IMG/VR virus record: IMGVR_UViG_3300025108_000024
Coordinates: 28,306 to 92,305 of that record
DNA from: a virus
Length of the DNA: 64,000 bases
Direction: 5' to 3' (one strand)
This document shows, in pieces, positions 1 through 64,000 of this stretch. The notes under the pieces were generated by a model. The model was not told the origin of the DNA and searched no databases. It was given only the letters and a program-made list of their open reading frames with translations. Made by a program: the position numbers and the translations under genes. Position 1 is the stretch's first letter. Each line of letters begins with the position of its first letter.

Positions 1-1889
1 TTTAATCCTTCATTAATTGTTTTAACAAGATCATCAAGTTGCTTTTCTCTTTCTTCTCTCTTTTTTGCAAATTCTTCTTTATTAAAAACACGGTTGAATG
101 TATCAGGTGCAACATTATATATAAGTTTGTTTCCACCACCTAATATACCACCTGTTGCAAAACCAGACATAAATACTTCAAAACCTTGTGCAGACATTTG
201 ACTCTGTATTGCACTATCTAAAGAAGCATTATATAAATATCTTTTATTAGCAGCTGGATCTTTTATCAAACCAGAATAATAATCAACAACACCAACCTGC
301 ATTGCTTCTTGATAAAGTTCCTGAACACCTTCTGATATGTTACCAGCAAAAAATCTTAATGCACCCTGTGCTCCAAACCTTACATAATCACCAAAGTTAT
401 AAACCTCAGATCTCTGTCTCCAACCTTCTTTTGTCCAAAGTGATTTTTTTCTTCCTACTACATTCTCTTGTATCTTACCATTCTTTACAAACTTTTTAGT
501 TTGCATTATTTTTTTACCAGCAGCACCAAGATTATTATCTAAAACTCTCCTAAGCCCACGGCTAAATGGAGTTACCATTGCACCAAAAGTAACTCTGTTT
601 GTTAAATAGATTAGACCTGCATTACCTTTAAGCGTTGTAAAAGCACCAGCGGCTGCTTGTTCTTGTATATCTTTTAACTGTTTTTCTGATAAATCAGTAT
701 TACCATTTTTAAACTGTTCTATAGCCATACCATTGCTTACTAAATCATTGTAAACAAAACCAGCTTCTAACCTAGACTCATCTAATGCTAGATCAATCAT
801 TCTCATATCTCTATAAAAACCACCAAAACCTGCAGCAGCTTTACCAAACTTACCCAAGCCATTAGCTACATCTTTTGTTCTATCAAAAGATCTTAATGCT
901 TGCATTGTTTCAGGTAGAAAGATTCTACCAACAACATTTTTCCCAGTTCCAAAAGCAGTCCAAAAATCTCTTGCTTTTTCTGCACTTTTTAAAGTCTTTA
1001 CCATTTGGTAACCACCATTAAACATTCTACCTACAGAAGTAGCATTACCCATTTGCCTCATTGTACGAAGCATCTTTGCAAATCTTCCTGCATTATAAAC
1101 AGATCTTGCTGCAGCAGCAGTACCTGTAGCAGCCGCTGCCGCACCAGATACACCAAATGTAGCTGGAGTTGCTGCAGTCAAAGCAGCTGTTGCTCCCCAC
1201 ATTGCTAGCTCTTCAGCTGCAATACTACTCATAATACTTATACTGTAAGCACTATTTAAAGCAAATCTATTAAATGCACCACCAAAACCTTCAGAGCTAT
1301 CATTACCTATTCTCATAGCTTCAGCCATGTCTACTGCAGCTTCTGTATCTGGATCACTGTCAAATAAATCAAAAACACCTTGGTTGTTATTGTCAAACAG
1401 GGCATCGGATAAACCAAAGAAAGAAAAACCTGGAGCAAAGTTTTTTCCAAATTGACCCATAGATCTTGAAAAGTTATCTACCCAATCAGAATTTTCATTA
1501 TAAAACTCTTCATTATTTCTTGTAGGACTAAAGCCTAATCTATGATATTGAGGATGTGCATAAAAGTGATCAAAGTTTGTATTTCTAATACTAAATGCTT
1601 CTCTTGGTTTTACATCTCTTTGTGTTGGTTTATCAAAAACTTTGTTAGCAGCAAACCAATCATCAGGATCTATTGCTGTTTGTGTTTGTGATGTAGCTTT
1701 ATTAGTAACAGGTGATCCCATATAAGGAGCAATCGTTGTTACCATATCAAGATATTCATCATCAACTGACATCAAGTAATCAGGATCATAACCTAATTCT
1801 AATATATCTGCTGGCTCCATTGAGGCAGAGTTGTCTACTATATTGTTAGATGTAGGTTCACTTAATGGGCTATCAAAGTTGTTCTCCAT
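1..1889 (-). CDS. Very long internal virion (cargo-type) protein, C-terminus cut by window edge
   Basis: An open frame runs from an ATG at 1889-1887 to the left edge without a stop, giving at least 629 residues; the protein starts MENNFDSPLSEPTSNNI. The first 200 residues are polar and acidic. The rest is helical and rich in Ala and Gly, with short hydrophobic stretches around AGAGTATAAAAARSV, but there is no clean membrane segment. It is the last visible gene of the leftward block of giant proteins that follows the muzzle-type gene. By position in crAss-like phages it is probably a capsid-internal protein ejected with the DNA. I see no catalytic motif. It could also be the start of a larger multidomain protein. 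Confidence 0.75.
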   Translation of the reverse strand, partial: MENNFDSPLSEPTSNNIVDNSASMEPADILELGYDPDYLMSVDDEYLDMVTTIAPYMGSPVTNKATSQTQTAIDPDDWFAANKVFDKPTQRDVKPREAFSIRNTNFDHFYAHPQYHRLGFSPTRNNEEFYNENSDWVDNFSRSMGQFGKNFAPGFSFFGLSDALFDNNNQGVFDLFDSDPDTEAAVDMAEAMRIGNDSSEGFGGAFNRFALNSAYSISIMSSIAAEELAMWGATAALTAATPATFGVSGAAAAATGTAAAARSVYNAGRFAKMLRTMRQMGNATSVGRMFNGGYQMVKTLKSAEKARDFWTAFGTGKNVVGRIFLPETMQALRSFDRTKDVANGLGKFGKAAAGFGGFYRDMRMIDLALDESRLEAGFVYNDLVSNGMAIEQFKNGNTDLSEKQLKDIQEQAAAGAFTTLKGNAGLIYLTNRVTFGAMVTPFSRGLRRVLDNNLGAAGKKIMQTKKFVKNGKIQENVVGRKKSLWTKEGWRQRSEVYNFGDYVRFGAQGALRFFAGNISEGVQELYQEAMQVGVVDYYSGLIKDPAANKRYLYNASLDSAIQSQMSAQGFEVFMSGFATGGILGGGNKLIYNVAPDTFNRVFNKEEFAKKREEREKQLDDLVKTINEGL

Positions 1890-1912
1890 GTCTAAATATT
1901 CTTAAAATTGGT

Positions 1913-4900
1913 TTATTTTTTATTTCTCTTATTGATAAGTGCTTGATTAGATTCAAATGTTTCCATAAGTCTAACGTTTTGCATGAAATCAGCAACTTGC
2001 TGTATGTCAGCTCTTGTAACAGGTTGACCATATCTATCTCCATATGATTGTGGATAAACAACTTTTCTTGTTCCTAAAGTATTTGTTACAAAACCATTTA
2101 CAGCTTTAGGATCATCAGGAGCATATATCTGTTCTTCTATTGAAGTTACATAACTATCTCCGTCTTTCCAAATCTTAAATGAACCAGCTTCTGGTACGTT
2201 TCTATAATAAGAACCTGTAAAGTCTATATCTGTATCAACTGAATTATATGTATATTGACTTTGTCCATACCCACTTACATCTTGATCTGAGTTGACCAAT
2301 ACTGTTACAGTTGAATATAATTCTTTTTCTTGCTTTCCAATTATACCTGTACCTGGTGCATTATCTCCAACTAACCCTACAGATTTATTCATGGCTGTTT
2401 GATCAAATCTAATCACATAAGCACCTTGGCTTTGATCACCACCTTGAGCACCATATGCATCAATATATGTTACAGTAAACAAACCTTTCTTATCATCAGC
2501 CGCTATACCTGCACTTAAATCCATCATACTTTGATTGACCATTTTTTGTGCTTTACTACCAGTTGCTTCTATTCTTTCATTTAAATCATCTTGATCAACA
2601 GTCTTAACATCACCAGCTAAAAACTGAACTCCTCCAGCATTTAATTGACTAATGAAATCACTTAAAACAACTCTCTGTTCTCCCGGCATATTAGCAAGTG
2701 TTTTAGGAGATACTAAACCTGTAGTATATGTATTAGACATAAAAGCAGTTTCATCTGTCATAAGATTAGCTGAACCACCTCTCATCAAAGTATGAATACC
2801 ATATGCTTGATAACCAGGTTCTACATCTTGAGGATTATCTCCTGCTCTTGATTGATCATAATTATAGAATCCATTTAAGGTTCTATTCATTGCATTGTAT
2901 TGTCTTGAGTATGCTTCCTTAGCCGATTCTGTAGCCCACTTTTCATCAAAGTACTGTTTACCAGTAGCATATGCACCACCTCCCATACCTGGACCATAAT
3001 AGATATTAGAATTTGCATACTCCATTCTATAAAAGGTTTCATCTATACGTGTTTTATCTGTAAATTTCTTTTCACGTGCTTTTTCAACTGCTATCTTTAC
3101 ATATTCATCTTCAGTAAGAACTTTATTATCCTTTATTATACTAGGAGCACCATACTCCTCAATGTCTTCAATAATCTCTGGTACACCTGTTGTATTTTTA
3201 AAATTTAACAACTTAGAATAATTCTCAGAAGCTCTTTTATTAAATTCCTTTTCTGCATTTACTATTCTACTTGCTAAACCAGATGTAGTATTTATTTGAT
3301 TTTTTATAACTAACGCATCTCTTGTAGATATACCAGGTGCATATTTTTTTCTATCTTCTTCTGTTGCAAAATTGTTTGATATGGTTTCATACTTAGAATT
3401 TAAAAAAGCTTGATTCTCTGGCTTTCTTAATATTTCTCTTGCTTCATTAATAGTATAAGCTTTGTCACCATTTGGACCCGGTATGTTAATTGTTTCAGGT
3501 TTTCCATTCATACCAAGAGATGCTTGATCTTTTTGATGAAAATATAATAAAGTTTCTATTTGATCATTTCTTACTTTATCTTGAGCATCTCCTAACTCTG
3601 CATTTTTTTGTGCGTAAATATCAGTATCTGCATTTGGATTACCATCTGCATCTGTATTAAATGCTACATTACCTGATAAGCCACCACTAAAATTATCTAA
3701 TGCTTTTTTTATTGCTGGATCAATATAAGCACCAGCTGCCTTTAATTCATTTATTCTATTTAATCTATTCTCCTCTGCTTTAAACGCATTATTCTGAGCA
3801 TCTCTAATCATATTAAGTTTATGTCTTTCTATATCTCTTTGAAAGTCATTTACCATAGGAACTCTTTTGGCTCCTTGCATAGAGTAAGATTTAGCAGCTG
3901 CTCTTAAATCATCACTAATATTCCAATTCATTAAAGAACCATAGGCTCTGTTTAAAAGACTTTCTTCATCCGTAGTAAGTTGTCCCATCTTTTCAACCAA
4001 CTCAGAATTAGCAGTAGCTTGTTCTTCTACTTCTTGTCTCTCAGTCATCACATCTAAATAAGAGTCCTTTTCTATTTGTGTTAGATTTTCTTCTCCTACT
4101 TCTTTTATTCTATTTTCATGCTTTTGTCTAAGCTCATCTAATTCTTTACTCTTTCCTTCAAACTGAAGTTGTAGTTCGTTAGCTTTAAAAGTAATATCAG
4201 AAATTGTGTTCTCAGCCCAAGCAACTCTACCTTCATTGATTGTAGAATATTGCCCAGCTTCAACTCCTCTTTCTGCATGTCTTCTTGCTTGTACGTAACT
4301 ATCTGCAGCATATGCTTGTTGTACTTTACCATTTGTTGCTAAAGCTCTTTTAACTCTATCATATGAAGCATCATATATTAAACTACCATTTGTTTGTTTA
4401 ATAATAAACTTCTTGTCTTTTGTAAAATAAAAATCTTCTGCCTCAATACCTGATTCCTTAAGATAATCTAATGCCATATCATACAGGTTGGCATTAGCTA
4501 CATACTTAGGCATTGGTTTATTCATAGCTTCCTCTGGGCTTGCATTAATAAAATCATCCATTTGATAATTCATATAATCAATACCTGTCTGCCAATATTG
4601 TTGACTAGCTTTTAAATTTGGAGCATCCAATAAACTTTGAGCCCTGCCTAATTCTCCTTTATACTTAGCAGTTCTATATATGTCTTGTTGGATTAGTTTG
4701 TTTTCTATAAATGGATTAAACACACCTTTTGCTGCATCTACATTTTTACCTATAGATAAATCCATATCTGCAATTTTATTAATAGAGGGCACAAGCTTAT
4801 CAGCAAATTGATCTCTCTGTGCTTTAGTGTCTTCTCTACTCATATCGGCATAAATCACACTGCCATATAAATCATTTAATTGCTTGTAGTTGGTATCATA

Positions 4901-5005
4901 TCTATCCTGTCTTGTACTTAAAACAGCTTGAGCAAACTTAAAGTCTGGTTCAAAAGCTGTGTACTCCGGTGTATATGATTCTATTCCTGGTATATAAGTT
5001 GCCAT
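1913..5005 (-). CDS. Large internal virion protein, 1030 residues (crAss-like cargo type)
   Basis: The N-terminus MATYIPGIESYTPEYTAFEP followed by TRQDRYDTNYKQLNDLYG resembles an opening I associate with large structural proteins of crAss-like and flavobacterial podoviruses (YIPG, then PDF, then a YD.....QLN.LYG helix). The middle (roughly residues 250-480) is strongly helical and charged, coiled-coil-like; the C-terminal third is rich in Gly, Tyr and Asp and probably beta. There is no enzyme motif, no signal peptide and no membrane segment. It lies 23 bases from the next gene and 59 from the previous one, in the same operon as the other giant proteins. Role as an ejected or capsid-internal component is inferred from context. 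Confidence 0.75.
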   Translation of the reverse strand: MATYIPGIESYTPEYTAFEPDFKFAQAVLSTRQDRYDTNYKQLNDLYGSVIYADMSREDTKAQRDQFADKLVPSINKIADMDLSIGKNVDAAKGVFNPFIENKLIQQDIYRTAKYKGELGRAQSLLDAPNLKASQQYWQTGIDYMNYQMDDFINASPEEAMNKPMPKYVANANLYDMALDYLKESGIEAEDFYFTKDKKFIIKQTNGSLIYDASYDRVKRALATNGKVQQAYAADSYVQARRHAERGVEAGQYSTINEGRVAWAENTISDITFKANELQLQFEGKSKELDELRQKHENRIKEVGEENLTQIEKDSYLDVMTERQEVEEQATANSELVEKMGQLTTDEESLLNRAYGSLMNWNISDDLRAAAKSYSMQGAKRVPMVNDFQRDIERHKLNMIRDAQNNAFKAEENRLNRINELKAAGAYIDPAIKKALDNFSGGLSGNVAFNTDADGNPNADTDIYAQKNAELGDAQDKVRNDQIETLLYFHQKDQASLGMNGKPETINIPGPNGDKAYTINEAREILRKPENQAFLNSKYETISNNFATEEDRKKYAPGISTRDALVIKNQINTTSGLASRIVNAEKEFNKRASENYSKLLNFKNTTGVPEIIEDIEEYGAPSIIKDNKVLTEDEYVKIAVEKAREKKFTDKTRIDETFYRMEYANSNIYYGPGMGGGAYATGKQYFDEKWATESAKEAYSRQYNAMNRTLNGFYNYDQSRAGDNPQDVEPGYQAYGIHTLMRGGSANLMTDETAFMSNTYTTGLVSPKTLANMPGEQRVVLSDFISQLNAGGVQFLAGDVKTVDQDDLNERIEATGSKAQKMVNQSMMDLSAGIAADDKKGLFTVTYIDAYGAQGGDQSQGAYVIRFDQTAMNKSVGLVGDNAPGTGIIGKQEKELYSTVTVLVNSDQDVSGYGQSQYTYNSVDTDIDFTGSYYRNVPEAGSFKIWKDGDSYVTSIEEQIYAPDDPKAVNGFVTNTLGTRKVVYPQSYGDRYGQPVTRADIQQVADFMQNVRLMETFESNQALINKRNKK

Positions 5006-5064
5006 AGGTCTAAATTACTAAAATTTTTTAAGTTTTAAAAGGTTTTTCATTACACTTTTAGGGT

Positions 5065-7584
5065 TTACATTAACGTAGTCCCTGTATAAAATGGCGTTGC
5101 ATAAGGCTTTATTTCTTTACCATTTTTCCCTGTGGCACCATTAGCTGCATTAATTGCAGCTATCATCTCTGGAGTAATTCCCATTTGATTTGCTCTATTG
5201 CCACCAGGTACAACAGTACTTTCTGTAGCAACACCACTATCCATATACTTTAATAAGTCTCCCTTAAGACCTGATTCACCAAACTGATTATAAAGATCTT
5301 GTATGTTTGATAAACGTTGTTGTCTTAAAGCTTCTGCATTTTGCGTTTTAGAACCTTTTATTTTTCTACCATCTGTAAAGTCTATTGCTCCACCTGCTAC
5401 TGGATCAATATTAAACTGATCATAAAGACTATTTAGATTGTAAGCACGGTTTGCATTTGTTAATGCATCGGCTTGCCAATTCATAAAGTCATTCATGTCT
5501 TTATTTTTTTCATTTAATCTTTGTTGTTGTGCTACAACAGTACCATCATATTCAAAGTCTGTTCTCTTTGCATCCTCAAGATTAAAACGTGCATCTAATT
5601 GAGCATTCATTGCTTTACCTTGATTAATTGTACCAATATTAAATTTTTTATTTCTAGCAAATACATTTGCTGCATTCTTCATTCCCATACCAGATTGCTT
5701 TGCTAAACTAGCATCTAACCCTTGACGTCCCCCAAAAGAACCTAATACATTAGCAGCTATATTATACTTTTCATTAACATCTGCTATTTCTCTTGTTGGA
5801 TCATTTAGTACATAATCAACACGTGATCTTTCTAATTTTTTTCTGAATGGTTCAAAGTAATCTCTTTTTCTTAATCCAATAGCAGCTCCTTTATAAAGGT
5901 CTTGTGTATAGAAATCCATTTCAGGTTTTCTAAAGTCTTGTATTTCTTCTGGATCATCTAACTCTTCTACTTTCTTTTTCTCTTCCACTTCCTTTTCGTA
6001 AGGATCTATTTCAAAAGTTCCTGGTAATCTAGATGATGTCCAATCTCCAAGTTTACCATCTACTCCATTAGCTGAACCTTCTCCTCCAGGGAACCCCATG
6101 TTTTTTGTCATGTCAGTTCTCATTGCAAGAAGCTGATCTTCACTCATGGCTTTATAACCCTTTTCTATTCTTTCCTTCTCTATACTTGAAACAAACTCCG
6201 GTATATATGTATCATTAACATACTGTTGGAATGCTGCAACTTTTGGATTTCTTGCACCTGCAGGATAATCTTTTAATGAATCTACTATTTCTTGTATTTT
6301 ATCTTCTCCGTAAATAGGTCCCCACTTAGCTTGCCATGTTTCCATATTAGCAGAAGCCTTATCATAAAGACCCGTCTCTTTATCTAATCTTTGTCTACCT
6401 GGCATACTAGTAGTACCAAGCCCTGCAAAATCTACATGAATACCTTTTCCATCTAAAAGTTCAAAGTAACTTTGATCAATTGTATTTTTTCTTTTAGACT
6501 TAGGTGTTGATTTTGTAGGCTTTTTGGTTGTCTGTGCAGCAGGTGGATTTTCTTCCTCTTGTGAGCTACCGGATCCAGTAAATTGTTTCTTTATACCTGC
6601 CAATGTTTGATCTAAACCAGTTTTTCCATTTGCTTGATATGCATCTTTTGCTTGCTGTACCAGTTTGGCTATTGTCTCGTTATTTAATGCAGCGGGTGTA
6701 TTTAAAGTTATTAAAGTTTCAAAGTCCTCATCACTCTCCGGATCTCCAGCAATATCAGGTAGACTATCTTGAGCTTTTGGTAACATTTCTGCACCATACT
6801 TAGCTGTTGGCCCTTGACCACTTCTGCTGATTAAGTCTTGCATAGCTAACATTTGAGCTTGTTGTTCTGGGCTCATACCATCAAACATTCTTTGTGCTGC
6901 TTGCTCTCTTGTTATATTTTCTACCTTTTGTGTAAATTCTATAGGATCTATTCCTTGTGACATAAGATAAGGATGAGCTGTAACAGGAACACCATCACTA
7001 AACTGTTTCTTAGACTCTTGTCCAAAGGCTAGCTTAGATAAACTCATTTGATTTTTTTCTCTCATAAGTTCAGCACTCTTTAATTTAATGTCATCAATAA
7101 AAGGATCACTCATTGCACCAATGAATTCATTTAATTGAAACTTTTTTGATACATCTGCTGGAGTCATTTTTTTTCTAGATTCTACACCAAACTCTGCAAG
7201 CTCTTGTCTGTTGAACTTCATCTTTTGTGTATCAGAAAAAATAAATGACTGTTCTGGTAAGTACATAGGGACACCGCCACTACTATGTCTTGGACCAGTT
7301 ATATTATAAAGACCAAATTTGCCATCATCACTTAAATCTGTAAGAACTGTTTCACCACCTTCAGCTTCAAGATTTGCCATTTCTCTAGGAACAGAAGATA
7401 ATGAATATCTTACACCATCACTATTGGTGCCATTAGAGTTCATACCATATCCTTCTTGAGAAGTAACTAAACCAAAATCAAACTGATCTCCAGTAGTTAA
7501 ACCACCGCGTTGTAGTTTTTTTACAACCTTACCATCTTTAAGTTCAAAACCTTTGGGTAAACTATTTATTTTAATCTTTGCCAT
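5065..7584 (-). CDS. Internal virion protein, 839 residues, with LPKAQ-SLPD motif
   Basis: The first 130 residues carry a signature I know from Bacteroidetes phages: EAEGGETVLTDLSDDGKFGL, then GPRHSSGGVPMYLPEQSF and IFSDTQKM. This looks like a compact beta domain of a packaged protein. Near residue 265 is LPKAQDSLPDI, repeated almost exactly in the upstream neighbour. The middle is charged, with a Lys/Thr/Pro-rich linker (TTKKPTKSTPKSKRKN); the C-terminal half is helical and rich in Asn and Gln. The gene starts 2 bases after the stop of the upstream 757-residue gene. The ATG follows an A/T-only leader typical of this phage. No catalytic residues recognised. Confidence 0.72.
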   Translation of the reverse strand: MAKIKINSLPKGFELKDGKVVKKLQRGGLTTGDQFDFGLVTSQEGYGMNSNGTNSDGVRYSLSSVPREMANLEAEGGETVLTDLSDDGKFGLYNITGPRHSSGGVPMYLPEQSFIFSDTQKMKFNRQELAEFGVESRKKMTPADVSKKFQLNEFIGAMSDPFIDDIKLKSAELMREKNQMSLSKLAFGQESKKQFSDGVPVTAHPYLMSQGIDPIEFTQKVENITREQAAQRMFDGMSPEQQAQMLAMQDLISRSGQGPTAKYGAEMLPKAQDSLPDIAGDPESDEDFETLITLNTPAALNNETIAKLVQQAKDAYQANGKTGLDQTLAGIKKQFTGSGSSQEEENPPAAQTTKKPTKSTPKSKRKNTIDQSYFELLDGKGIHVDFAGLGTTSMPGRQRLDKETGLYDKASANMETWQAKWGPIYGEDKIQEIVDSLKDYPAGARNPKVAAFQQYVNDTYIPEFVSSIEKERIEKGYKAMSEDQLLAMRTDMTKNMGFPGGEGSANGVDGKLGDWTSSRLPGTFEIDPYEKEVEEKKKVEELDDPEEIQDFRKPEMDFYTQDLYKGAAIGLRKRDYFEPFRKKLERSRVDYVLNDPTREIADVNEKYNIAANVLGSFGGRQGLDASLAKQSGMGMKNAANVFARNKKFNIGTINQGKAMNAQLDARFNLEDAKRTDFEYDGTVVAQQQRLNEKNKDMNDFMNWQADALTNANRAYNLNSLYDQFNIDPVAGGAIDFTDGRKIKGSKTQNAEALRQQRLSNIQDLYNQFGESGLKGDLLKYMDSGVATESTVVPGGNRANQMGITPEMIAAINAANGATGKNGKEIKPYATPFYTGTTLM

Positions 7585-7586
7585 AA

Positions 7587-9860
7587 TTATAATATTTCTA
7601 TATCAGCACCTGCTGCTATTAATGCAGCTAATGTATCATTATCAACTTCTATTTCTCCACCACCTTGCATTTCATCTTTATGAAGATAACCTAGTTTCTT
7701 CATTCTTTCATGATCAGCTGGTTCATTGGCTTTATATCCTTTACCTGTTTTAGGATCAAACATCATATGTGCTTCAAACTCACCACCTTTTTTTAGTTCA
7801 GCACCATATCTTGTAAGTTGTTGAGCATAAGCATCTACAAGCATATCATTTTCATTCAGACCATATTGATCTGTTGTCCCTCTTTTATTTAGTGGATTTT
7901 CAACTGTAGCAAAAATGTCATCTGCACCAAAGCCACGTAGCTCTTTATCCCGTTTTTTTGCTTTGTTTTCTGCATATATTTCATTTGCAAGGTTACTTGC
8001 CTTAACAAGGAAATTAGCACCTGCCCCAACGGCTTGAACTGTAGGATCGTTCTTTATAAAGTTCTGAGCCTTTTTTATACCTGTCCCTATACTTCTATTT
8101 CTTTCTACAGTTGGAGTTGTAGCTTGTAGATCTAAAGTTGCTTCAGCAGTTGCTTCATCTACATATGGGGGTGTTGTTGTTTGATCTGTATTTGATTTTT
8201 TACCTGCTTGTAATTGAGCGTCTTTAACAATTTGAGTATCTCTTTTATAATCAGTCATGGGATTAAAGTAATTACTAAAATCCCCTGATTCTAAAATATT
8301 TTTTCCAAAAAGACCTTGTTGTTCTTGAAAAGGTGTTGGCCCCATAGGAGAATCTGATGGTATGTTTAAATTATTTAAAAAGCTCATGTCTGGTAAACTA
8401 TATTGAGCTTTTGGTAATAGTCCACCGTATTTTTTGTTTTCTAACATTTCCATGACAGACTTAGCTTTATCTTCTATAAAAGGTGCTGCTTTGTCATTTA
8501 TAAAAGACTTAGCTCCATTAACACCATTATTAAAAAAGGCTCCTAACTTAGACATTGCTTCTTCAAGATCTGATTTTGATGGAGCTTCTGGTTGACTTGG
8601 TGTATCATTTAAATAATTGTTATAGTCTTGCTTTGCAGTACCAGTCATTCTTGTAACTGGATCTTTCATAGCCCATTCCTTAAACGTTAGTTTTGAATCA
8701 GTACTTAAAATGCTTTTGTCCTTTTCTAGAATACTAGTATTGGTATCCTCAACTGGAACTGCGTCTGTAACACCACTATAAATAAAGGGATTATCATTAC
8801 TCATAGATTTATTACCCAACATTAAATCTTTGTAGTCTGCTTTCTTATTTTCTAATTGTTCTTTAGACAATGTACTACCATCATAGCTTGATCTGTTAAG
8901 ATTAAGACCTTGATCAGAATCATATTTTTTAGATGCTAGCATCATTTCTAAATCAGTAAGATCCGTGGTTTTTAAATTTTCTACTACATTATTGTATGTA
9001 TTGTCAAAATTAAGTTTCTTTTTTTGATCTTTACCTAATAGCTTGTAGTCTTCTTCACTGCTTGCATTTATTGATTCATATTTTTTAGTGTCCGTATTAA
9101 AATCTAATAAGCTGTATTTTTGTAAATCACTATTAAACTGATCATTAGTTCTTAAAGTATTATTTGTTAAATCTGTAAAGTTTAAATTATAATCTTCAAT
9201 GTTAGAACCATTGCTATTTATAGTAAATTCATTTAATGCTTCTTGGCTTCTTTTAAACCTAGCTCTTTTAGCTCCCATATCACTAAAAGCACCATCTCTT
9301 AAACCATCTCCGTTTAAGTCTTTTGTTCCAAATAAATCACCAGCTGCATCATCTAATAACATAGCAGCTCCCATAAGATTACCTGTTGCTGCTACAGGTG
9401 GTAAGTATAATGGTCTACGTGGTTGACCTGAACCAAAGAGAGGACCTCTTCCACTATTACCACTACCACCAAATTGCATTTGAGGTTGACTTGTGCTTTG
9501 TGCAGCTTGTTTAGCCATCTCAATAATACTTTCTTGGCTTGGAGCTTGATCATTAGGATCTTGCTGTTGCTGAGGTTGTTGAAGCTGCTGTTCTTGTTGT
9601 TGTTGTTGTTGTAAATTTTGTTTCTCTAAAATTTCTGCTGATTGAAATAAATCAACAACTGCACTTGGTGAATAACCAACTGCTTCAAGTACTTGACTCA
9701 TTTGAGAAGCCTCTACACCTTCAGCCATTAACTTAATTATAATTTCTTCAGGAGTCTGACCATCATTAGCCATCATCTTAAATTCATCATAAATAGGTTG
9801 TATAGCAACATTAATTGATTGCTGATCTCTGCTGTCTACACTTTTATTGTTTAAATCCAT
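7587..9860 (-). CDS. Internal virion protein, 757 residues, poly-Gln tract
   Basis: The N-terminal 75 residues look like a small helical domain (DGQTPEEIIIKLMAEGVEAS, then VLEAVGYSP). A glutamine run of about 20 residues (roughly 82-100, interrupted by Glu, Leu and Pro) follows, then a low-complexity Asn/Asp-rich region. Near residue 500 is YGGLLPKAQYSLPDM, shared with the next gene. The C-terminus has KKGGEFEAHMMFDPKTGKGY and MQGGGEIEVDND, Gly-Gly-Glu turns typical of this family of phage internal proteins. A promoter-type motif lies 21 bases before the ATG, so this gene probably heads its own transcript with the two genes to its left. Function unknown. Confidence 0.7.
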   Translation of the reverse strand: MDLNNKSVDSRDQQSINVAIQPIYDEFKMMANDGQTPEEIIIKLMAEGVEASQMSQVLEAVGYSPSAVVDLFQSAEILEKQNLQQQQQQEQQLQQPQQQQDPNDQAPSQESIIEMAKQAAQSTSQPQMQFGGSGNSGRGPLFGSGQPRRPLYLPPVAATGNLMGAAMLLDDAAGDLFGTKDLNGDGLRDGAFSDMGAKRARFKRSQEALNEFTINSNGSNIEDYNLNFTDLTNNTLRTNDQFNSDLQKYSLLDFNTDTKKYESINASSEEDYKLLGKDQKKKLNFDNTYNNVVENLKTTDLTDLEMMLASKKYDSDQGLNLNRSSYDGSTLSKEQLENKKADYKDLMLGNKSMSNDNPFIYSGVTDAVPVEDTNTSILEKDKSILSTDSKLTFKEWAMKDPVTRMTGTAKQDYNNYLNDTPSQPEAPSKSDLEEAMSKLGAFFNNGVNGAKSFINDKAAPFIEDKAKSVMEMLENKKYGGLLPKAQYSLPDMSFLNNLNIPSDSPMGPTPFQEQQGLFGKNILESGDFSNYFNPMTDYKRDTQIVKDAQLQAGKKSNTDQTTTPPYVDEATAEATLDLQATTPTVERNRSIGTGIKKAQNFIKNDPTVQAVGAGANFLVKASNLANEIYAENKAKKRDKELRGFGADDIFATVENPLNKRGTTDQYGLNENDMLVDAYAQQLTRYGAELKKGGEFEAHMMFDPKTGKGYKANEPADHERMKKLGYLHKDEMQGGGEIEVDNDTLAALIAAGADIEIL

Positions 9861-9880
9861 TGCCTATATAGTATAACATT

Positions 9881-9890
9881 AATATACAAA
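9881..9890 (-). promoter_or_regulatory. Promoter-type motif TTTGTATATT
   Basis: On the minus strand the sequence reads TTTGTATATT, 20 bases before the ATG of the 757-residue gene, in the only gap of this part of the operon. The same ten bases stand before five other leftward units. Confidence 0.5.
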
Positions 9891-9906
9891 TAATTGAGGA
9901 GAATGC

Positions 9907-12900
9907 CTAATTATCAGTTTGTTTGATTACTTTACTTATTATATAATTTGGAACTGTCATTCCTTCTTGTTTAGCTTCTTTATAATGTTTTACATTAAGT
10001 TTGTCATATAATTTTGCTGCACTTTTTTCTCTAGATGTACCATCATATTTACCATATATATAGTTATTGTATACACCATACTCTCCTCCTTGTGCCATGG
10101 ATGACATTTCAAAAGGTGATGTATTTTCTTCAACAGCAGCAAATGATTCAGGAAATAAATCTGATCTGTAGCTATTTACCTTTTTAATATAAGAGTCAGC
10201 AGGACGTACAGATCCGGGCATTCCTTCTGGTAGTATTTGACCCATTTTAAAAGCAGCATCAGCTATGGCAGGAACATATTTATAGTTGGTTGAATTAATA
10301 TCTAATAATGTAGCATCATATAAATCTCTTAAAGCTTTTACTTCTTCACTTGAACTTCTATTATCATCTACACGCCCTGTTTTTAATAATCTGTTAGCTC
10401 CTTGATTATATGCTAAGATGGACATATTTCTAATATCAGTTTCTGTTAAACCTAATGAAGGATATTCTTTTGCATAGTCTTTAAAAAGCTCATAGTTTTT
10501 AGTTATCGTATATGTTATTGCATCTAAACCTTTATTGTCATCTTTAAGGTCTTCTACACTATTAATATCAAAATACTTTTTTGCAAAAGCGTCTAATGAA
10601 GCAAGTTTGGTTTTACCAATACCTAATGAAATATCTTTATCTTCTTTCCCTTCAATATCATAAAATACACCTCTAGCAACATTTTTTAAAGTTCCTGTAG
10701 TAACATCATCTCTTGATCTTGGGACACTACTACCAACACCTGTTTCAACACCTGTTATACCAATAACAGTTGACTCAAGCCATTTAGGATCTACCGAAGA
10801 ATTTAATATCTCAGGAATCTTTAAAGAGTTATATTTTGTTCTTTTAAATATATTTTGAAGTTGCTCAAGCCTGGCTCCTTGATACTCAACATTTTTACCA
10901 TCAGAACCAGAATATCTAAATGCTAAATTTTGTATTGCTAAATCATTAACTTCTATATCTTCTATTCCATCAACATTATATCTTGACTTAATCTCAAGAT
11001 TTTCATTTGGTCTTTTTATCCATCCAGTAACTAGTTCATTATATGGTTGTTGTAAAACAGAACCGTTAACATTATGTGTGATAATTGGAATACCATCAAC
11101 TACATCTGAAACAAAACCGCTATGAGTATTATGAGTTTTAGAGTTTAGTGTTTCTTGATGATGACTTGAACCATCCCAATACAAACCAACTATATCACCT
11201 ATTTTATAATCTGATGCTTTTGTTTGTTTTCTCTTTTTTACTTCTTTAGTAACTCTTTTAAGATCTGCTACTGAGTTAACATTTTGAAATGCAGTATCAT
11301 CATATATATTAAAAACAGTATTACTATTTTCACTTTTGTCCATGTTTTCAAATATGTCCCAAGCATCTTTATATTTAACACCCAACGCCTCTGTCATTAC
11401 TTCATTTCCTTCAAGTATAGTACACATACCAGCTGCACATCTTGTCTCATCTAGTTTGCTTGGTATAAAATTAAAAACTTGAGCTTGAGGATCTTCTTGC
11501 GTATTTGCTGTGTTATATGCATCCAATGCCTCTTTAGTTTGATCACCAAATTTTCCATCAATGCTACTTGCATTTCTATTAGTTAGTGTAGGGGAAAGAT
11601 AACCTTCATCAACAAGTTTTTGTTGAATACCCATTACTTCTTTTTCAGTGTCTATAGAATACTTGTTATGATATCTAGATATTGCTGTAGGATTTAAATT
11701 TAAATCATCCACCATGGCTTCATGAGCCTGATATGTTTTAGGTCCGTATACACCATCTTTACCAGTTTTACCAATGTTATATCCTTTTTCTAATAACACT
11801 TCTTGTAAATCTTCAATTTCTTTTTCACTAGCTTCACTCATATCTTTCCAACCTCTTGAATATTCATTGGACTTTTTAATAAAGTCAGCTGTAAGATTAG
11901 GACTGTTATATGGTGTATCTACTAATTTTTCTTCTTCTGATATTTCTTGCATCAACTTTTCAAAATCAACCTCAGACATTGGCTCTGAGTTAGGAAGTAA
12001 TGCTAATTTATTTAATTTGTTATTACTTATAGCTGTATTATCTTGTGCAACTCTTCTTTCATTTATAAGAGTATCATTAACTTGATTAGGATTATCATCA
12101 GCTAAAAAGTCTAGTAATGCTGTATTTTTTTTAAAATCTAAATTAGGTGAAACATTATATCTAGGTCTAACAATTCTAGTATTATCTTGTGCTACAGCAT
12201 ATCTTTCTTCACCGTTACCATATTGAAATGTTTTATATCCATTCTTAATACCTTCTTTTTCTGCAGCTTTTTTACTTTCTAAGAAACTAGCTCTGTCTCC
12301 ATCAGCCTCTACATTTTTATGACCCGTTAACCATACGTCTAAAGAAGATATATTACCGTCTACAAAATCTGAAAGCTTTGTTTTTGACTCAATTAAATTT
12401 GCTAAAAATAATGCGTACTGATCTTCTGAAGATAGTTGATCAGCTGATTTAGCATTTATAATACTATCTTTTATAGTAAAGCCTTTTGCGTTTGCAACAT
12501 TTTTATATCTTTTTAATGCTGTATCAAATGACTCACCTTCAAATTGAAATAAACCTCTACCAGGTCCACCTTGATATTGTTTAGCTTTTGGATCCATTCT
12601 TGACCAAGGGCTTGATTCATGATAAGCAATTGTATCTGCTAATTGACCCCACGTATCTACTGTTCCTCCTCTAGTGTCTACTAAATAATTAGATAAAGCA
12701 TTATAGTCTAATACATTAGAATTTTTAGACACTCCTGCTTTTGGTATAGGAGGAGACCTATCTATTTTATTTGGTAATACTAATTGTTGACCTAACTTTA
12801 AATTTTCATAATCTAAATTAGGGTTAGCTTCTTTTAATGCTTCCCATGGTATTTTATTTTTATTAGCAATACCATAAAATGTATCTCCACTTGCTACTTT

Positions 12901-13209
12901 ATATTCACCCTTTGACTGAAACATTTCTATTCCTCTTTGTGCTAAAGGGACTTCAATAACATGATCTGCATCTCCGTAGTTATAGTTCTTTACCCCAGGT
13001 TTCATATCATGAACAACACCATTGTTTCCATATCCCCTAACTGGAAAATCTACACCTTCCATAGTAATATTACTTGATGGTATGATGTTATAAGGATTGT
13101 TTACATCAGGACTATTTCTTTTATATCCTTCTGTACTAAACATTTCTGATACATGTGTTATGTATTCATTTGGTCCCCCTGGTAGCCCTATACTTTTTTT
13201 ATTTGCCAT
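9907..13209 (-). CDS. Multidomain peptidoglycan-degrading virion protein, 1100 residues
   Basis: Domains in order: a LysM motif at about 102-146 (YKVASGDTFYGIANKNKIPW, ending LKLGQQLVLP); a lysozyme or transglycosylase-like domain at about 185-330 with candidate catalytic E198 in AYHESSPW and GRGLFQFEG; two peptidoglycan-binding (PG_binding_1-like) units at about 462-502 and 523-568; a Cys/His peptidase-like domain (CHAP or NlpC type) at about 588-735 with C591/C596 and the THSGFVSDV and ITHNVNGS segments; and a second possible transglycosylase-like helical domain at about 808-1000 (GITGVETGVGSS, then LAYNQGANRL). The last 60 residues (AQGGEYGVYNNYI...) form a tail seen in other Bacteroidetes phage structural proteins. 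Between the muzzle and cargo genes it is probably packaged and opens the cell wall during DNA entry. Domain names are by eye. Confidence 0.75.
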   Translation of the reverse strand: MANKKSIGLPGGPNEYITHVSEMFSTEGYKRNSPDVNNPYNIIPSSNITMEGVDFPVRGYGNNGVVHDMKPGVKNYNYGDADHVIEVPLAQRGIEMFQSKGEYKVASGDTFYGIANKNKIPWEALKEANPNLDYENLKLGQQLVLPNKIDRSPPIPKAGVSKNSNVLDYNALSNYLVDTRGGTVDTWGQLADTIAYHESSPWSRMDPKAKQYQGGPGRGLFQFEGESFDTALKRYKNVANAKGFTIKDSIINAKSADQLSSEDQYALFLANLIESKTKLSDFVDGNISSLDVWLTGHKNVEADGDRASFLESKKAAEKEGIKNGYKTFQYGNGEERYAVAQDNTRIVRPRYNVSPNLDFKKNTALLDFLADDNPNQVNDTLINERRVAQDNTAISNNKLNKLALLPNSEPMSEVDFEKLMQEISEEEKLVDTPYNSPNLTADFIKKSNEYSRGWKDMSEASEKEIEDLQEVLLEKGYNIGKTGKDGVYGPKTYQAHEAMVDDLNLNPTAISRYHNKYSIDTEKEVMGIQQKLVDEGYLSPTLTNRNASSIDGKFGDQTKEALDAYNTANTQEDPQAQVFNFIPSKLDETRCAAGMCTILEGNEVMTEALGVKYKDAWDIFENMDKSENSNTVFNIYDDTAFQNVNSVADLKRVTKEVKKRKQTKASDYKIGDIVGLYWDGSSHHQETLNSKTHNTHSGFVSDVVDGIPIITHNVNGSVLQQPYNELVTGWIKRPNENLEIKSRYNVDGIEDIEVNDLAIQNLAFRYSGSDGKNVEYQGARLEQLQNIFKRTKYNSLKIPEILNSSVDPKWLESTVIGITGVETGVGSSVPRSRDDVTTGTLKNVARGVFYDIEGKEDKDISLGIGKTKLASLDAFAKKYFDINSVEDLKDDNKGLDAITYTITKNYELFKDYAKEYPSLGLTETDIRNMSILAYNQGANRLLKTGRVDDNRSSSEEVKALRDLYDATLLDINSTNYKYVPAIADAAFKMGQILPEGMPGSVRPADSYIKKVNSYRSDLFPESFAAVEENTSPFEMSSMAQGGEYGVYNNYIYGKYDGTSREKSAAKLYDKLNVKHYKEAKQEGMTVPNYIISKVIKQTDN

Positions 13210-16200
13210 TATCTAATTGATAAATTTAGTTTAGTAGTAGCTAGCTTTAAAAGCATTTTTCTATCACCTGAAATTCTTCTTCTTAATAATACTTTATTAT
13301 AATAATGTCTAAATCTTTTATGTTGAGTTTCTTCCTTAGCATAATTAAGATTTGCGTTATTTAAGTCTCTAATGTATCCATTTACCTGAGTGATAAAGAT
13401 ATTCTGTTGAACAGTACTAAATTCACCTCTATCCATAGTCACATCCCAAAACTGATTAAATCTATATTTCTGTTCTTCTTTAGAATACAATATTCTCATA
13501 TCATTAAAACCAATCACAGGATATTGTACCATAGCAAAAGGATCATTCTTAGGAGTCAAGTCTAATTTTAAAAGACCTGATACTTGTTCTGTATTATGTA
13601 TTATTGCTTCATCAAAATTAAAGTCTAAATCATGCCATCTATCATCAGCACAACCATTTAATAAATCTCCACCATATACATATGATTCAAGCATGTATTC
13701 AACACTACGTAATGTATTAACCTTGTTACCAGTATTTTCTATAATTTCAACTTCCCAAGGATAATCTTTACCGTAGTAATTAACATACTGTGCACATGTA
13801 GCATTGTGTCTCCATATACCACCGGTGCCATCAGACAACCTAGTCTTAGTAGTAAAGAAATGATTTATACTAGGTATTACAAGCTCAGGGTGCCAATCAT
13901 GGAAAGATATCCATGCTCTTGTTTTAGGATCATATGAAACTGTCCATGAAGCTTGTTGAAAAAATACAGGATCTCCAATTTCAATTTCAATCTCTCCACC
14001 AGTCTCAGGAAAATATATAAATGAATTAGTTATTGTATTAAATTCTACACAACCACCCTGTGGTCCTTTTGTTCTAAAAGGGTCATATCCACTTCTTCCA
14101 TCATCACATAAATAACTTTCTCTAAGTTTATAATCAGTTTTAGTAAAATAAACTATGTCATAGTTAGGATCATATATTGTCTGACAACCAACACCTTTAA
14201 TAGGGTTATCACTTAAAGGACTTTGTTCCAATGCTGGAAACTGTCTTATTAAAATAGAAGGAAGGTATTTATTAAACCACTGCTTCATTCCATTGTTGGC
14301 TATATTTTCTAACTTACCTGTATAATGAAATATTTTACCTTGTGCTTGAGATACAAAGAACACTCCCATTGGTGTATTTACCACACCTCGTGCACTTTCG
14401 GATGAACCATATTCATTAGATAAATCACTATTAACAATATTTTGAAAAGGTTGATTAAATAAACCACCATCTCCTACTGTTAATTTAGTACCCATATCTG
14501 TTTGTAGTGTATCAACACCTTGTAACATTTTGGGTGATTGATAAGGAAAAAGAATTAAGGCTCCTGTCTTACTTATTGGTTTAATTACATTTACTTTACT
14601 TTTAAAGTCTTTATAATTATTTGGTAAGAAAACTCTCCAAAAATCTTTCTTTGCTTCAAGCTTAGCTTGTAAAGAGTATAGCAATCTTTTAGGATAATAC
14701 TGATAACAATTTTCAGCAACATACGGATCATAGTCTCTTGGCTGTACAGATCCAAATGATACTACTTGTGTTACAAATTTAGACGGACTTAGTGACAAAT
14801 CATATTTATAAAGATTGCCTTTTTTAATATGATCAGCATGAAACATTTCATCTTTATCAGTGAAACTAAATTCATCATAGTGTCTTTCGTAACTATTATC
14901 ACCCCAATCTCTTTGTGCTAAATTATACTCTGATTCTACATAAAAATCTTGAACTCCATTTACGTGAGTATACATATAAGCGTATGTCATTGCAAATGCA
15001 TGGTTAGGATCAGATCCGTTTCCAAACACTGCTTGCAGACCTGAAGCTGTACTATTTGTTCCTCTGTCTAAATAAAACAAATCATTAGGCATTGCATTTT
15101 CAGAGTTGGTTAAACCTAATGATATAATCTCACTAGCTAACTCAGCTGTATCAAACTTTCTAGTATCCATCCAAAATCTTGGATAAGGAATATTAACTCT
15201 TTTTAAATAGTCATAAGCAAATTCATTAGGTTGACCATTTAAGAAATCTGTAAAAATTGGCATTACCGTTTTTTCAGTAAATCTACCCACATAGGTATCA
15301 CCAGAAAAAATAGGCTGTGAATTAAATTTTTGTTGAGTGCTTACGGGTTCTATTAATTCAATACAACCTCTCATATGAATTTGTTTTATACCATCTAATT
15401 GACCATATTGATTTTCAAATTCAAATTTAATTCCGCCATATAAAGCGGATATATTTCTTTTTCTTTCTTGACCTGGTCTCCTAAGATAAGTATCACCTGT
15501 ATCACTGTCTGCGTCTCCACCAATTTGATACCTAGATTTATCAACTACTGTAGGAATATCTACTTCATCTTCTGTAGCAAGTGCTACAGTTAAAGGTCTA
15601 AATAAGTTATTTATTTTATAGCCATTAAACTCTTGAAAACTACCTCCTACATAGTTTGCATTTATTGTTTTAGTTCTATATTGTTGAGAATCTAATAACC
15701 TTTTAAATTCATAATAAAATCCATGAGAGTTGTGTTTGAAAGCAAAGTCTTGCTCTTTTACCATATTATAAAATAAATCTATAATTTCTTGTGCACCTAT
15801 TGCTATGTTTGTTCTAGCTATAATAGCAGATAAGAATACATTTATAACAGTTGGTATTGCACCTGTTGGATTTTTAATTTCATACTTTGTATTGTATTGA
15901 CCAGAATCAACCCCAGGTATAGAAGCAAATCCATTGTTTGCAACATTTTGGAGTTGTAAATTTAATTTATTAGCAAAACCACCACCACTATATAAAGACG
16001 CAATACTTGTAAGGTCACTAAGTAGTTCATTTAATAAAGCATTACCAATAGCATTTTTAGCAACTGCAACCCCCGCACCGGCTGCACTAGCAGCTACTGA
16101 TGTTAAATAACCAGTACCAGGAATTGAAGTAGCAAAACCACCTACTAAATCAGGAAATACACCCGACATCCCATTTGATAGTCCTGTATACTCATAAGTC

Positions 16201-18281
16201 TCTTGACCTTTTACTGCAGAAATAGCATAACCAACACCAACAAGACCTGCTATCAAAGCAGCTCCATTTCTTATTAATTTATTTTGTGGGTGATTTTCTG
16301 ATTTTACAAAGTAACCATTTGCTTCACCACTTAACTCACCATAAATTCTTGTTTCATAAGCATTTAAAAAAGGCTTTCTAAACATTAAATCAGGTGCGTG
16401 AAAAGTAAACACATCTTTTTTATATCCAGTTAAAGGAGCAAAAGCAGCTTTTGATTGTGTATAATTATGTTGACCATCAGTTCTATAGTTACTATTTCCA
16501 TTGTGAAAATATGTATCAGGTCTTAAATCATTGTATGGATAATTAGGATACAAACCTTTAGAACCTGTACCTGTTGTTTGACCACCTTCAGGAATATCAT
16601 ATTCCCTCATATTTCTAAGCAAGCCTTTTGCAAGAATAGATCTTTGACCCTCTCTTGATCCTCTTAATATTTCATAACCAACTATATTTTCTATTAGGTT
16701 ACCATCATTGTTGACTGGAGCTTGAATGTCTTCAAACGCTACACCTAGTATTCTAATTTTAGTTGCATCAGAATTTGTTAAACGCACTTCATCTGCTGTT
16801 TCTTCCGTTGGCATTTTATGATGTCTTATAGGTAAGCCACATAAATCCTCCCAAATATCTGGTCTAATAGGATTATATTTTTCTGTTGACTCCCAATAAC
16901 CCATATCTCCATTTGCTATTAAAACACCACCATCAACAAGTGGTACATTAGTAGTCTGTAATTTCTGAGCTGTATTGTAAACTTGCCAATTTTTTTCATC
17001 AATAGATAATGCATTTAAATTTCCCGTTGCACTTCCTGTTTCATTTATAGATTGTTGAAACTGAGTAAATCCATTAGTTCTTGGTGCTCTACCCGGTATG
17101 TGATAAGATGAAGATCTTTCACCTGTATTATATATCCATCTAATAAAAAAAGCATATTGTTCATCACGCATTAAACCAGTCTTGTTACCACCTTTTAGAT
17201 AATAATCTGATTCATATTCTACTATTGTCCACTTTGCTTTTATTTTATTTGCTAAAGGTTGATAATTAAAATCAAACTGTTCATAAGGACCTTTACGTAT
17301 TAGGTAATCATTTACTACAAACATAGCATCTGATTTTTCATATGCTGGATTGCGTAAAGGAATTAATTCTAAAGGTACAGTTACCAAAGAAGGATCTATA
17401 TAATCAACTTCTACAAATTGTGTTTCTGTACTGTATAAACCTATTCTTTTTGCTACTTGTGCTTCTTGATTATTAGAAAGTATTACTAACTCATAAAAAT
17501 CAAATTCTTTATCTAGGTTTGATACATTGATAGATAAACCACCGCTTGTTCCCTGGTGATCAAATAATGATTGAAGATTTGAGATACCTATGTAGTCTGT
17601 TACTTTTTGCTCATTAACTGTGTATGCTATGAATGCTTGATACATTCCATTTCTTAATTGACCACCACTCTCTGCTTTTGAAAGGTTAACGCAAGGTGTG
17701 TCTAATAAAGGTGCTAATCTAATTTTTTCACAATCTAATTCTGTTGTGTCCTCATAGATAACACAGGGATCATTTCCTGAAGTTACTATTTGTTTCCATG
17801 GTACGTTGTCTATGTTTAAAACTCTAGATGGATTATTACCATCATCCCAATAAGTTGACCAAGTGCAATCAAAATTTTCTTTAGCTGCTCCTTGTATTAA
17901 ATAGTTTCTATTAAAATTAAGACAGGGTGCATTAACAATTATTTCATATTTGCACATGCTATCATCAAACCTACCTATTTCTGAATTTGTATCATTAGTA
18001 GAATAAATAACCCATTGATCTGCATATAAGTGAATTGCTCCTATTATTGTATAAGGGGCACTACCACATTCTATATTTGCTGGTTCATTTCCCAATGTAG
18101 CAATATCACCATCAACTGAATTATTTATAGCATTTCTTGCATGAGACCATGATTCTTTTGCTTGAAAAGAAGCATTAGTGTCTTTCACCATTCCTTTTAA
18201 AAAAGTCCTGATGTCAACACTTGACGTGTTTTGCATTCTTGGTTGTGCTGCTTGTGAGCGTGCTCTTCTTTTCTTTGCCAT
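13209..18281 (-). CDS. Muzzle or tail-stabilisation type protein, 1690 residues
   Basis: The basic N-terminus (MAKKRRARSQAAQPR) is followed by TFLKGMVKDTNASFQAKESW and ARNAINNSVDGDIATLGNEP, an opening I recognise from the giant tail protein of crAss-like phages that sits after the ring proteins. The protein is mostly beta, with many Tyr, Asp and Gly. A Gly/Ala-rich hydrophobic insert at about 660-790 (AALIAGLVGVGYAISAVKG, VAASAAGAGVAVAKNAIG) could be buried until infection and insert in a membrane. The gene overlaps its downstream neighbour by one base and begins 4 bases after the upstream stop. Assignment to the distal tail opening rests on gene order and length. Confidence 0.7.
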   Translation of the reverse strand: MAKKRRARSQAAQPRMQNTSSVDIRTFLKGMVKDTNASFQAKESWSHARNAINNSVDGDIATLGNEPANIECGSAPYTIIGAIHLYADQWVIYSTNDTNSEIGRFDDSMCKYEIIVNAPCLNFNRNYLIQGAAKENFDCTWSTYWDDGNNPSRVLNIDNVPWKQIVTSGNDPCVIYEDTTELDCEKIRLAPLLDTPCVNLSKAESGGQLRNGMYQAFIAYTVNEQKVTDYIGISNLQSLFDHQGTSGGLSINVSNLDKEFDFYELVILSNNQEAQVAKRIGLYSTETQFVEVDYIDPSLVTVPLELIPLRNPAYEKSDAMFVVNDYLIRKGPYEQFDFNYQPLANKIKAKWTIVEYESDYYLKGGNKTGLMRDEQYAFFIRWIYNTGERSSSYHIPGRAPRTNGFTQFQQSINETGSATGNLNALSIDEKNWQVYNTAQKLQTTNVPLVDGGVLIANGDMGYWESTEKYNPIRPDIWEDLCGLPIRHHKMPTEETADEVRLTNSDATKIRILGVAFEDIQAPVNNDGNLIENIVGYEILRGSREGQRSILAKGLLRNMREYDIPEGGQTTGTGSKGLYPNYPYNDLRPDTYFHNGNSNYRTDGQHNYTQSKAAFAPLTGYKKDVFTFHAPDLMFRKPFLNAYETRIYGELSGEANGYFVKSENHPQNKLIRNGAALIAGLVGVGYAISAVKGQETYEYTGLSNGMSGVFPDLVGGFATSIPGTGYLTSVAASAAGAGVAVAKNAIGNALLNELLSDLTSIASLYSGGGFANKLNLQLQNVANNGFASIPGVDSGQYNTKYEIKNPTGAIPTVINVFLSAIIARTNIAIGAQEIIDLFYNMVKEQDFAFKHNSHGFYYEFKRLLDSQQYRTKTINANYVGGSFQEFNGYKINNLFRPLTVALATEDEVDIPTVVDKSRYQIGGDADSDTGDTYLRRPGQERKRNISALYGGIKFEFENQYGQLDGIKQIHMRGCIELIEPVSTQQKFNSQPIFSGDTYVGRFTEKTVMPIFTDFLNGQPNEFAYDYLKRVNIPYPRFWMDTRKFDTAELASEIISLGLTNSENAMPNDLFYLDRGTNSTASGLQAVFGNGSDPNHAFAMTYAYMYTHVNGVQDFYVESEYNLAQRDWGDNSYERHYDEFSFTDKDEMFHADHIKKGNLYKYDLSLSPSKFVTQVVSFGSVQPRDYDPYVAENCYQYYPKRLLYSLQAKLEAKKDFWRVFLPNNYKDFKSKVNVIKPISKTGALILFPYQSPKMLQGVDTLQTDMGTKLTVGDGGLFNQPFQNIVNSDLSNEYGSSESARGVVNTPMGVFFVSQAQGKIFHYTGKLENIANNGMKQWFNKYLPSILIRQFPALEQSPLSDNPIKGVGCQTIYDPNYDIVYFTKTDYKLRESYLCDDGRSGYDPFRTKGPQGGCVEFNTITNSFIYFPETGGEIEIEIGDPVFFQQASWTVSYDPKTRAWISFHDWHPELVIPSINHFFTTKTRLSDGTGGIWRHNATCAQYVNYYGKDYPWEVEIIENTGNKVNTLRSVEYMLESYVYGGDLLNGCADDRWHDLDFNFDEAIIHNTEQVSGLLKLDLTPKNDPFAMVQYPVIGFNDMRILYSKEEQKYRFNQFWDVTMDRGEFSTVQQNIFITQVNGYIRDLNNANLNYAKEETQHKRFRHYYNKVLLRRRISGDRKMLLKLATTKLNLSIR

Positions 18282-18285
18282 GATT

Positions 18286-19167
18286 TTATCCTAATGTAGG
18301 TCCGCTTTTAAACATATTGTAATAATTGTGGTATTGTGCTTTTCTATTTACTTCCCACATTTTTTTAAGCTCTGCAAAATCAGGGGTGTTAACAAATGAC
18401 AATGCATTATTTCTTGAAGCTCTTAATCTCCCTTCTATAAGGCCTAATTGATTACTAACATTTTCTCCATTAAAAATCATGTTTTCTAATATTCTTTGTT
18501 TTAATGCATATTCATAATATTCATTACAATATGGATGATCTAAAACTAATAGTCTTCCATCAGCATCTTCCATTGCACCTTGAAAATTAATATATACTTT
18601 ACCGGTCTTAAAGTTTGTTTTTAAAAAACCATCTTTAATCTCTCCTACCATTTCAGACCGTACATTAATATTAGGACAATCACATGTAGCATCATTGACG
18701 TTAGCTATACGTAAAGACTCAAAAGCAGTATAACTTCTATACTCCCCGGCTCCTACTTTTTGTACTAATTTATGGCCTGTTCCATTATCACATTCTTTTA
18801 CTATACATACATCATTACACCCAGGATCTTCACATGGACCTGAGCTACCTGGAGCAGGAACATAATCTACAGCAACATCTTCTACATGTGTGCCTGATGG
18901 CATACTCTGTTGTACTGTATAGCTGCCACATATAAATGCATAATTTAAATATGCAAAATCATGTGGTAGTTTAGCTTTTCCATGCTCTATGTCTAATACT
19001 ACTTGTTTTGTTCTATGAATCCTTATTCCTAAGTCATAGTTTACTCTTGTTGCTACTTTAATCAACTGAGCAGAATCTATCATTCCATCTAACGCATAGC
19101 TGGAAAAATCAATAGATACATCTTCCATTAAACTATCAAACGTTCTGTATTTATGTGATATTGCCAT
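18286..19167 (-). CDS. Tail ring-type structural protein, 293 residues
   Basis: The sequence has the style of the conserved crAss-like structural protein that precedes the muzzle gene: helical start (HKYRTFDSLMEDVSIDFSSY, then ATRVNYDLGIRIHRTKQVVL), a beta core, and a helical C-terminus (YYEYALKQRILENMIFNGE, then RASRNNALSFVNTPDFAEL). A Cys-rich loop at about 115-135 (CEDPGCNDVCIVKECDN) may be a species-specific insert or bind metal. It overlaps the 223-residue gene by one base, so the two are probably translationally coupled and occur in the same portal-tail assembly. Which ring it forms cannot be told here. Confidence 0.65.
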   Translation of the reverse strand: MAISHKYRTFDSLMEDVSIDFSSYALDGMIDSAQLIKVATRVNYDLGIRIHRTKQVVLDIEHGKAKLPHDFAYLNYAFICGSYTVQQSMPSGTHVEDVAVDYVPAPGSSGPCEDPGCNDVCIVKECDNGTGHKLVQKVGAGEYRSYTAFESLRIANVNDATCDCPNINVRSEMVGEIKDGFLKTNFKTGKVYINFQGAMEDADGRLLVLDHPYCNEYYEYALKQRILENMIFNGENVSNQLGLIEGRLRASRNNALSFVNTPDFAELKKMWEVNRKAQYHNYYNMFKSGPTLG

Positions 19168-19838
19168 TATCTATGTAAATTAATTTTGTTATCTGAATCT
19201 TCTGCTGGTATCTTTAGTGTATTCATCATTACAGCAAGAACCTGTTGTTCTATTTCTGCAAACAATGCTTCTGGTATATTCATCTCATGTTCATACCTTG
19301 GCTTACAATCATCTTCTGAGTTACATAACCAATCAGATATATCATCATCAAAAACACCTTCTAGCTTTATTGCATCCCATTCTATATTTGGGAAGTATAA
19401 ATAGCCGTTCAAATACCAAAAATATTTTTGATTGTTATATCTAAAAGATGTTGTTTTAGTCATAGAAGTATAAGTACCGGGATGAGTTGCTTGTAGCTCA
19501 ATAGATCCATCAATAGAACTTACTGTTCTAATTAGTGGTCCCCAATAACCTTGCAACATATTAGGTAATTTAATCTTTGTACGTTTTATTGTACATCCAG
19601 ATTGTATACCTGTACACTCTGCCTCTACTTTGTCTACTTCTATTAATTCAATAAATGGGAGTGATTTCCATATTGCATTAAATTTCATAAGCTTATTTGC
19701 ACTGTCTTGTCTTCTGATTAGAAGTTGTGCAAACTTTTGTATCAAGCTATATACATATCTGTCGGTAACAAAAGCATCTTGTACTTCTGCTTTAACTTGA
19801 CCTCTTATTCTTGATATTACTGATCCTATACTTGTCAT
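19167..19838 (-). CDS. Tail ring-type structural protein, 223 residues
   Basis: N-terminal helices (ISRIRGQVKAEVQDAFVTDR, then YSLIQKFAQLLIRRQDSANK) lead into a beta core with FRYNNQKYFWYLNGYLYFPN, and a C-terminal helical segment PEALFAEIEQQVLAVMMNTL with KIPAEDSDNKIN. This last pattern (a helix that contacts neighbours, then a short acidic tail) is what I recall from a conserved crAss-like ring or adaptor protein. A Cys pair in ECTGIQSGCTIK and another in LCNSEDDCKPR are notable for a cytoplasmic protein. It is followed with a one-base overlap by the 293-residue ring-type gene. Confidence 0.65.
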   Translation of the reverse strand: MTSIGSVISRIRGQVKAEVQDAFVTDRYVYSLIQKFAQLLIRRQDSANKLMKFNAIWKSLPFIELIEVDKVEAECTGIQSGCTIKRTKIKLPNMLQGYWGPLIRTVSSIDGSIELQATHPGTYTSMTKTTSFRYNNQKYFWYLNGYLYFPNIEWDAIKLEGVFDDDISDWLCNSEDDCKPRYEHEMNIPEALFAEIEQQVLAVMMNTLKIPAEDSDNKINLHR

Positions 19839-19843
19839 GATGT

Positions 19844-20410
19844 TTATGTTTCAAATTCATCATAGTCCTTAAGTTTGTTATTAGTACTTTCTGAATTTGG
19901 ATCATACAGATGTGAAACTTTCATTTTGTTTTGCATCTTAATGTATTTTGTCCAGTTAGTTGGATATTCTTGTGCAACTGATCTTTTAAAATCTCTGCAG
20001 GCAACAAATGACCACAGCTCTCTATTTTTAAATCTATATTTTGTTGACCAATTTGTATAAAATATTTTACCAATGTTACCGTCCGTATTCCAATTTTTAT
20101 TTCTCAGTACCTTACCATATTCATTTGATTTGGAATAATCAATGTTTACATTCTTTGCCGGTGGGCAAGTTCCTATAAACAAATAACCTAATGAATCTGG
20201 CATTTCCACTCCGTCTCTATGTTTTATTACGCCTTCCCATAATCCTCTATTATATAATTTTATTATTTGTTTTAATTTAGTATTATTTATATTAGAGTAT
20301 AATGGTCTCTTCTCTTTAAATTCTTTAAATGTTTCTTTGTTTAGTAAACCTAAAGTCTTTCTCCTATATCTAGGAGCTGTCAGATCAGGTTTTTTGAAAT
20401 TACTAATCAT
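19844..20410 (-). CDS. Conserved crAss-like protein of unknown function, 188 residues
   Basis: Sequence opens ISNFKKPDLTAPRYRRKTLG and continues with KQIIKLYNRGLWEGVIKHRD, GVEMPDSLGYLFIGTCP and WSTKYRFKNRELWSFVACRD. I recognise this layout (basic start, then GVE.P..LGYLFIGTCP) from a small gene conserved near the tail genes of crAss-like phages; its role is not known to me. It is basic and globular without a signal peptide or zinc motif. It starts a transcript directly after the terminator of the phosphoesterase gene, with a variant of the promoter motif just upstream, and leads by 5 bases into the ring-protein genes. Confidence 0.65.
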   Translation of the reverse strand: MISNFKKPDLTAPRYRRKTLGLLNKETFKEFKEKRPLYSNINNTKLKQIIKLYNRGLWEGVIKHRDGVEMPDSLGYLFIGTCPPAKNVNIDYSKSNEYGKVLRNKNWNTDGNIGKIFYTNWSTKYRFKNRELWSFVACRDFKRSVAQEYPTNWTKYIKMQNKMKVSHLYDPNSESTNNKLKDYDEFET

Positions 20411-20423
20411 AGTTTATATTATT

Positions 20424-20433
20424 AATTTACAAA
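20424..20433 (-). promoter_or_regulatory. Variant promoter-type motif TTTGTAAATT
   Basis: On the minus strand TTTGTAAATT differs by one base from the motif seen at other units and lies 13 bases before the ATG of the 188-residue gene. It overlaps the T-run of the preceding terminator, so termination and re-initiation seem stacked. Confidence 0.35.
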
Positions 20434-20468
20434 AAAAACAGCACTTATGAAAGTTTCACGTGCTGTTC
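20431..20468 (-). terminator. Intrinsic terminator after the phosphoesterase gene
   Basis: On the minus strand a stem ACAGCAC/GTGCTGT, extended inward by GTGAAACT-type pairs, is followed by eight T. It begins 1 base after the phosphoesterase stop codon. Confidence 0.75.
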
Positions 20469-20469
20469 T

Positions 20470-21702
20470 TTAGATTGCTTGATAGGTTAATTCACAAATG
20501 TTACCCATTATAGGGTGTTGTAGTTCTAGTTTACCGGATCTTCTATTACATACATATTTATTAGAGTAATGATAATAATCCGTTTTACCCAGACTAGGTA
20601 AAGTTTTTTCTATAAAACCTGCTGTTTCATTAGAAGTCATATATTCTACTCTTCTATCTGTATGAATGTGTCCTTTGAATAATGATCTGTTTATAGTAGC
20701 TCCCCATTGTTTGGGGTATTCACTAGCATATATTAAAGGATTATTTTTACTTCTTTTATCTCCGTGTTCAAAAGCGTTAAAGTTATTACCAAATACATGG
20801 ACTTTTCTTTCCTCATATTTAATATCCCAAACTATTTCTTTTGATTTTATAGAGTTAGCTAAAGCATGTACCAAATGAAATGAAGATAATCTGTCATGAT
20901 TTCCAGGTACATATACAATTACTAGTTCCTTACAAAAAGCTTTGATATAATTAATAGCCCAGTGCATAGCATCAAATGCCTGCATATAAGCTTCTGTTGC
21001 AGACATACAGTTATCTAGACCAGTTCCACTTGTTGTTGTACCATCAAATGTGTCCATGTTTATTAAATCACCACCTACAACAAAATACATTTTTTCTATA
21101 TAGTGTGAAGTAACTGCTCTTTGTATAAGATTTTTTACTGTATCTTCAAAGTCTTTATCTATTGTATCATTACCTTCTTTTCCAAAATGAATGTCTTGTA
21201 AAGACATAACACCACATACAAGCTCTCTGTTGCTCTTTTTAATCTTTGATGATGGTATTGTATAAGTCTTAGGCTTCCATCTTTCTAGAAGCTCTTTAAA
21301 TAGTTTTTCCTCTGGATTTTTAACTTGTGATACTAAAGCAGATACTCTCCAGTGATCACCCATTTGTTTATTCCAATACTGAGACAGCTTCCACTTATCA
21401 GTATCTATTTTTAGCAATTGAATTATTTCTTCTGCACTTTTAGGTTCATGATCAAAGGTACCTGATATCTTACCCTCTCCTTTTTCTAAATCTATTGCTT
21501 CTGCTATTTCAGCATTTTTAGATGCTAAACCAAAAAACTTACGTTTTTTTCTATCTTTTTTCCTTTCAGTTTTTCTTTCTTGTAATACTTCTTCTTTAAG
21601 TTTAATGTACTCAGCTTCACTAATACCCAGTCTTTTACTACTGATAGAAGGATGCTTTTTCCATTTTAAACTTTCTTTTACTTTTTGCTTTATGCTTGCC
21701 AT
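20470..21702 (-). CDS. Calcineurin-like metallophosphoesterase, 410 residues
   Basis: The C-terminal two thirds holds all the metal-binding motifs of the calcineurin/Mre11 superfamily in order: D170-I-H172, G210-GD212, GNHD at 267-270, HGD at 313-315 and GHIH at 344-347. These bind two metal ions for phosphoester or nucleic-acid cleavage. The N-terminal 160 residues are highly basic and helical (KTERKKDRKKRKFFG), perhaps DNA-binding, with WRVSALVSQVKNPEEKLF forming a linker. The gene is monocistronic, sealed by terminators on both sides inside the structural region. A nuclease acting in recombination or host DNA breakdown is possible, but the substrate cannot be told. Confidence 0.85.
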   Translation of the reverse strand: MASIKQKVKESLKWKKHPSISSKRLGISEAEYIKLKEEVLQERKTERKKDRKKRKFFGLASKNAEIAEAIDLEKGEGKISGTFDHEPKSAEEIIQLLKIDTDKWKLSQYWNKQMGDHWRVSALVSQVKNPEEKLFKELLERWKPKTYTIPSSKIKKSNRELVCGVMSLQDIHFGKEGNDTIDKDFEDTVKNLIQRAVTSHYIEKMYFVVGGDLINMDTFDGTTTSGTGLDNCMSATEAYMQAFDAMHWAINYIKAFCKELVIVYVPGNHDRLSSFHLVHALANSIKSKEIVWDIKYEERKVHVFGNNFNAFEHGDKRSKNNPLIYASEYPKQWGATINRSLFKGHIHTDRRVEYMTSNETAGFIEKTLPSLGKTDYYHYSNKYVCNRRSGKLELQHPIMGNICELTYQAI

Positions 21703-21741
21703 AATAAAAATTTAAAGGTTTTCCAAATATATTAAAAATTT

Positions 21742-21777
21742 TTATAAAAAAAAAGAAGGCCCCCGTAGGGACCTTCT
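21742..21777 (-). terminator. Intrinsic terminator after the fibre locus
   Basis: On the minus strand AGAAGGTCCC pairs with GGGGGCCTTCT around a TAC loop and is followed by nine T. It ends the transcript of the Fn3 fibre gene and separates it from the phosphoesterase gene. Confidence 0.85.
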
Positions 21778-21821
21778 CCAACGTCAGTAGTAGAAAACCA
21801 ACAAACCACTACTTCTTGTTG

Positions 21822-22409
21822 TTAAGCTAATGTACTTACTAAAATTTCTACAGAAGAACATGTTGATGCTCCTGCAATTGCAAGTATTTTAAATTTATAT
21901 TCTGTGTCTGGTAATAGATTAGTTACTTCAAATGTTGTTTCTGTAGGAACTATAACTGCTGTATTTGCTTGAACCCATCCTGTTGGTGTTACAACAGTAT
22001 CAAAATAAATATTAAATCCTGTACTTAAAGAAGATATACCATCCCAAACAATTGTTAGTTTGTTATTATTCACTGCTTCTGAATAAACGTTATATGGTGC
22101 ATGATGTACATTATCTGCAGTACATGCTCCTAAACCGTTAGCAATCATTAAAGCAAATTTTTGTACAATTTGATCTAATCTTTCTCCTGATTGAATTTTT
22201 AATAAACCAGATGCGGTCTCTATTTGAAAAGTACTACCACAATAACTTACACATTCAGTACACTGAACATCATGACACCTTTCATTTCCTGTTGTACATA
22301 AACTGTAACCACAAGGACCAGATGGAGTTACATCTTTGCAACCACATGGTATATTAGAACAACCACAATCATGTTGTTTTATATTGTTATTATCTTCCCT
22401 ATCTCCCAT
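21822..22409 (-). CDS. Small fibre or virion-surface protein with one Fn3-like domain, 195 residues
   Basis: The first 60 residues are Cys-rich (HDCGCSNIPCGCKDV, then CHDVQCTECVSYCG), suggesting disulphides or a metal site. A helix (GERLDQIVQKFALMIANGL) follows, then a fibronectin type III-like beta sandwich at about 110-195: YSEAVNNNKLTIVWDG, TTFEVTNLLPDTEYKFKILA. Such domains decorate phage capsids and fibres and can bind carbohydrate. It ends the fibre operon, before a strong terminator. The frame and start follow an A-rich leader. Confidence 0.65.
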   Translation of the reverse strand: MGDREDNNNIKQHDCGCSNIPCGCKDVTPSGPCGYSLCTTGNERCHDVQCTECVSYCGSTFQIETASGLLKIQSGERLDQIVQKFALMIANGLGACTADNVHHAPYNVYSEAVNNNKLTIVWDGISSLSTGFNIYFDTVVTPTGWVQANTAVIVPTETTFEVTNLLPDTEYKFKILAIAGASTCSSVEILVSTLA

Positions 22410-22427
22410 TTTTAATTTTTTAATATT

Positions 22428-24512
22428 TTATATAAATTCACTGTCATCAATAGTCCATGAAGTTGTTCCACCATTTGTACCTCCTGGAGACGTTATTCTA
22501 ATCCATACTACACTACTAGTTGATTGGGCTTTAGTAAAACTAAATTCAAAATGACCATCACTATGTAAACAAGTATTTGGTGTTTCACCAAAACATTGAC
22601 CAGTACCTCCTATCTGGAAGTTATTTGAACCACCTCTTGCCTGTCCATTTGGATTAGCAACTGTTTTAGAAGTTGTATTATTACAAACGATAGAGTCTAT
22701 TATTTGAATTGTTACTGTTCCCGTTCCTGTCTGATCCCATTCATTTTGTCCTCCAGCATTTCCATTACCAGCACCTACATAATTAAATTGATCTAGACCT
22801 TGATAAACCCCGTTCTGTGGATTAGTAGCAGTTACACTATCACCTACATATAAAGAGTCTGCTACTACTTGTCCTAAAGCTATATCATTTGAGGCAGAGC
22901 TATATATTGCTTGTATTCTATCTGGAACACCTTGTGCATCAAACATAACACGTAATGTACCAGGACCAGTACCAACTGTAAATCCTATTAGATACTCACC
23001 TGCATTACCTCCTGCTGTAATATTGTCACCAGGAGAAATTCCTATTGAAGGTACATTAAATGTAACAGGATTACATCCTACTTCATTACCATTTAAGCTA
23101 ACAGATATTGCAACCGAATAATTTGTATCATCAACTAAATTTGTCAATTGTATTGTTGCATTTACTGGTAGACCACTTTGACTAAATGAAGTAAGTTGAG
23201 TATTATTATCTGTATTAGTAACAACAAATAAATATACTGCAGCTGTACCTAAATAATGATTAAAGGTTATGCTTGCTGTTCCAGCATTTTCATCTATATC
23301 AACCACCTGAACATTTTCTGGACATTGTAGAGCACCTTCAGTTGTATCTGTTACTACAGCATCACATGTATCCTGACCATCTGTAATACAAAAATTAATT
23401 GAAGTAGTTAGTGTACCTACTGTTGTTAAACTAGTATTTGTTAAATCAAAAATATAAGGTGTTGTTGTGCCTGCATAATTTACAAATGAAAATACGTCTT
23501 GTGCTGTAACACCATTAGAATCAGTTATTGTTATTGTTGTACTTCCTCCACAATCATTCCATCCAGATGGTATAACTGATCCTTGAAAAGTTAATTCTAC
23601 ACCCGTTGGATTACCTGAATTATTAACTATTATTTCAGAATCAAAATCAAAGATTATTGAATCACATACACCAGGGCAGCAATTTAATTGTATATCTTGT
23701 ATTGCTTGGTGCATATCACATATGACAATCCAAGCATTTCCCACAGCATGTGCTAGGGTTGTAGGTGAAGCTACCCATCCAGCTACACCACCATATGTTC
23801 CTGGTGATGAAAGCATAGGTTCAGAGCTTGTTACACAGCTTGCTTGATTTACAGCATTTCCAATTAATGGAGGTGCACCTACTGCAGTTTCTAAATCACA
23901 GTATCTCTCTTCTAAAGCTATTAATAATACAGATGCTGCTATTGTTTGATTTTCTAATATACAACTTGAAAAAACTTGAGGATCTCCTCCTCCTATACTA
24001 CAATTACCATCTGCATCTAAAACACAGTCTTCAAGAATAGTTAATCTAATTTCATGATCTGCTAATGTAACTTGAATAATTTGTACTGCTTGAATCAAAG
24101 TACATATCTCATCAGCAAGCAGTATTGCATATTGATCTAATGGTAATGATGTAAATTGATTTCCTTGGTCATCTGTATAAGGAGATAAACAAGCAGGAAG
24201 TGGTATAATAGGTAATTGATAACCGGGCTCATCTTCTTCATCACAAATATAATCTATGATAAATTGAAGTACGTCCTTAACTGTATCTGGTTGAGACTGT
24301 CCTGCTGGAAGCGTACATAGTAAATCTAAACCATCTAAATTTGGTTCAGGTATTACTAGATCACAAAGTTGTTGGGCAAGGGCAGCTATTACATCAGAGA
24401 CTGTATCACCTGTACACAAATCAATACATGGGATATTTGGTCCTTGCCAAATAACACAATTAGAAGATATATTTGAGCACGGTGCTGTGCTGGTTTCAGT
24501 CTTTGGTAACAT
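22428..24512 (-). CDS. Fibre or decoration protein with Ig/Fn3-like repeats, 694 residues
   Basis: N-terminal module NCVIWQGPNIPCIDLCTGD then TVSDVIAALAQQLCDLV is a head or tail attachment module I have seen in Bacteroidetes phage fibres. Helical segments follow to about residue 290 (QAVQIIQVTLADHEIRLTIL; VGNAWIVICDMHQAIQDIQL). After that come beta-sandwich units: residues about 290-400, an Fn3-like unit at 400-490 (VQVVDIDENAGTASITFNHY, then TIQLTNLVDDTNYSVAISV), and a C-terminal domain at 490-694 with many Gly, Asn and Thr. No enzyme motif. It has its own promoter motif inside a long inverted repeat. Confidence 0.65.
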   Translation of the reverse strand: MLPKTETSTAPCSNISSNCVIWQGPNIPCIDLCTGDTVSDVIAALAQQLCDLVIPEPNLDGLDLLCTLPAGQSQPDTVKDVLQFIIDYICDEEDEPGYQLPIIPLPACLSPYTDDQGNQFTSLPLDQYAILLADEICTLIQAVQIIQVTLADHEIRLTILEDCVLDADGNCSIGGGDPQVFSSCILENQTIAASVLLIALEERYCDLETAVGAPPLIGNAVNQASCVTSSEPMLSSPGTYGGVAGWVASPTTLAHAVGNAWIVICDMHQAIQDIQLNCCPGVCDSIIFDFDSEIIVNNSGNPTGVELTFQGSVIPSGWNDCGGSTTITITDSNGVTAQDVFSFVNYAGTTTPYIFDLTNTSLTTVGTLTTSINFCITDGQDTCDAVVTDTTEGALQCPENVQVVDIDENAGTASITFNHYLGTAAVYLFVVTNTDNNTQLTSFSQSGLPVNATIQLTNLVDDTNYSVAISVSLNGNEVGCNPVTFNVPSIGISPGDNITAGGNAGEYLIGFTVGTGPGTLRVMFDAQGVPDRIQAIYSSASNDIALGQVVADSLYVGDSVTATNPQNGVYQGLDQFNYVGAGNGNAGGQNEWDQTGTGTVTIQIIDSIVCNNTTSKTVANPNGQARGGSNNFQIGGTGQCFGETPNTCLHSDGHFEFSFTKAQSTSSVVWIRITSPGGTNGGTTSWTIDDSEFI

Positions 24513-24514
24513 AA

Positions 24515-24623
24515 ATATCCTATTTTACTACTAATTAAACTAACTAGTATACTACTTTAATATACAAAAGTTTTTGTAAACAAACAAGAAGCTTGAATAC
24601 TATTAAGCAGTAAAATAGGATAT
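24515..24623. repeat. 14-base inverted repeat flanking a promoter motif
   Basis: ATATCCTATTTTAC at 24515-24528 and its exact complement at 24610-24623, about 80 bases apart, bracket the promoter motif at 24559-24568. The left arm touches the start codon region of the 694-residue fibre gene; the right arm follows the stop of the 90-residue gene. Confidence 0.8.
24559..24568 (-). promoter_or_regulatory. Promoter-type motif TTTGTATATT
   Basis: Exact minus-strand copy of the ten-base motif, 46 bases before the ATG of the 694-residue fibre gene, followed by TATACTA. It lies between the arms of an inverted repeat. Confidence 0.5.
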
Positions 24624-24644
24624 ATTAAAAAAGTATAGTATAGA

Positions 24645-24917
24645 TTATTCTTTTACTTTTTCTATTTCTGTAATAGATCCATCAGCTAGAGATATATTAA
24701 CATGACCATAATTGTCTTGTAATGTACTAGTGAACTTTTGCATTTCTAATTTCATTTCTGCATGATCTTGCAGTAATTCATATTTAGCTATTTCAATGTT
24801 AGCTAAATTATTTATAGCATTTGATAAGCTTTTTTGCAATCCTTGTAAAGTTTCTAACTCACTACTTGTAATAGTTTTAGAAACCGGTGCTGCTTTTTTT
24901 GTTGATTTTTTTGCCAT
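24645..24917 (-). CDS. Small coiled-coil protein, 90 residues
   Basis: A basic start (MAKKSTKKAAPVSK) precedes a long amphipathic helix (LETLQGLQKSLSNAINNLAN, then QDHAEMKLEMQKFTSTLQDN) and a short beta tail YGHVNISLADGSITEIE. This plan, coiled coil plus a G.VNI.L.DG strand pair, is common in small genes beside phage fibre genes, where they may help trimerise or scaffold fibres. It has a variant promoter motif upstream and stands alone between two fibre genes. Confidence 0.65.
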   Translation of the reverse strand: MAKKSTKKAAPVSKTITSSELETLQGLQKSLSNAINNLANIEIAKYELLQDHAEMKLEMQKFTSTLQDNYGHVNISLADGSITEIEKVKE

Positions 24918-24938
24918 GACGCATTTGATTTATTTGTT

Positions 24939-24948
24939 ATTATACAAA
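24939..24948 (-). promoter_or_regulatory. Variant promoter-type motif TTTGTATAAT
   Basis: The minus strand reads TATATTTGTATAAT, one base off the recurrent motif, 22 bases before the ATG of the 90-residue gene. Its first eight bases (TATATTTG) fit the flavobacterial -7 consensus TAnnTTTG. Confidence 0.45.
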
Positions 24949-24977
24949 TATAGTAAATTAATTTTAATTTCCTTTTA

Positions 24978-25838
24978 TTATCTTTTTCCTTCTATATTAC
25001 ACATTGCAACCCCAAATTGAGTACCATCTTCCAAAGTTACTGTAATACACATAGCTCTACTATCAACAACCCATCCTGTTATTGCTGCTGGTTTTTGACC
25101 GTCATAACTTACTTCAAATCCACCACCATCTGCACCAGCGGGTCCTTGTGGCCCTTGAGGTCCAGTTGCTCCAGTTGCTCCTTTAGTACCGTTACTACCA
25201 GCAGGCCCTTGTGGCCCAGCAGGTCCTTGAGGTCCTGTATTACCCGTATTTCCTTTTGCTCCGGCTGCACCTGTGTCTCCCTTTGCACCTGCAGGACCCC
25301 TTGCTCCAGCAGCTCCGGCTGCACCTGTATCTCCTTTTGACCCGGCTGGTCCTCTTGCACCAGCTGCACCATCTGATCCAGCTGCTCCAGCGGGTCCCCT
25401 AGCTCCAGCTGCACCGTCTGCCCCAGCTGTTCCTGCCGGACCTCTTGAACCTGCATCACCTTTATCACCTTTGGCTCCAGCTGCTCCATCTGTCCCAGCT
25501 GGCCCTCTAGCTCCAGCATCTCCGGTATCTCCTTTGTCACCCTTAGCACCTCTTGCTCCAGCATCACCAGTATCCCCTTTGTCTCCTTTAGCTCCAGCAT
25601 CTCCTTTAGCTCCAGCATCTCCTTTAGCTCCCCTGTCTCCTTTGGCACCGTCTGATCCGTTTGTACCTGCATCTCCTTTGGCACCTGCATCTCCTTTGGC
25701 ACCTGCGTCACCTTTGTCTCCTTTAGGTCCTTGGCCGCCAGTTGCACCTACAAACTGTGGAAAGTTTGCTGTGTTAAAATTACCAGTGTGTAATACTTCA
25801 TTACCACCTACTGTTGTTCCTTGTTTTAAATCTGCCAT
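24978..25838 (-). CDS. Collagen-like fibre protein, 286 residues
   Basis: After a 33-residue attachment segment (QGTTVGGNEVLHTGNFNTAN, common in tail fibre proteins) come about 65 almost uninterrupted Gly-X-Y triplets, roughly residues 34-237, rich in GAKGDAGAKGD and GARGPAGAAG. A short C-terminal beta domain (about 240-286: GWVVDSRAMCITVTLEDGTQ) probably nucleates the trimer. It should form a collagen triple helix as a flexible fibre. Lys-Gly-Asp triplets stabilise such helices without hydroxyproline. The strong open frames on the opposite strand here are by-products of the repeat. Confidence 0.85.
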   Translation of the reverse strand: MADLKQGTTVGGNEVLHTGNFNTANFPQFVGATGGQGPKGDKGDAGAKGDAGAKGDAGTNGSDGAKGDRGAKGDAGAKGDAGAKGDKGDTGDAGARGAKGDKGDTGDAGARGPAGTDGAAGAKGDKGDAGSRGPAGTAGADGAAGARGPAGAAGSDGAAGARGPAGSKGDTGAAGAAGARGPAGAKGDTGAAGAKGNTGNTGPQGPAGPQGPAGSNGTKGATGATGPQGPQGPAGADGGGFEVSYDGQKPAAITGWVVDSRAMCITVTLEDGTQFGVAMCNIEGKR

Positions 25839-25839
25839 T

Positions 25840-25941
25840 TTATTGTAAGTTTTGATTTAGTGAAACTAAACATTCATTTTCAGAACATCCACTAGAAGTT
25901 CCTCCACATTCAGTGCACATATATTCGTTATTATTTTTCAT
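25840..25941 (-). CDS. Tiny cysteine-rich protein, 33 residues
   Basis: An ATG at 25941 overlaps the end of the 618-residue gene by 11 bases, and the TAA ends one base before the collagen-like gene's ATG, so the frame fills the gap exactly. The product has two Cys pairs or so (MCTECGGTSSGCSENECLV), zinc-ribbon-like or disulphide-forming. Tight packing argues for a real, coupled gene; the length makes it uncertain. Confidence 0.5.
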   Translation of the reverse strand: MKNNNEYMCTECGGTSSGCSENECLVSLNQNLQ

Positions 25942-27787
25942 TTGATACTTCTTTTATATCTATACCATGTAACTGTCCTAATGTTTGTATATCCATAGGA
26001 TCTACTTCATATATACCAGGTAAAGCCCACCATGTTTTATGTTGTCTAGTACCATTATAATAATCCAACCATCTTAAATGTATTTGATCATCTGATTCTT
26101 TAAATCTAGATACTCTAATATTACCTCCGTTAGCTCCTACACTACCTAAAGTTTTAGTTAAATTATCTGCACTTCCATTTTCATAATTACCAAAAGCCCT
26201 ACACCAATTTTTACTATAAAATTCATTTCCTTGAGCATCAGTAAACCAATGTGGTAAAAACCAATAAGCCATTAAAGACCATTTGTCCTTTTCTATATTA
26301 TAATATGCCGGATAATGTGAGTAAGGATTTGTTGTATTACCAGTGCCAGAATAAGCATATGTAGGTACTTGTGAACCATTACTTCGTGTATGCGTACCAA
26401 AATAATTATTACCACCGGTTTTTTCTTTACAATTCATCCATATTAATCCTACATACATTTTATTAGAATCTATGTTAACATAACCTATATCATTGTATCT
26501 ATTAGAATCACTTGTTAGATTTTTACCTTCATGGATAGAATATTCATTTCTTGCTGTAAGTGTCCTATCAAACCATCTTACATCTTGTGAATCAAAACCA
26601 GACCCAAGTCTTGAATCTCCTAAATTTGGTTGATTAGTTAAGTTTCTATCTGATGCCCAAAGGTTATAATATGATGTAGCATCTCCTAGCTTAAAACCTA
26701 TATGCTCTGATATATGTCTAGCTGACATTACATTATTTTGCAAACAGACTGTCTTTTTAGTTTGTGGTTTAAATCCACATCTTTGAATTTGTATATTTCT
26801 TATAGAGGAAACACCTGTATCTATATTACTAGGCATATGATAATGACCAGTTCTTAAATATTTAGCTGCAGCGTTTCCTGTATTACTTCCACTTGCTGTA
26901 TCTGCTGCTCTATCCCATCTATAAAAAAGCTCAAATGTTTCCCATTCTACAGAATAATTACTAACAGCAGAAGATCTAATCCAACCATCTGTATCTGATG
27001 CACTCCAAAAATAAGAAGTTACTTTACCACCTGCGTTTAATCTATCTAGACTAACTTTTTGTTGACCTGTCATTCTAACATATTCTCCATCATACAAGGA
27101 GTTTCTACCTGTTTCATCTATAGTAAAATATTTATGATGAAAACCGTATCCTGTACTGGCATAGTTTATTTCAACTATGCTTTCTCCATTTGTAATTTCT
27201 GGACCATATCCCTCAGCTCCTAGCATATCCCAATCATCAGATACTGAAAATGTTACGTAAGCTGCATCTGCACCACTTGTATTTGAGTGTAATGCTTCTT
27301 TTATAATTCCTAATCTGCTTGTTCCTATTGCAGCGTATGGATGCCTGTGAGTTGGTCCATTTGGTAAGCCTGGTAATTTAAACCAGTGGTTAGCTCTTAC
27401 TAAATTCATTGCATCTGCAAGACCTGAATTAGTTCCTATAGCATCAAAAGAAGACATACAATAAATGACATTTCCTAATTCACCTGATTGTATATCCATT
27501 AATTTTTTTGCCAAATTATCTCTCTCAAGTTCTGAACCATATACGTCATATCTTCTAATAGAAGTTACAAGCTCCATAGTACCATGATCTAAAATTGCTA
27601 AGGATATTCCTCTACCTCCAACGTTTTCTCCTTGTTGTTTTCCTTCTCTATTTATCCAACGGATATATCCAACCCCGGTATCATTAGCATTATAACTAGT
27701 ACCTTTAACTTGGATATTAGCAACTAAGTCTCCTTGTGGTTCAGAAAACTCATTATGTTTTAATTCTCTTAAAGTTGTTAAATCCAT
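25931..27787 (-). CDS. Fibre protein with ILEI/PANDER-like domain, 618 residues
   Basis: Residues about 20-170 match by eye the ILEI/PANDER (FAM3-type) fold: GGRGISLAILDHGTMELVTS, then RYDVYGSELERDNLAKKLMD, VIYCMSSFDAIGTNSGLADA and RHPYAAIGTSRLGIIKEAL. That order (GRGI.LA+LD, then a helix, then a D.A strand, then YA.+G..G) defines the family, which also occurs in some phage tail proteins. The remaining 450 residues are aromatic-rich beta, with many Trp, Tyr and Asn, likely a carbohydrate-binding or receptor-binding part. It lies between two collagen-like fibre genes. Confidence 0.65.
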   Translation of the reverse strand: MDLTTLRELKHNEFSEPQGDLVANIQVKGTSYNANDTGVGYIRWINREGKQQGENVGGRGISLAILDHGTMELVTSIRRYDVYGSELERDNLAKKLMDIQSGELGNVIYCMSSFDAIGTNSGLADAMNLVRANHWFKLPGLPNGPTHRHPYAAIGTSRLGIIKEALHSNTSGADAAYVTFSVSDDWDMLGAEGYGPEITNGESIVEINYASTGYGFHHKYFTIDETGRNSLYDGEYVRMTGQQKVSLDRLNAGGKVTSYFWSASDTDGWIRSSAVSNYSVEWETFELFYRWDRAADTASGSNTGNAAAKYLRTGHYHMPSNIDTGVSSIRNIQIQRCGFKPQTKKTVCLQNNVMSARHISEHIGFKLGDATSYYNLWASDRNLTNQPNLGDSRLGSGFDSQDVRWFDRTLTARNEYSIHEGKNLTSDSNRYNDIGYVNIDSNKMYVGLIWMNCKEKTGGNNYFGTHTRSNGSQVPTYAYSGTGNTTNPYSHYPAYYNIEKDKWSLMAYWFLPHWFTDAQGNEFYSKNWCRAFGNYENGSADNLTKTLGSVGANGGNIRVSRFKESDDQIHLRWLDYYNGTRQHKTWWALPGIYEVDPMDIQTLGQLHGIDIKEVSNEK

Positions 27788-27797
27788 TGATTTAGTA

Positions 27798-29300
27798 TTA
27801 TACTGTAAATCTCATAGTTACTCCATCAAAAGAAATACCAGATCCGGCAATTCCTAAAGTAGTACCACTAAAAGTTAAGTTTGATTCTGCTTGTACAGTT
27901 GATCCACCTGTTGCTGTAATTACTCTATTATTAGCATTTGATGTTACAGCTAAAGTATCACCAGTATCTCCCTTATCTCCCTTATCACCTTTGTCTCCTT
28001 TGTCTCCTTTTGATCCATTTGTTCCGTCTGTGCCATTTGTCCCGTCTATTCCGTCTTTTCCGTTTGTTCCGTTTGTTCCAGGGTCACCTTTATCTCCCTT
28101 ATCTCCTTTTGATCCGTTAGTCCCATCAGTTCCATTAGTTCCAGGATCACCCTTGTCTCCTTTATCCCCTTTAGCTCCATCAGTTCCATTTGTACCATCG
28201 GTACCATTAGTTCCATCTGCTCCAGGTAATCCACGTGAACCGTCTGATCCATCTGTACCATTCGTTCCTGGATCTCCTTTATCACCTTTTGCACCTTTAC
28301 CTCCATCAACACCGTCAGTACCATTTGTACCTGGATCACCTTTGTCCCCCTTGGGTCCTCTTGCCCCATCTGTTCCATCAGTTCCGTCAGTCCCATCAGT
28401 TCCTGCGTCACCCTTATCACCTTTATCACCTTTAAGTCCTCTAGGTCCAGTTTGCCAAGATGTTAAACCACTATCAGCATTATAGTCTGTATCATTTGGT
28501 AATATTATAACACCCGGCATCCACTTTAAAGATCCTGTATCTGCATTATGTTGAGCTATCAGTAACCATTCTTCATCAGGAAGAACTGAAGCTCCATTGT
28601 AATCAAGAACTTTAAGGCTTCCTGTATTATATGCTTTACCTGCTTGATGTACCCAATATACACCGTGCCAACTTGGAACTTGAATACCTGTATTAGCTGG
28701 AATATCTATGTGTCCATTAGTACTAAAGTTTTTACTTACAGGTATACATATAATTCTACTTGACCATTTTAATGTAGACCCAGTCCAAGTAACAGTCCCA
28801 CCACCACTCATTGAGTAGTTAGCATGTGCATTCTCAATTATAGGACTAAGATCTTGATCTACCCTTGCACCAGCTTGAATACCATCTAATTTTGTTTTTA
28901 ATGCTGCTGTAAAGTTTTTGGTAGTTAGGCCACCATCACCTACGGAATAAGTAGTATCTTTATCTACAGTTGTAACGCTAGATGTTGTAGCATCTGCATG
29001 TGTGAAAGTTATAGTATCATTATCTACAGATGCTGATACAATAGGATTTTTAGTCTTATCAAGTTTGTCACCAATCTGACTAGATATTGTTGTAGCAAAG
29101 TTTGGATCATCACCAAGTGCAGCAGCCAATTCATTTAATGTATCTAATGTATTAGGAGCTGAATCAATTAAATTTGTTATAGAAGTTGTTACAAATTCTT
29201 TTGTAGCAACCGTTTTACCTAAGTGAGTCATTACATCCGTAGATGCAATTTGTTCTCCGCTTATGTTTAATTCTCTTTTAGATGGTGTAGTTGTTGCCAT
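27798..29300 (-). CDS. Collagen-like tail fibre protein, 500 residues
   Basis: N-terminal part (residues 1-90) has the helical NLIDSAPNTLDTLNELAAAL segment found in many phage fibres before a coiled coil. A beta region follows with TKNFTAALKTKLDGIQAGA and TGIQVPSWHGVYWVHQAGK. Residues about 290-450 are Gly-X-Y repeats dominated by GTNGTDG, GDKGDKGDPG and GPRGLKG. The C-terminal 50 residues (VTSNANNRVITATGGSTVQA) form a small beta cap. It overlaps the upstream gene by one base. Presumably a trimeric fibre shaft bearing a tip. Confidence 0.8.
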   Translation of the reverse strand: MATTTPSKRELNISGEQIASTDVMTHLGKTVATKEFVTTSITNLIDSAPNTLDTLNELAAALGDDPNFATTISSQIGDKLDKTKNPIVSASVDNDTITFTHADATTSSVTTVDKDTTYSVGDGGLTTKNFTAALKTKLDGIQAGARVDQDLSPIIENAHANYSMSGGGTVTWTGSTLKWSSRIICIPVSKNFSTNGHIDIPANTGIQVPSWHGVYWVHQAGKAYNTGSLKVLDYNGASVLPDEEWLLIAQHNADTGSLKWMPGVIILPNDTDYNADSGLTSWQTGPRGLKGDKGDKGDAGTDGTDGTDGTDGARGPKGDKGDPGTNGTDGVDGGKGAKGDKGDPGTNGTDGSDGSRGLPGADGTNGTDGTNGTDGAKGDKGDKGDPGTNGTDGTNGSKGDKGDKGDPGTNGTNGKDGIDGTNGTDGTNGSKGDKGDKGDKGDKGDTGDTLAVTSNANNRVITATGGSTVQAESNLTFSGTTLGIAGSGISFDGVTMRFTV

Positions 29301-31075
29301 TATCTTAGTCTTTTTCTATTGTGTTTATGTTTAATGTTAGTCCTTTTTGCTGCATCATGCATAGATGAATAATTTACACTCATAGCAGAAGCCTCAACAC
29401 GAAAAGGGCTTTTGTCATAAAAACCTTTAGCTGAGATCTTTACTTTTAATTGTGTCCCTGTAGAAGAAAACACGTGAGATTCATTTGATGCTTTATCATA
29501 AGCTTCATACGTTGAACCATTATCATTAGACACTTGTACATTAACGCTACAATCAGCAGGTATAACAAATGAATCCATGTTATGTAAAAATACCATATCA
29601 ACATTTGCATTGTTTTCTAATGTAAATGTTCCATATGTTACTTCCCAATCACCTATAAGTTCATACGGATGTTGATCTTCCCTATGTATTTTAATTGAAT
29701 GACCATCTGAACCATAACCCAATCTTATCCAGTATTTACTACCATTTGCTGATTCCATTAAAACAGGTGAATGACCATAGTCACTTTGTGCAGTACTTCC
29801 TCTACCGTTAGTAGTTGTATCTTCTTTATGACTAGATCTTCTTTTACTAGCCCAAGTTTTACCTGTACCTATGTCATGATAGCAGAAGTCCATCATTGCC
29901 CATCCTCTATCTGCACCAACAAACATAAAATTCTTTGAACCTGGTAGCTTATCAGTAGGCGTTCCTTCTGTTTTTTGATACTTAGCTCCTACTCTTAGAT
30001 AACCTGGTTGATTAACATTTGTAGTTACATTGTTTAGTGCGTTAGCTTCCATTACATTTGGAACTCCTCCGGTAAAACACGGTGTGTAATCTACTTTTAG
30101 TATATAATCATACCCTCCACACATGATGATATTTGGTTCTGAGTTAGGATTTACAATAAATAAACCAGGATCTCTGTTATAACCATTGACAGTCTTAGCC
30201 GAATTAGCTGAAGTTGTATCTTCTAAATCACACCATAATGTCTGAGGTGTGGATGTTGATGCATTTAATATTACTGTAAAACCACCATTACCTTCATAAT
30301 TCCAATAGTACATTCTATCATTTACTTCATCATAAGATAAAGAAGCACGGTAACCATTTCTATCATTGGTTGCAGAACCCTCATATTTGTATACTGAAGA
30401 TTCAAGCATTTGCTGTTCTCCTGTACGCAAGTTTCTTCTTGGAAATTTTCTATAATGTCTTGCATCATGTTCACTTGCATATATCCAATCACCAGCAGCA
30501 CATAAACCACCAGCATACCAGTACCCTGTTCTTCTAACATACCCGTTAGCTCTTGAATTTGTACCGGATGGATCTATAAAGTCTGTTGGATTTGGGTGTG
30601 TTGGTCTATCTTCTCTAATTACAAGACCACCATTAGTTGTACCATCTTTAGCACCTCTATAGTCAAATATAGAATAACCGTATACATTGTAACTCATTAC
30701 AACGGCTTTTCCTACGCCTTTAGCCATTGCTGCAGATTGCATGTGATTATATGTAGAACCAGTGTCTCTCCATAAAGCATGACTATCATGATATAGTTTT
30801 GTCATAGACCCATCATTGTTAAGTCTTCTAAAAGCAACACCGTCTCCCCAACCACAAGTCATTAATATATCTCCATCTATATCATATGAATTATGTCCAC
30901 CTATACATCTTTCACCACCATCATATTCACCTGATCCACTATTAACAATAGCATTACTCATACCTCCCTTTTGAACAGGGCCTAACGTATGAGTACCTTC
31001 ATGGTCTGACATAAAACAACCAGTGACAACTGAAGCTGAATTTCTATCTAATATTGCGCTTGAAAATCTAGCCAT
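29300..31075 (-). CDS. Fibre-associated beta protein, 591 residues
   Basis: The protein is all-beta in appearance: repeated strands with GG, DG and W/Y (MTCGWGDGVAFRRLNNDGS; GGLVIREDRPTHPN; NDRMYYWNYEGNGGFTVIL), which suggest a propeller or similar repeat fold. A C-terminal segment (FVIPADCSVNVQVSNDNGST, then AYDKASNESHVFSSTGTQLK) looks like a small sandwich domain. No active-site motif was found. Start ATG overlaps the 53-residue gene by 8 bases. Tail fibre or receptor-binding role is inferred from place between fibre genes. Confidence 0.6.
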   Translation of the reverse strand: MARFSSAILDRNSASVVTGCFMSDHEGTHTLGPVQKGGMSNAIVNSGSGEYDGGERCIGGHNSYDIDGDILMTCGWGDGVAFRRLNNDGSMTKLYHDSHALWRDTGSTYNHMQSAAMAKGVGKAVVMSYNVYGYSIFDYRGAKDGTTNGGLVIREDRPTHPNPTDFIDPSGTNSRANGYVRRTGYWYAGGLCAAGDWIYASEHDARHYRKFPRRNLRTGEQQMLESSVYKYEGSATNDRNGYRASLSYDEVNDRMYYWNYEGNGGFTVILNASTSTPQTLWCDLEDTTSANSAKTVNGYNRDPGLFIVNPNSEPNIIMCGGYDYILKVDYTPCFTGGVPNVMEANALNNVTTNVNQPGYLRVGAKYQKTEGTPTDKLPGSKNFMFVGADRGWAMMDFCYHDIGTGKTWASKRRSSHKEDTTTNGRGSTAQSDYGHSPVLMESANGSKYWIRLGYGSDGHSIKIHREDQHPYELIGDWEVTYGTFTLENNANVDMVFLHNMDSFVIPADCSVNVQVSNDNGSTYEAYDKASNESHVFSSTGTQLKVKISAKGFYDKSPFRVEASAMSVNYSSMHDAAKRTNIKHKHNRKRLR

Positions 31076-31229
31076 TCTTTAAGTTTTTTATTTTTTCTTC
31101 ACAATGTAGTATACCTTTCTCTAGTAAAACTTTTAAAGTTAAGTCACTATTTTCTATAGAAGTTTCATTTTCTAAATCAGCTTTATATTGCTCTAATTGC
31201 AATTCCCAATATTCTAAACTTTCTTCCAT
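31068..31229 (-). CDS. Small helical protein, 53 residues
   Basis: An ATG at 31229 follows the stop of the large fibre gene by one base and the TAG lies inside the start of the next gene, so it fills the gap exactly. The peptide (ESLEYWELQLEQYKADLENE, then LTLKVLLEKGILHCEEKIKN) is a charged, two-helix coiled coil. Fibre loci often hold such small assembly helpers, but that role is a guess. Confidence 0.55.
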   Translation of the reverse strand: MEESLEYWELQLEQYKADLENETSIENSDLTLKVLLEKGILHCEEKIKNLKNG

Positions 31230-31230
31230 A

Positions 31231-34200
31231 TTAATTATATATTACGTCAACCCAAAACTGAGTAAAGTTATCATCTTTTGATACAGCATGCATAAATGAA
31301 GTATTTAATCCATCATATAATAGTGTAGCATTAGCCTTGCTTAAAGAACCTTTGTCAGCATGAGTTTGCCCATATAGTTTATAAGTGTTTATAAACCTTG
31401 AGTTAATTGAAGGTTGATCCCATTGAATAAAGTGAGCTGTATTTAAAGAAACAGTATATATATTTGCTACATCATTAGTTGGTGTAGTATAATCAATTGC
31501 TGCTGTCAAAGGATCGGAATAAATACCATTCCTCACAGCATAAACTCTATAATGTATTTTACCTGATTCTGTAAATGAGTCATCTATAACACTCATATTC
31601 TTTGCAAAATCTTCAGGAGAAAAAACTGATATTAAACCAAAGCTACTATCATTAACAGCACTAAATACCAAATACTCATGATTAGCTTCACCAGCTTGTT
31701 CAAAGGTTACATTAATAGTATCATTTACAACACTTAATGATAAGTTAACTGGTTTAGCAGGTTTAGATATTCCTAAATTTGCAGCAGTTAACGTTCTTGT
31801 AGAATGTGATTGAATAACACCATCAGTCATATTTAACTGATCAATTACTATTGCACCACTTGTATTAATATCTGAATCAGTACCAATTATTGTATTGAAT
31901 GCTAGACTTGGTTTATTAAGTATTAAAGCATCACCGCTTGTTGCATTCCAATCTGCCTGAACATTCTTTTCAGCATCAACAGGAGCATAGGAAGTAGGAA
32001 TGTTATCTGCTGTTACATTTCCTGAAACAATAAGATTTGCATTTCCATTACTAGCAGGTTTTAAAACCATTGCATCATAAAGAGTACTTCCTGAAGGTGT
32101 AAATCTCCATCTCCACCAATCATTATTATTGTCATCAGTTAAATTAAAATCAAAGTAAGTATGCGTACCATCTATAGTTGTTGTTATAGATGCAGCATCT
32201 GATGATTGTGCAGCAAATGTCAAGTTTGTAACTCCTGTTAATGAAGTATGATTGTGACTACTTGGTGCAAACGTACTAGGTTTGTTTTTTATAAACGCAT
32301 CACCTGAAGTAGCATTCCAGTCTGATTGTACGTTTTTCTCAGCATCTGTAGGTGCATGAGTTGCTTGACTATGTGTATATGCAGTATCCCAATTAGAATC
32401 TTTTCTTGTTCCTGCTCCAGTTCCACTTGCAGGTTTAGAATATATACCTTCTTTATACATTAACTTACCATCGGCAAGTATTGTGATATCTGTTTCAGTA
32501 CCACCTATAACAAACGATTCACCACTACCATAAGAAGCACTATTTGAGTGACTATATTTAATATGTCCAATTTGAGAATCAGGGACATTAGTACTAAATG
32601 TAAGATTAGTAGGTTGACCATTTATTGTGGATCTTAAATTAAGTGCATCACCATTTTGTTCTATTGTTATAGCACCATTAAACGTTCCACCATTTTTAGC
32701 AGAGACAAAATCTGTAGGAATAGTTCCTGTGGCATAACCTGCATCAGCATGGTTACCCCATCCATGTGCTGTTACCCCATTAGCAACATCTGTCACGCTA
32801 AAATCTAAACTATGATGATATCTTCTCCAATCAGACCATACAGTATTGTATCCTCTTGAATATAAGTCTCCTGTTTGAAAATGAGTTGCTAATTGACCTG
32901 TTACATTACCACCATTACCAAAAGTAGATATAGCATAATGTTCATTTGTTGGGTTTTTAGTAGTAGGATTTATTCTTCTGCTTGAAGGTGTTTGATAATC
33001 AGGAGTTGATCCATCACCTATTTGCTTAACAAAACCTAAGCTGTCAATACCATCTAGTTTTTCAGAGTCGGCAGCCTTAGCGTTAGATGCAAGGTAACCT
33101 CCTTTAGCGTGGTCACCCCATCCATATGCAGTAACTCCGTTAGCAACATCCGTTGTAGAAAAGTTATCTGTTGTGTGAACTTGTGCCCAGTCTTCTTGCC
33201 AAGTACCACTTCTTTTATTTCTTATATGAAGCTCTCTTTGATGAAAGTCTTCAAACATCTGAACTGCCCAATCTGATGAATCCCAATACTTAGTGGTTAG
33301 TATACCATCTGATGCTCCAACTGGATCATCTGATGCACCACTTACATCCCATATATGAATACCTGATTGTTTTACAGTATCACCATTTGCATTTAATCTA
33401 GGGTTTAATTTTAAATATCTACCATCATGGTTGTGACTTGAAGGATCAAATGTAGTAGGTTTGTCTTCTATTTCACTCCAAGTAGGTTTATGACCTTCAG
33501 AATATAAGGCATTGCCATTATGTTTTAAAAGACTGCTTGCATTTGTAGCAAAAGCAATACCATCATTAGAATCGTTCTGTGAACTAATAACTAAAACTGA
33601 ACCACCGTGACCACCAGTGTTTTCAGTGTGACTTATATAAGCTCTATCTGAAAAATCTGTTGTGCCTTCTTTATCAAAGCCGGTGAAATCAATCATTCTA
33701 CCTTGATTAGCCGTTGTAACGTCACCTGTTAAAAGTATATTACCTTTTATACTAAGGTCACCGGTCATAGTATCTCCTGTAACATTTACATAATCAGCAT
33801 CGTGATTATGAGATCCAGATGCAAAACCTTGACTACCTACCCATGTTTGTGTTGCTAAATTATCACCTGCGGATTTTGGTAATGCTTGAAAGTTTACACT
33901 TCCACTATAATCCCAAGTCCAAGGGTCTAATGTTTGACCACCAGAATAATTACTTAATAAAAATAAACTCTGAAACTGAAAATAATCATGAGATGCATCA
34001 GTCCAATCAATATCAATCTCAACACGCATCTCGTTTTTACCATCATGTAAAGAACTAGTTGTGTGCACATTCATACCACGTTGGAAATTGGAATAAGTCC
34101 ATCTGGTCTTTTCATTCCAATTAGTTCCGTCAAACGTTTCTATTTTAACATCACATGTATGATCTTTTGTGTCTGACCAAGAACCTTGCAAAACAAACAA

Positions 34201-35316
34201 AGCTGTTGTTGGCCATCCACTACTTCTATTTATAACAAATCTAAAACGCTTGTTTGCGTGTTGTAAACTAAAACCAGTTTCTTCTCTACCATCAAATAAA
34301 ACATCTAAACTTTGACTCCAAGCTTCCCAAGCAGTTCCATTCCAAAATTCAACGTCTTTATAGCTTCTAAATCTAAAAGTATCAAAAACACTATTTTCAG
34401 TAAATAAACGTAAATAGTTTGCTTGATTATAAGAATCATAAAACTGCTGTCCATCAGAAAATGAATGATACTTGTGACCTAAATATTCATAACGTCCATC
34501 TAAGTCTACTGTTTGATTTGTATTACCTGTTACAGTAAGAGTTAGTTTACCATTACTAGTACTAAAGCTAGCACCTGATAAATAATGATTTGTATCTGTA
34601 TTTGTATCTGTAGAAGTTATTGTTACTTTACCTCCAGCACCGTAGCTAAGTGAAACATTTGTTCCTCCAATAAGGTCTAATGTTCCTCCAGACTGTACGG
34701 AAGTACGTTGTACACCGTTAGTCTTTAAATTCCATGATGTATAGTTATCATATACAAGACTATCTATGTAAGACCAAATTCCCCCACTTTTAACTAAAGC
34801 ACCACTATTTTGTGTAGGTACACTATTAACAATAGGCCCTATATTAACTTGACCCGTTTCTGTATCAGTTGATGTACTTATAGAAACACCATCACCACCT
34901 ACAGACTGTATAGGAGCTATATCTAATATGCTGTCATTAATATAAGTCCATATAGTTCCACTAGTAACTAATGCTGTACCCGTTTCTGTAATTGTATTAT
35001 TAAAAATAGGAGTTACAACAACCTCACCTGTATCAAGATCTGTGATTGTACTAATTGTTGTACCGTTACCCCTAACTGCTTGAACATATCTACCATCAAG
35101 GTCAATTGTAACATCTGCAGAACCAGTTACTGTTGCAGTTAAAACACCAGTACCTGTATCAAAAGATAAACCGGAAAGAAACTTATTGCTTCCTGTTGAT
35201 TGTGTTGCCCATGTTAATTGACCTGAACCATCAGTTACTAAAACTTGACCGTTGGTTCCATCTGTCATGGGGAAATAAAATTCCCCATGTTTTAGATGTG
35301 ATAGTGATTTGATCAT
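31231..35316 (-). CDS. Large tail fibre (adhesin), 1361 residues
   Basis: The N-terminus IKSLSHLKHGEFYFPMTDGT then GQVLVTDGSGQLTWATQSTG is an attachment module also found in the 652-residue neighbour. T4 gp37-type repeats occur several times: SHNHDADYVNVTGDTMTGDL, SHNHDGRYLKLNPRL, DVANGVTAYGWGDHAKGGYL, SHNHTSLTGVTNLTF. Their His residues can line up metal ions inside a trimeric needle. The last 170 residues (KPAKPVNLSLSVVNDTINVT...) resemble Fn3 domains, likely at the tip. It is the longest fibre gene and the likely main receptor-binding protein. An inner beta-jelly domain near residues 300-480 (LDVLFDGREETGFSLQHANK) may bind sugar. Confidence 0.8.
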   Translation of the reverse strand: MIKSLSHLKHGEFYFPMTDGTNGQVLVTDGSGQLTWATQSTGSNKFLSGLSFDTGTGVLTATVTGSADVTIDLDGRYVQAVRGNGTTISTITDLDTGEVVVTPIFNNTITETGTALVTSGTIWTYINDSILDIAPIQSVGGDGVSISTSTDTETGQVNIGPIVNSVPTQNSGALVKSGGIWSYIDSLVYDNYTSWNLKTNGVQRTSVQSGGTLDLIGGTNVSLSYGAGGKVTITSTDTNTDTNHYLSGASFSTSNGKLTLTVTGNTNQTVDLDGRYEYLGHKYHSFSDGQQFYDSYNQANYLRLFTENSVFDTFRFRSYKDVEFWNGTAWEAWSQSLDVLFDGREETGFSLQHANKRFRFVINRSSGWPTTALFVLQGSWSDTKDHTCDVKIETFDGTNWNEKTRWTYSNFQRGMNVHTTSSLHDGKNEMRVEIDIDWTDASHDYFQFQSLFLLSNYSGGQTLDPWTWDYSGSVNFQALPKSAGDNLATQTWVGSQGFASGSHNHDADYVNVTGDTMTGDLSIKGNILLTGDVTTANQGRMIDFTGFDKEGTTDFSDRAYISHTENTGGHGGSVLVISSQNDSNDGIAFATNASSLLKHNGNALYSEGHKPTWSEIEDKPTTFDPSSHNHDGRYLKLNPRLNANGDTVKQSGIHIWDVSGASDDPVGASDGILTTKYWDSSDWAVQMFEDFHQRELHIRNKRSGTWQEDWAQVHTTDNFSTTDVANGVTAYGWGDHAKGGYLASNAKAADSEKLDGIDSLGFVKQIGDGSTPDYQTPSSRRINPTTKNPTNEHYAISTFGNGGNVTGQLATHFQTGDLYSRGYNTVWSDWRRYHHSLDFSVTDVANGVTAHGWGNHADAGYATGTIPTDFVSAKNGGTFNGAITIEQNGDALNLRSTINGQPTNLTFSTNVPDSQIGHIKYSHSNSASYGSGESFVIGGTETDITILADGKLMYKEGIYSKPASGTGAGTRKDSNWDTAYTHSQATHAPTDAEKNVQSDWNATSGDAFIKNKPSTFAPSSHNHTSLTGVTNLTFAAQSSDAASITTTIDGTHTYFDFNLTDDNNNDWWRWRFTPSGSTLYDAMVLKPASNGNANLIVSGNVTADNIPTSYAPVDAEKNVQADWNATSGDALILNKPSLAFNTIIGTDSDINTSGAIVIDQLNMTDGVIQSHSTRTLTAANLGISKPAKPVNLSLSVVNDTINVTFEQAGEANHEYLVFSAVNDSSFGLISVFSPEDFAKNMSVIDDSFTESGKIHYRVYAVRNGIYSDPLTAAIDYTTPTNDVANIYTVSLNTAHFIQWDQPSINSRFINTYKLYGQTHADKGSLSKANATLLYDGLNTSFMHAVSKDDNFTQFWVDVIYN

Positions 35317-35338
35317 AATTAATTATTATAAATTTATT

Positions 35339-37297
35339 TTAGCATACTGCTATAATACATACTTCAAGCATTCCTGCAGGTATCATATCTGTTTGTATAA
35401 CTACCTTCATTTTATCTACTTGTATTATACTGGTATGAACTACTTCTTTTATATCTGCTACTTCTACTTGACCAAATACAGGTTCTTTTGGTTGAGTTAT
35501 CATCCACACTTGAACAATAATATGCTCACAGTTAAGACCATGCTCTACCGGAAGTCCTTCTTTAACAAATTCTTCAGCTTGATATTGTTTAACAAATCTT
35601 TTAGCGGCTTGTCTATTTGCAACTAAATCACTAGCTGCTTTAGGAGTTACTGCTCTTTCAGTATCAGTACCTGCAATTGCTTCAGCACTTGTTGCTAATT
35701 CAACAACACCTAATTGATCTACGCTGGTAGTATCAACAGTTAAAGCTACAACAGAACCTTCACCCGATCCAGAACCATTCAATGCACCACTTGTACTAAG
35801 TGTTGCTACATAGTCTCCTGTTGTATCTGTACCTAGGGCAACAGAGTCAGGAGCTACACCAGATGCAACAACAGTTGCCGTAAGAGTTACATCCGCACTA
35901 CCATCAATTTCTACAGAACCAGTAGCATCTCCTGCTAAAGTAATTGTTCTTGCTGTAGTCCATTTATTAGCATCAGCTGCAGTTCCATCTAAATCACCAA
36001 TGAATGCATTAGCACGTACGTCATAACTAGCACCAAAGTCCCATCTATCACCTGCTTCATCCCAAAGTAAGAATACATTGTCTGATGTACCTCTTTGAAT
36101 TTCAATACCCGCATTTTCAGTAGGAGCTCCAGTTTCTTCTGCATTTAATTTAATAATAGCATCTCCTATGTTTACTTCATTAGCATCTTTAGTAAGTAAA
36201 GTACCAGCAACAGTTAAGTTACCAGGAATAGAAACAGTTGTTGTTCCTCCACCAATTGTAAGTATTTTTGCACCAATAGAAGCTGCAATAGAAGCATCTG
36301 CTGCAGTAAAGTCTAATCCAGTTAAACCAGCTATAGAAGTTGACGTACCACCAAGAGCTACCGTAGTAGATCCATATGTTACACTACTATTTTTTAGTTT
36401 TCCATTCTCTATACTAAGAGCATCAATACCTAAAGTAATGGTACCACTAGTAGTAATAGGAGAACCACTCACACTAATTCCATCATTACCTGTAACTTCT
36501 ACAGACGTTACACCTGTAAAATTGTTAAATGGTAAATCTGATAATTTATAACTTCTAGCTTCAGCAGCTGTTTTATCTTCTCCTTCAACAAAACTTGAAA
36601 GTAGTACATCAAATTCCGGAGTAACTTTTACCTTACCAGCACCACCGGCTAATACAACGTTATCTCCTTCTTCATAATCTACATCTACAGTTACAGAACC
36701 ACCCAATGCTACTGCACCACCAGTTGTTAAACCGTCACCAGCCGTAATAGTAACACTACTATTTGCAAGTGAACTATTAGGTATACTTGAAAGGCCTAAC
36801 TTAATAGTCCCTGAAGTTGTAATTGGTGAACCTGAATCTACATCAATACCGTCTGAACCTTCAATTGTTACAGAAGTAACTGTACCTAAATTATCTGTAA
36901 ACGGTAATGCAGCTACATCATAATACTTTACATCATCATTTGTATCAGATACTGCAATATGCATTGCTGTACTAACATCTCCGGTACCTGCACCAGCAGC
37001 TAAAATAAAGTTATCTGCACCAGCATAATCTACATCCACTGTTACTGAACCGGAAGTACCACCCCCAGTTAAACCTGTACCAGCTACTACTCCTGTAATA
37101 TCACCTGCTGCACTGACCCATGCAGCACCATCCCACACCTCAAGAGCTTTATCTGTTGAGTTGTATATAATTTGTCCTGCACCTGGAGATGCAGGTTTTG
37201 ACGTTGCAGCTACATTATGAACTACAGCATTCTGCAATTCATATCCCTGCATGTCAATGTTCAACGTCTCTAAATGAGACAAATACTTAATTGCCAT
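35339..37297 (-). CDS. Fibre protein with repeated beta units, 652 residues
   Basis: N-terminus AIKYLSHLETLNIDMQGYEL then NAVVHNVAATSKPASPGAGQ IIYNSTDKALEVW is a typical attachment domain of Bacteroidetes and marine phage fibres (the ALEVWDG.AW turn). Repeats follow: VTVDVDYAGADNFILAAG, VTVDVDYEEGDNVVLAGGAG, and VTSVTIEGSDGIDVDSGSPI with VTSVEVTGNDGISVSGSPIT. The C-terminus (KRFVKQYQAEEFVKEGLPVE, then HGLNCEHIIVQVW) has the HGL...I.VQV motif of a small beta tip domain that is also known in other fibres. No enzyme motif. Shaft and tip of a trimeric fibre is the best reading. Confidence 0.75.
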   Translation of the reverse strand: MAIKYLSHLETLNIDMQGYELQNAVVHNVAATSKPASPGAGQIIYNSTDKALEVWDGAAWVSAAGDITGVVAGTGLTGGGTSGSVTVDVDYAGADNFILAAGAGTGDVSTAMHIAVSDTNDDVKYYDVAALPFTDNLGTVTSVTIEGSDGIDVDSGSPITTSGTIKLGLSSIPNSSLANSSVTITAGDGLTTGGAVALGGSVTVDVDYEEGDNVVLAGGAGKVKVTPEFDVLLSSFVEGEDKTAAEARSYKLSDLPFNNFTGVTSVEVTGNDGISVSGSPITTSGTITLGIDALSIENGKLKNSSVTYGSTTVALGGTSTSIAGLTGLDFTAADASIAASIGAKILTIGGGTTTVSIPGNLTVAGTLLTKDANEVNIGDAIIKLNAEETGAPTENAGIEIQRGTSDNVFLLWDEAGDRWDFGASYDVRANAFIGDLDGTAADANKWTTARTITLAGDATGSVEIDGSADVTLTATVVASGVAPDSVALGTDTTGDYVATLSTSGALNGSGSGEGSVVALTVDTTSVDQLGVVELATSAEAIAGTDTERAVTPKAASDLVANRQAAKRFVKQYQAEEFVKEGLPVEHGLNCEHIIVQVWMITQPKEPVFGQVEVADIKEVVHTSIIQVDKMKVVIQTDMIPAGMLEVCIIAVC

Positions 37298-37332
37298 AAT
37301 TGTTTTTTTTATTTATTAATTAGTTGTTTACT

Positions 37333-37887
37333 CTATGTTAAATAAGCTCTTCCAGAAACTGCAACGTCAAAGGTAACAAGCATATTATTTTTATCTATAT
37401 TAGTTATTTCTCCTTGTATATCTGTACCATCTAATAACTCAAGTCTTACATTTGGATACTTATCTAAATTGTGTTCTATTTCCCATGTTATAGAATCTTC
37501 TGGTTGTGTAAATACATAATCATCATCTTTCTGACTATCAATTCTTGAAGTTAATTCTTGAATAGATTTTAATATATTATCCAATACACTTGTGTCAGGA
37601 CAATATGTTACAGGAGCACATGAAGCTGTTTTAGCACTTGATGTACTAGGAGCTTCTTGATAAGGTGTACTCTTCAAAAATCCTTTTGATTCAACAGCAG
37701 TGTCATTACATGTCTGTTCACATGTAGCTTTTTCTTGCCAATCACATAACTCTTTATTTATAGTGGCTGCTTCCTCATCTATAATACAACAAGGATTCAT
37801 CCCAAACCTAAGAGATACAAAGTTTTTGTACACTGCAGTTGCAAATTTTCTTTCTATTTCAATTTTTTTGATCAGTGTATTATCCAT
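37333..37887 (-). CDS. Fibre protein with C-terminal beta tip domain, 184 residues
   Basis: Residues 1-45 are helical; 46-95 Cys-rich (DEEAATINKELCDWQEKATC, then ASCAPVTYCPD). The last 60 residues contain WEIEHNLDKYPNVRLELLDG and VTFDVAVSGRAYL, the same small beta domain (W.I.HNL..YP.V......G....G) that ends many tail fibre and collar proteins. With its short length, it may form a short fibre or a cap of the neighbouring one. It follows the 43-residue Cys protein by 4 bases. Confidence 0.65.
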   Translation of the reverse strand: MDNTLIKKIEIERKFATAVYKNFVSLRFGMNPCCIIDEEAATINKELCDWQEKATCEQTCNDTAVESKGFLKSTPYQEAPSTSSAKTASCAPVTYCPDTSVLDNILKSIQELTSRIDSQKDDDYVFTQPEDSITWEIEHNLDKYPNVRLELLDGTDIQGEITNIDKNNMLVTFDVAVSGRAYLT

Positions 37888-37891
37888 TTTA

Positions 37892-38023
37892 TTATTTTTT
37901 TACAGTACTTTTTAAATCTGCTTCATAAGAAGTCTTACATGTTTTATGTACTGTTGCTCCATCTTTAGCCCGTGTTTTTTGACAACCGCACGTAAATGGT
38001 TTTTTACATTTTACACAATTCAT
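37892..38023 (-). CDS. Tiny zinc-finger-like protein, 43 residues
   Basis: ATG at 38023; the frame ends 4 bases before the start of the 184-residue gene. The peptide has CVKCKK, FTCGCQK and a later HKTCKTSYE, so Cys-X2-Cys, Cys-X-Cys and His/Cys ligands for a metal, and a basic C-terminus. The exact fit between neighbours supports it. Function unknown. Confidence 0.5.
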   Translation of the reverse strand: MNCVKCKKPFTCGCQKTRAKDGATVHKTCKTSYEADLKSTVKK

Positions 38024-38041
38024 AGTTTGGTTTATTTATAT

Positions 38042-38593
38042 TTAACAACCTGCAGTTTTGCAAGATATTTTCTGTAATCTTTTTTTAGCATAGTCATATA
38101 ATGAAATACCTTCTTGTGGGCTATTGCAATATTCTACTTTAGCTACAGCTGCATCTATAAGAGTTCTTATATATTTCATTTCATCTATTAGTTCTTTTCT
38201 TTCACTATGTGGCTCACAGTCTTTTACATCAATATGACATAGAGTTTCATAGTATAAAGTAAGTAAGCTAGTAACTCTTAAGTGATTATATTCAACATAT
38301 ACTTTCTCAACAGGAGCTACACTATATCTTATTACATAAATACCATCTCTGAGGTTAGTCCTTACTGTTCCACAATTTTCTGTTTGAACTGCAAGTTGAC
38401 ATGCATTTAAATGTAAATTGAAGTCTGGATCAACTTCTATTAATACGGGTACATTATACCCAGGGGATGTTATAAGTAGTTCACTGCAATCTATATCTAA
38501 ATTAGAAGAGTATTGACTAGTGTCACGGACACTAAATATCTCTCTATTAGATACTGTAGGAACTTCTAAACTTAATATATGCTTATCAGCCAT
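38042..38593 (-). CDS. Structural protein at the head of the fibre operon, 183 residues
   Basis: An N-terminal beta half (TVSNREIFSVRDTSQYSS, LLITSPGYNVPVLIEVDPDF, LRDGIYVIRYSVAPVEKVYV) is followed by a helical half (RVTSLLTLYYETLCHIDVKD, then RKELIDEMKYIRTLIDAAVA) and a Cys-rich end (LQKISCKTAGC). I recall similar proteins beside tail-fibre genes in Bacteroidetes phages, where they may join fibres to the capsid or tail, but this is not firm. It is the first gene after the promoter motif at 38630. Confidence 0.6.
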   Translation of the reverse strand: MADKHILSLEVPTVSNREIFSVRDTSQYSSNLDIDCSELLITSPGYNVPVLIEVDPDFNLHLNACQLAVQTENCGTVRTNLRDGIYVIRYSVAPVEKVYVEYNHLRVTSLLTLYYETLCHIDVKDCEPHSERKELIDEMKYIRTLIDAAVAKVEYCNSPQEGISLYDYAKKRLQKISCKTAGC

Positions 38594-38629
38594 AATGAAT
38601 AAATTTTATAAATACTATACTACATAGAT

Positions 38630-38639
38630 AATATACAAA
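38630..38639 (-). promoter_or_regulatory. Promoter-type motif TTTGTATATT of the fibre operon
   Basis: Minus-strand copy of the motif, 36 bases before the ATG of the 183-residue gene and directly after the terminator of the 405-residue gene: the order terminator then promoter fits a new transcript. TAGTATAGTA follows downstream. Confidence 0.55.
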
Positions 38640-38659
38640 AAATCAAGGAGATTTGAAAA

Positions 38660-38692
38660 TAAAAAAGGTGAAGGATTTCTCCCTCACCTTTT
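38660..38692 (-). terminator. Intrinsic terminator after the 405-residue structural gene
   Basis: On the minus strand AAAGGTGAGGGA pairs with TCCTTCACCTTT, followed by T-rich sequence. It lies about 30 bases after the stop. Confidence 0.85.
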
Positions 38693-38724
38693 GTTTATAA
38701 TAGATTTTTTATTTTAACCTATTC

Positions 38725-39942
38725 TTATGGATTAGTTTGTTGATCAATAGCAGTTTCTCTTACTAGTGGATTACCAGATTGATTAGCTGCATCAACTAAA
38801 GCATCAAGTAAACCTTCCACTGCAGCTTGAGTTGCCGTATCATCACATTTTACAAACACCTCATATACATATTGATCATTATCAAATACACTTGTTGCAT
38901 TGTTCAAACGTGGAATGCTGTGTTGTACATAATAAGTCTTGTATAGAGCAGAACGATCTACTGCAGAAATTACTTCTTCAGAACCTTCAATCTCACGCAT
39001 ACGTATTGCATCTACATTTCCTTGGTGGAATGGTGCTTGTCCGTAAGATTCAGTTAATAGAATATTTCTAAGTACACCTTCTCCAGAAGTTTGTTGCATT
39101 GTACCTGCTGTACTTGTTACAGTACCACAGTCATTACATGGATTTCCTGTTTCATCTAGCATTGAAGCTACTAATTGAACTGGTTCTTTTCCGTGATAAT
39201 CACGTGTATCAAAAGAACAGTCTCCAAACTTAGTATCTACATAAGCACCTTGAAAACTAATTGCTGCAGTTACTTCGTCACCTACTGGATCTGTTGATGG
39301 AGTATAAGTTCCATCTACTATTTCAGCAAATGTATATGATGTAGCTACACCAGCTACTGTTACTACAATTCCACCTTCTTTAATGAATGGAGCAACAATA
39401 GGATCTGCAATTATCATTCTACCAATTTTTGCTAACGCTACTGCTGGATCAAGAAATTCTTGTCCTTCAATACAACATAAACCTGGATCACTACCTTCTC
39501 CGATAGAATCTCCAATAGCATATGCATTACGGTTTAAGAAACGTAAAGCTGGTGCACCTTTTACGTCTAAACGTAACATTAGGTTTTCACCACATGGATG
39601 ACATTTTGATCCTACTGCAACTGTTACACTTGCTGGAGTTGCATTAATACATTCTGATTCCCAGATTCTTGTTAAATACTTAGGATTGATTCCTTTTGAT
39701 TTAACTGATTCTGCATAACCACCATGATTGCCGTTTCCACCAATAGTGTCACTTGCGTGTAAAGATCCTTGTACTAAGTAAGCCAAACCAGGTACTGCTA
39801 AAGCACCAGTGTTTGCTTTCCAAGTTTTTCCATCAACTAGTGCAAGTTGTCCTGCAGCTAAGTCTTGGGTTTTTGTTCCATTAGCAGCACTTGCGTCAAC
39901 TGCTAAAAAGCTTTTATAAAAAGCATGATTAAAATAAGCCAT
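38725..39942 (-). CDS. Probable abundant structural protein, 405 residues
   Basis: The protein has its own promoter motif, a leader and a strong terminator, as expected of a highly made virion protein. It starts AYFNHAFYKSFLAVDASAAN then LAAGQLALVDGKTW, a pattern seen in major tail or surface proteins of other Bacteroidetes phages. The middle and end are mixed alpha/beta, with Cys motifs CHPCGENLMLRL, LCCIEGQEFL and NPCNDCGTVTS that could bind metal or crosslink. The end (YYVQHSIPRLNNATSVFDND, then VFVKCDDTATQAAVEGLLDA) is alpha/beta. Capsid decoration, head fibre or tail-tube role is open; short-tailed crAss-like phages have no long tube. Confidence 0.6.
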   Translation of the reverse strand: MAYFNHAFYKSFLAVDASAANGTKTQDLAAGQLALVDGKTWKANTGALAVPGLAYLVQGSLHASDTIGGNGNHGGYAESVKSKGINPKYLTRIWESECINATPASVTVAVGSKCHPCGENLMLRLDVKGAPALRFLNRNAYAIGDSIGEGSDPGLCCIEGQEFLDPAVALAKIGRMIIADPIVAPFIKEGGIVVTVAGVATSYTFAEIVDGTYTPSTDPVGDEVTAAISFQGAYVDTKFGDCSFDTRDYHGKEPVQLVASMLDETGNPCNDCGTVTSTAGTMQQTSGEGVLRNILLTESYGQAPFHQGNVDAIRMREIEGSEEVISAVDRSALYKTYYVQHSIPRLNNATSVFDNDQYVYEVFVKCDDTATQAAVEGLLDALVDAANQSGNPLVRETAIDQQTNP

Positions 39943-39994
39943 TGTTTTTCAATTTTAAATTATAAATAAAGTTATTGTACGTTTGTACATATAT

Positions 39995-40004
39995 AATATA
40001 CAAA
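39995..40004 (-). promoter_or_regulatory. Promoter-type motif TTTGTATATT
   Basis: Minus-strand copy of the motif in the gap before the 405-residue structural gene, 52 bases upstream of its ATG. Confidence 0.55.
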
Positions 40005-40023
40005 TATTTTTTCATATAAGCAA

Positions 40024-40503
40024 TTAGCTAAGGAATAATAGTTTATACTTAGCTGAATTAATTTCATCTTTTATTAAATCTAGATTACTTACTATTTCAG
40101 AATGAGGCATACAGTATTGTAATTCATCTATCTGAGATGTAAGCATTCTCATATAATCTAAAGCACCATCTACATTTGTTAAAGTTGCAGGTGCTTTATC
40201 TGGATACATTAATATTACTTCACAAGCACCTTGATATCCTTCTGCTATAGTATCTACTAAATCAGGTAATGAATCATATAATTCATTTAATGCTTTATGT
40301 TGTGCAAAAGAACCATCACCTGTTACTTGTAAATGTAATTTATGAAAGCTTGTACGTGCATTCATTATTTCAACAACTAATGATGCTGTCTTTGCATCTA
40401 CTTCTTTCATTTCATTAGATCTAGTACCCATAACTTTTTTGGTTGATGGTCTAGATAGTTTACCCGTAGCTTTGGCTTTTAAAGGTCTTTTATACGTATC
40501 CAT
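40024..40503 (-). CDS. Dps-like ferritin-fold protein, 159 residues
   Basis: Residues 38-159 are a helical bundle. The segment SFHKLHLQVTGDGSFAQHKA then LNELYDSLPDLVDTIAEGYQ matches the Dps ferroxidase region (LHWNV.G..F..LH......DEIAE). H57, H69, D84 and E88 have the Dps spacing 12, 15 and 4, equal to H51, H63, D78 and E82 of E. coli Dps; the D67 position is Asn. The basic first 35 residues (KRPLKAKATGKLSRPSTKK) could bind DNA, as in Dps. I recall a related family (DUF5856) in Bacteroidetes phages. The gene overlaps the ring-type gene by one base, so it is in the virion operon. Whether it binds iron, or is only a structural helix bundle, is unknown. Confidence 0.7.
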   Translation of the reverse strand: MDTYKRPLKAKATGKLSRPSTKKVMGTRSNEMKEVDAKTASLVVEIMNARTSFHKLHLQVTGDGSFAQHKALNELYDSLPDLVDTIAEGYQGACEVILMYPDKAPATLTNVDGALDYMRMLTSQIDELQYCMPHSEIVSNLDLIKDEINSAKYKLLFLS

Positions 40504-41204
40504 TAATTATTTCTTTCTGCTGTTTGTTGATTAGTTTGATACTGATTAAAGTTTTCTATGTCACCTGCAATTAAAGATGCAGTTTCATCTATTAATACTT
40601 CTACTATATCATCTTTAAACTCAGATTCAACTTGAGTTCCAGTTGCAGTACCATCAAATGGATTTTGACAACCTAGTATTTCTATACGTCTTGGTTGTCT
40701 ATAGTAAGTTAAATCAACATCTGTAATAGTAAAATCTCTTCTATATACTCTTATATCATTACCTATCCAAGTACAGAATGTTTCTCCCCATTCATAATCT
40801 GGTCTTTTTAAAGGATCTCTTAAAATTAAATCTACATTAGCTTCTTCTGCTAAGTAAACTGTCATTGATCTAGGATCAGGACAACAATCACTTGTAGCAA
40901 AAGCAGATATCCTTTTAAATTCCATATAGTTATCTGGTATAGCTGTTGATTCAAAATAATCATTTGTAGAAAAACCAGGTAAGTTTACCTCTGTTAAAAG
41001 TATTTGAAGATCATCTATTCTTCTCTTAGACATCTCATCACCTTCACGGTACATATTATTACCGTGAAGCTGACGTCTTACCCATTCAACTTGAGCTTTA
41101 TTAAATGCCTCTACAATTTGCCAACATTCAATGTTATCAAAATCATTGCTAGAAAGCTTATTAAGCCTTTGTTTTATTTTAATTTGTAGAGTTGAGTTAT
41201 TCAT
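40503..41204 (-). CDS. Portal-adaptor (ring-type) structural protein, 233 residues
   Basis: Starts STLQIKIKQRLNKLSSND then IECWQIVEAFNKAQVEWVRR, a helical opening typical of head-tail connectors, followed by a beta region (NDIRVYRRDFTITDVDLTYY) and PRRIEILGCQNPFDG, and a helical C-terminus (DIVEVLIDETASLIAGDIEN). This alpha-beta-alpha pattern is found in portal-attached adaptors of podoviruses, including crAss-like phages. It overlaps the Dps-like gene by one base. Position between the capsid-associated gene and the Dps-like gene supports a head-completion role. The exact ring cannot be told. Confidence 0.65.
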   Translation of the reverse strand: MNNSTLQIKIKQRLNKLSSNDFDNIECWQIVEAFNKAQVEWVRRQLHGNNMYREGDEMSKRRIDDLQILLTEVNLPGFSTNDYFESTAIPDNYMEFKRISAFATSDCCPDPRSMTVYLAEEANVDLILRDPLKRPDYEWGETFCTWIGNDIRVYRRDFTITDVDLTYYRQPRRIEILGCQNPFDGTATGTQVESEFKDDIVEVLIDETASLIAGDIENFNQYQTNQQTAERNN

Positions 41205-41215
41205 TATATGTTAAG

Positions 41216-42232
41216 TTATGAGTTCCAATAAGGTTCTACTTTAGATAGTAAACTTAACAATGTATCTTCATTACCTGGATCTTTAAGATATTCAATTACT
41301 TCACCAGATCTTTTACCTAGTTTTTCTGAACTATCCATTGACTCAATCCAACCTGAAGATTTAGGAACTAAGAATCTGTAGTACATAGCATCTTTTACTA
41401 ATGCTCTGATTTTAAGATCTTCCATAGAACTATTAGATGCTTCTAAAAATTGCTTAGATGCTCTTTTTCTATTTCCTTCTGTTCCTTCACCGTTAATGTA
41501 CATATCCATATTTTCGTACATTATGTCATTTGGTGTAGACTTTGTGTATTGAACACTTTCTAAATCTACACACTTTGCAACATACATCAACTTAGTTGTA
41601 TCAGTATCATACATATTTTGTAAAGCAACTAAAGCTTTATTTCTCAGCTTAGTATACTCTGTTCTTTCACTAATGGTTTCTTCTAGTTGGTCTAAATAAA
41701 ACTTTGGTGGATTTACAGCTTTCTTAGCTTCTTTCAATGATTTACCTACCATTGAAAATCCACCTGCATTTATAGCATATATCTTTATAAGATCATATGG
41801 ATCTTTTACAGGATCTAAGAATACTGGATCATTACCACATCTTAGGCTTATTCTTGACCAGAACTTATCATTGTCTGGTTTTAATAATGTTACTTTATTC
41901 CAAAAATCTTTATCTTCAAGATCTATGACATTAGACGCTAATTCAGCTTCTAATTGAGCAACTACTTTTCTTATCTCTTTTACTTTTACTTCTTTATCTC
42001 CTGGAGGTAACATCTTTACATCTGGTGCAAATTCATTTAGTCCAGTAACATATCTTTTAACTCCATTTAGTTCTAGACATGCTAAAGATTCTTCATGCCA
42101 TACTCCTTCATGAAGTGCCATACCATATTGTTCAAGCCCCATGTTTTGTCTGCTTGGGTTAAAGTACGGTCTTACAGCAATAGCATTATTTTTGCCAAGC
42201 TGATATTTTTCTACAATAGTGTAATCACTCAT
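41216..42232 (-). CDS. Capsid-associated protein, 338 residues
   Basis: No enzyme motif recognised. The N-terminal third is beta (AVRPYFNPSRQNMGLEQYG, LACLELNGVKRYVTGLNEFA), then a predominantly helical region with RKVVAQLEAELASNV, PKFYLDQLEETISERTEYTK and KFLEAS-type charged helices. Proteins of this length directly after the major capsid gene are frequent in crAss-like phages, where they may be auxiliary capsid or connector parts. An upstream inverted repeat could control it. There is a terminator between it and the major capsid gene, so it is transcribed separately. Confidence 0.5.
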   Translation of the reverse strand: MSDYTIVEKYQLGKNNAIAVRPYFNPSRQNMGLEQYGMALHEGVWHEESLACLELNGVKRYVTGLNEFAPDVKMLPPGDKEVKVKEIRKVVAQLEAELASNVIDLEDKDFWNKVTLLKPDNDKFWSRISLRCGNDPVFLDPVKDPYDLIKIYAINAGGFSMVGKSLKEAKKAVNPPKFYLDQLEETISERTEYTKLRNKALVALQNMYDTDTTKLMYVAKCVDLESVQYTKSTPNDIMYENMDMYINGEGTEGNRKRASKQFLEASNSSMEDLKIRALVKDAMYYRFLVPKSSGWIESMDSSEKLGKRSGEVIEYLKDPGNEDTLLSLLSKVEPYWNS

Positions 42233-42277
42233 TTTTTTGGTTTTTAAAAATTAATAATGTTTGTTTTCAACTCAAAA

Positions 42278-42293
42278 GTAGATATTTATCTAC
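42278..42293. repeat. Short inverted repeat (operator-like)
   Basis: GTAGATA and TATCTAC around TT, 46 bases before the ATG of the 338-residue gene, in a spacer without another gene. It may be a binding site or an RNA hairpin in the leader. Confidence 0.5.
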
Positions 42294-42371
42294 AATTATT
42301 ATTAATATTTCTAAAGCCAGGATTTACCTGACTATAGTTATTTGAGGAGAATAACACTTAACTCACATTAA

Positions 42372-42410
42372 AAATAAAAAAAGGAGGAAGTTTTACCCAC
42401 CTCCTTTTTA
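42372..42410 (-). terminator. Intrinsic terminator after the major capsid gene
   Basis: On the minus strand AAAAAGGAGG pairs with CCTCCTTTTT around a short loop, then a run of seven T. It begins about 16 bases after the capsid stop codon. Confidence 0.85.
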
Positions 42411-42425
42411 GTTATTAAGTATATA

Positions 42426-44045
42426 TTAGAATGAACCTCCTGTTACAGGATTTCTCATTACAATTTTTAATACTTTGGTTGGATCCTTCACCCAGATAGC
42501 TGGCATGGTTTGAGTCATATAAACTCTATAACCATTAAAGTTACCTGTAGAAGCAAAACCTTGAGTTCTTCCCATGTAGTCCATAGTACCATTTTGGTAG
42601 AACCACTTAAGTTGATTATCCCAAGATAACTTCAATAAGTGAATGTTATCATTTCCATTTTCTGTCACATCAAAGATAATGAAGCTATAAGAGCTTAAAG
42701 GACGTCCATCAATTAATGGATTCTCTACATCATTTGTGTGAAGATTATCAAATGCAGGGTTAAGTACAAACTTAACGTTAGCAAGGAAAGGAATAGTAAA
42801 GCTTGTGTAAGCAAAACCGAAATCTAAATCCATTCCTGAACCTTTTACTGCACCAATATCACTAGCGTTTTGAACTAATCCAGAACCATATACTTCATCA
42901 GCAATAGCTTTGTTGATTAATTGCATTCCACCAATACCTGTTTGTACAACAAGTTGTCTACTTGGGTCTGGCCCTTTGAACTCAACTTTACCTTGATAGA
43001 AGTTGTATAGCTCAGACTTGAACATATCAAGTGAGAAAGCAGACTTGTTATATACTCTTTTGAAAGAGTTATCTAACTGAGACCAAAGACCTACAGATAA
43101 TCTAATATCATCTGGTCCATCTTGTTTTACTTTTCCACCTTTACCCCACATTAGGTAAGTTTCAATATCATTTGCAATCTTGCTCAAGTGAGCAGCTTCC
43201 ATGTTTGTAACGAAAGTTCTAGACAAACGTCCATCTTCAAATGCTTCTCTAGCACCTGCTTTTCCCATTCCAGCTACCAACTCATCAATTGATGATACAG
43301 AAGGATTGTTTGGATCTTGGTCAAAGTTTCTCCAGATCTCTGTTACAGGTACAGTACCATCAGCATTCAAACCACCTTTAATCATAAGATCAGCACGGCT
43401 AGAAATAGAATAGTGTACATGTGCCTCAGCTCCACCAACAAAGTTGTAGAACTCACGGAATCCAGAACCAGTTTCAATATCAGAGAATCTTTCACCATAT
43501 TCACCTCTTGCAGAACCTTTTCTAAAGAATTTAGTTCCTGGAGCTAAGTATGCGTTATCTAATGATGCTGCACTGTTATTGTTTACAAGTTGTACAGTGT
43601 AGATGTATCCATCACCTGCAGGGATAATATCATCTGCAGTAATGTACAATTCTAAACCGTTGTACTTGTCATAAGTAATGATATCACCATGACCAAAGCT
43701 TCTTTTTGAAACTTTAATCTTGAATGTAGTACCATCTACACCTTTTGTGTCATTTGCTGGCTCAATGTCAGCTACAACAAAAGGTAAATCTTGAGCGATT
43801 GGAGTTTGCCATTTATACTCCCCACGCGCGTTGTCTACCATGATTGTGTTCTTTCCACCAAAAGAAGCCATTTGATACAAAGGCATTTCTACCTTTTGGG
43901 TCATTGCCCAAAGATCAACTGGTCCCATATCCATAGGCTCAGAAGATCCAAGCATTTGGGTTAGGTGATAAGAATCAACATGAGAGCTCGCTTTGTAAGC
44001 AGTATCTCTTAGGAAAATTCCATTGTTTAATACAGGAGTTGCCAT
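42426..44045 (-). CDS. Major capsid protein, 539 residues
   Basis: By position (portal, scaffold-like, this gene) and size this is the HK97-fold major capsid protein. The N-terminal arm (ATPVLNNGIFLRDTAYKAS) is followed by SSEPMDMGPVDLWAMTQKVE and a beta/helix core with a long spine-type helix near 255-290 (REAFEDGRLSRTFVTNMEAA). The C-terminal part includes LANVKFVLNPAFDNLH and DVTENGNDNIHLLKLSWDNQ. Codon choice and G+C are a little higher than in the neighbours, as often in strongly expressed genes. Its leader contains repeated AACAATTA units. A strong terminator follows. Confidence 0.8.
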   Translation of the reverse strand: MATPVLNNGIFLRDTAYKASSHVDSYHLTQMLGSSEPMDMGPVDLWAMTQKVEMPLYQMASFGGKNTIMVDNARGEYKWQTPIAQDLPFVVADIEPANDTKGVDGTTFKIKVSKRSFGHGDIITYDKYNGLELYITADDIIPAGDGYIYTVQLVNNNSAASLDNAYLAPGTKFFRKGSARGEYGERFSDIETGSGFREFYNFVGGAEAHVHYSISSRADLMIKGGLNADGTVPVTEIWRNFDQDPNNPSVSSIDELVAGMGKAGAREAFEDGRLSRTFVTNMEAAHLSKIANDIETYLMWGKGGKVKQDGPDDIRLSVGLWSQLDNSFKRVYNKSAFSLDMFKSELYNFYQGKVEFKGPDPSRQLVVQTGIGGMQLINKAIADEVYGSGLVQNASDIGAVKGSGMDLDFGFAYTSFTIPFLANVKFVLNPAFDNLHTNDVENPLIDGRPLSSYSFIIFDVTENGNDNIHLLKLSWDNQLKWFYQNGTMDYMGRTQGFASTGNFNGYRVYMTQTMPAIWVKDPTKVLKIVMRNPVTGGSF

Positions 44046-44050
44046 AATTG

Positions 44051-44087
44051 TTAATTGTTATTTAAGTTAATTATTAATTGTTATTTA
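44051..44087 (-). repeat. Direct repeats in the capsid gene leader
   Basis: A 14-base unit (TAAATAACAATTAA on the minus strand) occurs at 44051-44064 and 44074-44087, and AACAATTA recurs at the ATG itself. The leader has no Shine-Dalgarno sequence. It may help translation as an A/T-only, unstructured leader. Confidence 0.6.
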
Positions 44088-44096
44088 TTCTTGTTA

Positions 44097-45386
44097 CTAA
44101 AATCTTTTAAATATGTTGTTACTTCTAGGTAACTTTTTCTTGGTAGACTTTTTTCTACCTTCTGTCTCACGCTCTTGTACTCCAAGAGATGATCCTCCAC
44201 TATTGCTTTGTTCAGTCTTTAACTTTCTTACTGTGCTTTCTACACTCTTCTGTGCACCCTTCTCCATTATTCTGGTCTTATAACCATCTGGATCTGATAG
44301 TAACCATAGAGCTTCAGAAATCAATGTATAGTTTGGTTCAACAAACTGATACTTCTCAAGCAAATGACCTAACAAGTTCGTATTTCTTCCACTTACTGAA
44401 GGATAATTTGGTTGAACTAATCCGTTGTATAGCATAGACTGTGTCTTTCTATCAACTTTTAATTCTCCTAAGCTACCTTCTTTAAGAGTATTATATACGT
44501 TCTCCATATATTGCTTTGAAGCTTGTTCTTGCTGTGCCTTGCGCATTTCCTGCTCTTCAAGTTTTTTAGCTAAAACTTTTTCTTGCATCTTATCCAATTT
44601 AGGTTTAAACTTTGAAGCTTGACTTTCAAGCTTACCTAAATCTTTCCAGATTTCAATTTCTTCTGCAATCTCTTCAGCATCACCATATCCTGTAGCTTGT
44701 AGGTAATCTCTGATTATTACTTCTTGATCACTTTCTTTTTTAACATCTAAGCTCTTTTTTTCTTCAGCTTGTGCTAGAGTTGAAAATAATCCTTTTAAAT
44801 CAGTACCACCATCAGCCACATAACGTGCTGCTATTTGGAGTTCTTGCGGCAAACTTTCAAAGAACTGTTTTGGAGTTTCTCTTCTAACTTGGTTTGCCTT
44901 TTCTTCCAAGTTAGCTTCTATTAATTCCTCCCAATCTTTAGCAGAATAATCATCAAAAGATTTGTCATCATCAAAAGGAACAATTTTATCATCTTTTATA
45001 AGCTTGTTAAATACATCACCTATTCCAGAAATTTTCTTTCTTCCTCTTTTAACTTTCTTATCTTCTACTTCATCTGCTTCATCTACTTCTAATGCATCAA
45101 ATATATCATCTGCATCTTCTGTAGTTTTAGCATCATCTGCTTTTTTTTCTTCTGTATCTACTTCAGCTGATGCTTCTGTTTCAACTTCTTTTGTTACTTC
45201 TTTTTCTTCTTCTATTTCAGTAAAAGAAAAATCTGCTTCTTTAGTTGGTTTACTAAATACTGACTTAGGTTTGCTTTCTTCTGGTACTGTTACACTATCT
45301 GCTCCAGCGGCTCCGTCAAAAAGGCTATCTAAATCAATGTTTTCTTGAGTAACTTTACTCTCTACTGTTTTAGTATCTGTTGCCAT
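44097..45386 (-). CDS. Scaffolding or capsid-assembly protein, 429 residues
   Basis: Acidic, low-complexity N-terminal half with many Glu, Asp and Val (EVTKEVETEASAEVDTEEKK; DAKTTEDADDIFDALEVDEA) then a Lys-rich linker (KVKRGRKKISGIGDVFNKL), then helical coiled-coil segments (KPKLDKMQEKVLAKKLEEQE). Position between portal and major capsid genes and this composition fit a scaffold, which fills the procapsid and is removed. A basic C-terminus (GRKKSTKKKLPRSNNIFKRF) could bind the capsid. The stop TAG is directly followed by TAA. Confidence 0.65.
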   Translation of the reverse strand: MATDTKTVESKVTQENIDLDSLFDGAAGADSVTVPEESKPKSVFSKPTKEADFSFTEIEEEKEVTKEVETEASAEVDTEEKKADDAKTTEDADDIFDALEVDEADEVEDKKVKRGRKKISGIGDVFNKLIKDDKIVPFDDDKSFDDYSAKDWEELIEANLEEKANQVRRETPKQFFESLPQELQIAARYVADGGTDLKGLFSTLAQAEEKKSLDVKKESDQEVIIRDYLQATGYGDAEEIAEEIEIWKDLGKLESQASKFKPKLDKMQEKVLAKKLEEQEMRKAQQEQASKQYMENVYNTLKEGSLGELKVDRKTQSMLYNGLVQPNYPSVSGRNTNLLGHLLEKYQFVEPNYTLISEALWLLSDPDGYKTRIMEKGAQKSVESTVRKLKTEQSNSGGSSLGVQERETEGRKKSTKKKLPRSNNIFKRF

Positions 45387-45426
45387 TTTATTGTTGGTTT
45401 TTGTAATTGTTAATTCTTACATATAC

Positions 45427-45436
45427 AATATACAAA
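45427..45436 (-). promoter_or_regulatory. Promoter-type motif TTTGTATATT before the scaffold gene
   Basis: Minus-strand copy, 40 bases before the ATG of the scaffold gene, in the gap to the portal gene. Confidence 0.5.
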
Positions 45437-45485
45437 CATTTTTACAAATAAACTTAAGAAATGCATACAACATAAATCATTTTGT

Positions 45486-45504
45486 GCAGTATATAGCTAT
45501 CTAT
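45486..45504 (-). promoter_or_regulatory. 19-base element shared with the rightward region
   Basis: The minus strand reads ATAGATAGCTATATACTGC; the plus strand at 59937-59955 reads ATAGTTAGCTATATACTGC (18 of 19 identical). Both are oriented towards the downstream gene, about 99 and 90 bases before its ATG. Confidence 0.55.
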
Positions 45505-45525
45505 ATTTTTTCTTCTTAATTAAGC

Positions 45526-48291
45526 TTATTTTTTTGGTTTGTTATCCTTCTTATTGGACTTAACATCATATTTATTTTTATTCTCTCTTGCAATTTGTAA
45601 TTGCTTATCTGCAATTTCTCTTTGAGTAGAAAGCTTTTCTCTATCAATGTTTAATTTATCTGTAGTAAATGAGTTTTTAACTGAGGCTTGTTCTCTCTTA
45701 AAGTTCATTTCCTCACGTTTTTCATTATTCCTCCTAATATCTTTCATGCTATCCTGGAAGTCAGATACTTGATTTTGATTTATATCACTTTGTGCACCAT
45801 ATCCAGCAGATCTAATCTCAGCAACTTGGAGTTTGTTTTGACGTTCTTTGTCATTTTCACTTATCTCCATTTGTATTTTTGCTTGAGCCTCTTCTGCTTG
45901 AGCTTTTAATTGTTGCTCTTGCATTTGTCTCTGTTGCTGCATTTCTTGTTCTCTTTGTGATTGAGTTTTCATTTCAGCTTCCTTCAAGATATCAGATACT
46001 TCAGCAATAGACTCAGCTTTAATAATATTACCTAAGTCATAAATACTAGCACCACTTGTGTTATTTTGTATTGCAAGTTGTTTTAATTGATCCAGTATAG
46101 ATCTATGATTTGTTTTAGTTGTTGCAAAAACATTAAAGTCTCTCAATAAAAGATCAGTACCGTTTATTTGAAAGTTTACTTTTTCTGCCTCAGAGCTTAT
46201 ATAAGAGAGTCTAACGCTTGGGTTAGTACTATAGTAGTGTTGAGCTAGATCTGTTCTCATTTGATGTACTCTAGGCATTAGGTGATCTGAATGCTGTGTA
46301 AAGTAGACTTCAGTTTGAGCATATGATTGATTCATTGCTTGTGTAACACCTGTTGCTGTTTGTTGAGCTATAGGAGCACCCAGTCTTTGTGGATTAATAC
46401 CTATTGCATCAAATGCTTGTTGTTTAAAATAATTAGCTAATTGAATACGTGACATTAATCTACCAGTCTGCTCCATGTTAAGAGTTTGGTAATGATTAAA
46501 GTTTGTAGCATTTTCTGTATTAGTAATTGAAGTATCTAAAGGTAGCATTTGGAAATCTTTCATTGCTACATAGGCTTTTGCATAATTGCCCTTACCCCAA
46601 TCTTCACCCATAGAATGACGTGGTAAAGCATTTTGATCAAACATAATAACAGTACCTAGTTCATCTACTAGTATATCTGCTATTTGATTATTAACCATAT
46701 TATAACCTACTTGATAAGCTTTCATTAAATCAACCAATGAAGTAGATCTTGTATTTCTATCAGAGAATACTCTCCCTTCTACAGGTAGTTTACATCCATA
46801 TAATGAACTATCACCTTTAAACTGAAATGGTATTCTACCGGGTTTCTTTCTGTTAATACCTAAATAAATAGGATTCATATCTTTTGATGAATCAGCTTTC
46901 CAAAAACCTGGGAAATTAGCACCAATTTTGACACCACCCCAAACTTCATTAATCCAAATCCAATCTATATGCTCTCCCTGTACTAAAGTATTTTTGCTTT
47001 TGTTTTTAAATATAGTAGAATCATATATTGGTTTTTCTGTAACTTTAAATGTTTCATCAATGATCTCTTGCATTACTTGACCATCTTCTGTTATCTTAGT
47101 TAAATGACCAACTTTACGTTGTGTTTTCCAATACGTAGTTGTAACCCTCATTAAAGATCCCTCACCCCAGTTAGGTAAATCATCTCCTTCATTTAAAATA
47201 GAACCTATTATATCACCACCACTTGTTGAGTTGCTAGCCCAGTTACTCATAAACTGTCTGTAGCCTAAACTAGGAGCGTTTGTATTCCACTCGTGAGATT
47301 TAGTAGCATCATAATAAGTACCATCATTTTGATATCCGGATACTTGGTATTTAGCTGATTTAGCAGGATATATTTTTTGTAAGGATGTTAATTGCTTTTC
47401 ATCCATTAAGTAACCATACTTATCTATCACATCTGCAATAGTCATTAAATCAACTTTACCTGCATAGTTAGATTGAGATATATATCTTGCATCTGGTGAC
47501 TTCTGATAAAATGTTAATACCGGATTCCATAACTCTACATCATAGTCATCTTCCATCATTCTAAAATGCCAGAATTCTCTATCTGTAATAAGCATGTCTC
47601 TAAAAGCTCTTTCTTCCAGTTCTTGCATATTAAATCTCTCAGTATCAACATTCAATTGATGAGTGGCCCATTCTTCTACTAATGATCTATAATCCTTTGT
47701 AAAAAAATCTTGTATCTCTGGTAATGATTTTAATGCTTCAGGGTTCATTTTTTTCTGAGCTTCTTCTGATTCAGGATCCATTCCCATTTGAATCATGTTC
47801 ATCATCATTTTGTTTGAAGCATCTCTTAAAAGATTTTCTTCAATCATAGCTCTTTTCTGCTCAAGCATTTCATTATAAGAAAGATCATCAACAGCTCTGA
47901 ATTGCACTCTGCTTAATCTTTTAGAAAATTCTCCAGATAGTACGTTTATAACGTTTGGAATAATAGGATAAAATTTTAATTCCAGTGCTGACTCATCTTC
48001 TTGAGTAAGTGTATCTAGTAAATCTTTATATTCATTGTCATCTTCAACTATATAGTCTGTTTTATCTATAATTCCTTTAGCAAGCTTATAGTTTTTCAAT
48101 AATTTTCTAGCATTCTGTTTTAGAAACTGCATACCTTGCACTTCTAACCAATCTAAATTCCAAGCAGCCCAATCATCATCTTTCTTTTTAGCCGGCAAGA
48201 ATTGTATAGGTTGTGTCAAACTAGAAGAAGCACCAGAGCCTGATTCAGCTTTAGCACCATTCTTCAATTGCATTGCGTTATATACTTTCAT
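45526..48291 (-). CDS. Portal protein, 921 residues (crAss-like)
   Basis: N-terminal part carries AAWNLDWLEVQGMQFLKQNA and RKLLKNYKLAKGIIDKTDYI, an opening I link to crAss-like portals. The body (about 90-760) mixes helices and strands; LAQHYYSTNPSVRLSYISSE and NINPQ-type segments (AFDAIGINPQRLGAPIAQ) are typical of the wing and stem. The C-terminal 160 residues are a long Gln/Glu/Lys-rich coiled coil (EQEMQQQRQMQEQQLKAQAE), ending with KKDNKPKK, much like the inner barrel extension of some portals. It lies 2 bases downstream of terL. As the ring at the capsid vertex it passes DNA in and out. Confidence 0.82.
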   Translation of the reverse strand: MKVYNAMQLKNGAKAESGSGASSSLTQPIQFLPAKKKDDDWAAWNLDWLEVQGMQFLKQNARKLLKNYKLAKGIIDKTDYIVEDDNEYKDLLDTLTQEDESALELKFYPIIPNVINVLSGEFSKRLSRVQFRAVDDLSYNEMLEQKRAMIEENLLRDASNKMMMNMIQMGMDPESEEAQKKMNPEALKSLPEIQDFFTKDYRSLVEEWATHQLNVDTERFNMQELEERAFRDMLITDREFWHFRMMEDDYDVELWNPVLTFYQKSPDARYISQSNYAGKVDLMTIADVIDKYGYLMDEKQLTSLQKIYPAKSAKYQVSGYQNDGTYYDATKSHEWNTNAPSLGYRQFMSNWASNSTSGGDIIGSILNEGDDLPNWGEGSLMRVTTTYWKTQRKVGHLTKITEDGQVMQEIIDETFKVTEKPIYDSTIFKNKSKNTLVQGEHIDWIWINEVWGGVKIGANFPGFWKADSSKDMNPIYLGINRKKPGRIPFQFKGDSSLYGCKLPVEGRVFSDRNTRSTSLVDLMKAYQVGYNMVNNQIADILVDELGTVIMFDQNALPRHSMGEDWGKGNYAKAYVAMKDFQMLPLDTSITNTENATNFNHYQTLNMEQTGRLMSRIQLANYFKQQAFDAIGINPQRLGAPIAQQTATGVTQAMNQSYAQTEVYFTQHSDHLMPRVHQMRTDLAQHYYSTNPSVRLSYISSEAEKVNFQINGTDLLLRDFNVFATTKTNHRSILDQLKQLAIQNNTSGASIYDLGNIIKAESIAEVSDILKEAEMKTQSQREQEMQQQRQMQEQQLKAQAEEAQAKIQMEISENDKERQNKLQVAEIRSAGYGAQSDINQNQVSDFQDSMKDIRRNNEKREEMNFKREQASVKNSFTTDKLNIDREKLSTQREIADKQLQIARENKNKYDVKSNKKDNKPKK

Positions 48292-48293
48292 AT

Positions 48294-50483
48294 TTATCTA
48301 AAATTTTTATAGGCAGATCTTTTGATCTTTTTCCCGCCAATACTAGTTTTTCCCCTTGCTAAATTTTTAAACGGACTATACTTTAATTTATACAAATTTT
48401 TTGAATTTACCAAAGAATTGTCTGATTCACTTTCTCTTCTTTTCAAATAACCACGGTTTGATTGTTGAATTCTTACAAAAGCAACTAATGCTCCAAAAGC
48501 AACCAACCTATCCACGTTTAAACCAGGGTAGTAAGCAAGCATTTCTTTTAAAAGCATAGGATCTGGTATTCTTTCAATACCTAATGTTGTTGAAATGGTG
48601 TTTCCATCTTGGTCTGTTTCTTCATCTATTTCTTCTCTTAAGAATTCTATAGCATAAGATATTAAATGACTCTTGAATAAAGTACCTGTATTTTTCCATC
48701 CGTATTCTTGATATACAGTTCTGTTAGAACCTAGATCTTTCAGAAAAAGAATTTGTTGTTTTGGCACAAGGTATTTTTGTTTTTTCTTAGCAATCATGTG
48801 CTGAATAAAAAGAGATATGTTATTCTCAACAAGAGTCCATGCGTTAAACCATTCAATAATTAATTCTAACTGACCATGTGTTTTATTTATATCATCATAT
48901 CTACCACACCAAGCAGCTACAATCTTATCTTTTTCTATAAAATGTTCTAAGCCAGCCTGAGTTTCTCTAGAAACTTCCATTGCATTCTTATAAACAAAGA
49001 TACTACATAAGGAATCAGATGTTGTTGTTTTACCTTCTGACACGGGGTCAATAGAAGCATAGTAGGTTCCAAATTGTGGATTTGCAATAGGTCTTTCCCA
49101 AACAACTAAACAACCTGTTTTATCTTGTGCTTTTTTATTAGCAGGAAATTCTGATATAGGTAGCTTATTAGATCTTTTAGCTTCTATACCATCTTGTGTT
49201 CTTTCTAACTCAATGTGTTCATATGCATATTCTTTATCTTCAATTTTCTTCATTTGCTTTGAAATGATACCTTGAGGGAATATAGATTCTTTTCTATAAG
49301 CAAATGCTTCTGCTATGTTAGTTGGTTTTTGAGATATACGTAACTGATATTGTTCTGGATTTAAATCAGCCTTCCATTTTTTTCTTTCTAATGTTATTGC
49401 ATTGAGTGCTTCCTCTATTTTAGAGTTACCGTATGCATCAATATAAGGCGGCATAGACCACTGTTCTGGAATAAACAGACCTGCCATATTAATTGTACCA
49501 TCAGCGTCCATTAGATTTGTTTCTACAGCATATATATCATTTGCTTTAGGATTGAGTATCATTTCCTTTAATGGCTCACATTGATCCAAATCACCAACAG
49601 AACCTGCTGCTATAAACATACCCGTTGTAACCATACCTGAAGACATTGCAGGACGCAAGTACTCATAGGTCTGCATCATCTTTGGTGCTATACCTGCTTC
49701 TTCATGAAAAAAGTAACTTGTTGGTCCACCTACACCAGTTGTTGCATTTTTTTCAAATGAGGCACCTTGTATTTTAGATTTTAAACCTCTAGATGTTTTT
49801 CTATTACCTACTTTGACTTCTATCTGCTGTTGCCATAGTAAAACCTTTTCTGGATTACTGGGCCTATACCACGCAGTGTGCTCATTTAAAAATGTTTTAT
49901 ACTCATCTAAAAACTTCCAGGAACCTTTATCATTTATGTAATCTTTTAGTGATGCACCAATCTTACAAGTACTACCTTCTTCAAACCAGTATGTATTAAT
50001 TATTTTTCCCATGTGAAAATAGGAAGAAGCAATTTGACGTTTTTTTAGTATTGCTGAGTGTTGATAGTTAAGTTCAGCTAACAGTTCATATAATGCCATA
50101 TGATATTGAGCATCTCTTACTTTAGCAAAACCATACTTTTTTTCTTCTTTGTCATATATAGGTAAAAAGTTTAACCACATATAATAATCTCTTGTTAAAT
50201 ACCAAGTGTAAGGACCTTCTTTATAGATGACCCCTACACGGCATTTATCTTTTTGATCATTCCAATATGTTATAAAGTCTTTTGATCTGAAAGGAGCTGA
50301 ACAATAAAAACCATCTTTGTTGAAGTTTCTGGCTTCTTTGTTAAACAGTAAAGCTGATTTAGTAAAGTTATATAGACCGGGTTCTTTAAATATAGATTCT
50401 ATAAATTCATTAAATGAATCTCTAGTTTCAAATTTAGTCACTGTCCAGTTACCATTTTCAAACGTTGGGACTTCTTTAAACAT
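48294..50483 (-). CDS. terL: Terminase large subunit, 729 residues
   Basis: The DNA-packaging motor. The ATPase half has a diverged Walker A-type segment (SAILKKRQIASSYFHMGK at about 143-160) and a Walker B-type SYFFHEEAG at 256-264 with acidic E261/E262. The RNase H-fold nuclease half shows YYASIDPVSEGK (D479) and TTTSDSLCSIFVYK (D490), with VDRLVAFGALVAF near 685. This layout and N-terminal region (SAPFRSKDFITYWNDQKDK) are those of crAss-like terminases. It overlaps the GroES-like gene by one base and the portal follows after 2 bases, so they are one operon. Confidence 0.88.
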   Translation of the reverse strand: MFKEVPTFENGNWTVTKFETRDSFNEFIESIFKEPGLYNFTKSALLFNKEARNFNKDGFYCSAPFRSKDFITYWNDQKDKCRVGVIYKEGPYTWYLTRDYYMWLNFLPIYDKEEKKYGFAKVRDAQYHMALYELLAELNYQHSAILKKRQIASSYFHMGKIINTYWFEEGSTCKIGASLKDYINDKGSWKFLDEYKTFLNEHTAWYRPSNPEKVLLWQQQIEVKVGNRKTSRGLKSKIQGASFEKNATTGVGGPTSYFFHEEAGIAPKMMQTYEYLRPAMSSGMVTTGMFIAAGSVGDLDQCEPLKEMILNPKANDIYAVETNLMDADGTINMAGLFIPEQWSMPPYIDAYGNSKIEEALNAITLERKKWKADLNPEQYQLRISQKPTNIAEAFAYRKESIFPQGIISKQMKKIEDKEYAYEHIELERTQDGIEAKRSNKLPISEFPANKKAQDKTGCLVVWERPIANPQFGTYYASIDPVSEGKTTTSDSLCSIFVYKNAMEVSRETQAGLEHFIEKDKIVAAWCGRYDDINKTHGQLELIIEWFNAWTLVENNISLFIQHMIAKKKQKYLVPKQQILFLKDLGSNRTVYQEYGWKNTGTLFKSHLISYAIEFLREEIDEETDQDGNTISTTLGIERIPDPMLLKEMLAYYPGLNVDRLVAFGALVAFVRIQQSNRGYLKRRESESDNSLVNSKNLYKLKYSPFKNLARGKTSIGGKKIKRSAYKNFR

Positions 50484-50767
50484 TACTCTATTTCTTTAAT
50501 TATAGCAAACACGTCTCCTGCATTAATTAATAAATGTTTTGATCCATTGTGTTCTACCTCTTGAGGAACAGAATATTCTGCATATTGCACTAAATCATCT
50601 ACAACAATTTCTTGTACTTCTGCACCAACTCCAACAACAAAACCTTTGTATTCTTTCTCTAATGCAGAATCAGGAATTATTATATTAGTACCTGGTACAG
50701 TTCTAACTGCCTCCTTTGGTCTTATTAGAACTTTTTTTCCAACTGGTACAATCTTTGTTTTTTTCAT
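50483..50767 (-). CDS. GroES-like co-chaperonin, 94 residues
   Basis: Full-length Cpn10 fold by sequence: VGKKVLIRPKEA (GroES V.....RPL..RV type strand), a mobile-loop-like TVPGTNIIIPDSALEKEYKG, then GFVVGVGAEVQEIVVDDLVQ, YAEYSVPQEVEHNGSKHLLI and a terminal GDVFAIIKE. The IIIP of the mobile loop, which contacts GroEL, is preserved and the DSA.EK..KG stretch is very like Bacteroidetes GroES. Such phage proteins (as T4 gp31) help GroEL fold the capsid protein. It overlaps terL by one base, so it is made together with the packaging and capsid genes. The host's own GroES could be the source. Confidence 0.8.
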   Translation of the reverse strand: MKKTKIVPVGKKVLIRPKEAVRTVPGTNIIIPDSALEKEYKGFVVGVGAEVQEIVVDDLVQYAEYSVPQEVEHNGSKHLLINAGDVFAIIKEIE

Positions 50768-50840
50768 CTTTATTATTTTTTGGTTTTAATATTAAGGGTT
50801 CATCCCAATAACAGAATACCCATTCTTGTTTACTACTCAT
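50703..50840 (-). CDS. Possible small protein, 45 residues
   Basis: ATG at 50840 is one base after the stop of the 172-residue gene, and the frame ends with TAG inside the GroES-like gene. The first 24 residues (MSSKQEWVFCYWDEPLILK) lie in otherwise unused sequence and are aromatic; the rest overlaps the GroES frame. Placement suggests coupling, but part of the frame may be chance. Confidence 0.3.
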   Translation of the reverse strand: MSSKQEWVFCYWDEPLILKPKNNKDEKNKDCTSWKKSSNKTKGGS

Positions 50841-50841
50841 T

Positions 50842-51360
50842 TTATAATTGATCATATGCTAATCCAGCACCACCTCTAACGGAACTTTCTTGTTCTTGTT
50901 TCATATCACTAAACGCTCCTTTATAAGATTGTCTAATTTGCTCAAACTTGGCAGCAGCATTAATCATAGAATTCATATTACCATCTCTTCCATGTTCAAT
51001 TGGTGTTACTTCCATGTATCTAGCCAATCTATCAAGCATAGCTTTTATACCTACATAAGCTCTATAGGTAGGTGTCTCATACATTTTTTTACACATATCA
51101 ATTGAGTATCTAATTTTAGAATCTTCAGGTGACTCTTCCAAACCTATCTCTTCAATTATTATATCTTCTTTCTCATGTTCTGGTAAATTAAAGAAAGGAT
51201 TTAAATCTGGATTTGGACAAGTCATATAAAATAAATATTGATATATACTCATATAACTATCAGGATACTGCTCCATTAAATCTTTTAAGAAATTTAAAGT
51301 ATAACAGTGTTCTGTTGGAATTACTTTTCCATTTTGTACATCAAATAATCTAACTATCAT
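50842..51360 (-). CDS. Conserved crAss-like protein, 172 residues
   Basis: Starts MIVRLFDVQNGKVIPTEHC followed by YTLNFLKDLMEQYPDSYMSI and QYLFYMTCPNPDLNPFFN, an order I recognise as a gene conserved before terL in crAss-like phages. The rest is helical: IRYSIDMCKKMYETPTYRAY, LDRLARYMEVTPIEHGRDGN and a final KFEQIRQSYKGAFSDMKQE. Its place just upstream of terL would suit a small-terminase-like partner, but I see no HTH or other DNA-binding motif. Overlaps the 97-residue gene by 4 bases. Confidence 0.65.
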   Translation of the reverse strand: MIVRLFDVQNGKVIPTEHCYTLNFLKDLMEQYPDSYMSIYQYLFYMTCPNPDLNPFFNLPEHEKEDIIIEEIGLEESPEDSKIRYSIDMCKKMYETPTYRAYVGIKAMLDRLARYMEVTPIEHGRDGNMNSMINAAAKFEQIRQSYKGAFSDMKQEQESSVRGGAGLAYDQL

Positions 51361-51650
51361 GGTTCTTCAGTTTTAGGTTCTTCCAGTAATGCTTTAATAT
51401 CTGCATAAGTTCCTTTAACATCCATTTCTGAAAAAAAGGCAGCTACTACGGGACCTGGCCCACCTGAGAATTGTAAAGGACCACCTGCTAAATATAAAGT
51501 TGTAACATTATCATTAAAATTTATATTAGATTCATTTTTTTTCATGTATGCTATAATAAAGTTAGTTTCTATAGTAACTAATACTTCACTGTATGCTATT
51601 AAACCTTTATTTGAATTTTGTATTAATCTTGTTAATTCTATCTTTGCCAT
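51357..51650 (-). CDS. Unknown small protein, 97 residues
   Basis: No family recognised. The N-terminal half is amphipathic (IELTRLIQNSNKGLIAYSEV, then TIETNFIIAYMKKNES), the middle has strands with LYLAGGPLQFSGGPGP, and the C-terminal part is acidic (DIKALLEEPKTEEP). No signal peptide. It overlaps the nuclease gene's stop by one base and the next gene by 4 bases, so it is translated as part of the same operon. Confidence 0.6.
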   Translation of the reverse strand: MAKIELTRLIQNSNKGLIAYSEVLVTIETNFIIAYMKKNESNINFNDNVTTLYLAGGPLQFSGGPGPVVAAFFSEMDVKGTYADIKALLEEPKTEEP

Positions 51651-52465
51651 TATTTCTTATTGTCTTTAAACCACATTATAAGATTCCTTACTTCATCTTT
51701 TAAGTATGGTAATTTATACATTTTAACTTCTTGTATCACAGGTTCTCCATTGACTTTTTCATTTATTGGATAACCATTTTTATCTGTACCAACTTGTTTA
51801 AATTTAACATGCTGTACCACTAGATCACCTATCTTCAGTTTAGGGTTGTGCTTTTTAATAATATACGCATAAATACTGAGTTGTAAGTTATAATGATTCA
51901 AATTACAATCATCTAAATGATTAACAGGGTTATAAAGTTTAGATGTAATACCCTCCCAATTAGTAAAACCTTTTTCTTTTATTTCCTTGTTTGTTTTGTA
52001 ATCTGTTATATTTATATAGCCATTTACAACCTCAACTAAATCAGCTTGACCACAAAGACCAACTGATTTTAAATATACTAAATGTTCAGGATATACACCT
52101 TCTTCAATTTTCTGGACTGGTGCAATTTTAATTCCGTCATCATTAATAATAGGCTTAATGATAGGGACTTCTACTCCATGTCTTCCTATTGTTTTAAGAT
52201 CTAACATATCTGATTCACGTTGATTATGATACCAGTTACCTAAGCCTATAGCTCTATCTGTTTCATTGCTCCAAGCAAGAAGTATTTCTTTTTCAGTCAT
52301 ACCATACCACTTGGATCTTTTATTTTTAGCAGATTTTTTTGCTTGTCCTTTAGCATCAAACTTAGGTTTAAATTTTCCTATAAATGATGTGACACTTGTC
52401 CAATTTATTTTGTCTTGGTCAGAGCTTTCATAAACATGCCCTTCTTCTTTAAATATAATAGCCAT
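51650..52465 (-). CDS. PD-(D/E)XK (RecB/Cas4-type) nuclease, 271 residues
   Basis: Characteristic order: AIGLGNWYHNQRE (the G...H helix), PEHLVYLKSVGLCGQADLVE (with the acidic residue and the GQADL of motif II), then INITDYKTNKE (the D...K motif, DYKT) and NLQLSIYAYIIKK (QL.IYA, motif after the core). This is a metal-dependent exonuclease of the RecB or Cas4 family, of a kind often conserved in crAss-like phages. I chose the ATG at 52465 (AIIFKEEGHVYES) over one ten codons upstream: its ACTATAATT leader resembles those of other genes and the 29-codon frame ends 2 bases before it. It probably trims DNA ends in recombination or packaging. Confidence 0.8.
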   Translation of the reverse strand: MAIIFKEEGHVYESSDQDKINWTSVTSFIGKFKPKFDAKGQAKKSAKNKRSKWYGMTEKEILLAWSNETDRAIGLGNWYHNQRESDMLDLKTIGRHGVEVPIIKPIINDDGIKIAPVQKIEEGVYPEHLVYLKSVGLCGQADLVEVVNGYINITDYKTNKEIKEKGFTNWEGITSKLYNPVNHLDDCNLNHYNLQLSIYAYIIKKHNPKLKIGDLVVQHVKFKQVGTDKNGYPINEKVNGEPVIQEVKMYKLPYLKDEVRNLIMWFKDNKK

Positions 52466-52467
52466 AA

Positions 52468-52557
52468 TTATAGTGTTGTTGTAGTGTACCACCACAAACC
52501 TTCTGTGTTAGCTTCTACAGTTATTGTTTCTTCTTTGTATATGTAATTAATCTTCAT
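52468..52557 (-). CDS. Possible coupled micro-protein, 29 residues
   Basis: The ATG at 52557 overlaps the end of the zinc-protein gene by 11 bases and TAA ends 2 bases before the nuclease start. The peptide (MKINYIYKEETITVEANTEG, then LWWYTTTTL) has strong beta character and no known family. If the nuclease start is the internal ATG, this frame uses the whole gap, which supports it. Confidence 0.45.
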   Translation of the reverse strand: MKINYIYKEETITVEANTEGLWWYTTTTL

Positions 52558-52864
52558 CTGTTATATCAGTTAAAAGTTCTTCTTGATCTTCTGTAATTAA
52601 TGCTTCCCACTTATCTTGAGGACAGCTAGAAGATAAAGACCTTGTTTTAAATTTTAAACTACAACCACAGTCAGAACAGCACGGTTGTGTACCAGGAGCA
52701 AAACAGTTAACTCCTTGATTATCAAGTTCTTTGCAATTTTTACAAATATTAAATCTTTCTTTTGCTACTTTTTCTACTTCTTCTTTTGTAAAAATAGTAT
52801 TCAATACACCTTCAGTAATCTTATCAAAACTTCTAAGTGCGTTTATTAGATTTTTTATTTTCAT
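52547..52864 (-). CDS. Zinc-ribbon protein, 105 residues
   Basis: CKNCKELDNQGVNCFAPGTQ followed by PCCSDCGCSLKFKTRSLSSS and CPQDKW has six to eight Cys in Cys-X2-Cys pairs, a compact zinc ribbon. I recall the same CCSDCGCSLKFKTRS stretch in many Bacteroidetes phages. The N-terminal half is helical and basic (IKNLINALRSFDKITEGVLN). It may bind nucleic acid or another protein; its partner is unknown. It overlaps the IHF-like gene's 3' end by 32 bases. Confidence 0.72.
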   Translation of the reverse strand: MKIKNLINALRSFDKITEGVLNTIFTKEEVEKVAKERFNICKNCKELDNQGVNCFAPGTQPCCSDCGCSLKFKTRSLSSSCPQDKWEALITEDQEELLTDITDED

Positions 52865-53219
52865 TTCTTTTTTGCTTAAACTCTTTTTTTTCTTTCTCTA
52901 AACCTTCTATTAACTCTTTAGCATTTTGTAGCATATCTAATTTTTCTACAACACCTATATGTTTTTCATAACCTTTATATGTGTTTTTAACTAAATTACC
53001 TAAGATGCTTTTATTCTTCTTAATTGTTTTATTAAGTATTTTTTTTCTTAAATGAAAAGTACCTAATCCATATACTGTAATACTTGGATATGTTATATTA
53101 GATAAATTTTTTCTAAGCTTAGCATAATAAAAAGTTATAAAGTCTTCCACCACTTCTGGATGAACACCTACTTCTTCTGCTATTCCTTTTTTGAATTCTT
53201 TATGACTCTTGGGTCTCAA
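52833..53219 (-). CDS. IHF/HU-like DNA-bending protein, 128 residues
   Basis: KGIAEEVGVHPEVVEDFITF then YYAKLRKNLSNITYPSITVY and GLGTFHLRKKIL reproduce the HU/IHF pattern: two helices, then the G.GTF.. strands. The DNA-binding arm is shorter than in HU, and a Lys-rich C-terminus (KNKSILGNLVKNTYKGYEKH, then KEKKEFKQKRNENKKS) is longer. crAss-like phages have an IHF gene beside lysis genes. It probably bends DNA in replication or packaging. Overlaps its neighbours on both sides (20 and 32 bases). Confidence 0.75.
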   Translation of the reverse strand: MRPKSHKEFKKGIAEEVGVHPEVVEDFITFYYAKLRKNLSNITYPSITVYGLGTFHLRKKILNKTIKKNKSILGNLVKNTYKGYEKHIGVVEKLDMLQNAKELIEGLEKEKKEFKQKRNENKKSNKRT

Positions 53220-53571
53220 TACCTAAAATTTTATAATCCAATAAAACAGGACCGGTTATTTGTACATTCATATCTTTATTTAAAAAAATCTTCTTTCTAT
53301 TTTTCCCGTCTTTAGTTACAAGGTTCTTTTTGCTTGCTTTTGTTATTGCATTACGTGCTGACTGGGCACTTTTAAAAATACCCAAATCAGTCACGTCATT
53401 GCAAAATAAAGTAAGCTCTACTTTTTCAGTTTTAGCTAACTCAGCTAAACACTTTAGATCAGAATTACTAATCTGAATATTATTAAAAAAACAGTATGTA
53501 ACTATTTGATACTTTATTGTAGTATCTATGTTTACTTTTGCTTTTTGATCAACTTTATTTACTATTGCCAT
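53200..53571 (-). CDS. Possible winged-helix DNA-binding protein, 123 residues
   Basis: The order of helices (IKYQIVTYCFFNNIQISNS, LKCLAELAKTEKVELTLFCN) and SAQSARNAITKASKKNLVTK then KNRKKIFLNKDMNVQI looks like a winged-helix fold, in which SAQSARNAITKASKKNLV would be the recognition helix and KIFLNKDM the wing. I recall a similar gene next to IHF in crAss-like phages. A regulator of the late operon is possible; there is no direct evidence. Directly downstream of the amidase, starting one base after its stop. Confidence 0.5.
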   Translation of the reverse strand: MAIVNKVDQKAKVNIDTTIKYQIVTYCFFNNIQISNSDLKCLAELAKTEKVELTLFCNDVTDLGIFKSAQSARNAITKASKKNLVTKDGKNRKKIFLNKDMNVQITGPVLLDYKILGIETQES

Positions 53572-53572
53572 A

Positions 53573-54487
53573 TTATAAACTTAAAAGCATATCAATTAAA
53601 CTTGGATGAGGATATGCATCAAACTTATCCTTTCTCACATTAGTATGCGTTAATAATCCTTTTATTTTACCGTAGTATGCATCTTCTTGGAATTCAAATG
53701 CTTTATAAGGTCCAACTTTTTTAATCCACTGTACAAGACCTTCTCTTAAATCAATGTTATCTCTTTCACCCACATACCTTAACCATTTTTCTAACTCAAT
53801 AATTTGTTTGTCTGTATAGTTGTGCCATGTAGTAAATCCTTTAAAAGGTTCTTCCAAAGTACATATTTGTGATTCAAGTGCTCGGCTTCCTTGATATGCT
53901 TTACCATTTTTTAAGTAACCAAAATTGTTAATCTCTATTCCAACTGAATGACGGTTCATAAAACCTGATCCAGTTTTACCTAAGTGCCAACCTTGACATC
54001 CTTCTGGAAATGCTTGTACCATAACACCATCATACTCATCATCACCGTTTGTAATCTTTTGACCACCTAATACAAATTCCGTTGCTACTCGGCCACGTGT
54101 ATCTCTACCCCAATGATCAATTGTTTTATAAGGGTTATTCCAACCTGCTGTATGATGAATAAAAATATAGTCATTAGATATATTTCCTTTTACATACTCA
54201 CCTTTTGGTAAGAAGTATCTATGTATAATTTGACCATAGTTTGTTGTAAAGTGTTGCCCTCTGATGTCTGTATCCTCATCAATTGCTTCTTTCTCTGGAC
54301 CTCTACTTAGTAATAATGTCCAGGTATCATTCCCAACTACACCATCTGGATGTAAGCCTGCACCTAATTGAAACCTTACTACGTATTTTTTTGTAGTAGG
54401 ACCAAAGTCTCCGTCTGCTTTCACACCTAATAGGCGTTGTAGTTTCTTTACGGCTTCTCCTTTTGAGCCAAGACTTATCATTTCCAT
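53573..54487 (-). CDS. N-acetylmuramoyl-L-alanine amidase endolysin, 304 residues
   Basis: Residues 1-65 are a peptidoglycan-binding domain (GSKGEAVKKLQRLLGVKAD, GDFGPTTKKYVVRFQ). Residues about 100-260 are an Amidase_2 fold: YIFIHHTAGWNN at 108-118 with zinc ligand H112, TEFVLGGQK, WHLGKTGSGFMNRHSVGIEI (E185), and TTWHNYTDKQIIELEKWL. This enzyme cuts the bond between N-acetylmuramate and L-alanine for lysis. No signal peptide, so it needs a holin or another exit. The coiled-coil 98-residue gene overlaps it by one base; no holin was recognised nearby. Confidence 0.85.
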   Translation of the reverse strand: MEMISLGSKGEAVKKLQRLLGVKADGDFGPTTKKYVVRFQLGAGLHPDGVVGNDTWTLLLSRGPEKEAIDEDTDIRGQHFTTNYGQIIHRYFLPKGEYVKGNISNDYIFIHHTAGWNNPYKTIDHWGRDTRGRVATEFVLGGQKITNGDDEYDGVMVQAFPEGCQGWHLGKTGSGFMNRHSVGIEINNFGYLKNGKAYQGSRALESQICTLEEPFKGFTTWHNYTDKQIIELEKWLRYVGERDNIDLREGLVQWIKKVGPYKAFEFQEDAYYGKIKGLLTHTNVRKDKFDAYPHPSLIDMLLSL

Positions 54488-54783
54488 TATGTGCGTTTTA
54501 GTTTTCTACGAGATTCTTCTTGCTCCATAGCAACTTTGAAGTCTGCTTCTGCACCTTCTTCATCTGTGCTATTGGTTTCATCTGCACCGTATGCTTGAGC
54601 TAAAAACATTTGTGCTTGCACACGTTCTGCTCTTGCCTTCTCAACATCCCTTAATAGTTCTTCATACTCTTTCTGAACTTTAAGATGCTTAATGTTTTCT
54701 TTGTAGAAATTAGTAATCTCTAATCTACGTGCTTGTAGTTCCTCCTTTGAAAGTTGAACTTCTTCTTGATTTTCCTTTGACAT
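54487..54783 (-). CDS. Small coiled-coil protein, 98 residues
   Basis: A charged helix-rich protein (EEVQLSKEELQARRLEITNF, then VQKEYEELLRDVEKARAERV) with an acidic middle (DETNSTDEEGAEADFKVA) and basic end (ESRRKLKRT). No membrane segment, so it is not a holin. I recall similar proteins before lysis genes in other Bacteroidetes phages but no function. It overlaps the amidase gene by one base and so is coupled to it. Confidence 0.6.
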   Translation of the reverse strand: MSKENQEEVQLSKEELQARRLEITNFYKENIKHLKVQKEYEELLRDVEKARAERVQAQMFLAQAYGADETNSTDEEGAEADFKVAMEQEESRRKLKRT

Positions 54784-54856
54784 TTTATTTGGTTTTAAAT
54801 GTTATTCCAACAAATATAACCAAAAAGTTTAAATAAAAGAAGTTTAACGCACTTAT

Positions 54857-55291
54857 TTATAATTGGATTTTTAATCCTACGTGTAAATAGTTTAGATTAC
54901 GATTTATTTGAAGAACGCCTGCGGTTGCCCACAACCTCTTATATATTTTAAGATCTGCGCCTACTCTACCCATAATTAAAGTTGGGTTATGATTCAACCT
55001 GTAAGCTGGACCACCATACAGTCTAGATCTACCAAAAGGTACCTCATACTGTAAAAATGTATAAGTTGCACCATGGTGACCTTTACCCATTGCTAATATC
55101 CCAAGAAACATCTTGTCATATCCAACTTCTGCCACCACACCTCTTGCATGAAGACAAGCTACATAACCAATGGATGCTGACTTATTCTTATCTAACTTGT
55201 AGTGATGAGGTTTGGAAAATGGGCTACACTCTTGACTAAATGCAATACTGGTAATTAGAATACACAATACTACGGCTATTCTCTTAATCAT
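54857..55291 (-). CDS. Secreted outer-membrane-type beta protein, 144 residues
   Basis: Signal peptide MIKRIAVVLCILITSIAFSQ with a basic start, a hydrophobic core, and a cleavage site after AFSQ, typical of flavobacterial proteins. The mature part is glycine- and aromatic-rich with alternating strands (SASIGYVACLHARGVVAEVG, TYTFLQYEVPFGRSRLYGG, RLWATAGVLQINRNLN), as in small outer-membrane barrel or porin-like proteins, ending KIQL. It may alter the host surface, for example block superinfection, or help lysis. It overlaps the 103-residue gene by 4 bases and sits before the amidase. Confidence 0.65.
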   Translation of the reverse strand: MIKRIAVVLCILITSIAFSQECSPFSKPHHYKLDKNKSASIGYVACLHARGVVAEVGYDKMFLGILAMGKGHHGATYTFLQYEVPFGRSRLYGGPAYRLNHNPTLIMGRVGADLKIYKRLWATAGVLQINRNLNYLHVGLKIQL

Positions 55292-55599
55292 GCTGTAAGT
55301 ATTTTATGAATGGCTGCACACTTCTCATACTCCTCTTTTTCTTGAAAGTATATAATTATGTTTTCTAAATCTGTGTTTGAAGGTCCATCATCTGTGTTAT
55401 GAGCTACAGCAGTATAAGAAAACATTTTATTATCATTTGCTCTTTCCTCAATTAAATCTGAGAAACTTATTTCTTCTGTGATTATTCTAAAAGAATTATT
55501 AAATGCCTGTTCCATTAGTGCATCCTCTTCTTCTATTTTTTCTATCTCAGACATCCCTGCAAAGATATCATCATCAAAGTCATCATAGTTATCATCCAT
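55288..55599 (-). CDS. Acidic protein, 103 residues
   Basis: Very acidic N-terminus (MDDNYDDFDDDIFAGMSE), then helices, and a C-terminal SNTDLENIIIYFQEKEEYEK CAAIHKIL-type motif. A YFEE-EEYEKCA... ending is common in small proteins of Bacteroidetes phages and is called a domain of unknown function there. First gene of the leftward operon, with the promoter motif 20 bases upstream of the ATG. Overlaps the next gene by 4 bases. Confidence 0.65.
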   Translation of the reverse strand: MDDNYDDFDDDIFAGMSEIEKIEEEDALMEQAFNNSFRIITEEISFSDLIEERANDNKMFSYTAVAHNTDDGPSNTDLENIIIYFQEKEEYEKCAAIHKILTA

Positions 55600-55618
55600 G
55601 TGTGTAGTTTATATAATC

Positions 55619-55628
55619 AATATACAAA
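55619..55628 (-). promoter_or_regulatory. Promoter-type motif TTTGTATATT of the leftward operon
   Basis: Minus-strand TAATTTTGTATATT, so it also fits the flavobacterial -7 consensus TAnnTTTG. It lies 19 bases before the ATG of the 103-residue gene and would drive the leftward lysis-packaging operon. Confidence 0.55.
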
Positions 55629-55894
55629 ATTAAATTATTATACTAAAACAGAATTACCAGAGAGATGACAATTAACATACGGGCAATGCACTAAAAAAAG
55701 AGTGAAACAAAAAATAATTTTTTTAATTTTTAATTTCTGAGTCCATAAACTATATATATTATTTAGTCCTCTGCCCCCCCGGCCCTGCAAAAGTTTTGTG
55801 TATGGCATTTTCAAGATGTCATAGGCTACGGCTCCCCTCCAATTAATTGACGGTGGTGTACCCCACCATAATGTATAACTTAAATTTTTAACAA
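55629..55894. other. Divergent non-coding region between leftward and rightward transcription
   Basis: No convincing gene lies here; an 87-codon frame on the minus strand (55638-55901) has no family and runs into the start of the rightward gene. The sequence has an AT-rich left half and, unusually, a C7GGCCC run at 55774-55785 and a hairpin GGTGG/CCACC at 55852-55867. It is the only point in the window where transcription diverges, so it may hold promoters for both directions or a replication origin. Confidence 0.5.
55847..55874 (+). promoter_or_regulatory. Possible rightward promoter with a palindrome in the spacer
   Basis: TTGACG at 55847-55852 (one off TTGACA) is followed by a 16-base spacer and TAATGT. 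The spacer holds the inverted repeat GGTGG/CCACC, where a repressor could bind. The -10 match is poor. Confidence 0.3.
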
Positions 55895-56245
55895 ATGTCA
55901 AACAATTCAGTTTATTTCCGCAAGATGAGAATCAATGAGAACACTAAGAACGTGACCATTTATGTCACATCTAAACCACTGACACAGTCAGAAACCAACT
56001 TCCTTGGCTTTGACGTGACAGTCCGTGACCAAGATACTATTGTATCAGGTCAGCTTAACTTTGTTGATCCAAAGACCAAAAAGACCATGACTTCTAATCA
56101 CCCAATGGTGAAGAAGCTCAAGGCAACTAAGCCTGGAACAGAGATTAAAGGTTTCACCATCAATACTGACGCACCTGTGCGTAATATTGAAACTGGTGAT
56201 CCACTTCGTAATCTCTACTGGGTAGAAGCTGTTGCATCTGAATAG
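55895..56245 (+). CDS. First rightward gene, unknown, 116 residues
   Basis: Encodes a compact all-beta or mixed protein: KNVTIYVTSKPLTQSETN, FLGFDVTVRDQDTIVSGQLN, KKTMTSNHPMVKKLKATKPG and PGTEIKGFTINTDAP. No family recognised. Its codons are visibly richer in G+C than those of the structural genes, as is the RNA-like region behind it. It is the first gene of the rightward direction, so may be made soon after infection. An inverted-repeat promoter region lies upstream, a terminator-like hairpin downstream. Confidence 0.75.
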   Translation: MSNNSVYFRKMRINENTKNVTIYVTSKPLTQSETNFLGFDVTVRDQDTIVSGQLNFVDPKTKKTMTSNHPMVKKLKATKPGTEIKGFTINTDAPVRNIETGDPLRNLYWVEAVASE

Positions 56246-56400
56246 ATGCACAGCTTGCCCGCAAGGGTTTGCACTATATGATTGACATGCATTGTTACGT
56301 CCATTCCAGGCGTGATGTGCATGTTACCCATATGATTACACAGTTTACGCTTAAACTACCTGGCTGGCGTTGAAAGTTACCAGGAACTGTGTTTATTTTA
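56246..56400 (+). ncRNA. Candidate structured RNA or complex terminator
   Basis: Three hairpins follow the stop codon: CTTGCCCGCAAG near 56254, ACATGCA/TGCATGT (56285-56291 with 56318-56324, and TTACG/CGTGA inside), and ACACAGTT/AACTGTGT (56338-56345 with 56385-56392) with inner CCTGG/CCAGG. The last is followed by TTTATTTTATTTG, like an intrinsic terminator. The region is G+C-richer than its surroundings. A leader, a small RNA or terminator are all possible; any 31-codon frame here is probably incidental. Confidence 0.45.
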
Positions 56401-56427
56401 TTTGTTTGTGTGTTAAGTTGTAAAGAT

Positions 56428-56535
56428 GTGACCATATATGCCATAATCATTGGTTGTATGTTCATCATAATTGCAGTCACACAGTATAATATAAATATAG
56501 CTATAATAGTTACGTGCACTCAACAAGCACTCTAA
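56428..56535 (+). CDS. Possible small membrane protein, 35 residues
   Basis: A GTG-started frame encodes MTIYAIIIGCMFIIIAVTQY, one membrane segment, and ends after VTCTQQAL. Other tiny membrane proteins follow (66, 58 and 54 residues). It lies in the 405-base gap between two genes. The start codon is unusual and there is no strong ribosome site, so it is uncertain. Confidence 0.3.
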   Translation: MTIYAIIIGCMFIIIAVTQYNINIAIIVTCTQQAL

Positions 56536-56620
56536 TTATAATTGCATTGTGTATTATGTTCTTCTCTCTATGTATCTATATAAAGAGTAGTATTATATTA
56601 CCCGCAATATTGAACTCACC

Positions 56621-56650
56621 TAAAGCTGTAGAGCATTGTACTATTACATT
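56621..56650 (+). repeat. Repeated 30-base gene leader, copy 1
   Basis: The 30 bases just before the ATG at 56651 (starting TAAAGCTGTAGAGCATTG) match those before the ATG at 57021 at 23 of 30 positions with no gap. This aligns the two start codons and supports the ATG over an in-frame TTG 15 bases upstream. Confidence 0.65.
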
Positions 56651-56992
56651 ATGAATTTATTCAAAGAAAACGTTATACTGACCAAAAAATATACTAGATA
56701 TGGAGGAGACTCTGAATCAGTCTTAGGTCTTGTAACTGACCACAAAGGTTATACTTATCTTTACAGTGATGCTGAAACATTTAATAACCATACCATGGGA
56801 CTATGTAGGTTATTTAGTATAACTTCTTGTCCTGAATATACTAAATGGTTGTTTAGTAATTCCATGGACTTATTAAATATGATCCATGATGACTATCCTT
56901 ATGGTGACTTCTATAATGATAGAACTGTTCGTGATGGTAGAAAGAAAGAGTTTCTTTATCTACTAAAAAAACTTAATGAAGATTTAAACTAA
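56651..56992 (+). CDS. Unknown rightward protein, 113 residues
   Basis: Starts MNLFKENVILTKKYTRYGG. Later segments are SVLGLVTDHKGYTYLYSDAE and DLLNMIHDDYPYGDFYNDRT, ending in a Lys-rich helix (KKEFLYLLKKLNEDLN). It looks like a small soluble alpha/beta protein; no family. Start chosen at the ATG aligned with the repeated leader. It is followed after a single-gene gap by a membrane protein with the same leader. Confidence 0.65.
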   Translation: MNLFKENVILTKKYTRYGGDSESVLGLVTDHKGYTYLYSDAETFNNHTMGLCRLFSITSCPEYTKWLFSNSMDLLNMIHDDYPYGDFYNDRTVRDGRKKEFLYLLKKLNEDLN

Positions 56993-57020
56993 AAGCTGGA
57001 GAGCATCGTACTAAATCGTT
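56991..57020 (+). repeat. Repeated 30-base gene leader, copy 2
   Basis: Starts AAAAGCTGGAGAGCATCG; GGAGAG is Shine-Dalgarno-like here, and GCT..AGC can form a small hairpin. It overlaps the stop of the previous gene and ends at the ATG of the 66-residue membrane protein. Confidence 0.65.
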
Positions 57021-57221
57021 ATGATTAAAACCAAAACAATGCTGGTAAGCGTAAGCACGTTTATAATAACAGTACTAATATTTAATACAATCGTATGGTA
57101 TCTAGAAGATACTTGGACATTCAAAGAATGCTTTGCTCATGGTGCAACCATTGGCATGTCAGTAATATTTGGATGGGTACCTGCTTATATAGTAGCAGAT
57201 GATTACTACAAACGTATTTAA
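57021..57221 (+). CDS. Small membrane protein, two segments, 66 residues
   Basis: Two membrane segments are evident: TMLVSVSTFIITVLIFNTIV at about 6-26 and HGATIGMSVIFGWVPAYIV at about 40-58, with a charged loop (YLEDTWTFKECF) between. The size suits a holin-like or membrane-anchored regulator; the amidase lies far off in the other direction. The protein is transcribed rightward and so probably early. Confidence 0.65.
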   Translation: MIKTKTMLVSVSTFIITVLIFNTIVWYLEDTWTFKECFAHGATIGMSVIFGWVPAYIVADDYYKRI

Positions 57222-57402
57222 GATAATACCCGTGAAGCTAGCGGGAGTGTTAGGTGTCACTATGTACACTTAGAGGAATAGCCTGTCAGCTTATCTTCGT
57301 ACACGTTAGGTCAAAGTAGGGCCGTTGGGTTTGACATCCCTGAATTGTGTATTTGTCTTGTCTGTGGGATATGTAACAGTCACCGTCAACCGGGTAAACG
57401 GT
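57220..57402 (+). ncRNA. Candidate structured non-coding RNA
   Basis: Region without a convincing frame. Part one is closed by AAGATAA/TTATCTT (57220-57226, 57291-57297) and contains CCCG/CGGG, AGTGT/ACACT and AGG/CCT hairpins: clover-like, but the loop sizes and lack of a TTC loop exclude a tRNA. Part two: GTACAC/GTGTAT pairs enclose GTCAAA/TTTGAC (57310-57315, 57330-57335); its loop AGGG can pair with CCCT behind the stem, a pseudoknot. Part three is ACCG/CGGT (57382-57385, 57399-57402). The stretch is much richer in G+C than its flanks. Confidence 0.5.
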
Positions 57403-57453
57403 CGTTAAGAGGTAACCATGCTCTTTATTTTTTCACCTTAAAACAAAAACATC

Positions 57454-57630
57454 ATGCTAACAAGAATCTTAGTAGTGCTATTAACAATATTTGTAGCATT
57501 CAACTGCTTTAGAGCAGGACATGATGCATCAACAAATGGAGATACTGCTAGTGCAGTATTACTCTTCATTATTGGAGTTGCATCGTTATATATACCATTA
57601 ATCCTAAAAGAAGAACCTAATAATACCTAA
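57454..57630 (+). CDS. Small membrane protein, two segments, 58 residues
   Basis: ATG at 57454 gives LTRILVVLLTIFVAFNCFRA, then AGHDASTNGDTAS, then AVLLFIIGVASLYIPLILKE, two clear membrane helices with a short polar loop. Five bases separate it from the next gene. No family. One of four tiny membrane proteins in this region, so it may act at the host membrane, for example in superinfection exclusion; that is a guess. Confidence 0.6.
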   Translation: MLTRILVVLLTIFVAFNCFRAGHDASTNGDTASAVLLFIIGVASLYIPLILKEEPNNT

Positions 57631-57635
57631 ACATC

Positions 57636-57920
57636 ATGAGAATATATGTAAAAAACCCAGGCAGATTTGCTAAGTACAAGGGTCAAGTTGTACTAACACA
57701 CTTTCAAGACACTAATAATACTATAATCCGTGACAATTACGGAGATATACAACGTGTCAATACAGATAAGTTAGAAGCAATCAGTATTGTAGAGCTTAAT
57801 GAAGCTTTAGAATCTGATGAATCGTTACGTGAAGTAGCGTCACATGAAGAGTATATCACTGTTGGAGAACCCAAGTATGATGATGTATCTTACATGAAGT
57901 ATGTTGCATTACACTGTTAA
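57636..57920 (+). CDS. Unknown protein, 94 residues
   Basis: An N-terminal beta half (MRIYVKNPGRFAKYKGQVVL, then DNYGDIQRVNTDKLEAISIV) resembles a small SH3-like barrel, followed by an acidic helical region (ELNEALESDESLREVASHEE). No family recognised. It is 5 bases after the small membrane protein and shows normal codon use. Confidence 0.6.
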   Translation: MRIYVKNPGRFAKYKGQVVLTHFQDTNNTIIRDNYGDIQRVNTDKLEAISIVELNEALESDESLREVASHEEYITVGEPKYDDVSYMKYVALHC

Positions 57921-57983
57921 ATTTATCAGGTAGGGTTGTATAAACTCTACCTGTTACATATCTTTACTTCAAACAATTAGATT

Positions 57984-58139
57984 ATGGAAGATCAAGAATG
58001 TACTTACAGCTATTACTTAGATGGACTAGAATATATTACTCCATCTTTAGATTATGCAATAGAAAAAACAGATAGAAAGACCATCGTTGCAAAATGTTAT
58101 GGTCTTAAACCAAAAATAATAGAATTAAATAATCTTTAA
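57984..58139 (+). CDS. Small unknown protein, 51 residues
   Basis: ATG at 57984 encodes EDQECTYSYYLDGLEYITPS then LDYAIEKTDRKTIVAKCYGL and ends IIELNNL. It has the YYLDG and IEKTDRKTI of a small alpha/beta peptide. Compatible codon use and an A-rich leader support it, but it is short and unknown. Confidence 0.5.
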   Translation: MEDQECTYSYYLDGLEYITPSLDYAIEKTDRKTIVAKCYGLKPKIIELNNL

Positions 58140-58150
58140 AAACCAATTTT

Positions 58151-58279
58151 ATGTATAGACCAAAATTTAGTTTTCACGTAACCTTTGCTGAATTTATAGG
58201 CTTAGGTATAGCATGGCAAAGAGACCGTGTAGCAATTATCCTTCCCTTTGTAATGTTTGAAGTGTCATGGAGAAATTAG
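58151..58279 (+). CDS. Small membrane-associated protein, 42 residues
   Basis: Starts at 58151: MYRPKFSFHVTFAEFIGLGI then AWQRDRVAIILPFVMFEVSW. Hydrophobic segments flank a charged QRDR turn, like a hairpin that lies on or in the membrane. It overlaps the next gene by 13 bases, consistent with coupling. Confidence 0.5.
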   Translation: MYRPKFSFHVTFAEFIGLGIAWQRDRVAIILPFVMFEVSWRN

Positions 58280-58857
58280 TTAAACAATTAATAGACGCTA
58301 GAAAAACAAAGACTCATGTAGGAAAAAGTCAATCATATGAACTAAACATACTTAAACTTGAAAGAGGTGTAGTATGTAAAGGCCACAGAGGTAGTATTGT
58401 TTACGGAAAGAATGGTGATAACCAATATTTACGTACACATAATAGCTACTATGATGGTCATATAGCATTTGAATATAATTTTCAAGGTGATTATTCACGT
58501 ATTGATGTAAGTATAACTGCGGATAATCCAAAGTACTTACAAAGATTTCATAGTAAGATCACAGAGAAAGGAAAATATACTGTTGGGATTGATTCTCCTA
58601 AATCAATCTTAGATAATAGTACTGAATTAATGTTTGATCATAGCTGGTTATGTATAAAGCATAGTATAGTTATGCCATCATTTGTGCCACTAAGTCACTA
58701 TGAAAACATCAAGTTGGTAGAATCTATGAGAATGATTCTCAAAAGATTTAAATCTATCATACGTGAGAACGCAAACAGTAATGAATTTTGTAATTCAGTT
58801 ACATTCAAATGTGATAAGAAGAAAGAGGTTTACATAGCTAAATCTTTATACAATTAA
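58267..58857 (+). CDS. Unknown protein, 196 residues
   Basis: Starts MEKLVKQLIDARKTKTHVGK. The middle is beta with Tyr and Gly (GHRGSIVYGKNGDNQYLRTH, GHIAFEYNFQGDYSRIDVSI), the end helical and basic (ESMRMILKRFKSIIRENAN). No family; no membrane segment or signal. After it comes a 180-base gap with operator-like repeats and a promoter. Confidence 0.6.
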   Translation: MEKLVKQLIDARKTKTHVGKSQSYELNILKLERGVVCKGHRGSIVYGKNGDNQYLRTHNSYYDGHIAFEYNFQGDYSRIDVSITADNPKYLQRFHSKITEKGKYTVGIDSPKSILDNSTELMFDHSWLCIKHSIVMPSFVPLSHYENIKLVESMRMILKRFKSIIRENANSNEFCNSVTFKCDKKKEVYIAKSLYN

Positions 58858-58861
58858 TAAG

Positions 58862-58937
58862 TGCAGCATATTGCATACTAACAGTACCAGTATTCTAATA
58901 GAGTATATTACTATAAGTAAAAACTGCAATATATTGC
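58862..58937 (+). promoter_or_regulatory. Two operator-like repeats upstream of a promoter
   Basis: TGCAGCATATTGC at 58862-58874 and TGCAATATATTGC at 58925-58937 agree at 11 of 13 bases; the second contains the perfect palindrome GCAATATATTGC. They are 63 bases apart, just upstream of a sigma-70-like promoter: a repressor or activator pair would fit. Confidence 0.45.
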
Positions 58938-58969
58938 CATAACTTATGTTTAGGTGATGTAAAAGTAAC

Positions 58970-58998
58970 TTGTTCTTTAACAGACGCAAGCTTATAAT
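58970..58998 (+). promoter_or_regulatory. Sigma-70-like promoter
   Basis: TTGTTC at 58970, an exact 17-base spacer, and a perfect TATAAT at 58993. It would start a transcript near 59005, with the 179-residue gene at 59037. Bacteroidetes hosts normally use a different consensus (TAnnTTTG), so this may be for another polymerase or coincidental. Confidence 0.45.
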
Positions 58999-59036
58999 AG
59001 GCAAGTTATTTTTCTAAACACTAATTTTTATTTAAC

Positions 59037-59576
59037 ATGGCTAAAGTCAGCAATAAAACAGTAGAGAATATATTTAAAAAATGTTTTGATAATAAAACAC
59101 ATATCAATTATAACCATGCAATTAAAGCTATACTAGCAAATCTACAAGATGAACAGATGGAATTAGTACTTGATTTGCTTAGTTCTGATGAACCATATGA
59201 GCCTATTAATAGGAATGACTATGTAAAGGCTGATATACAGGACTATCATCTAAGAAAATACTTTAATTATGATACCCTTAAAGAAATGGGTCTTATATGT
59301 AAAGATACAGATAAGGTTTATGCCAGAATTGTAGATGATACAAGTTGGGGTAGTTCATATAACGCTTATAATGGTCAGTTTAAAGTAGTTTATTTATATC
59401 ACAATGATAAAAATGAGCTACAAGAACATGAAGATACTGTACACTCTATTGGTTTACAAAAAGTAAACAAAGAAGATATATTATACTTTAAAAATTTAAA
59501 CAATGGCAAAGATAAGCAAGCCTCTACTCAGAGAGGAGATAAAGAAGTGGGGAACGTTGAAGAGAATGTATTCTAG
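59037..59576 (+). CDS. Unknown protein, 179 residues
   Basis: Starts MAKVSNKTVENIFKKCFDNK, then helical LQDEQMELVLDLLSSDEPYE, then a beta part YARIVDDTSWGSSYNAYNGQ and FKVVYLYHNDKNELQEHEDT. No family. First gene behind a sigma-70-like promoter. The C-terminus overlaps the next frame by 74 bases. Confidence 0.65.
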   Translation: MAKVSNKTVENIFKKCFDNKTHINYNHAIKAILANLQDEQMELVLDLLSSDEPYEPINRNDYVKADIQDYHLRKYFNYDTLKEMGLICKDTDKVYARIVDDTSWGSSYNAYNGQFKVVYLYHNDKNELQEHEDTVHSIGLQKVNKEDILYFKNLNNGKDKQASTQRGDKEVGNVEENVF

Positions 59577-59700
59577 ACAAGTTCATAGCTTCGGTAGTTA
59601 TATGAATAAAAAGTACTTAATGAGAAGTACAAATTTAGCAGATGCAAAAACATCTATATCTGCTATAAGATTAATTCTTGAACATCATGTCGTATACTAA
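59503..59700 (+). CDS. Possible small helical protein, 65 residues
   Basis: Frame starts in the 3' end of the previous gene with MAKISKPLLREEIKKWGTLK; an alternative ATG at 59566 (MYSRQVHSFGSYMNKKYLMR) reduces the overlap from 74 to 11 bases. The product is basic and helical. The stop lies 14 bases inside the next gene. It may be real and coupled to the HTH gene, but the overlap lowers confidence. Confidence 0.45.
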   Translation: MAKISKPLLREEIKKWGTLKRMYSRQVHSFGSYMNKKYLMRSTNLADAKTSISAIRLILEHHVVY

Positions 59701-59935
59701 ACGTTTTGGTATAGTGAGTCAAGAAGTTTTACAAGATCCTGAGCTAAGTATTCAAGCAAAAGGTTTATATAGTTTATTATGTACATACGCTGATAAAAAT
59801 AGAGAGTGTTTTCCTTCAATAAATACACTAGCAGATCACTGCAATAAATCAGTAAGAAGTATATCATATCTTATCTCTGAACTAAAAAACAAGAAATATT
59901 TAACAAGAAATGGTAGAATAATCACATTAAAATAA
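59687..59935 (+). CDS. HTH_36-type DNA-binding protein, 82 residues
   Basis: YTKRFGIVSQEVLQDPELSI then QAKGLYSLLCTYADKNRECF and PSINTLADHCNKSVRSISYL is the replication-initiator-like winged helix (HTH_36): G.....L.D..LS..AKGLY......N..CFPS...LA...... SvR.i...I..L. The recognition helix is about KSVRSISYLISELKN. I use the ATG at 59687 (SYTKRFG), three codons after an upstream one. It may start replication or control transcription; only the N-terminal domain of such proteins is present. Confidence 0.72.
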   Translation: MSYTKRFGIVSQEVLQDPELSIQAKGLYSLLCTYADKNRECFPSINTLADHCNKSVRSISYLISELKNKKYLTRNGRIITLK

Positions 59936-59936
59936 A

Positions 59937-59955
59937 ATAGTTAGCTATATACTGC
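59937..59955 (+). promoter_or_regulatory. 19-base element shared with the scaffold gene leader
   Basis: ATAGTTAGCTATATACTGC, 90 bases before the ATG at 60046. The other copy (45486-45504) lies about 99 bases before the scaffold gene on the opposite strand and faces it in the same way. Confidence 0.55.
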
Positions 59956-60022
59956 TAATTATTTGCAGAACAACATCATTAATCTCTTAATTATACTTCT
60001 ATAGTAGCATTTATATTCATAC

Positions 60023-60041
60023 TTTTACAATAATTGTAAAA
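60023..60041. repeat. Perfect 9-base palindrome arms before a start codon
   Basis: TTTTACAAT, then A, then ATTGTAAAA, ends 4 bases before the ATG at 60046. As DNA it could be a repressor site; as RNA it would form a hairpin that sits at the ribosome start. Confidence 0.65.
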
Positions 60042-60045
60042 CAAA

Positions 60046-60321
60046 ATGATATACCAGTTACCAAATGGACGTATAATTGAATTATCTGTAGAACAGTTTC
60101 TTGAACTGAATGATACAGAGGTTAACGAGCTTAATGGTTTAAGTTCAGCATATAGTCTTGAGTGTAATAATCCTTTTTATAACTTATTTGCTAAAGGAGA
60201 CAAAGAATCAAAGAGAGTAGCTAAAGAACTTGTTAATGAACAAGAGTTTGAGCCAAGTCTTTTTGACATTGATCCTTTAGAAAAGTTAGAAGATGATTAT
60301 TTTCATCCAGATGACATCTAA
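60046..60321 (+). CDS. Conserved crAss-like protein, 91 residues
   Basis: Starts MIYQLPNGRIIELSVEQFLE then LNDTEVNELNGLSSAYSLEC; a MIYQLPNGR-I-..S.E..L opening is one I know from small acidic proteins common in crAss-like and other Bacteroidetes phages, without known role. The C-terminus is very acidic (EFEPSLFDIDPLEKLEDDYF). It lies before the possible SSB gene and overlaps nothing except a non-coding start. Confidence 0.65.
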   Translation: MIYQLPNGRIIELSVEQFLELNDTEVNELNGLSSAYSLECNNPFYNLFAKGDKESKRVAKELVNEQEFEPSLFDIDPLEKLEDDYFHPDDI

Positions 60322-60346
60322 AAGTTTAACCTTTAATAATTTAAAA

Positions 60347-60940
60347 ATGAATAACAAAGTTCAAATTATCCCTGATGATTTAGGGAACGTAATCCGTGTA
60401 TCTCAAAACAATTCAGAATTTGGTCATGTAAGACTAGAACAACAAAGAATTATCTTTGGCAACACAGGATGGGTAGACAGAAAACCCGTATCAACACTAT
60501 TACATGGTAAAGTAGAAAACCTTCAAGCTATGGGTCTTGCAGACCTAACTGAGATGGATGGTAAGATTGTAATAAATGAGTCTTTAGAGCCATTTAACAA
60601 GAAAGATCCAGACCGTGACCTTAAAATTGCTGGTAAAACAGGAATTATTTGCTGTCAAGATGGACAACCTATTTATAGGAAAACAGTCTTTTTATCAGAT
60701 ATCAATGCAAAAGATACATTAATAGCACACAACAATGGTGATGCAATTAAAGAAGCTAATGCATTACAGTATGAAGAATCTAATCAACCAAAGTTAACTG
60801 TTACAGCAGAAGAAGCATTTGGAACTGATGATGATAACCAAATAGACTTAGAAGATTCTATCAATGAAGTACAAGCTTCAGAAGTAGATGTTGAATCAGA
60901 AGAAGTAGTAGAGCTAGAAGACTCTACATTTGAGCTATAG
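60347..60940 (+). CDS. Possible single-stranded-DNA-binding protein, 197 residues
   Basis: NNKVQIIPDDLGNVIRVSQN then NSEFGHVRLEQQRIIFGNTG begin a protein that is conserved in crAss-like phages (ten or so residues I recognise: QIIPDDLGNVI, EPFN..DPD.DLK.AG.TGI). The body is beta (LKIAGKTGIICCQDGQPIYR KTVF) as in an OB-fold, and the C-terminal 50 residues are strongly acidic (DDDNQIDLEDSINEVQASEV), the signature tail of phage SSBs. I use the ATG at 60347 because the upstream 18 codons overlap the previous gene. SSB is a best guess. Confidence 0.65.
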   Translation: MNNKVQIIPDDLGNVIRVSQNNSEFGHVRLEQQRIIFGNTGWVDRKPVSTLLHGKVENLQAMGLADLTEMDGKIVINESLEPFNKKDPDRDLKIAGKTGIICCQDGQPIYRKTVFLSDINAKDTLIAHNNGDAIKEANALQYEESNQPKLTVTAEEAFGTDDDNQIDLEDSINEVQASEVDVESEEVVELEDSTFEL

Positions 60941-60964
60941 TAATATAGCGTAGTACACTTATCA

Positions 60965-61000
60965 AAAGGGGCTGGTAGAAATACTAGCCCTTTTTATTTT
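60965..61000 (+). terminator. Intrinsic terminator after the SSB-like gene
   Basis: AAAGGGGCTGGTA pairs with TACTAGCCCTTT around GAAA, followed by TTTTTATTTTT on the plus strand. Confidence 0.85.
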
Positions 61001-61026
61001 TCACCTTTATAAACACACTTTAAAAC

Positions 61027-61539
61027 ATGCTAACTAATGAACAAAAAGAAATCCTTAGAATTGAAAGACAAATTAATGAGATTGAGAAACGTAAGTCACG
61101 TTATGAGTATTTAGGTATACTAAGTGAATATCAATTACAACCTGAAATCATGGCTCAGTGCCTTGATTACACTAAACTTAATCCCACACAACACTTTTTA
61201 TTTAAAAGAGTGTTACATGGACTTAATGTATATACTCCAGAAGAAAGGAGTAAACTTCATTGGGACAAAGCAAGAAGAATAAAAAAAGTATGGCAAAGAG
61301 GACAAAGAGAAGTTAATGCTTGGAAACAAGTTATAACTGCTAAGAAAGTTCAGCCAATATTTAGTATATTTACAGGAACACCACTTGGTCGTGCTCTTGC
61401 AGCGTTTCCTATAGATGAGACAGATCCTACTGTTATTAACAAGATTAGTTTTAAAGATCTTGGAATAAAATATGAAGATTTAATCTTGTTTTATATGAAG
61501 AAAGGGCTACTGCCTAGAAATTATCTTACGTTAAAATGA
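61027..61539 (+). CDS. Unknown protein, 170 residues
   Basis: N-terminal helical region (TNEQKEILRIERQINEIEKR), a middle with HWDKARRIKKVWQRGQREVN then AWKQVITAKKVQPIFSIFTG, and a C-terminal helix-strand. The basic WDKARRIKKVWQRGQREVN could bind nucleic acid. No family is certain; I recall similar proteins beside HNH genes in Bacteroidetes phages. It overlaps the HNH gene by 4 bases. Confidence 0.62.
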   Translation: MLTNEQKEILRIERQINEIEKRKSRYEYLGILSEYQLQPEIMAQCLDYTKLNPTQHFLFKRVLHGLNVYTPEERSKLHWDKARRIKKVWQRGQREVNAWKQVITAKKVQPIFSIFTGTPLGRALAAFPIDETDPTVINKISFKDLGIKYEDLILFYMKKGLLPRNYLTLK

Positions 61540-61937
61540 TTAAGCAGAAAAAGAAACTATGTAACAATTGCAATACGGAACAATTTATCTGGAAAAATGA
61601 TAAAGGAAGCCGTTATTGCAAAAGTTGCTGGTATAAATCAAAAGAAGTTAAAAAACCATTACAAAGGAAACCCATTAATAAAAAATCAAAAATGATGGTA
61701 GCATTAGATTCAGCTTACAGTAAACTTAGAAGAAAGTTTATGGAAGAGAATCCAATGTGTCAAGCCGCTTTACCTTGTTGTACAGGAGCATCAACTGATG
61801 TTCATCATAAACAAGGGAGGGGTGAAAATCATTTAAAAGTAAGTACATGGTTGTCTGTATGTAGGCAATGTCACATGTATATTGAGGAACATCCAAAAGA
61901 AGCAATTGAATTAGGATTCTCTATTAAAAGAATTTAA
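61536..61937 (+). CDS. HNH-type nuclease-like protein, 133 residues
   Basis: An N-terminal zinc ribbon (CNNCNTEQFIWKNDKGSRY, then CKSCW) and a C-terminal HNH fold: MCQAALPCCTGASTDVHHKQ, GRGENHLKVSTWLSVCRQCH, MYIEEHPKEAIELGFS. The DVHHKQGRG (catalytic His) and CRQCHMYIEEHP (final H/N-type motif) belong to a small family frequent in Bacteroidetes phages, annotated as HNH or as NinG-like recombination proteins. As it starts inside the 170-residue gene the two are coupled. It may nick DNA for packaging, recombination or branching. Confidence 0.75.
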   Translation: MIKQKKKLCNNCNTEQFIWKNDKGSRYCKSCWYKSKEVKKPLQRKPINKKSKMMVALDSAYSKLRRKFMEENPMCQAALPCCTGASTDVHHKQGRGENHLKVSTWLSVCRQCHMYIEEHPKEAIELGFSIKRI

Positions 61938-61955
61938 ATTTGTTACTTCACATTA

Positions 61956-62029
61956 GGTCCTATAGCTCAATTGGATAGAGCAACAGCCTTCTAAGCTGTA
62001 GGTTCAAGGTTCAAGTCCTTGTGGGATCA
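61956..62029 (+). tRNA. tRNA-Arg (anticodon TCT)
   Basis: Acceptor GGTCCTA pairs with TGGGATC (with G-U pairs), D-arm GCTC/GAGC, anticodon stem ACAGC/GCTGT with loop CTTCTAA, T-arm CAAGG/CCTTG with TTCAAGT. Reads AGA, the most frequent Arg codon here. No CCA is encoded. Confidence 0.93.
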
Positions 62030-62034
62030 CTGAT

Positions 62035-62123
62035 GGCCGGATGATGAAATTGGTAGACATGACAGACTTAAAATCTGTTGAGCATTAATGCTCGTATGGG
62101 TTCAAGTCCCATTCCGGCTACCA
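62035..62123 (+). tRNA. tRNA-Leu (anticodon TAA)
   Basis: Acceptor GGCCGGA/TCCGGCT, TGAAATTGGTAGA D-arm, anticodon loop with TAA in GACTTAAAATC, a long variable arm with GAGCATTAATGCTC, T-arm ATGGG/CCCAT, and an encoded CCA end. Decodes UUA, abundant in this AT-rich genome. Confidence 0.93.
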
Positions 62124-62197
62124 GCACTCTTAGCTCAGTTGGTTAGAGCAATTCACTCATAATGAAAAGGTCACAGGTTCAAGTCCTGTAGGGTGCA
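62124..62197 (+). tRNA. tRNA with CAT anticodon (Met, or Ile after modification)
   Basis: Directly after the tRNA-Leu CCA. Acceptor GCACTCT/AGGGTGC, D-arm GCTC/GAGC, anticodon loop CTCATAA, T-arm ACAGG/CCTGT. Elongator type. If host TilS modifies the C it reads AUA (Ile); the determinant cannot be judged by eye. Confidence 0.9.
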
Positions 62198-62218
62198 CCT
62201 TTATAAAACTAAAAAATC

Positions 62219-62383
62219 ATGAATCACTTTGCAAACAATGGAAAAGAATATTTAAGAAAATATGAATCACCTGGACAGGGTAGAACAAAAAACCAATATA
62301 AACATAGTTTTATAGTTTTTGCCATAGCCTTTATAGGTATATGTGTTGTAGGTTCTGTTCTAATATTAATAGAATTTTTATGA
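62219..62383 (+). CDS. Small membrane protein, 54 residues
   Basis: Basic N-terminus (NHFANNGKEYLRKYESPGQG, then RTKNQYKHS) and one membrane segment FIVFAIAFIGICVVGSVLIL, ending IEFL. N-in topology expected from the positive charges. Its TGA overlaps the ATG of the helicase gene (ATGA), which fixes the helicase start. Confidence 0.6.
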   Translation: MNHFANNGKEYLRKYESPGQGRTKNQYKHSFIVFAIAFIGICVVGSVLILIEFL

Positions 62384-63477
62384 AACATAGAGAAGTAGTG
62401 CAAGCAGATGCATTATCAATAGCAGTACAACATAAAAGATGTGGATTAGGTATATCAATGGGTGTAGGTAAAACTAGAATAGCAATACAACACTTTCAGA
62501 GAAATTATGATCCTTTTATAAAAGCATTAGTAGTAATACCAAAATTATCTATAAAAGATTCTTGGATTGCAGAACTAAAAAAAATGAATCTATCAAACTT
62601 AGAATCTCATTTAACCTTTACAACTTACTTATCTATAAACAAACATGATCCTGCAGATTATCAACTTGTATATTTAGATGAGTGTCATAGTTTATTACAT
62701 AATCATAAACCATTTTTATCTAACTTTAAAGGTAAGATACTAGGGTTAACTGGTACACCACCAGTACGTAAAGGAACAGAAAAATATGAGATGGTATCAC
62801 AGTATTGTCCTATACGTTATAGGTTTACTGTTGATGAAGCTACTGATAGTAATATTCTTAATGATTATCAAATAGTTGTGCATGAGCTTTTATTAGCTAA
62901 GACACCTACTTATAAAAAAAAGAATAAGAAAGGTGGTCAATGGTACACATCAGAGTATAAAGATTACATGTATGTAGAAAGTAGATTTAATGATGCAGTT
63001 ACACCAAAGCAAAAACAGTTTTCTGCTATTATGAGAATGAGAGCTCTTATGGACTATACAAGCAAAGAAGCTTATGTAAAGTCTATATTAGGTAATATAA
63101 AATCTAAATGTATTGTCTTTGCAAATACTCAAGCACAAGCAGATAGAGTTTCTAAACACTCATTTCATTCATCAAATCCAAACTCAGAAGATAATCTACA
63201 ATTGTTTTCTGATGGCCGCATCAATCAATTATCTTGTGTATTACAGTTATCAGAGGGTGTTACTATACCTAACTTAAAACAAGGTATTATTATGCATACA
63301 TATGGTAATGAAACTAAGACCGCACAACGTATTGGACGTTTACTTAGACTTAATCCTACAGAAAAATCTACATGTCATATTCTTTGTTATAAAGGAACTG
63401 CAGATGAAAGATGGGTTAAGAATGCATTGAAGACATTTGATAAGAACAAAATTAAATATTATAATCCTTTAGACTAA
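62380..63477 (+). CDS. SF2 DEAD/DEAH-type helicase, 365 residues (crAss-like)
   Basis: Walker A GVGKT at 28-32 (LGISMGVGKTRIAIQHF), DECH at 100-103 (LVYLDECHSLLHNH), motif III LTGTPPVRKGTEKYEM at 123-138, and motif VI TAQRIGRLLRLNP near the C-terminus. It is a single ATPase core with a short second RecA domain. The HNHKPFLSNFKGK and RYRFTVDEATDSNILNDYQI stretches are ones I recall from conserved crAss-like helicases. Likely unwinds DNA or remodels complexes in replication. Start set by the ATGA overlap; a longer frame to 62341 begins inside the membrane protein gene. Confidence 0.82.
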   Translation: MKHREVVQADALSIAVQHKRCGLGISMGVGKTRIAIQHFQRNYDPFIKALVVIPKLSIKDSWIAELKKMNLSNLESHLTFTTYLSINKHDPADYQLVYLDECHSLLHNHKPFLSNFKGKILGLTGTPPVRKGTEKYEMVSQYCPIRYRFTVDEATDSNILNDYQIVVHELLLAKTPTYKKKNKKGGQWYTSEYKDYMYVESRFNDAVTPKQKQFSAIMRMRALMDYTSKEAYVKSILGNIKSKCIVFANTQAQADRVSKHSFHSSNPNSEDNLQLFSDGRINQLSCVLQLSEGVTIPNLKQGIIMHTYGNETKTAQRIGRLLRLNPTEKSTCHILCYKGTADERWVKNALKTFDKNKIKYYNPLD

Positions 63478-63481
63478 AATT

Positions 63482-63712
63482 ATGGGAAGAATGAAAGAAA
63501 TATTTATGAGAGAAGTACAAGAAAAGTATGGCTCTTATGAAAACTATACAAAACAGCTCAATGAAACAGCTGCTAAACAGTGGGTACATACGGAGACTCC
63601 TTGTCCTAACTGTATGAATACTACGCTCTTACAAAACCAACACCTAAACATTGTATGTGATAGTTGTGGTCAAGAGTTTATAGAAGTAGAAGGTGCACTT
63701 AGATTTAAATAG
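63482..63712 (+). CDS. Zinc-ribbon protein, 76 residues
   Basis: Helical and basic first 35 residues (MGRMKEIFMREVQEKYGSYE), then CPNCMNTTLLQNQHLNIVCD and SCGQEFIEVEGALRFK: Cys-X2-Cys twice, a standard zinc ribbon as in small phage regulators or primase-type modules. It is 4 bases after the helicase stop and probably translated with it. Confidence 0.68.
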   Translation: MGRMKEIFMREVQEKYGSYENYTKQLNETAAKQWVHTETPCPNCMNTTLLQNQHLNIVCDSCGQEFIEVEGALRFK

Positions 63713-63714
63713 AG

Positions 63715-63855
63715 ATGAGAAGGTATTGGAATAAATTTCTTAATTGGTTAATACCAAAAAGAAGAGCAAGGTTACTTGCTGAAATAATGAAACGAGACCA
63801 AGAGTTAGGTCTTTATGATGAAACCTTTAAAACCAAAGATGATACAGAACGATAG
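63715..63855 (+). CDS. Small basic protein, 46 residues
   Basis: ATG at 63715, 2 bases after the zinc ribbon stop. RRYWNKFLNWLIPKRRARLL then AEIMKRDQELGLYDETFKT is a helix with basic and aromatic face, then a charged tail. Compatible codon use. Function unknown. Confidence 0.5.
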   Translation: MRRYWNKFLNWLIPKRRARLLAEIMKRDQELGLYDETFKTKDDTER

Positions 63856-63871
63856 GGTTTTGTGTCTTTAA

Positions 63872-64000
63872 ATGAACATTATGTCAAGTAAACTGCGCAA
63901 GATAGTTGACACCAACAAAAGGTGTAAGCACATCAAAAGAGAAGGTGAGAGTTGCAGATTAAACAACAACTGCACTTACCCCAATTGTAAAATAGAAACC
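63872..64000 (+). CDS. Cysteine-rich protein, cut by the window edge
   Basis: Open from an ATG at 63872 (or 63881) to the right edge, at least 43 residues: KLRKIVDTNKRCKHIKREGE followed by SCRLNNNCTYPNCKIET. Several Cys (C-X8 and C-X5, C-X4) suggest a zinc site. Only the N-terminus is visible. Confidence 0.5.
   Translation, partial: MNIMSSKLRKIVDTNKRCKHIKREGESCRLNNNCTYPNCKIET

Follow-up and report, generated by a model that had tools for sequence, protein, structure and literature searches.

A Dps-like mini-ferritin gene behind the tail ring gene of crAss-like phages

In the literature accessible to searching, a ferritin-like protein of the virion has been reported once, in Vi01-like phages: gp217 of Sajous1 was found in virions with 10 spectra and named 'ferritin' by its authors, who caution about debris (PMC10892097). 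Searching the literature for DUF5856 or for a described virion Dps returned nothing besides that paper, and DUF5856 (phrog_858) is carried in Pfam as a phage family of unknown function. In the virion proteome of LIMEstone1, ORF78 is represented by 3 peptides (28% coverage; PMC3296691). ORF78 is a DUF5856 member (8.8e-29) and Sajous1 gp217 is, its sequence having been checked, a close homologue of it; spectra counts in virions are low for both. The g280 product of the jumbo phage phiR1-37 bears the annotation 'phage structural protein', and the structural annotations of this phage probably trace to its virion proteome (PMC4848604).

Here we consider a member of this family encoded in 64,000 bases of viral DNA (the window), which span positions 28306-92305 of a virus record 92,305 bases long. 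A preliminary description had regarded a Dps fold in a virion as unusual; given the published Sajous1 'ferritin', it is not unprecedented. What is new is a crass-like branch of the family with a Dps-length loop and a mostly basic tail, the fixed coupling of the Dps-like gene to the ring gene, a site that is invariant across the family, and the linking of published virion proteomes to DUF5856.

The locus and its neighbours

We assign the source virus to the crAss-like phages because its major capsid protein (MCP) matches Pfam Crass_capsid and its portal protein matches phrog_6547. The features of the block, all on the minus strand, are as follows.

45526 to 48291, minus strand: portal protein (phrog_6547, 6.4e-95)
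42426 to 44045, minus strand: major capsid protein, Crass_capsid (Pfam, 5.6e-32)
41216 to 42232, minus strand: 338-aa gene in the position of the auxiliary capsid protein; weak profile match to phi17:2 gp65 (global 84%, local 57%)
40503 to 41204, minus strand: tail ring protein gene, 233 aa, ending in TAATG; profile alignment to crass rings
40024 to 40503, minus strand: Dps-like mini-ferritin gene, DUF5856 / phrog_858, 159 aa (PF19174 2.7e-14, phrog_858 2.2e-18)
38725 to 39942, minus strand: 405-aa gene about 80 bases past the Dps-like gene; fold not recognised

The Dps-like gene runs from an ATG start at 40503 down to a TAA stop at 40024. Its overlap by one base with a ring-type gene, proposed earlier, is borne out: in TAATG, the last base of the ring gene's stop codon is the first base of the Dps-like start. 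The identity of the upstream gene as a crass ring protein comes from hhalign, which aligns the family of the 233-aa gene over its length with phi17:2 gp64 and the ring protein of csAssE-Sib (99.4%, E 5e-21). On the other side, the 405-aa gene gave no confident match in a fold search, and its match to phi17:2 gp63 is weak and local only. It is conserved, with several invariant cysteines, and can be as long as 518 aa in relatives; its structure is predicted with fair confidence, with no recognisable fold.

Further afield, a GroES-like co-chaperonin (Cpn10, 1.9e-12) is encoded at window positions 50483-50767 (minus strand), just upstream of the 729-aa gene that precedes the portal gene; in DSL-LC05 and cta1H496, too, GroES-type genes lie near the Dps-like gene. 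Collagen-like proteins with Gly-x-y repeats at 24978-25838 and 27798-29300 (both minus strand) likely mark the fibre region. The product of 52833-53219 (minus strand) looks IHF/HU-like by eye, but Pfam does not confirm this.

Fold, metal site and tail

The 159-aa protein matches DUF5856 (PF19174) over residues 65-155 with 54.4 bits, exceeding the curated Pfam cut-off of 34.6 bits. Of the two kinds of family named in the preliminary description, this one is therefore recovered while the other is not: Pfam Ferritin (PF00210) is not listed for the protein at E up to 1, nor does this model hit anything in five records of relative phages. Comparison with known structures nonetheless leads to Dps. 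A single-sequence search of the PDB returns MrgA (E 0.0037) followed by HP-NAP and other Dps proteins, and when a profile of 32 relatives is used instead, HP-NAP reaches 1.1e-4 and proteins of Dps type take all of the first 14 places. AlphaFold2, run with relatives, gives a model with a mean pLDDT of 83, mostly about 90-97 in the helical core, and helices at residues 30-59, 65-89, 91-99, 111-131 and 135-158 that follow the Dps order A, B, BC, C, D, so that the predicted structure has both the four-helix bundle and the short BC helix of Dps. In a Foldseek comparison with the PDB, Dps proteins fill almost all of the top 50 places, led by 2chp, 6gcm and 1dps (probability 1.00), with probabilities mostly of 1.00, TM up to about 0.65 and E-values of 0.015 at best. 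The Dps-like fold suggested from sequence is thus well supported by the predicted structure, making this protein a divergent Dps-like mini-ferritin, and the same probably applies to the DUF5856 family as a whole.

Two parts of the protein deserve separate consideration.

40240 to 40344, minus strand: metal-site stretch, residues 54-88 (H54, H57, H69, N73, D84, E88), from profile alignment and invariance
40414 to 40503, minus strand: basic N-terminal tail, residues 1-30 (1-24 predicted disordered), from a pLDDT of about 40 and composition

Profile alignment pairs H57, H69, N73, D84 and E88 with H51, H63, D67, D78 and E82 of E. coli Dps, and the spacing of H57, H69, D84 and E88 (12, 15, 4) is exactly that of the bacterial protein, as had been noticed from the 159 residues at the outset. 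The claim that the ferroxidase site is intact holds only in part: four of the five ligands are present at Dps spacing, but the fifth, D67 in E. coli, is replaced by N73 in this protein and by N or G throughout the crass-like group, so that ferroxidase activity of the E. coli kind is not to be taken for granted. In addition, L takes the place of E. coli W52, the tryptophan next to the first of the ligand histidines, and both substitutions may weaken or alter the metal chemistry. The ligand positions, on helices A and B of the predicted monomer, fit an inter-subunit site.

How much weight should be given to the spacing? Shuffling the 159-aa protein reproduces the H/H/D/E pattern in 48 of 200,000 trials, so that the pattern by itself is only moderately unlikely; taken together with homology it is not chance. 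H54, H57, H69, D84 and E88 are invariant in all 67 distinct sequences of the crass-like group and, along with G92, unchanged in 47 of 47 sequences that include T-even-like, Ackermannviridae, jumbo-phage and podophage relatives. A chance motif is ruled out by this invariance and the homology. Because ligand-type residues stay constant at about 30% identity, the site points to metal binding.

The tail is basic in the present protein, as described before, with 9 K/R against 1 D/E in residues 1-30. This does not extend to the most divergent members, which have no conserved basic tail (one, L049, has 4 K/R and 6 D/E), and the tail is missing from relatives in other phages.

Gene order across phages

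Two scans of viral contigs yielded 87 distinct IMG/VR loci. The ring gene lies upstream of the Dps-like gene in every one of them and is directly adjacent in 86, mostly with a gap of -1 to +5 bases, making the two the most tightly spaced gene pair of a block whose order recurs with small variations (MCP, 338 aa, ring, Dps-like, 405-500 aa). In the single exception (L113), a glycosyltransferase-like gene of 459 aa (2601-3980 of that locus) is found between them; its end, in turn, shares one base with the start of the Dps-like gene. Near-full-length records each contain one DUF5856 member above the family cut-off, and dN/dS of the Dps-like gene (0.13-0.25) indicates purifying selection.

The gene does not belong to the Crassvirales core: phi17:2, csAssE-Sib and the Leptolyngbya phage Lbo-JY46 have the order MCP, auxiliary, ring, 630-660 aa without it, and no DUF5856 member was found elsewhere in these three genomes. 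The simplest reading is that one lineage gained the gene and then retained it in the virion block; alternatively, the three phages may have lost it. Recent capture of a host Dps was rejected, bacterial and archaeal species genomes having given one relative, on a short MAG contig, in a scan that was queried with conserved peptides of the crass-like group only and that remote relatives could escape.

Outside the crass-like group, the family gene directly follows the portal gene in the podophages ctEw122 and DSL-LC05. T-even-like relatives adjoin rI, outside the structural genes, so that virion membership is not certain for the entire family. Fold matches in BFVD include Dps-type proteins of gut crass-like phages (cr106_1, cr108_1). 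Separately, a Dps-like fold is matched within some long phage proteins that go by the name of prohead protease (333 and 432 aa) or Dps (498-622 aa), a hint that other phages may have Dps domains joined to head-assembly proteins.

Probable virion location, proposed role and known systems

Where does the protein act, and to what end? Since relatives were detected by mass spectrometry in the virions of other phages, we regard a virion location as probable for this one, too. The explanation to which we lean, with a little more belief than doubt, is a phage-specific Dps-like mini-ferritin that is carried in the virion, binds or oxidises iron and shields DNA. It would be translated in step with the tail ring protein, presumably late, and most probably be built into or packaged in the particle. 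Subunits would pair as in Dps, H57 and H69 of one and D84 and E88 of its partner forming a metal site between them, at which iron is the most likely substrate. Iron-driven Fenton damage would thereby be kept off packaged or newly injected DNA, onto which the basic tail may anchor the protein in those close relatives that have one. What our computations support is confined to the fold, the conservation of the ligands and the gene coupling; the role, be it DNA protection or iron carriage, we infer.

One could also imagine a protein that is made late and confined in its action to the host cell, where it would remove iron and oxidants so that the infected cell and the replicating DNA survive, with ring adjacency reflecting nothing but late expression. 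Dps-like enzymes of Gratiaviridae phages have been interpreted in this way (PMC8008677), and the position of the T-even-like relatives is in keeping with it. If late expression were all that mattered, however, the fixed position and near-zero gap at 86 of 87 loci would be hard to account for, as would the portal-adjacent genes of the two podophages and the LIMEstone1 and Sajous1 detections. We consider this scenario rather unlikely.

Less probable still is a purely structural role, with the protein serving at the neck or ring as a helical-bundle adaptor or plug whose metal site does no more than stabilise a subunit interface. Coupling to the ring gene would suit such a role, and Dps dodecamers might be set beside the 12-subunit crass rings (PMC10172136). 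Yet related crass phages with an otherwise identical gene order build virions without a Dps-like gene, and the 50 best PDB fold matches include no crassvirus chain. Dps dodecamers, moreover, are cages and not rings. That virion iron held by the protein serves as bait for host iron-uptake receptors (the 'Ferrojan horse'), as put forward for the homologue gp217, is very improbable, given that Salmonella deficient in TonB or FeoB was infected by Sajous1-type phages no less well than the wild type (PMC10892097) and that nothing indicates exposure of the protein on the particle.

Returning to the virion-carried mini-ferritin, a wider proposition can be entertained, though we hold it more tentatively: that unrelated tailed phages (the crass-like group, Ackermannviridae, the jumbo phage phiR1-37 and some podophages) carry a Dps-like metalloprotein in their particles, which would make these virions iron carriers or self-protected against Fenton damage, and that virions of the crass-like group contain it as a standard part, produced in step with the tail ring. 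A widespread Pfam family of unknown function here gains a functional hypothesis with named residues and a tie to virions in several phage groups. If a mini-ferritin is indeed present in virions, measurement can directly address the proposal of iron-carrying phages, and the particles of this crass-like group would hold a component for which the solved phicrAss001 particle offers no described counterpart.

Compared with bacterial Dps (E. coli Dps, MrgA, HP-NAP), the phage protein shares the predicted fold, the helix order and four of five ligands at identical spacing; it differs in having N or G for the acidic D67/E position and L for W52, and it is missed by the Pfam Ferritin model and almost confined to phages. 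Encapsulins are HK97-fold shells with ferritin-like cargo, and a phage head putatively enclosing the protein would resemble them, except that it is filled with DNA. Gratiaviridae gut phages, for which Bacteroides hosts are predicted, likewise have a Dps-like enzyme; their Dps and their manganese catalase are described as acting during infection and have no tie to a ring gene (PMC8008677). Sajous1 gp217 and LIMEstone1 ORF78 (Ackermannviridae) share family and ligands, and the mass-spectrometric virion detection is theirs; at 117 aa they have no tail and a loop three residues shorter, and their genes lie away from capsid or ring genes. With DUF5856 at large, including T-even-like rI.-1, the present protein is linked by a match above the Pfam cut-off and has H54, H57, H69, D84, E88 and G92 in common, whereas the crass-like members are set apart by an H-to-H distance of 12, the Dps loop length, where many others have 9, and by the addition of a mostly basic tail and a fixed place behind the ring gene.
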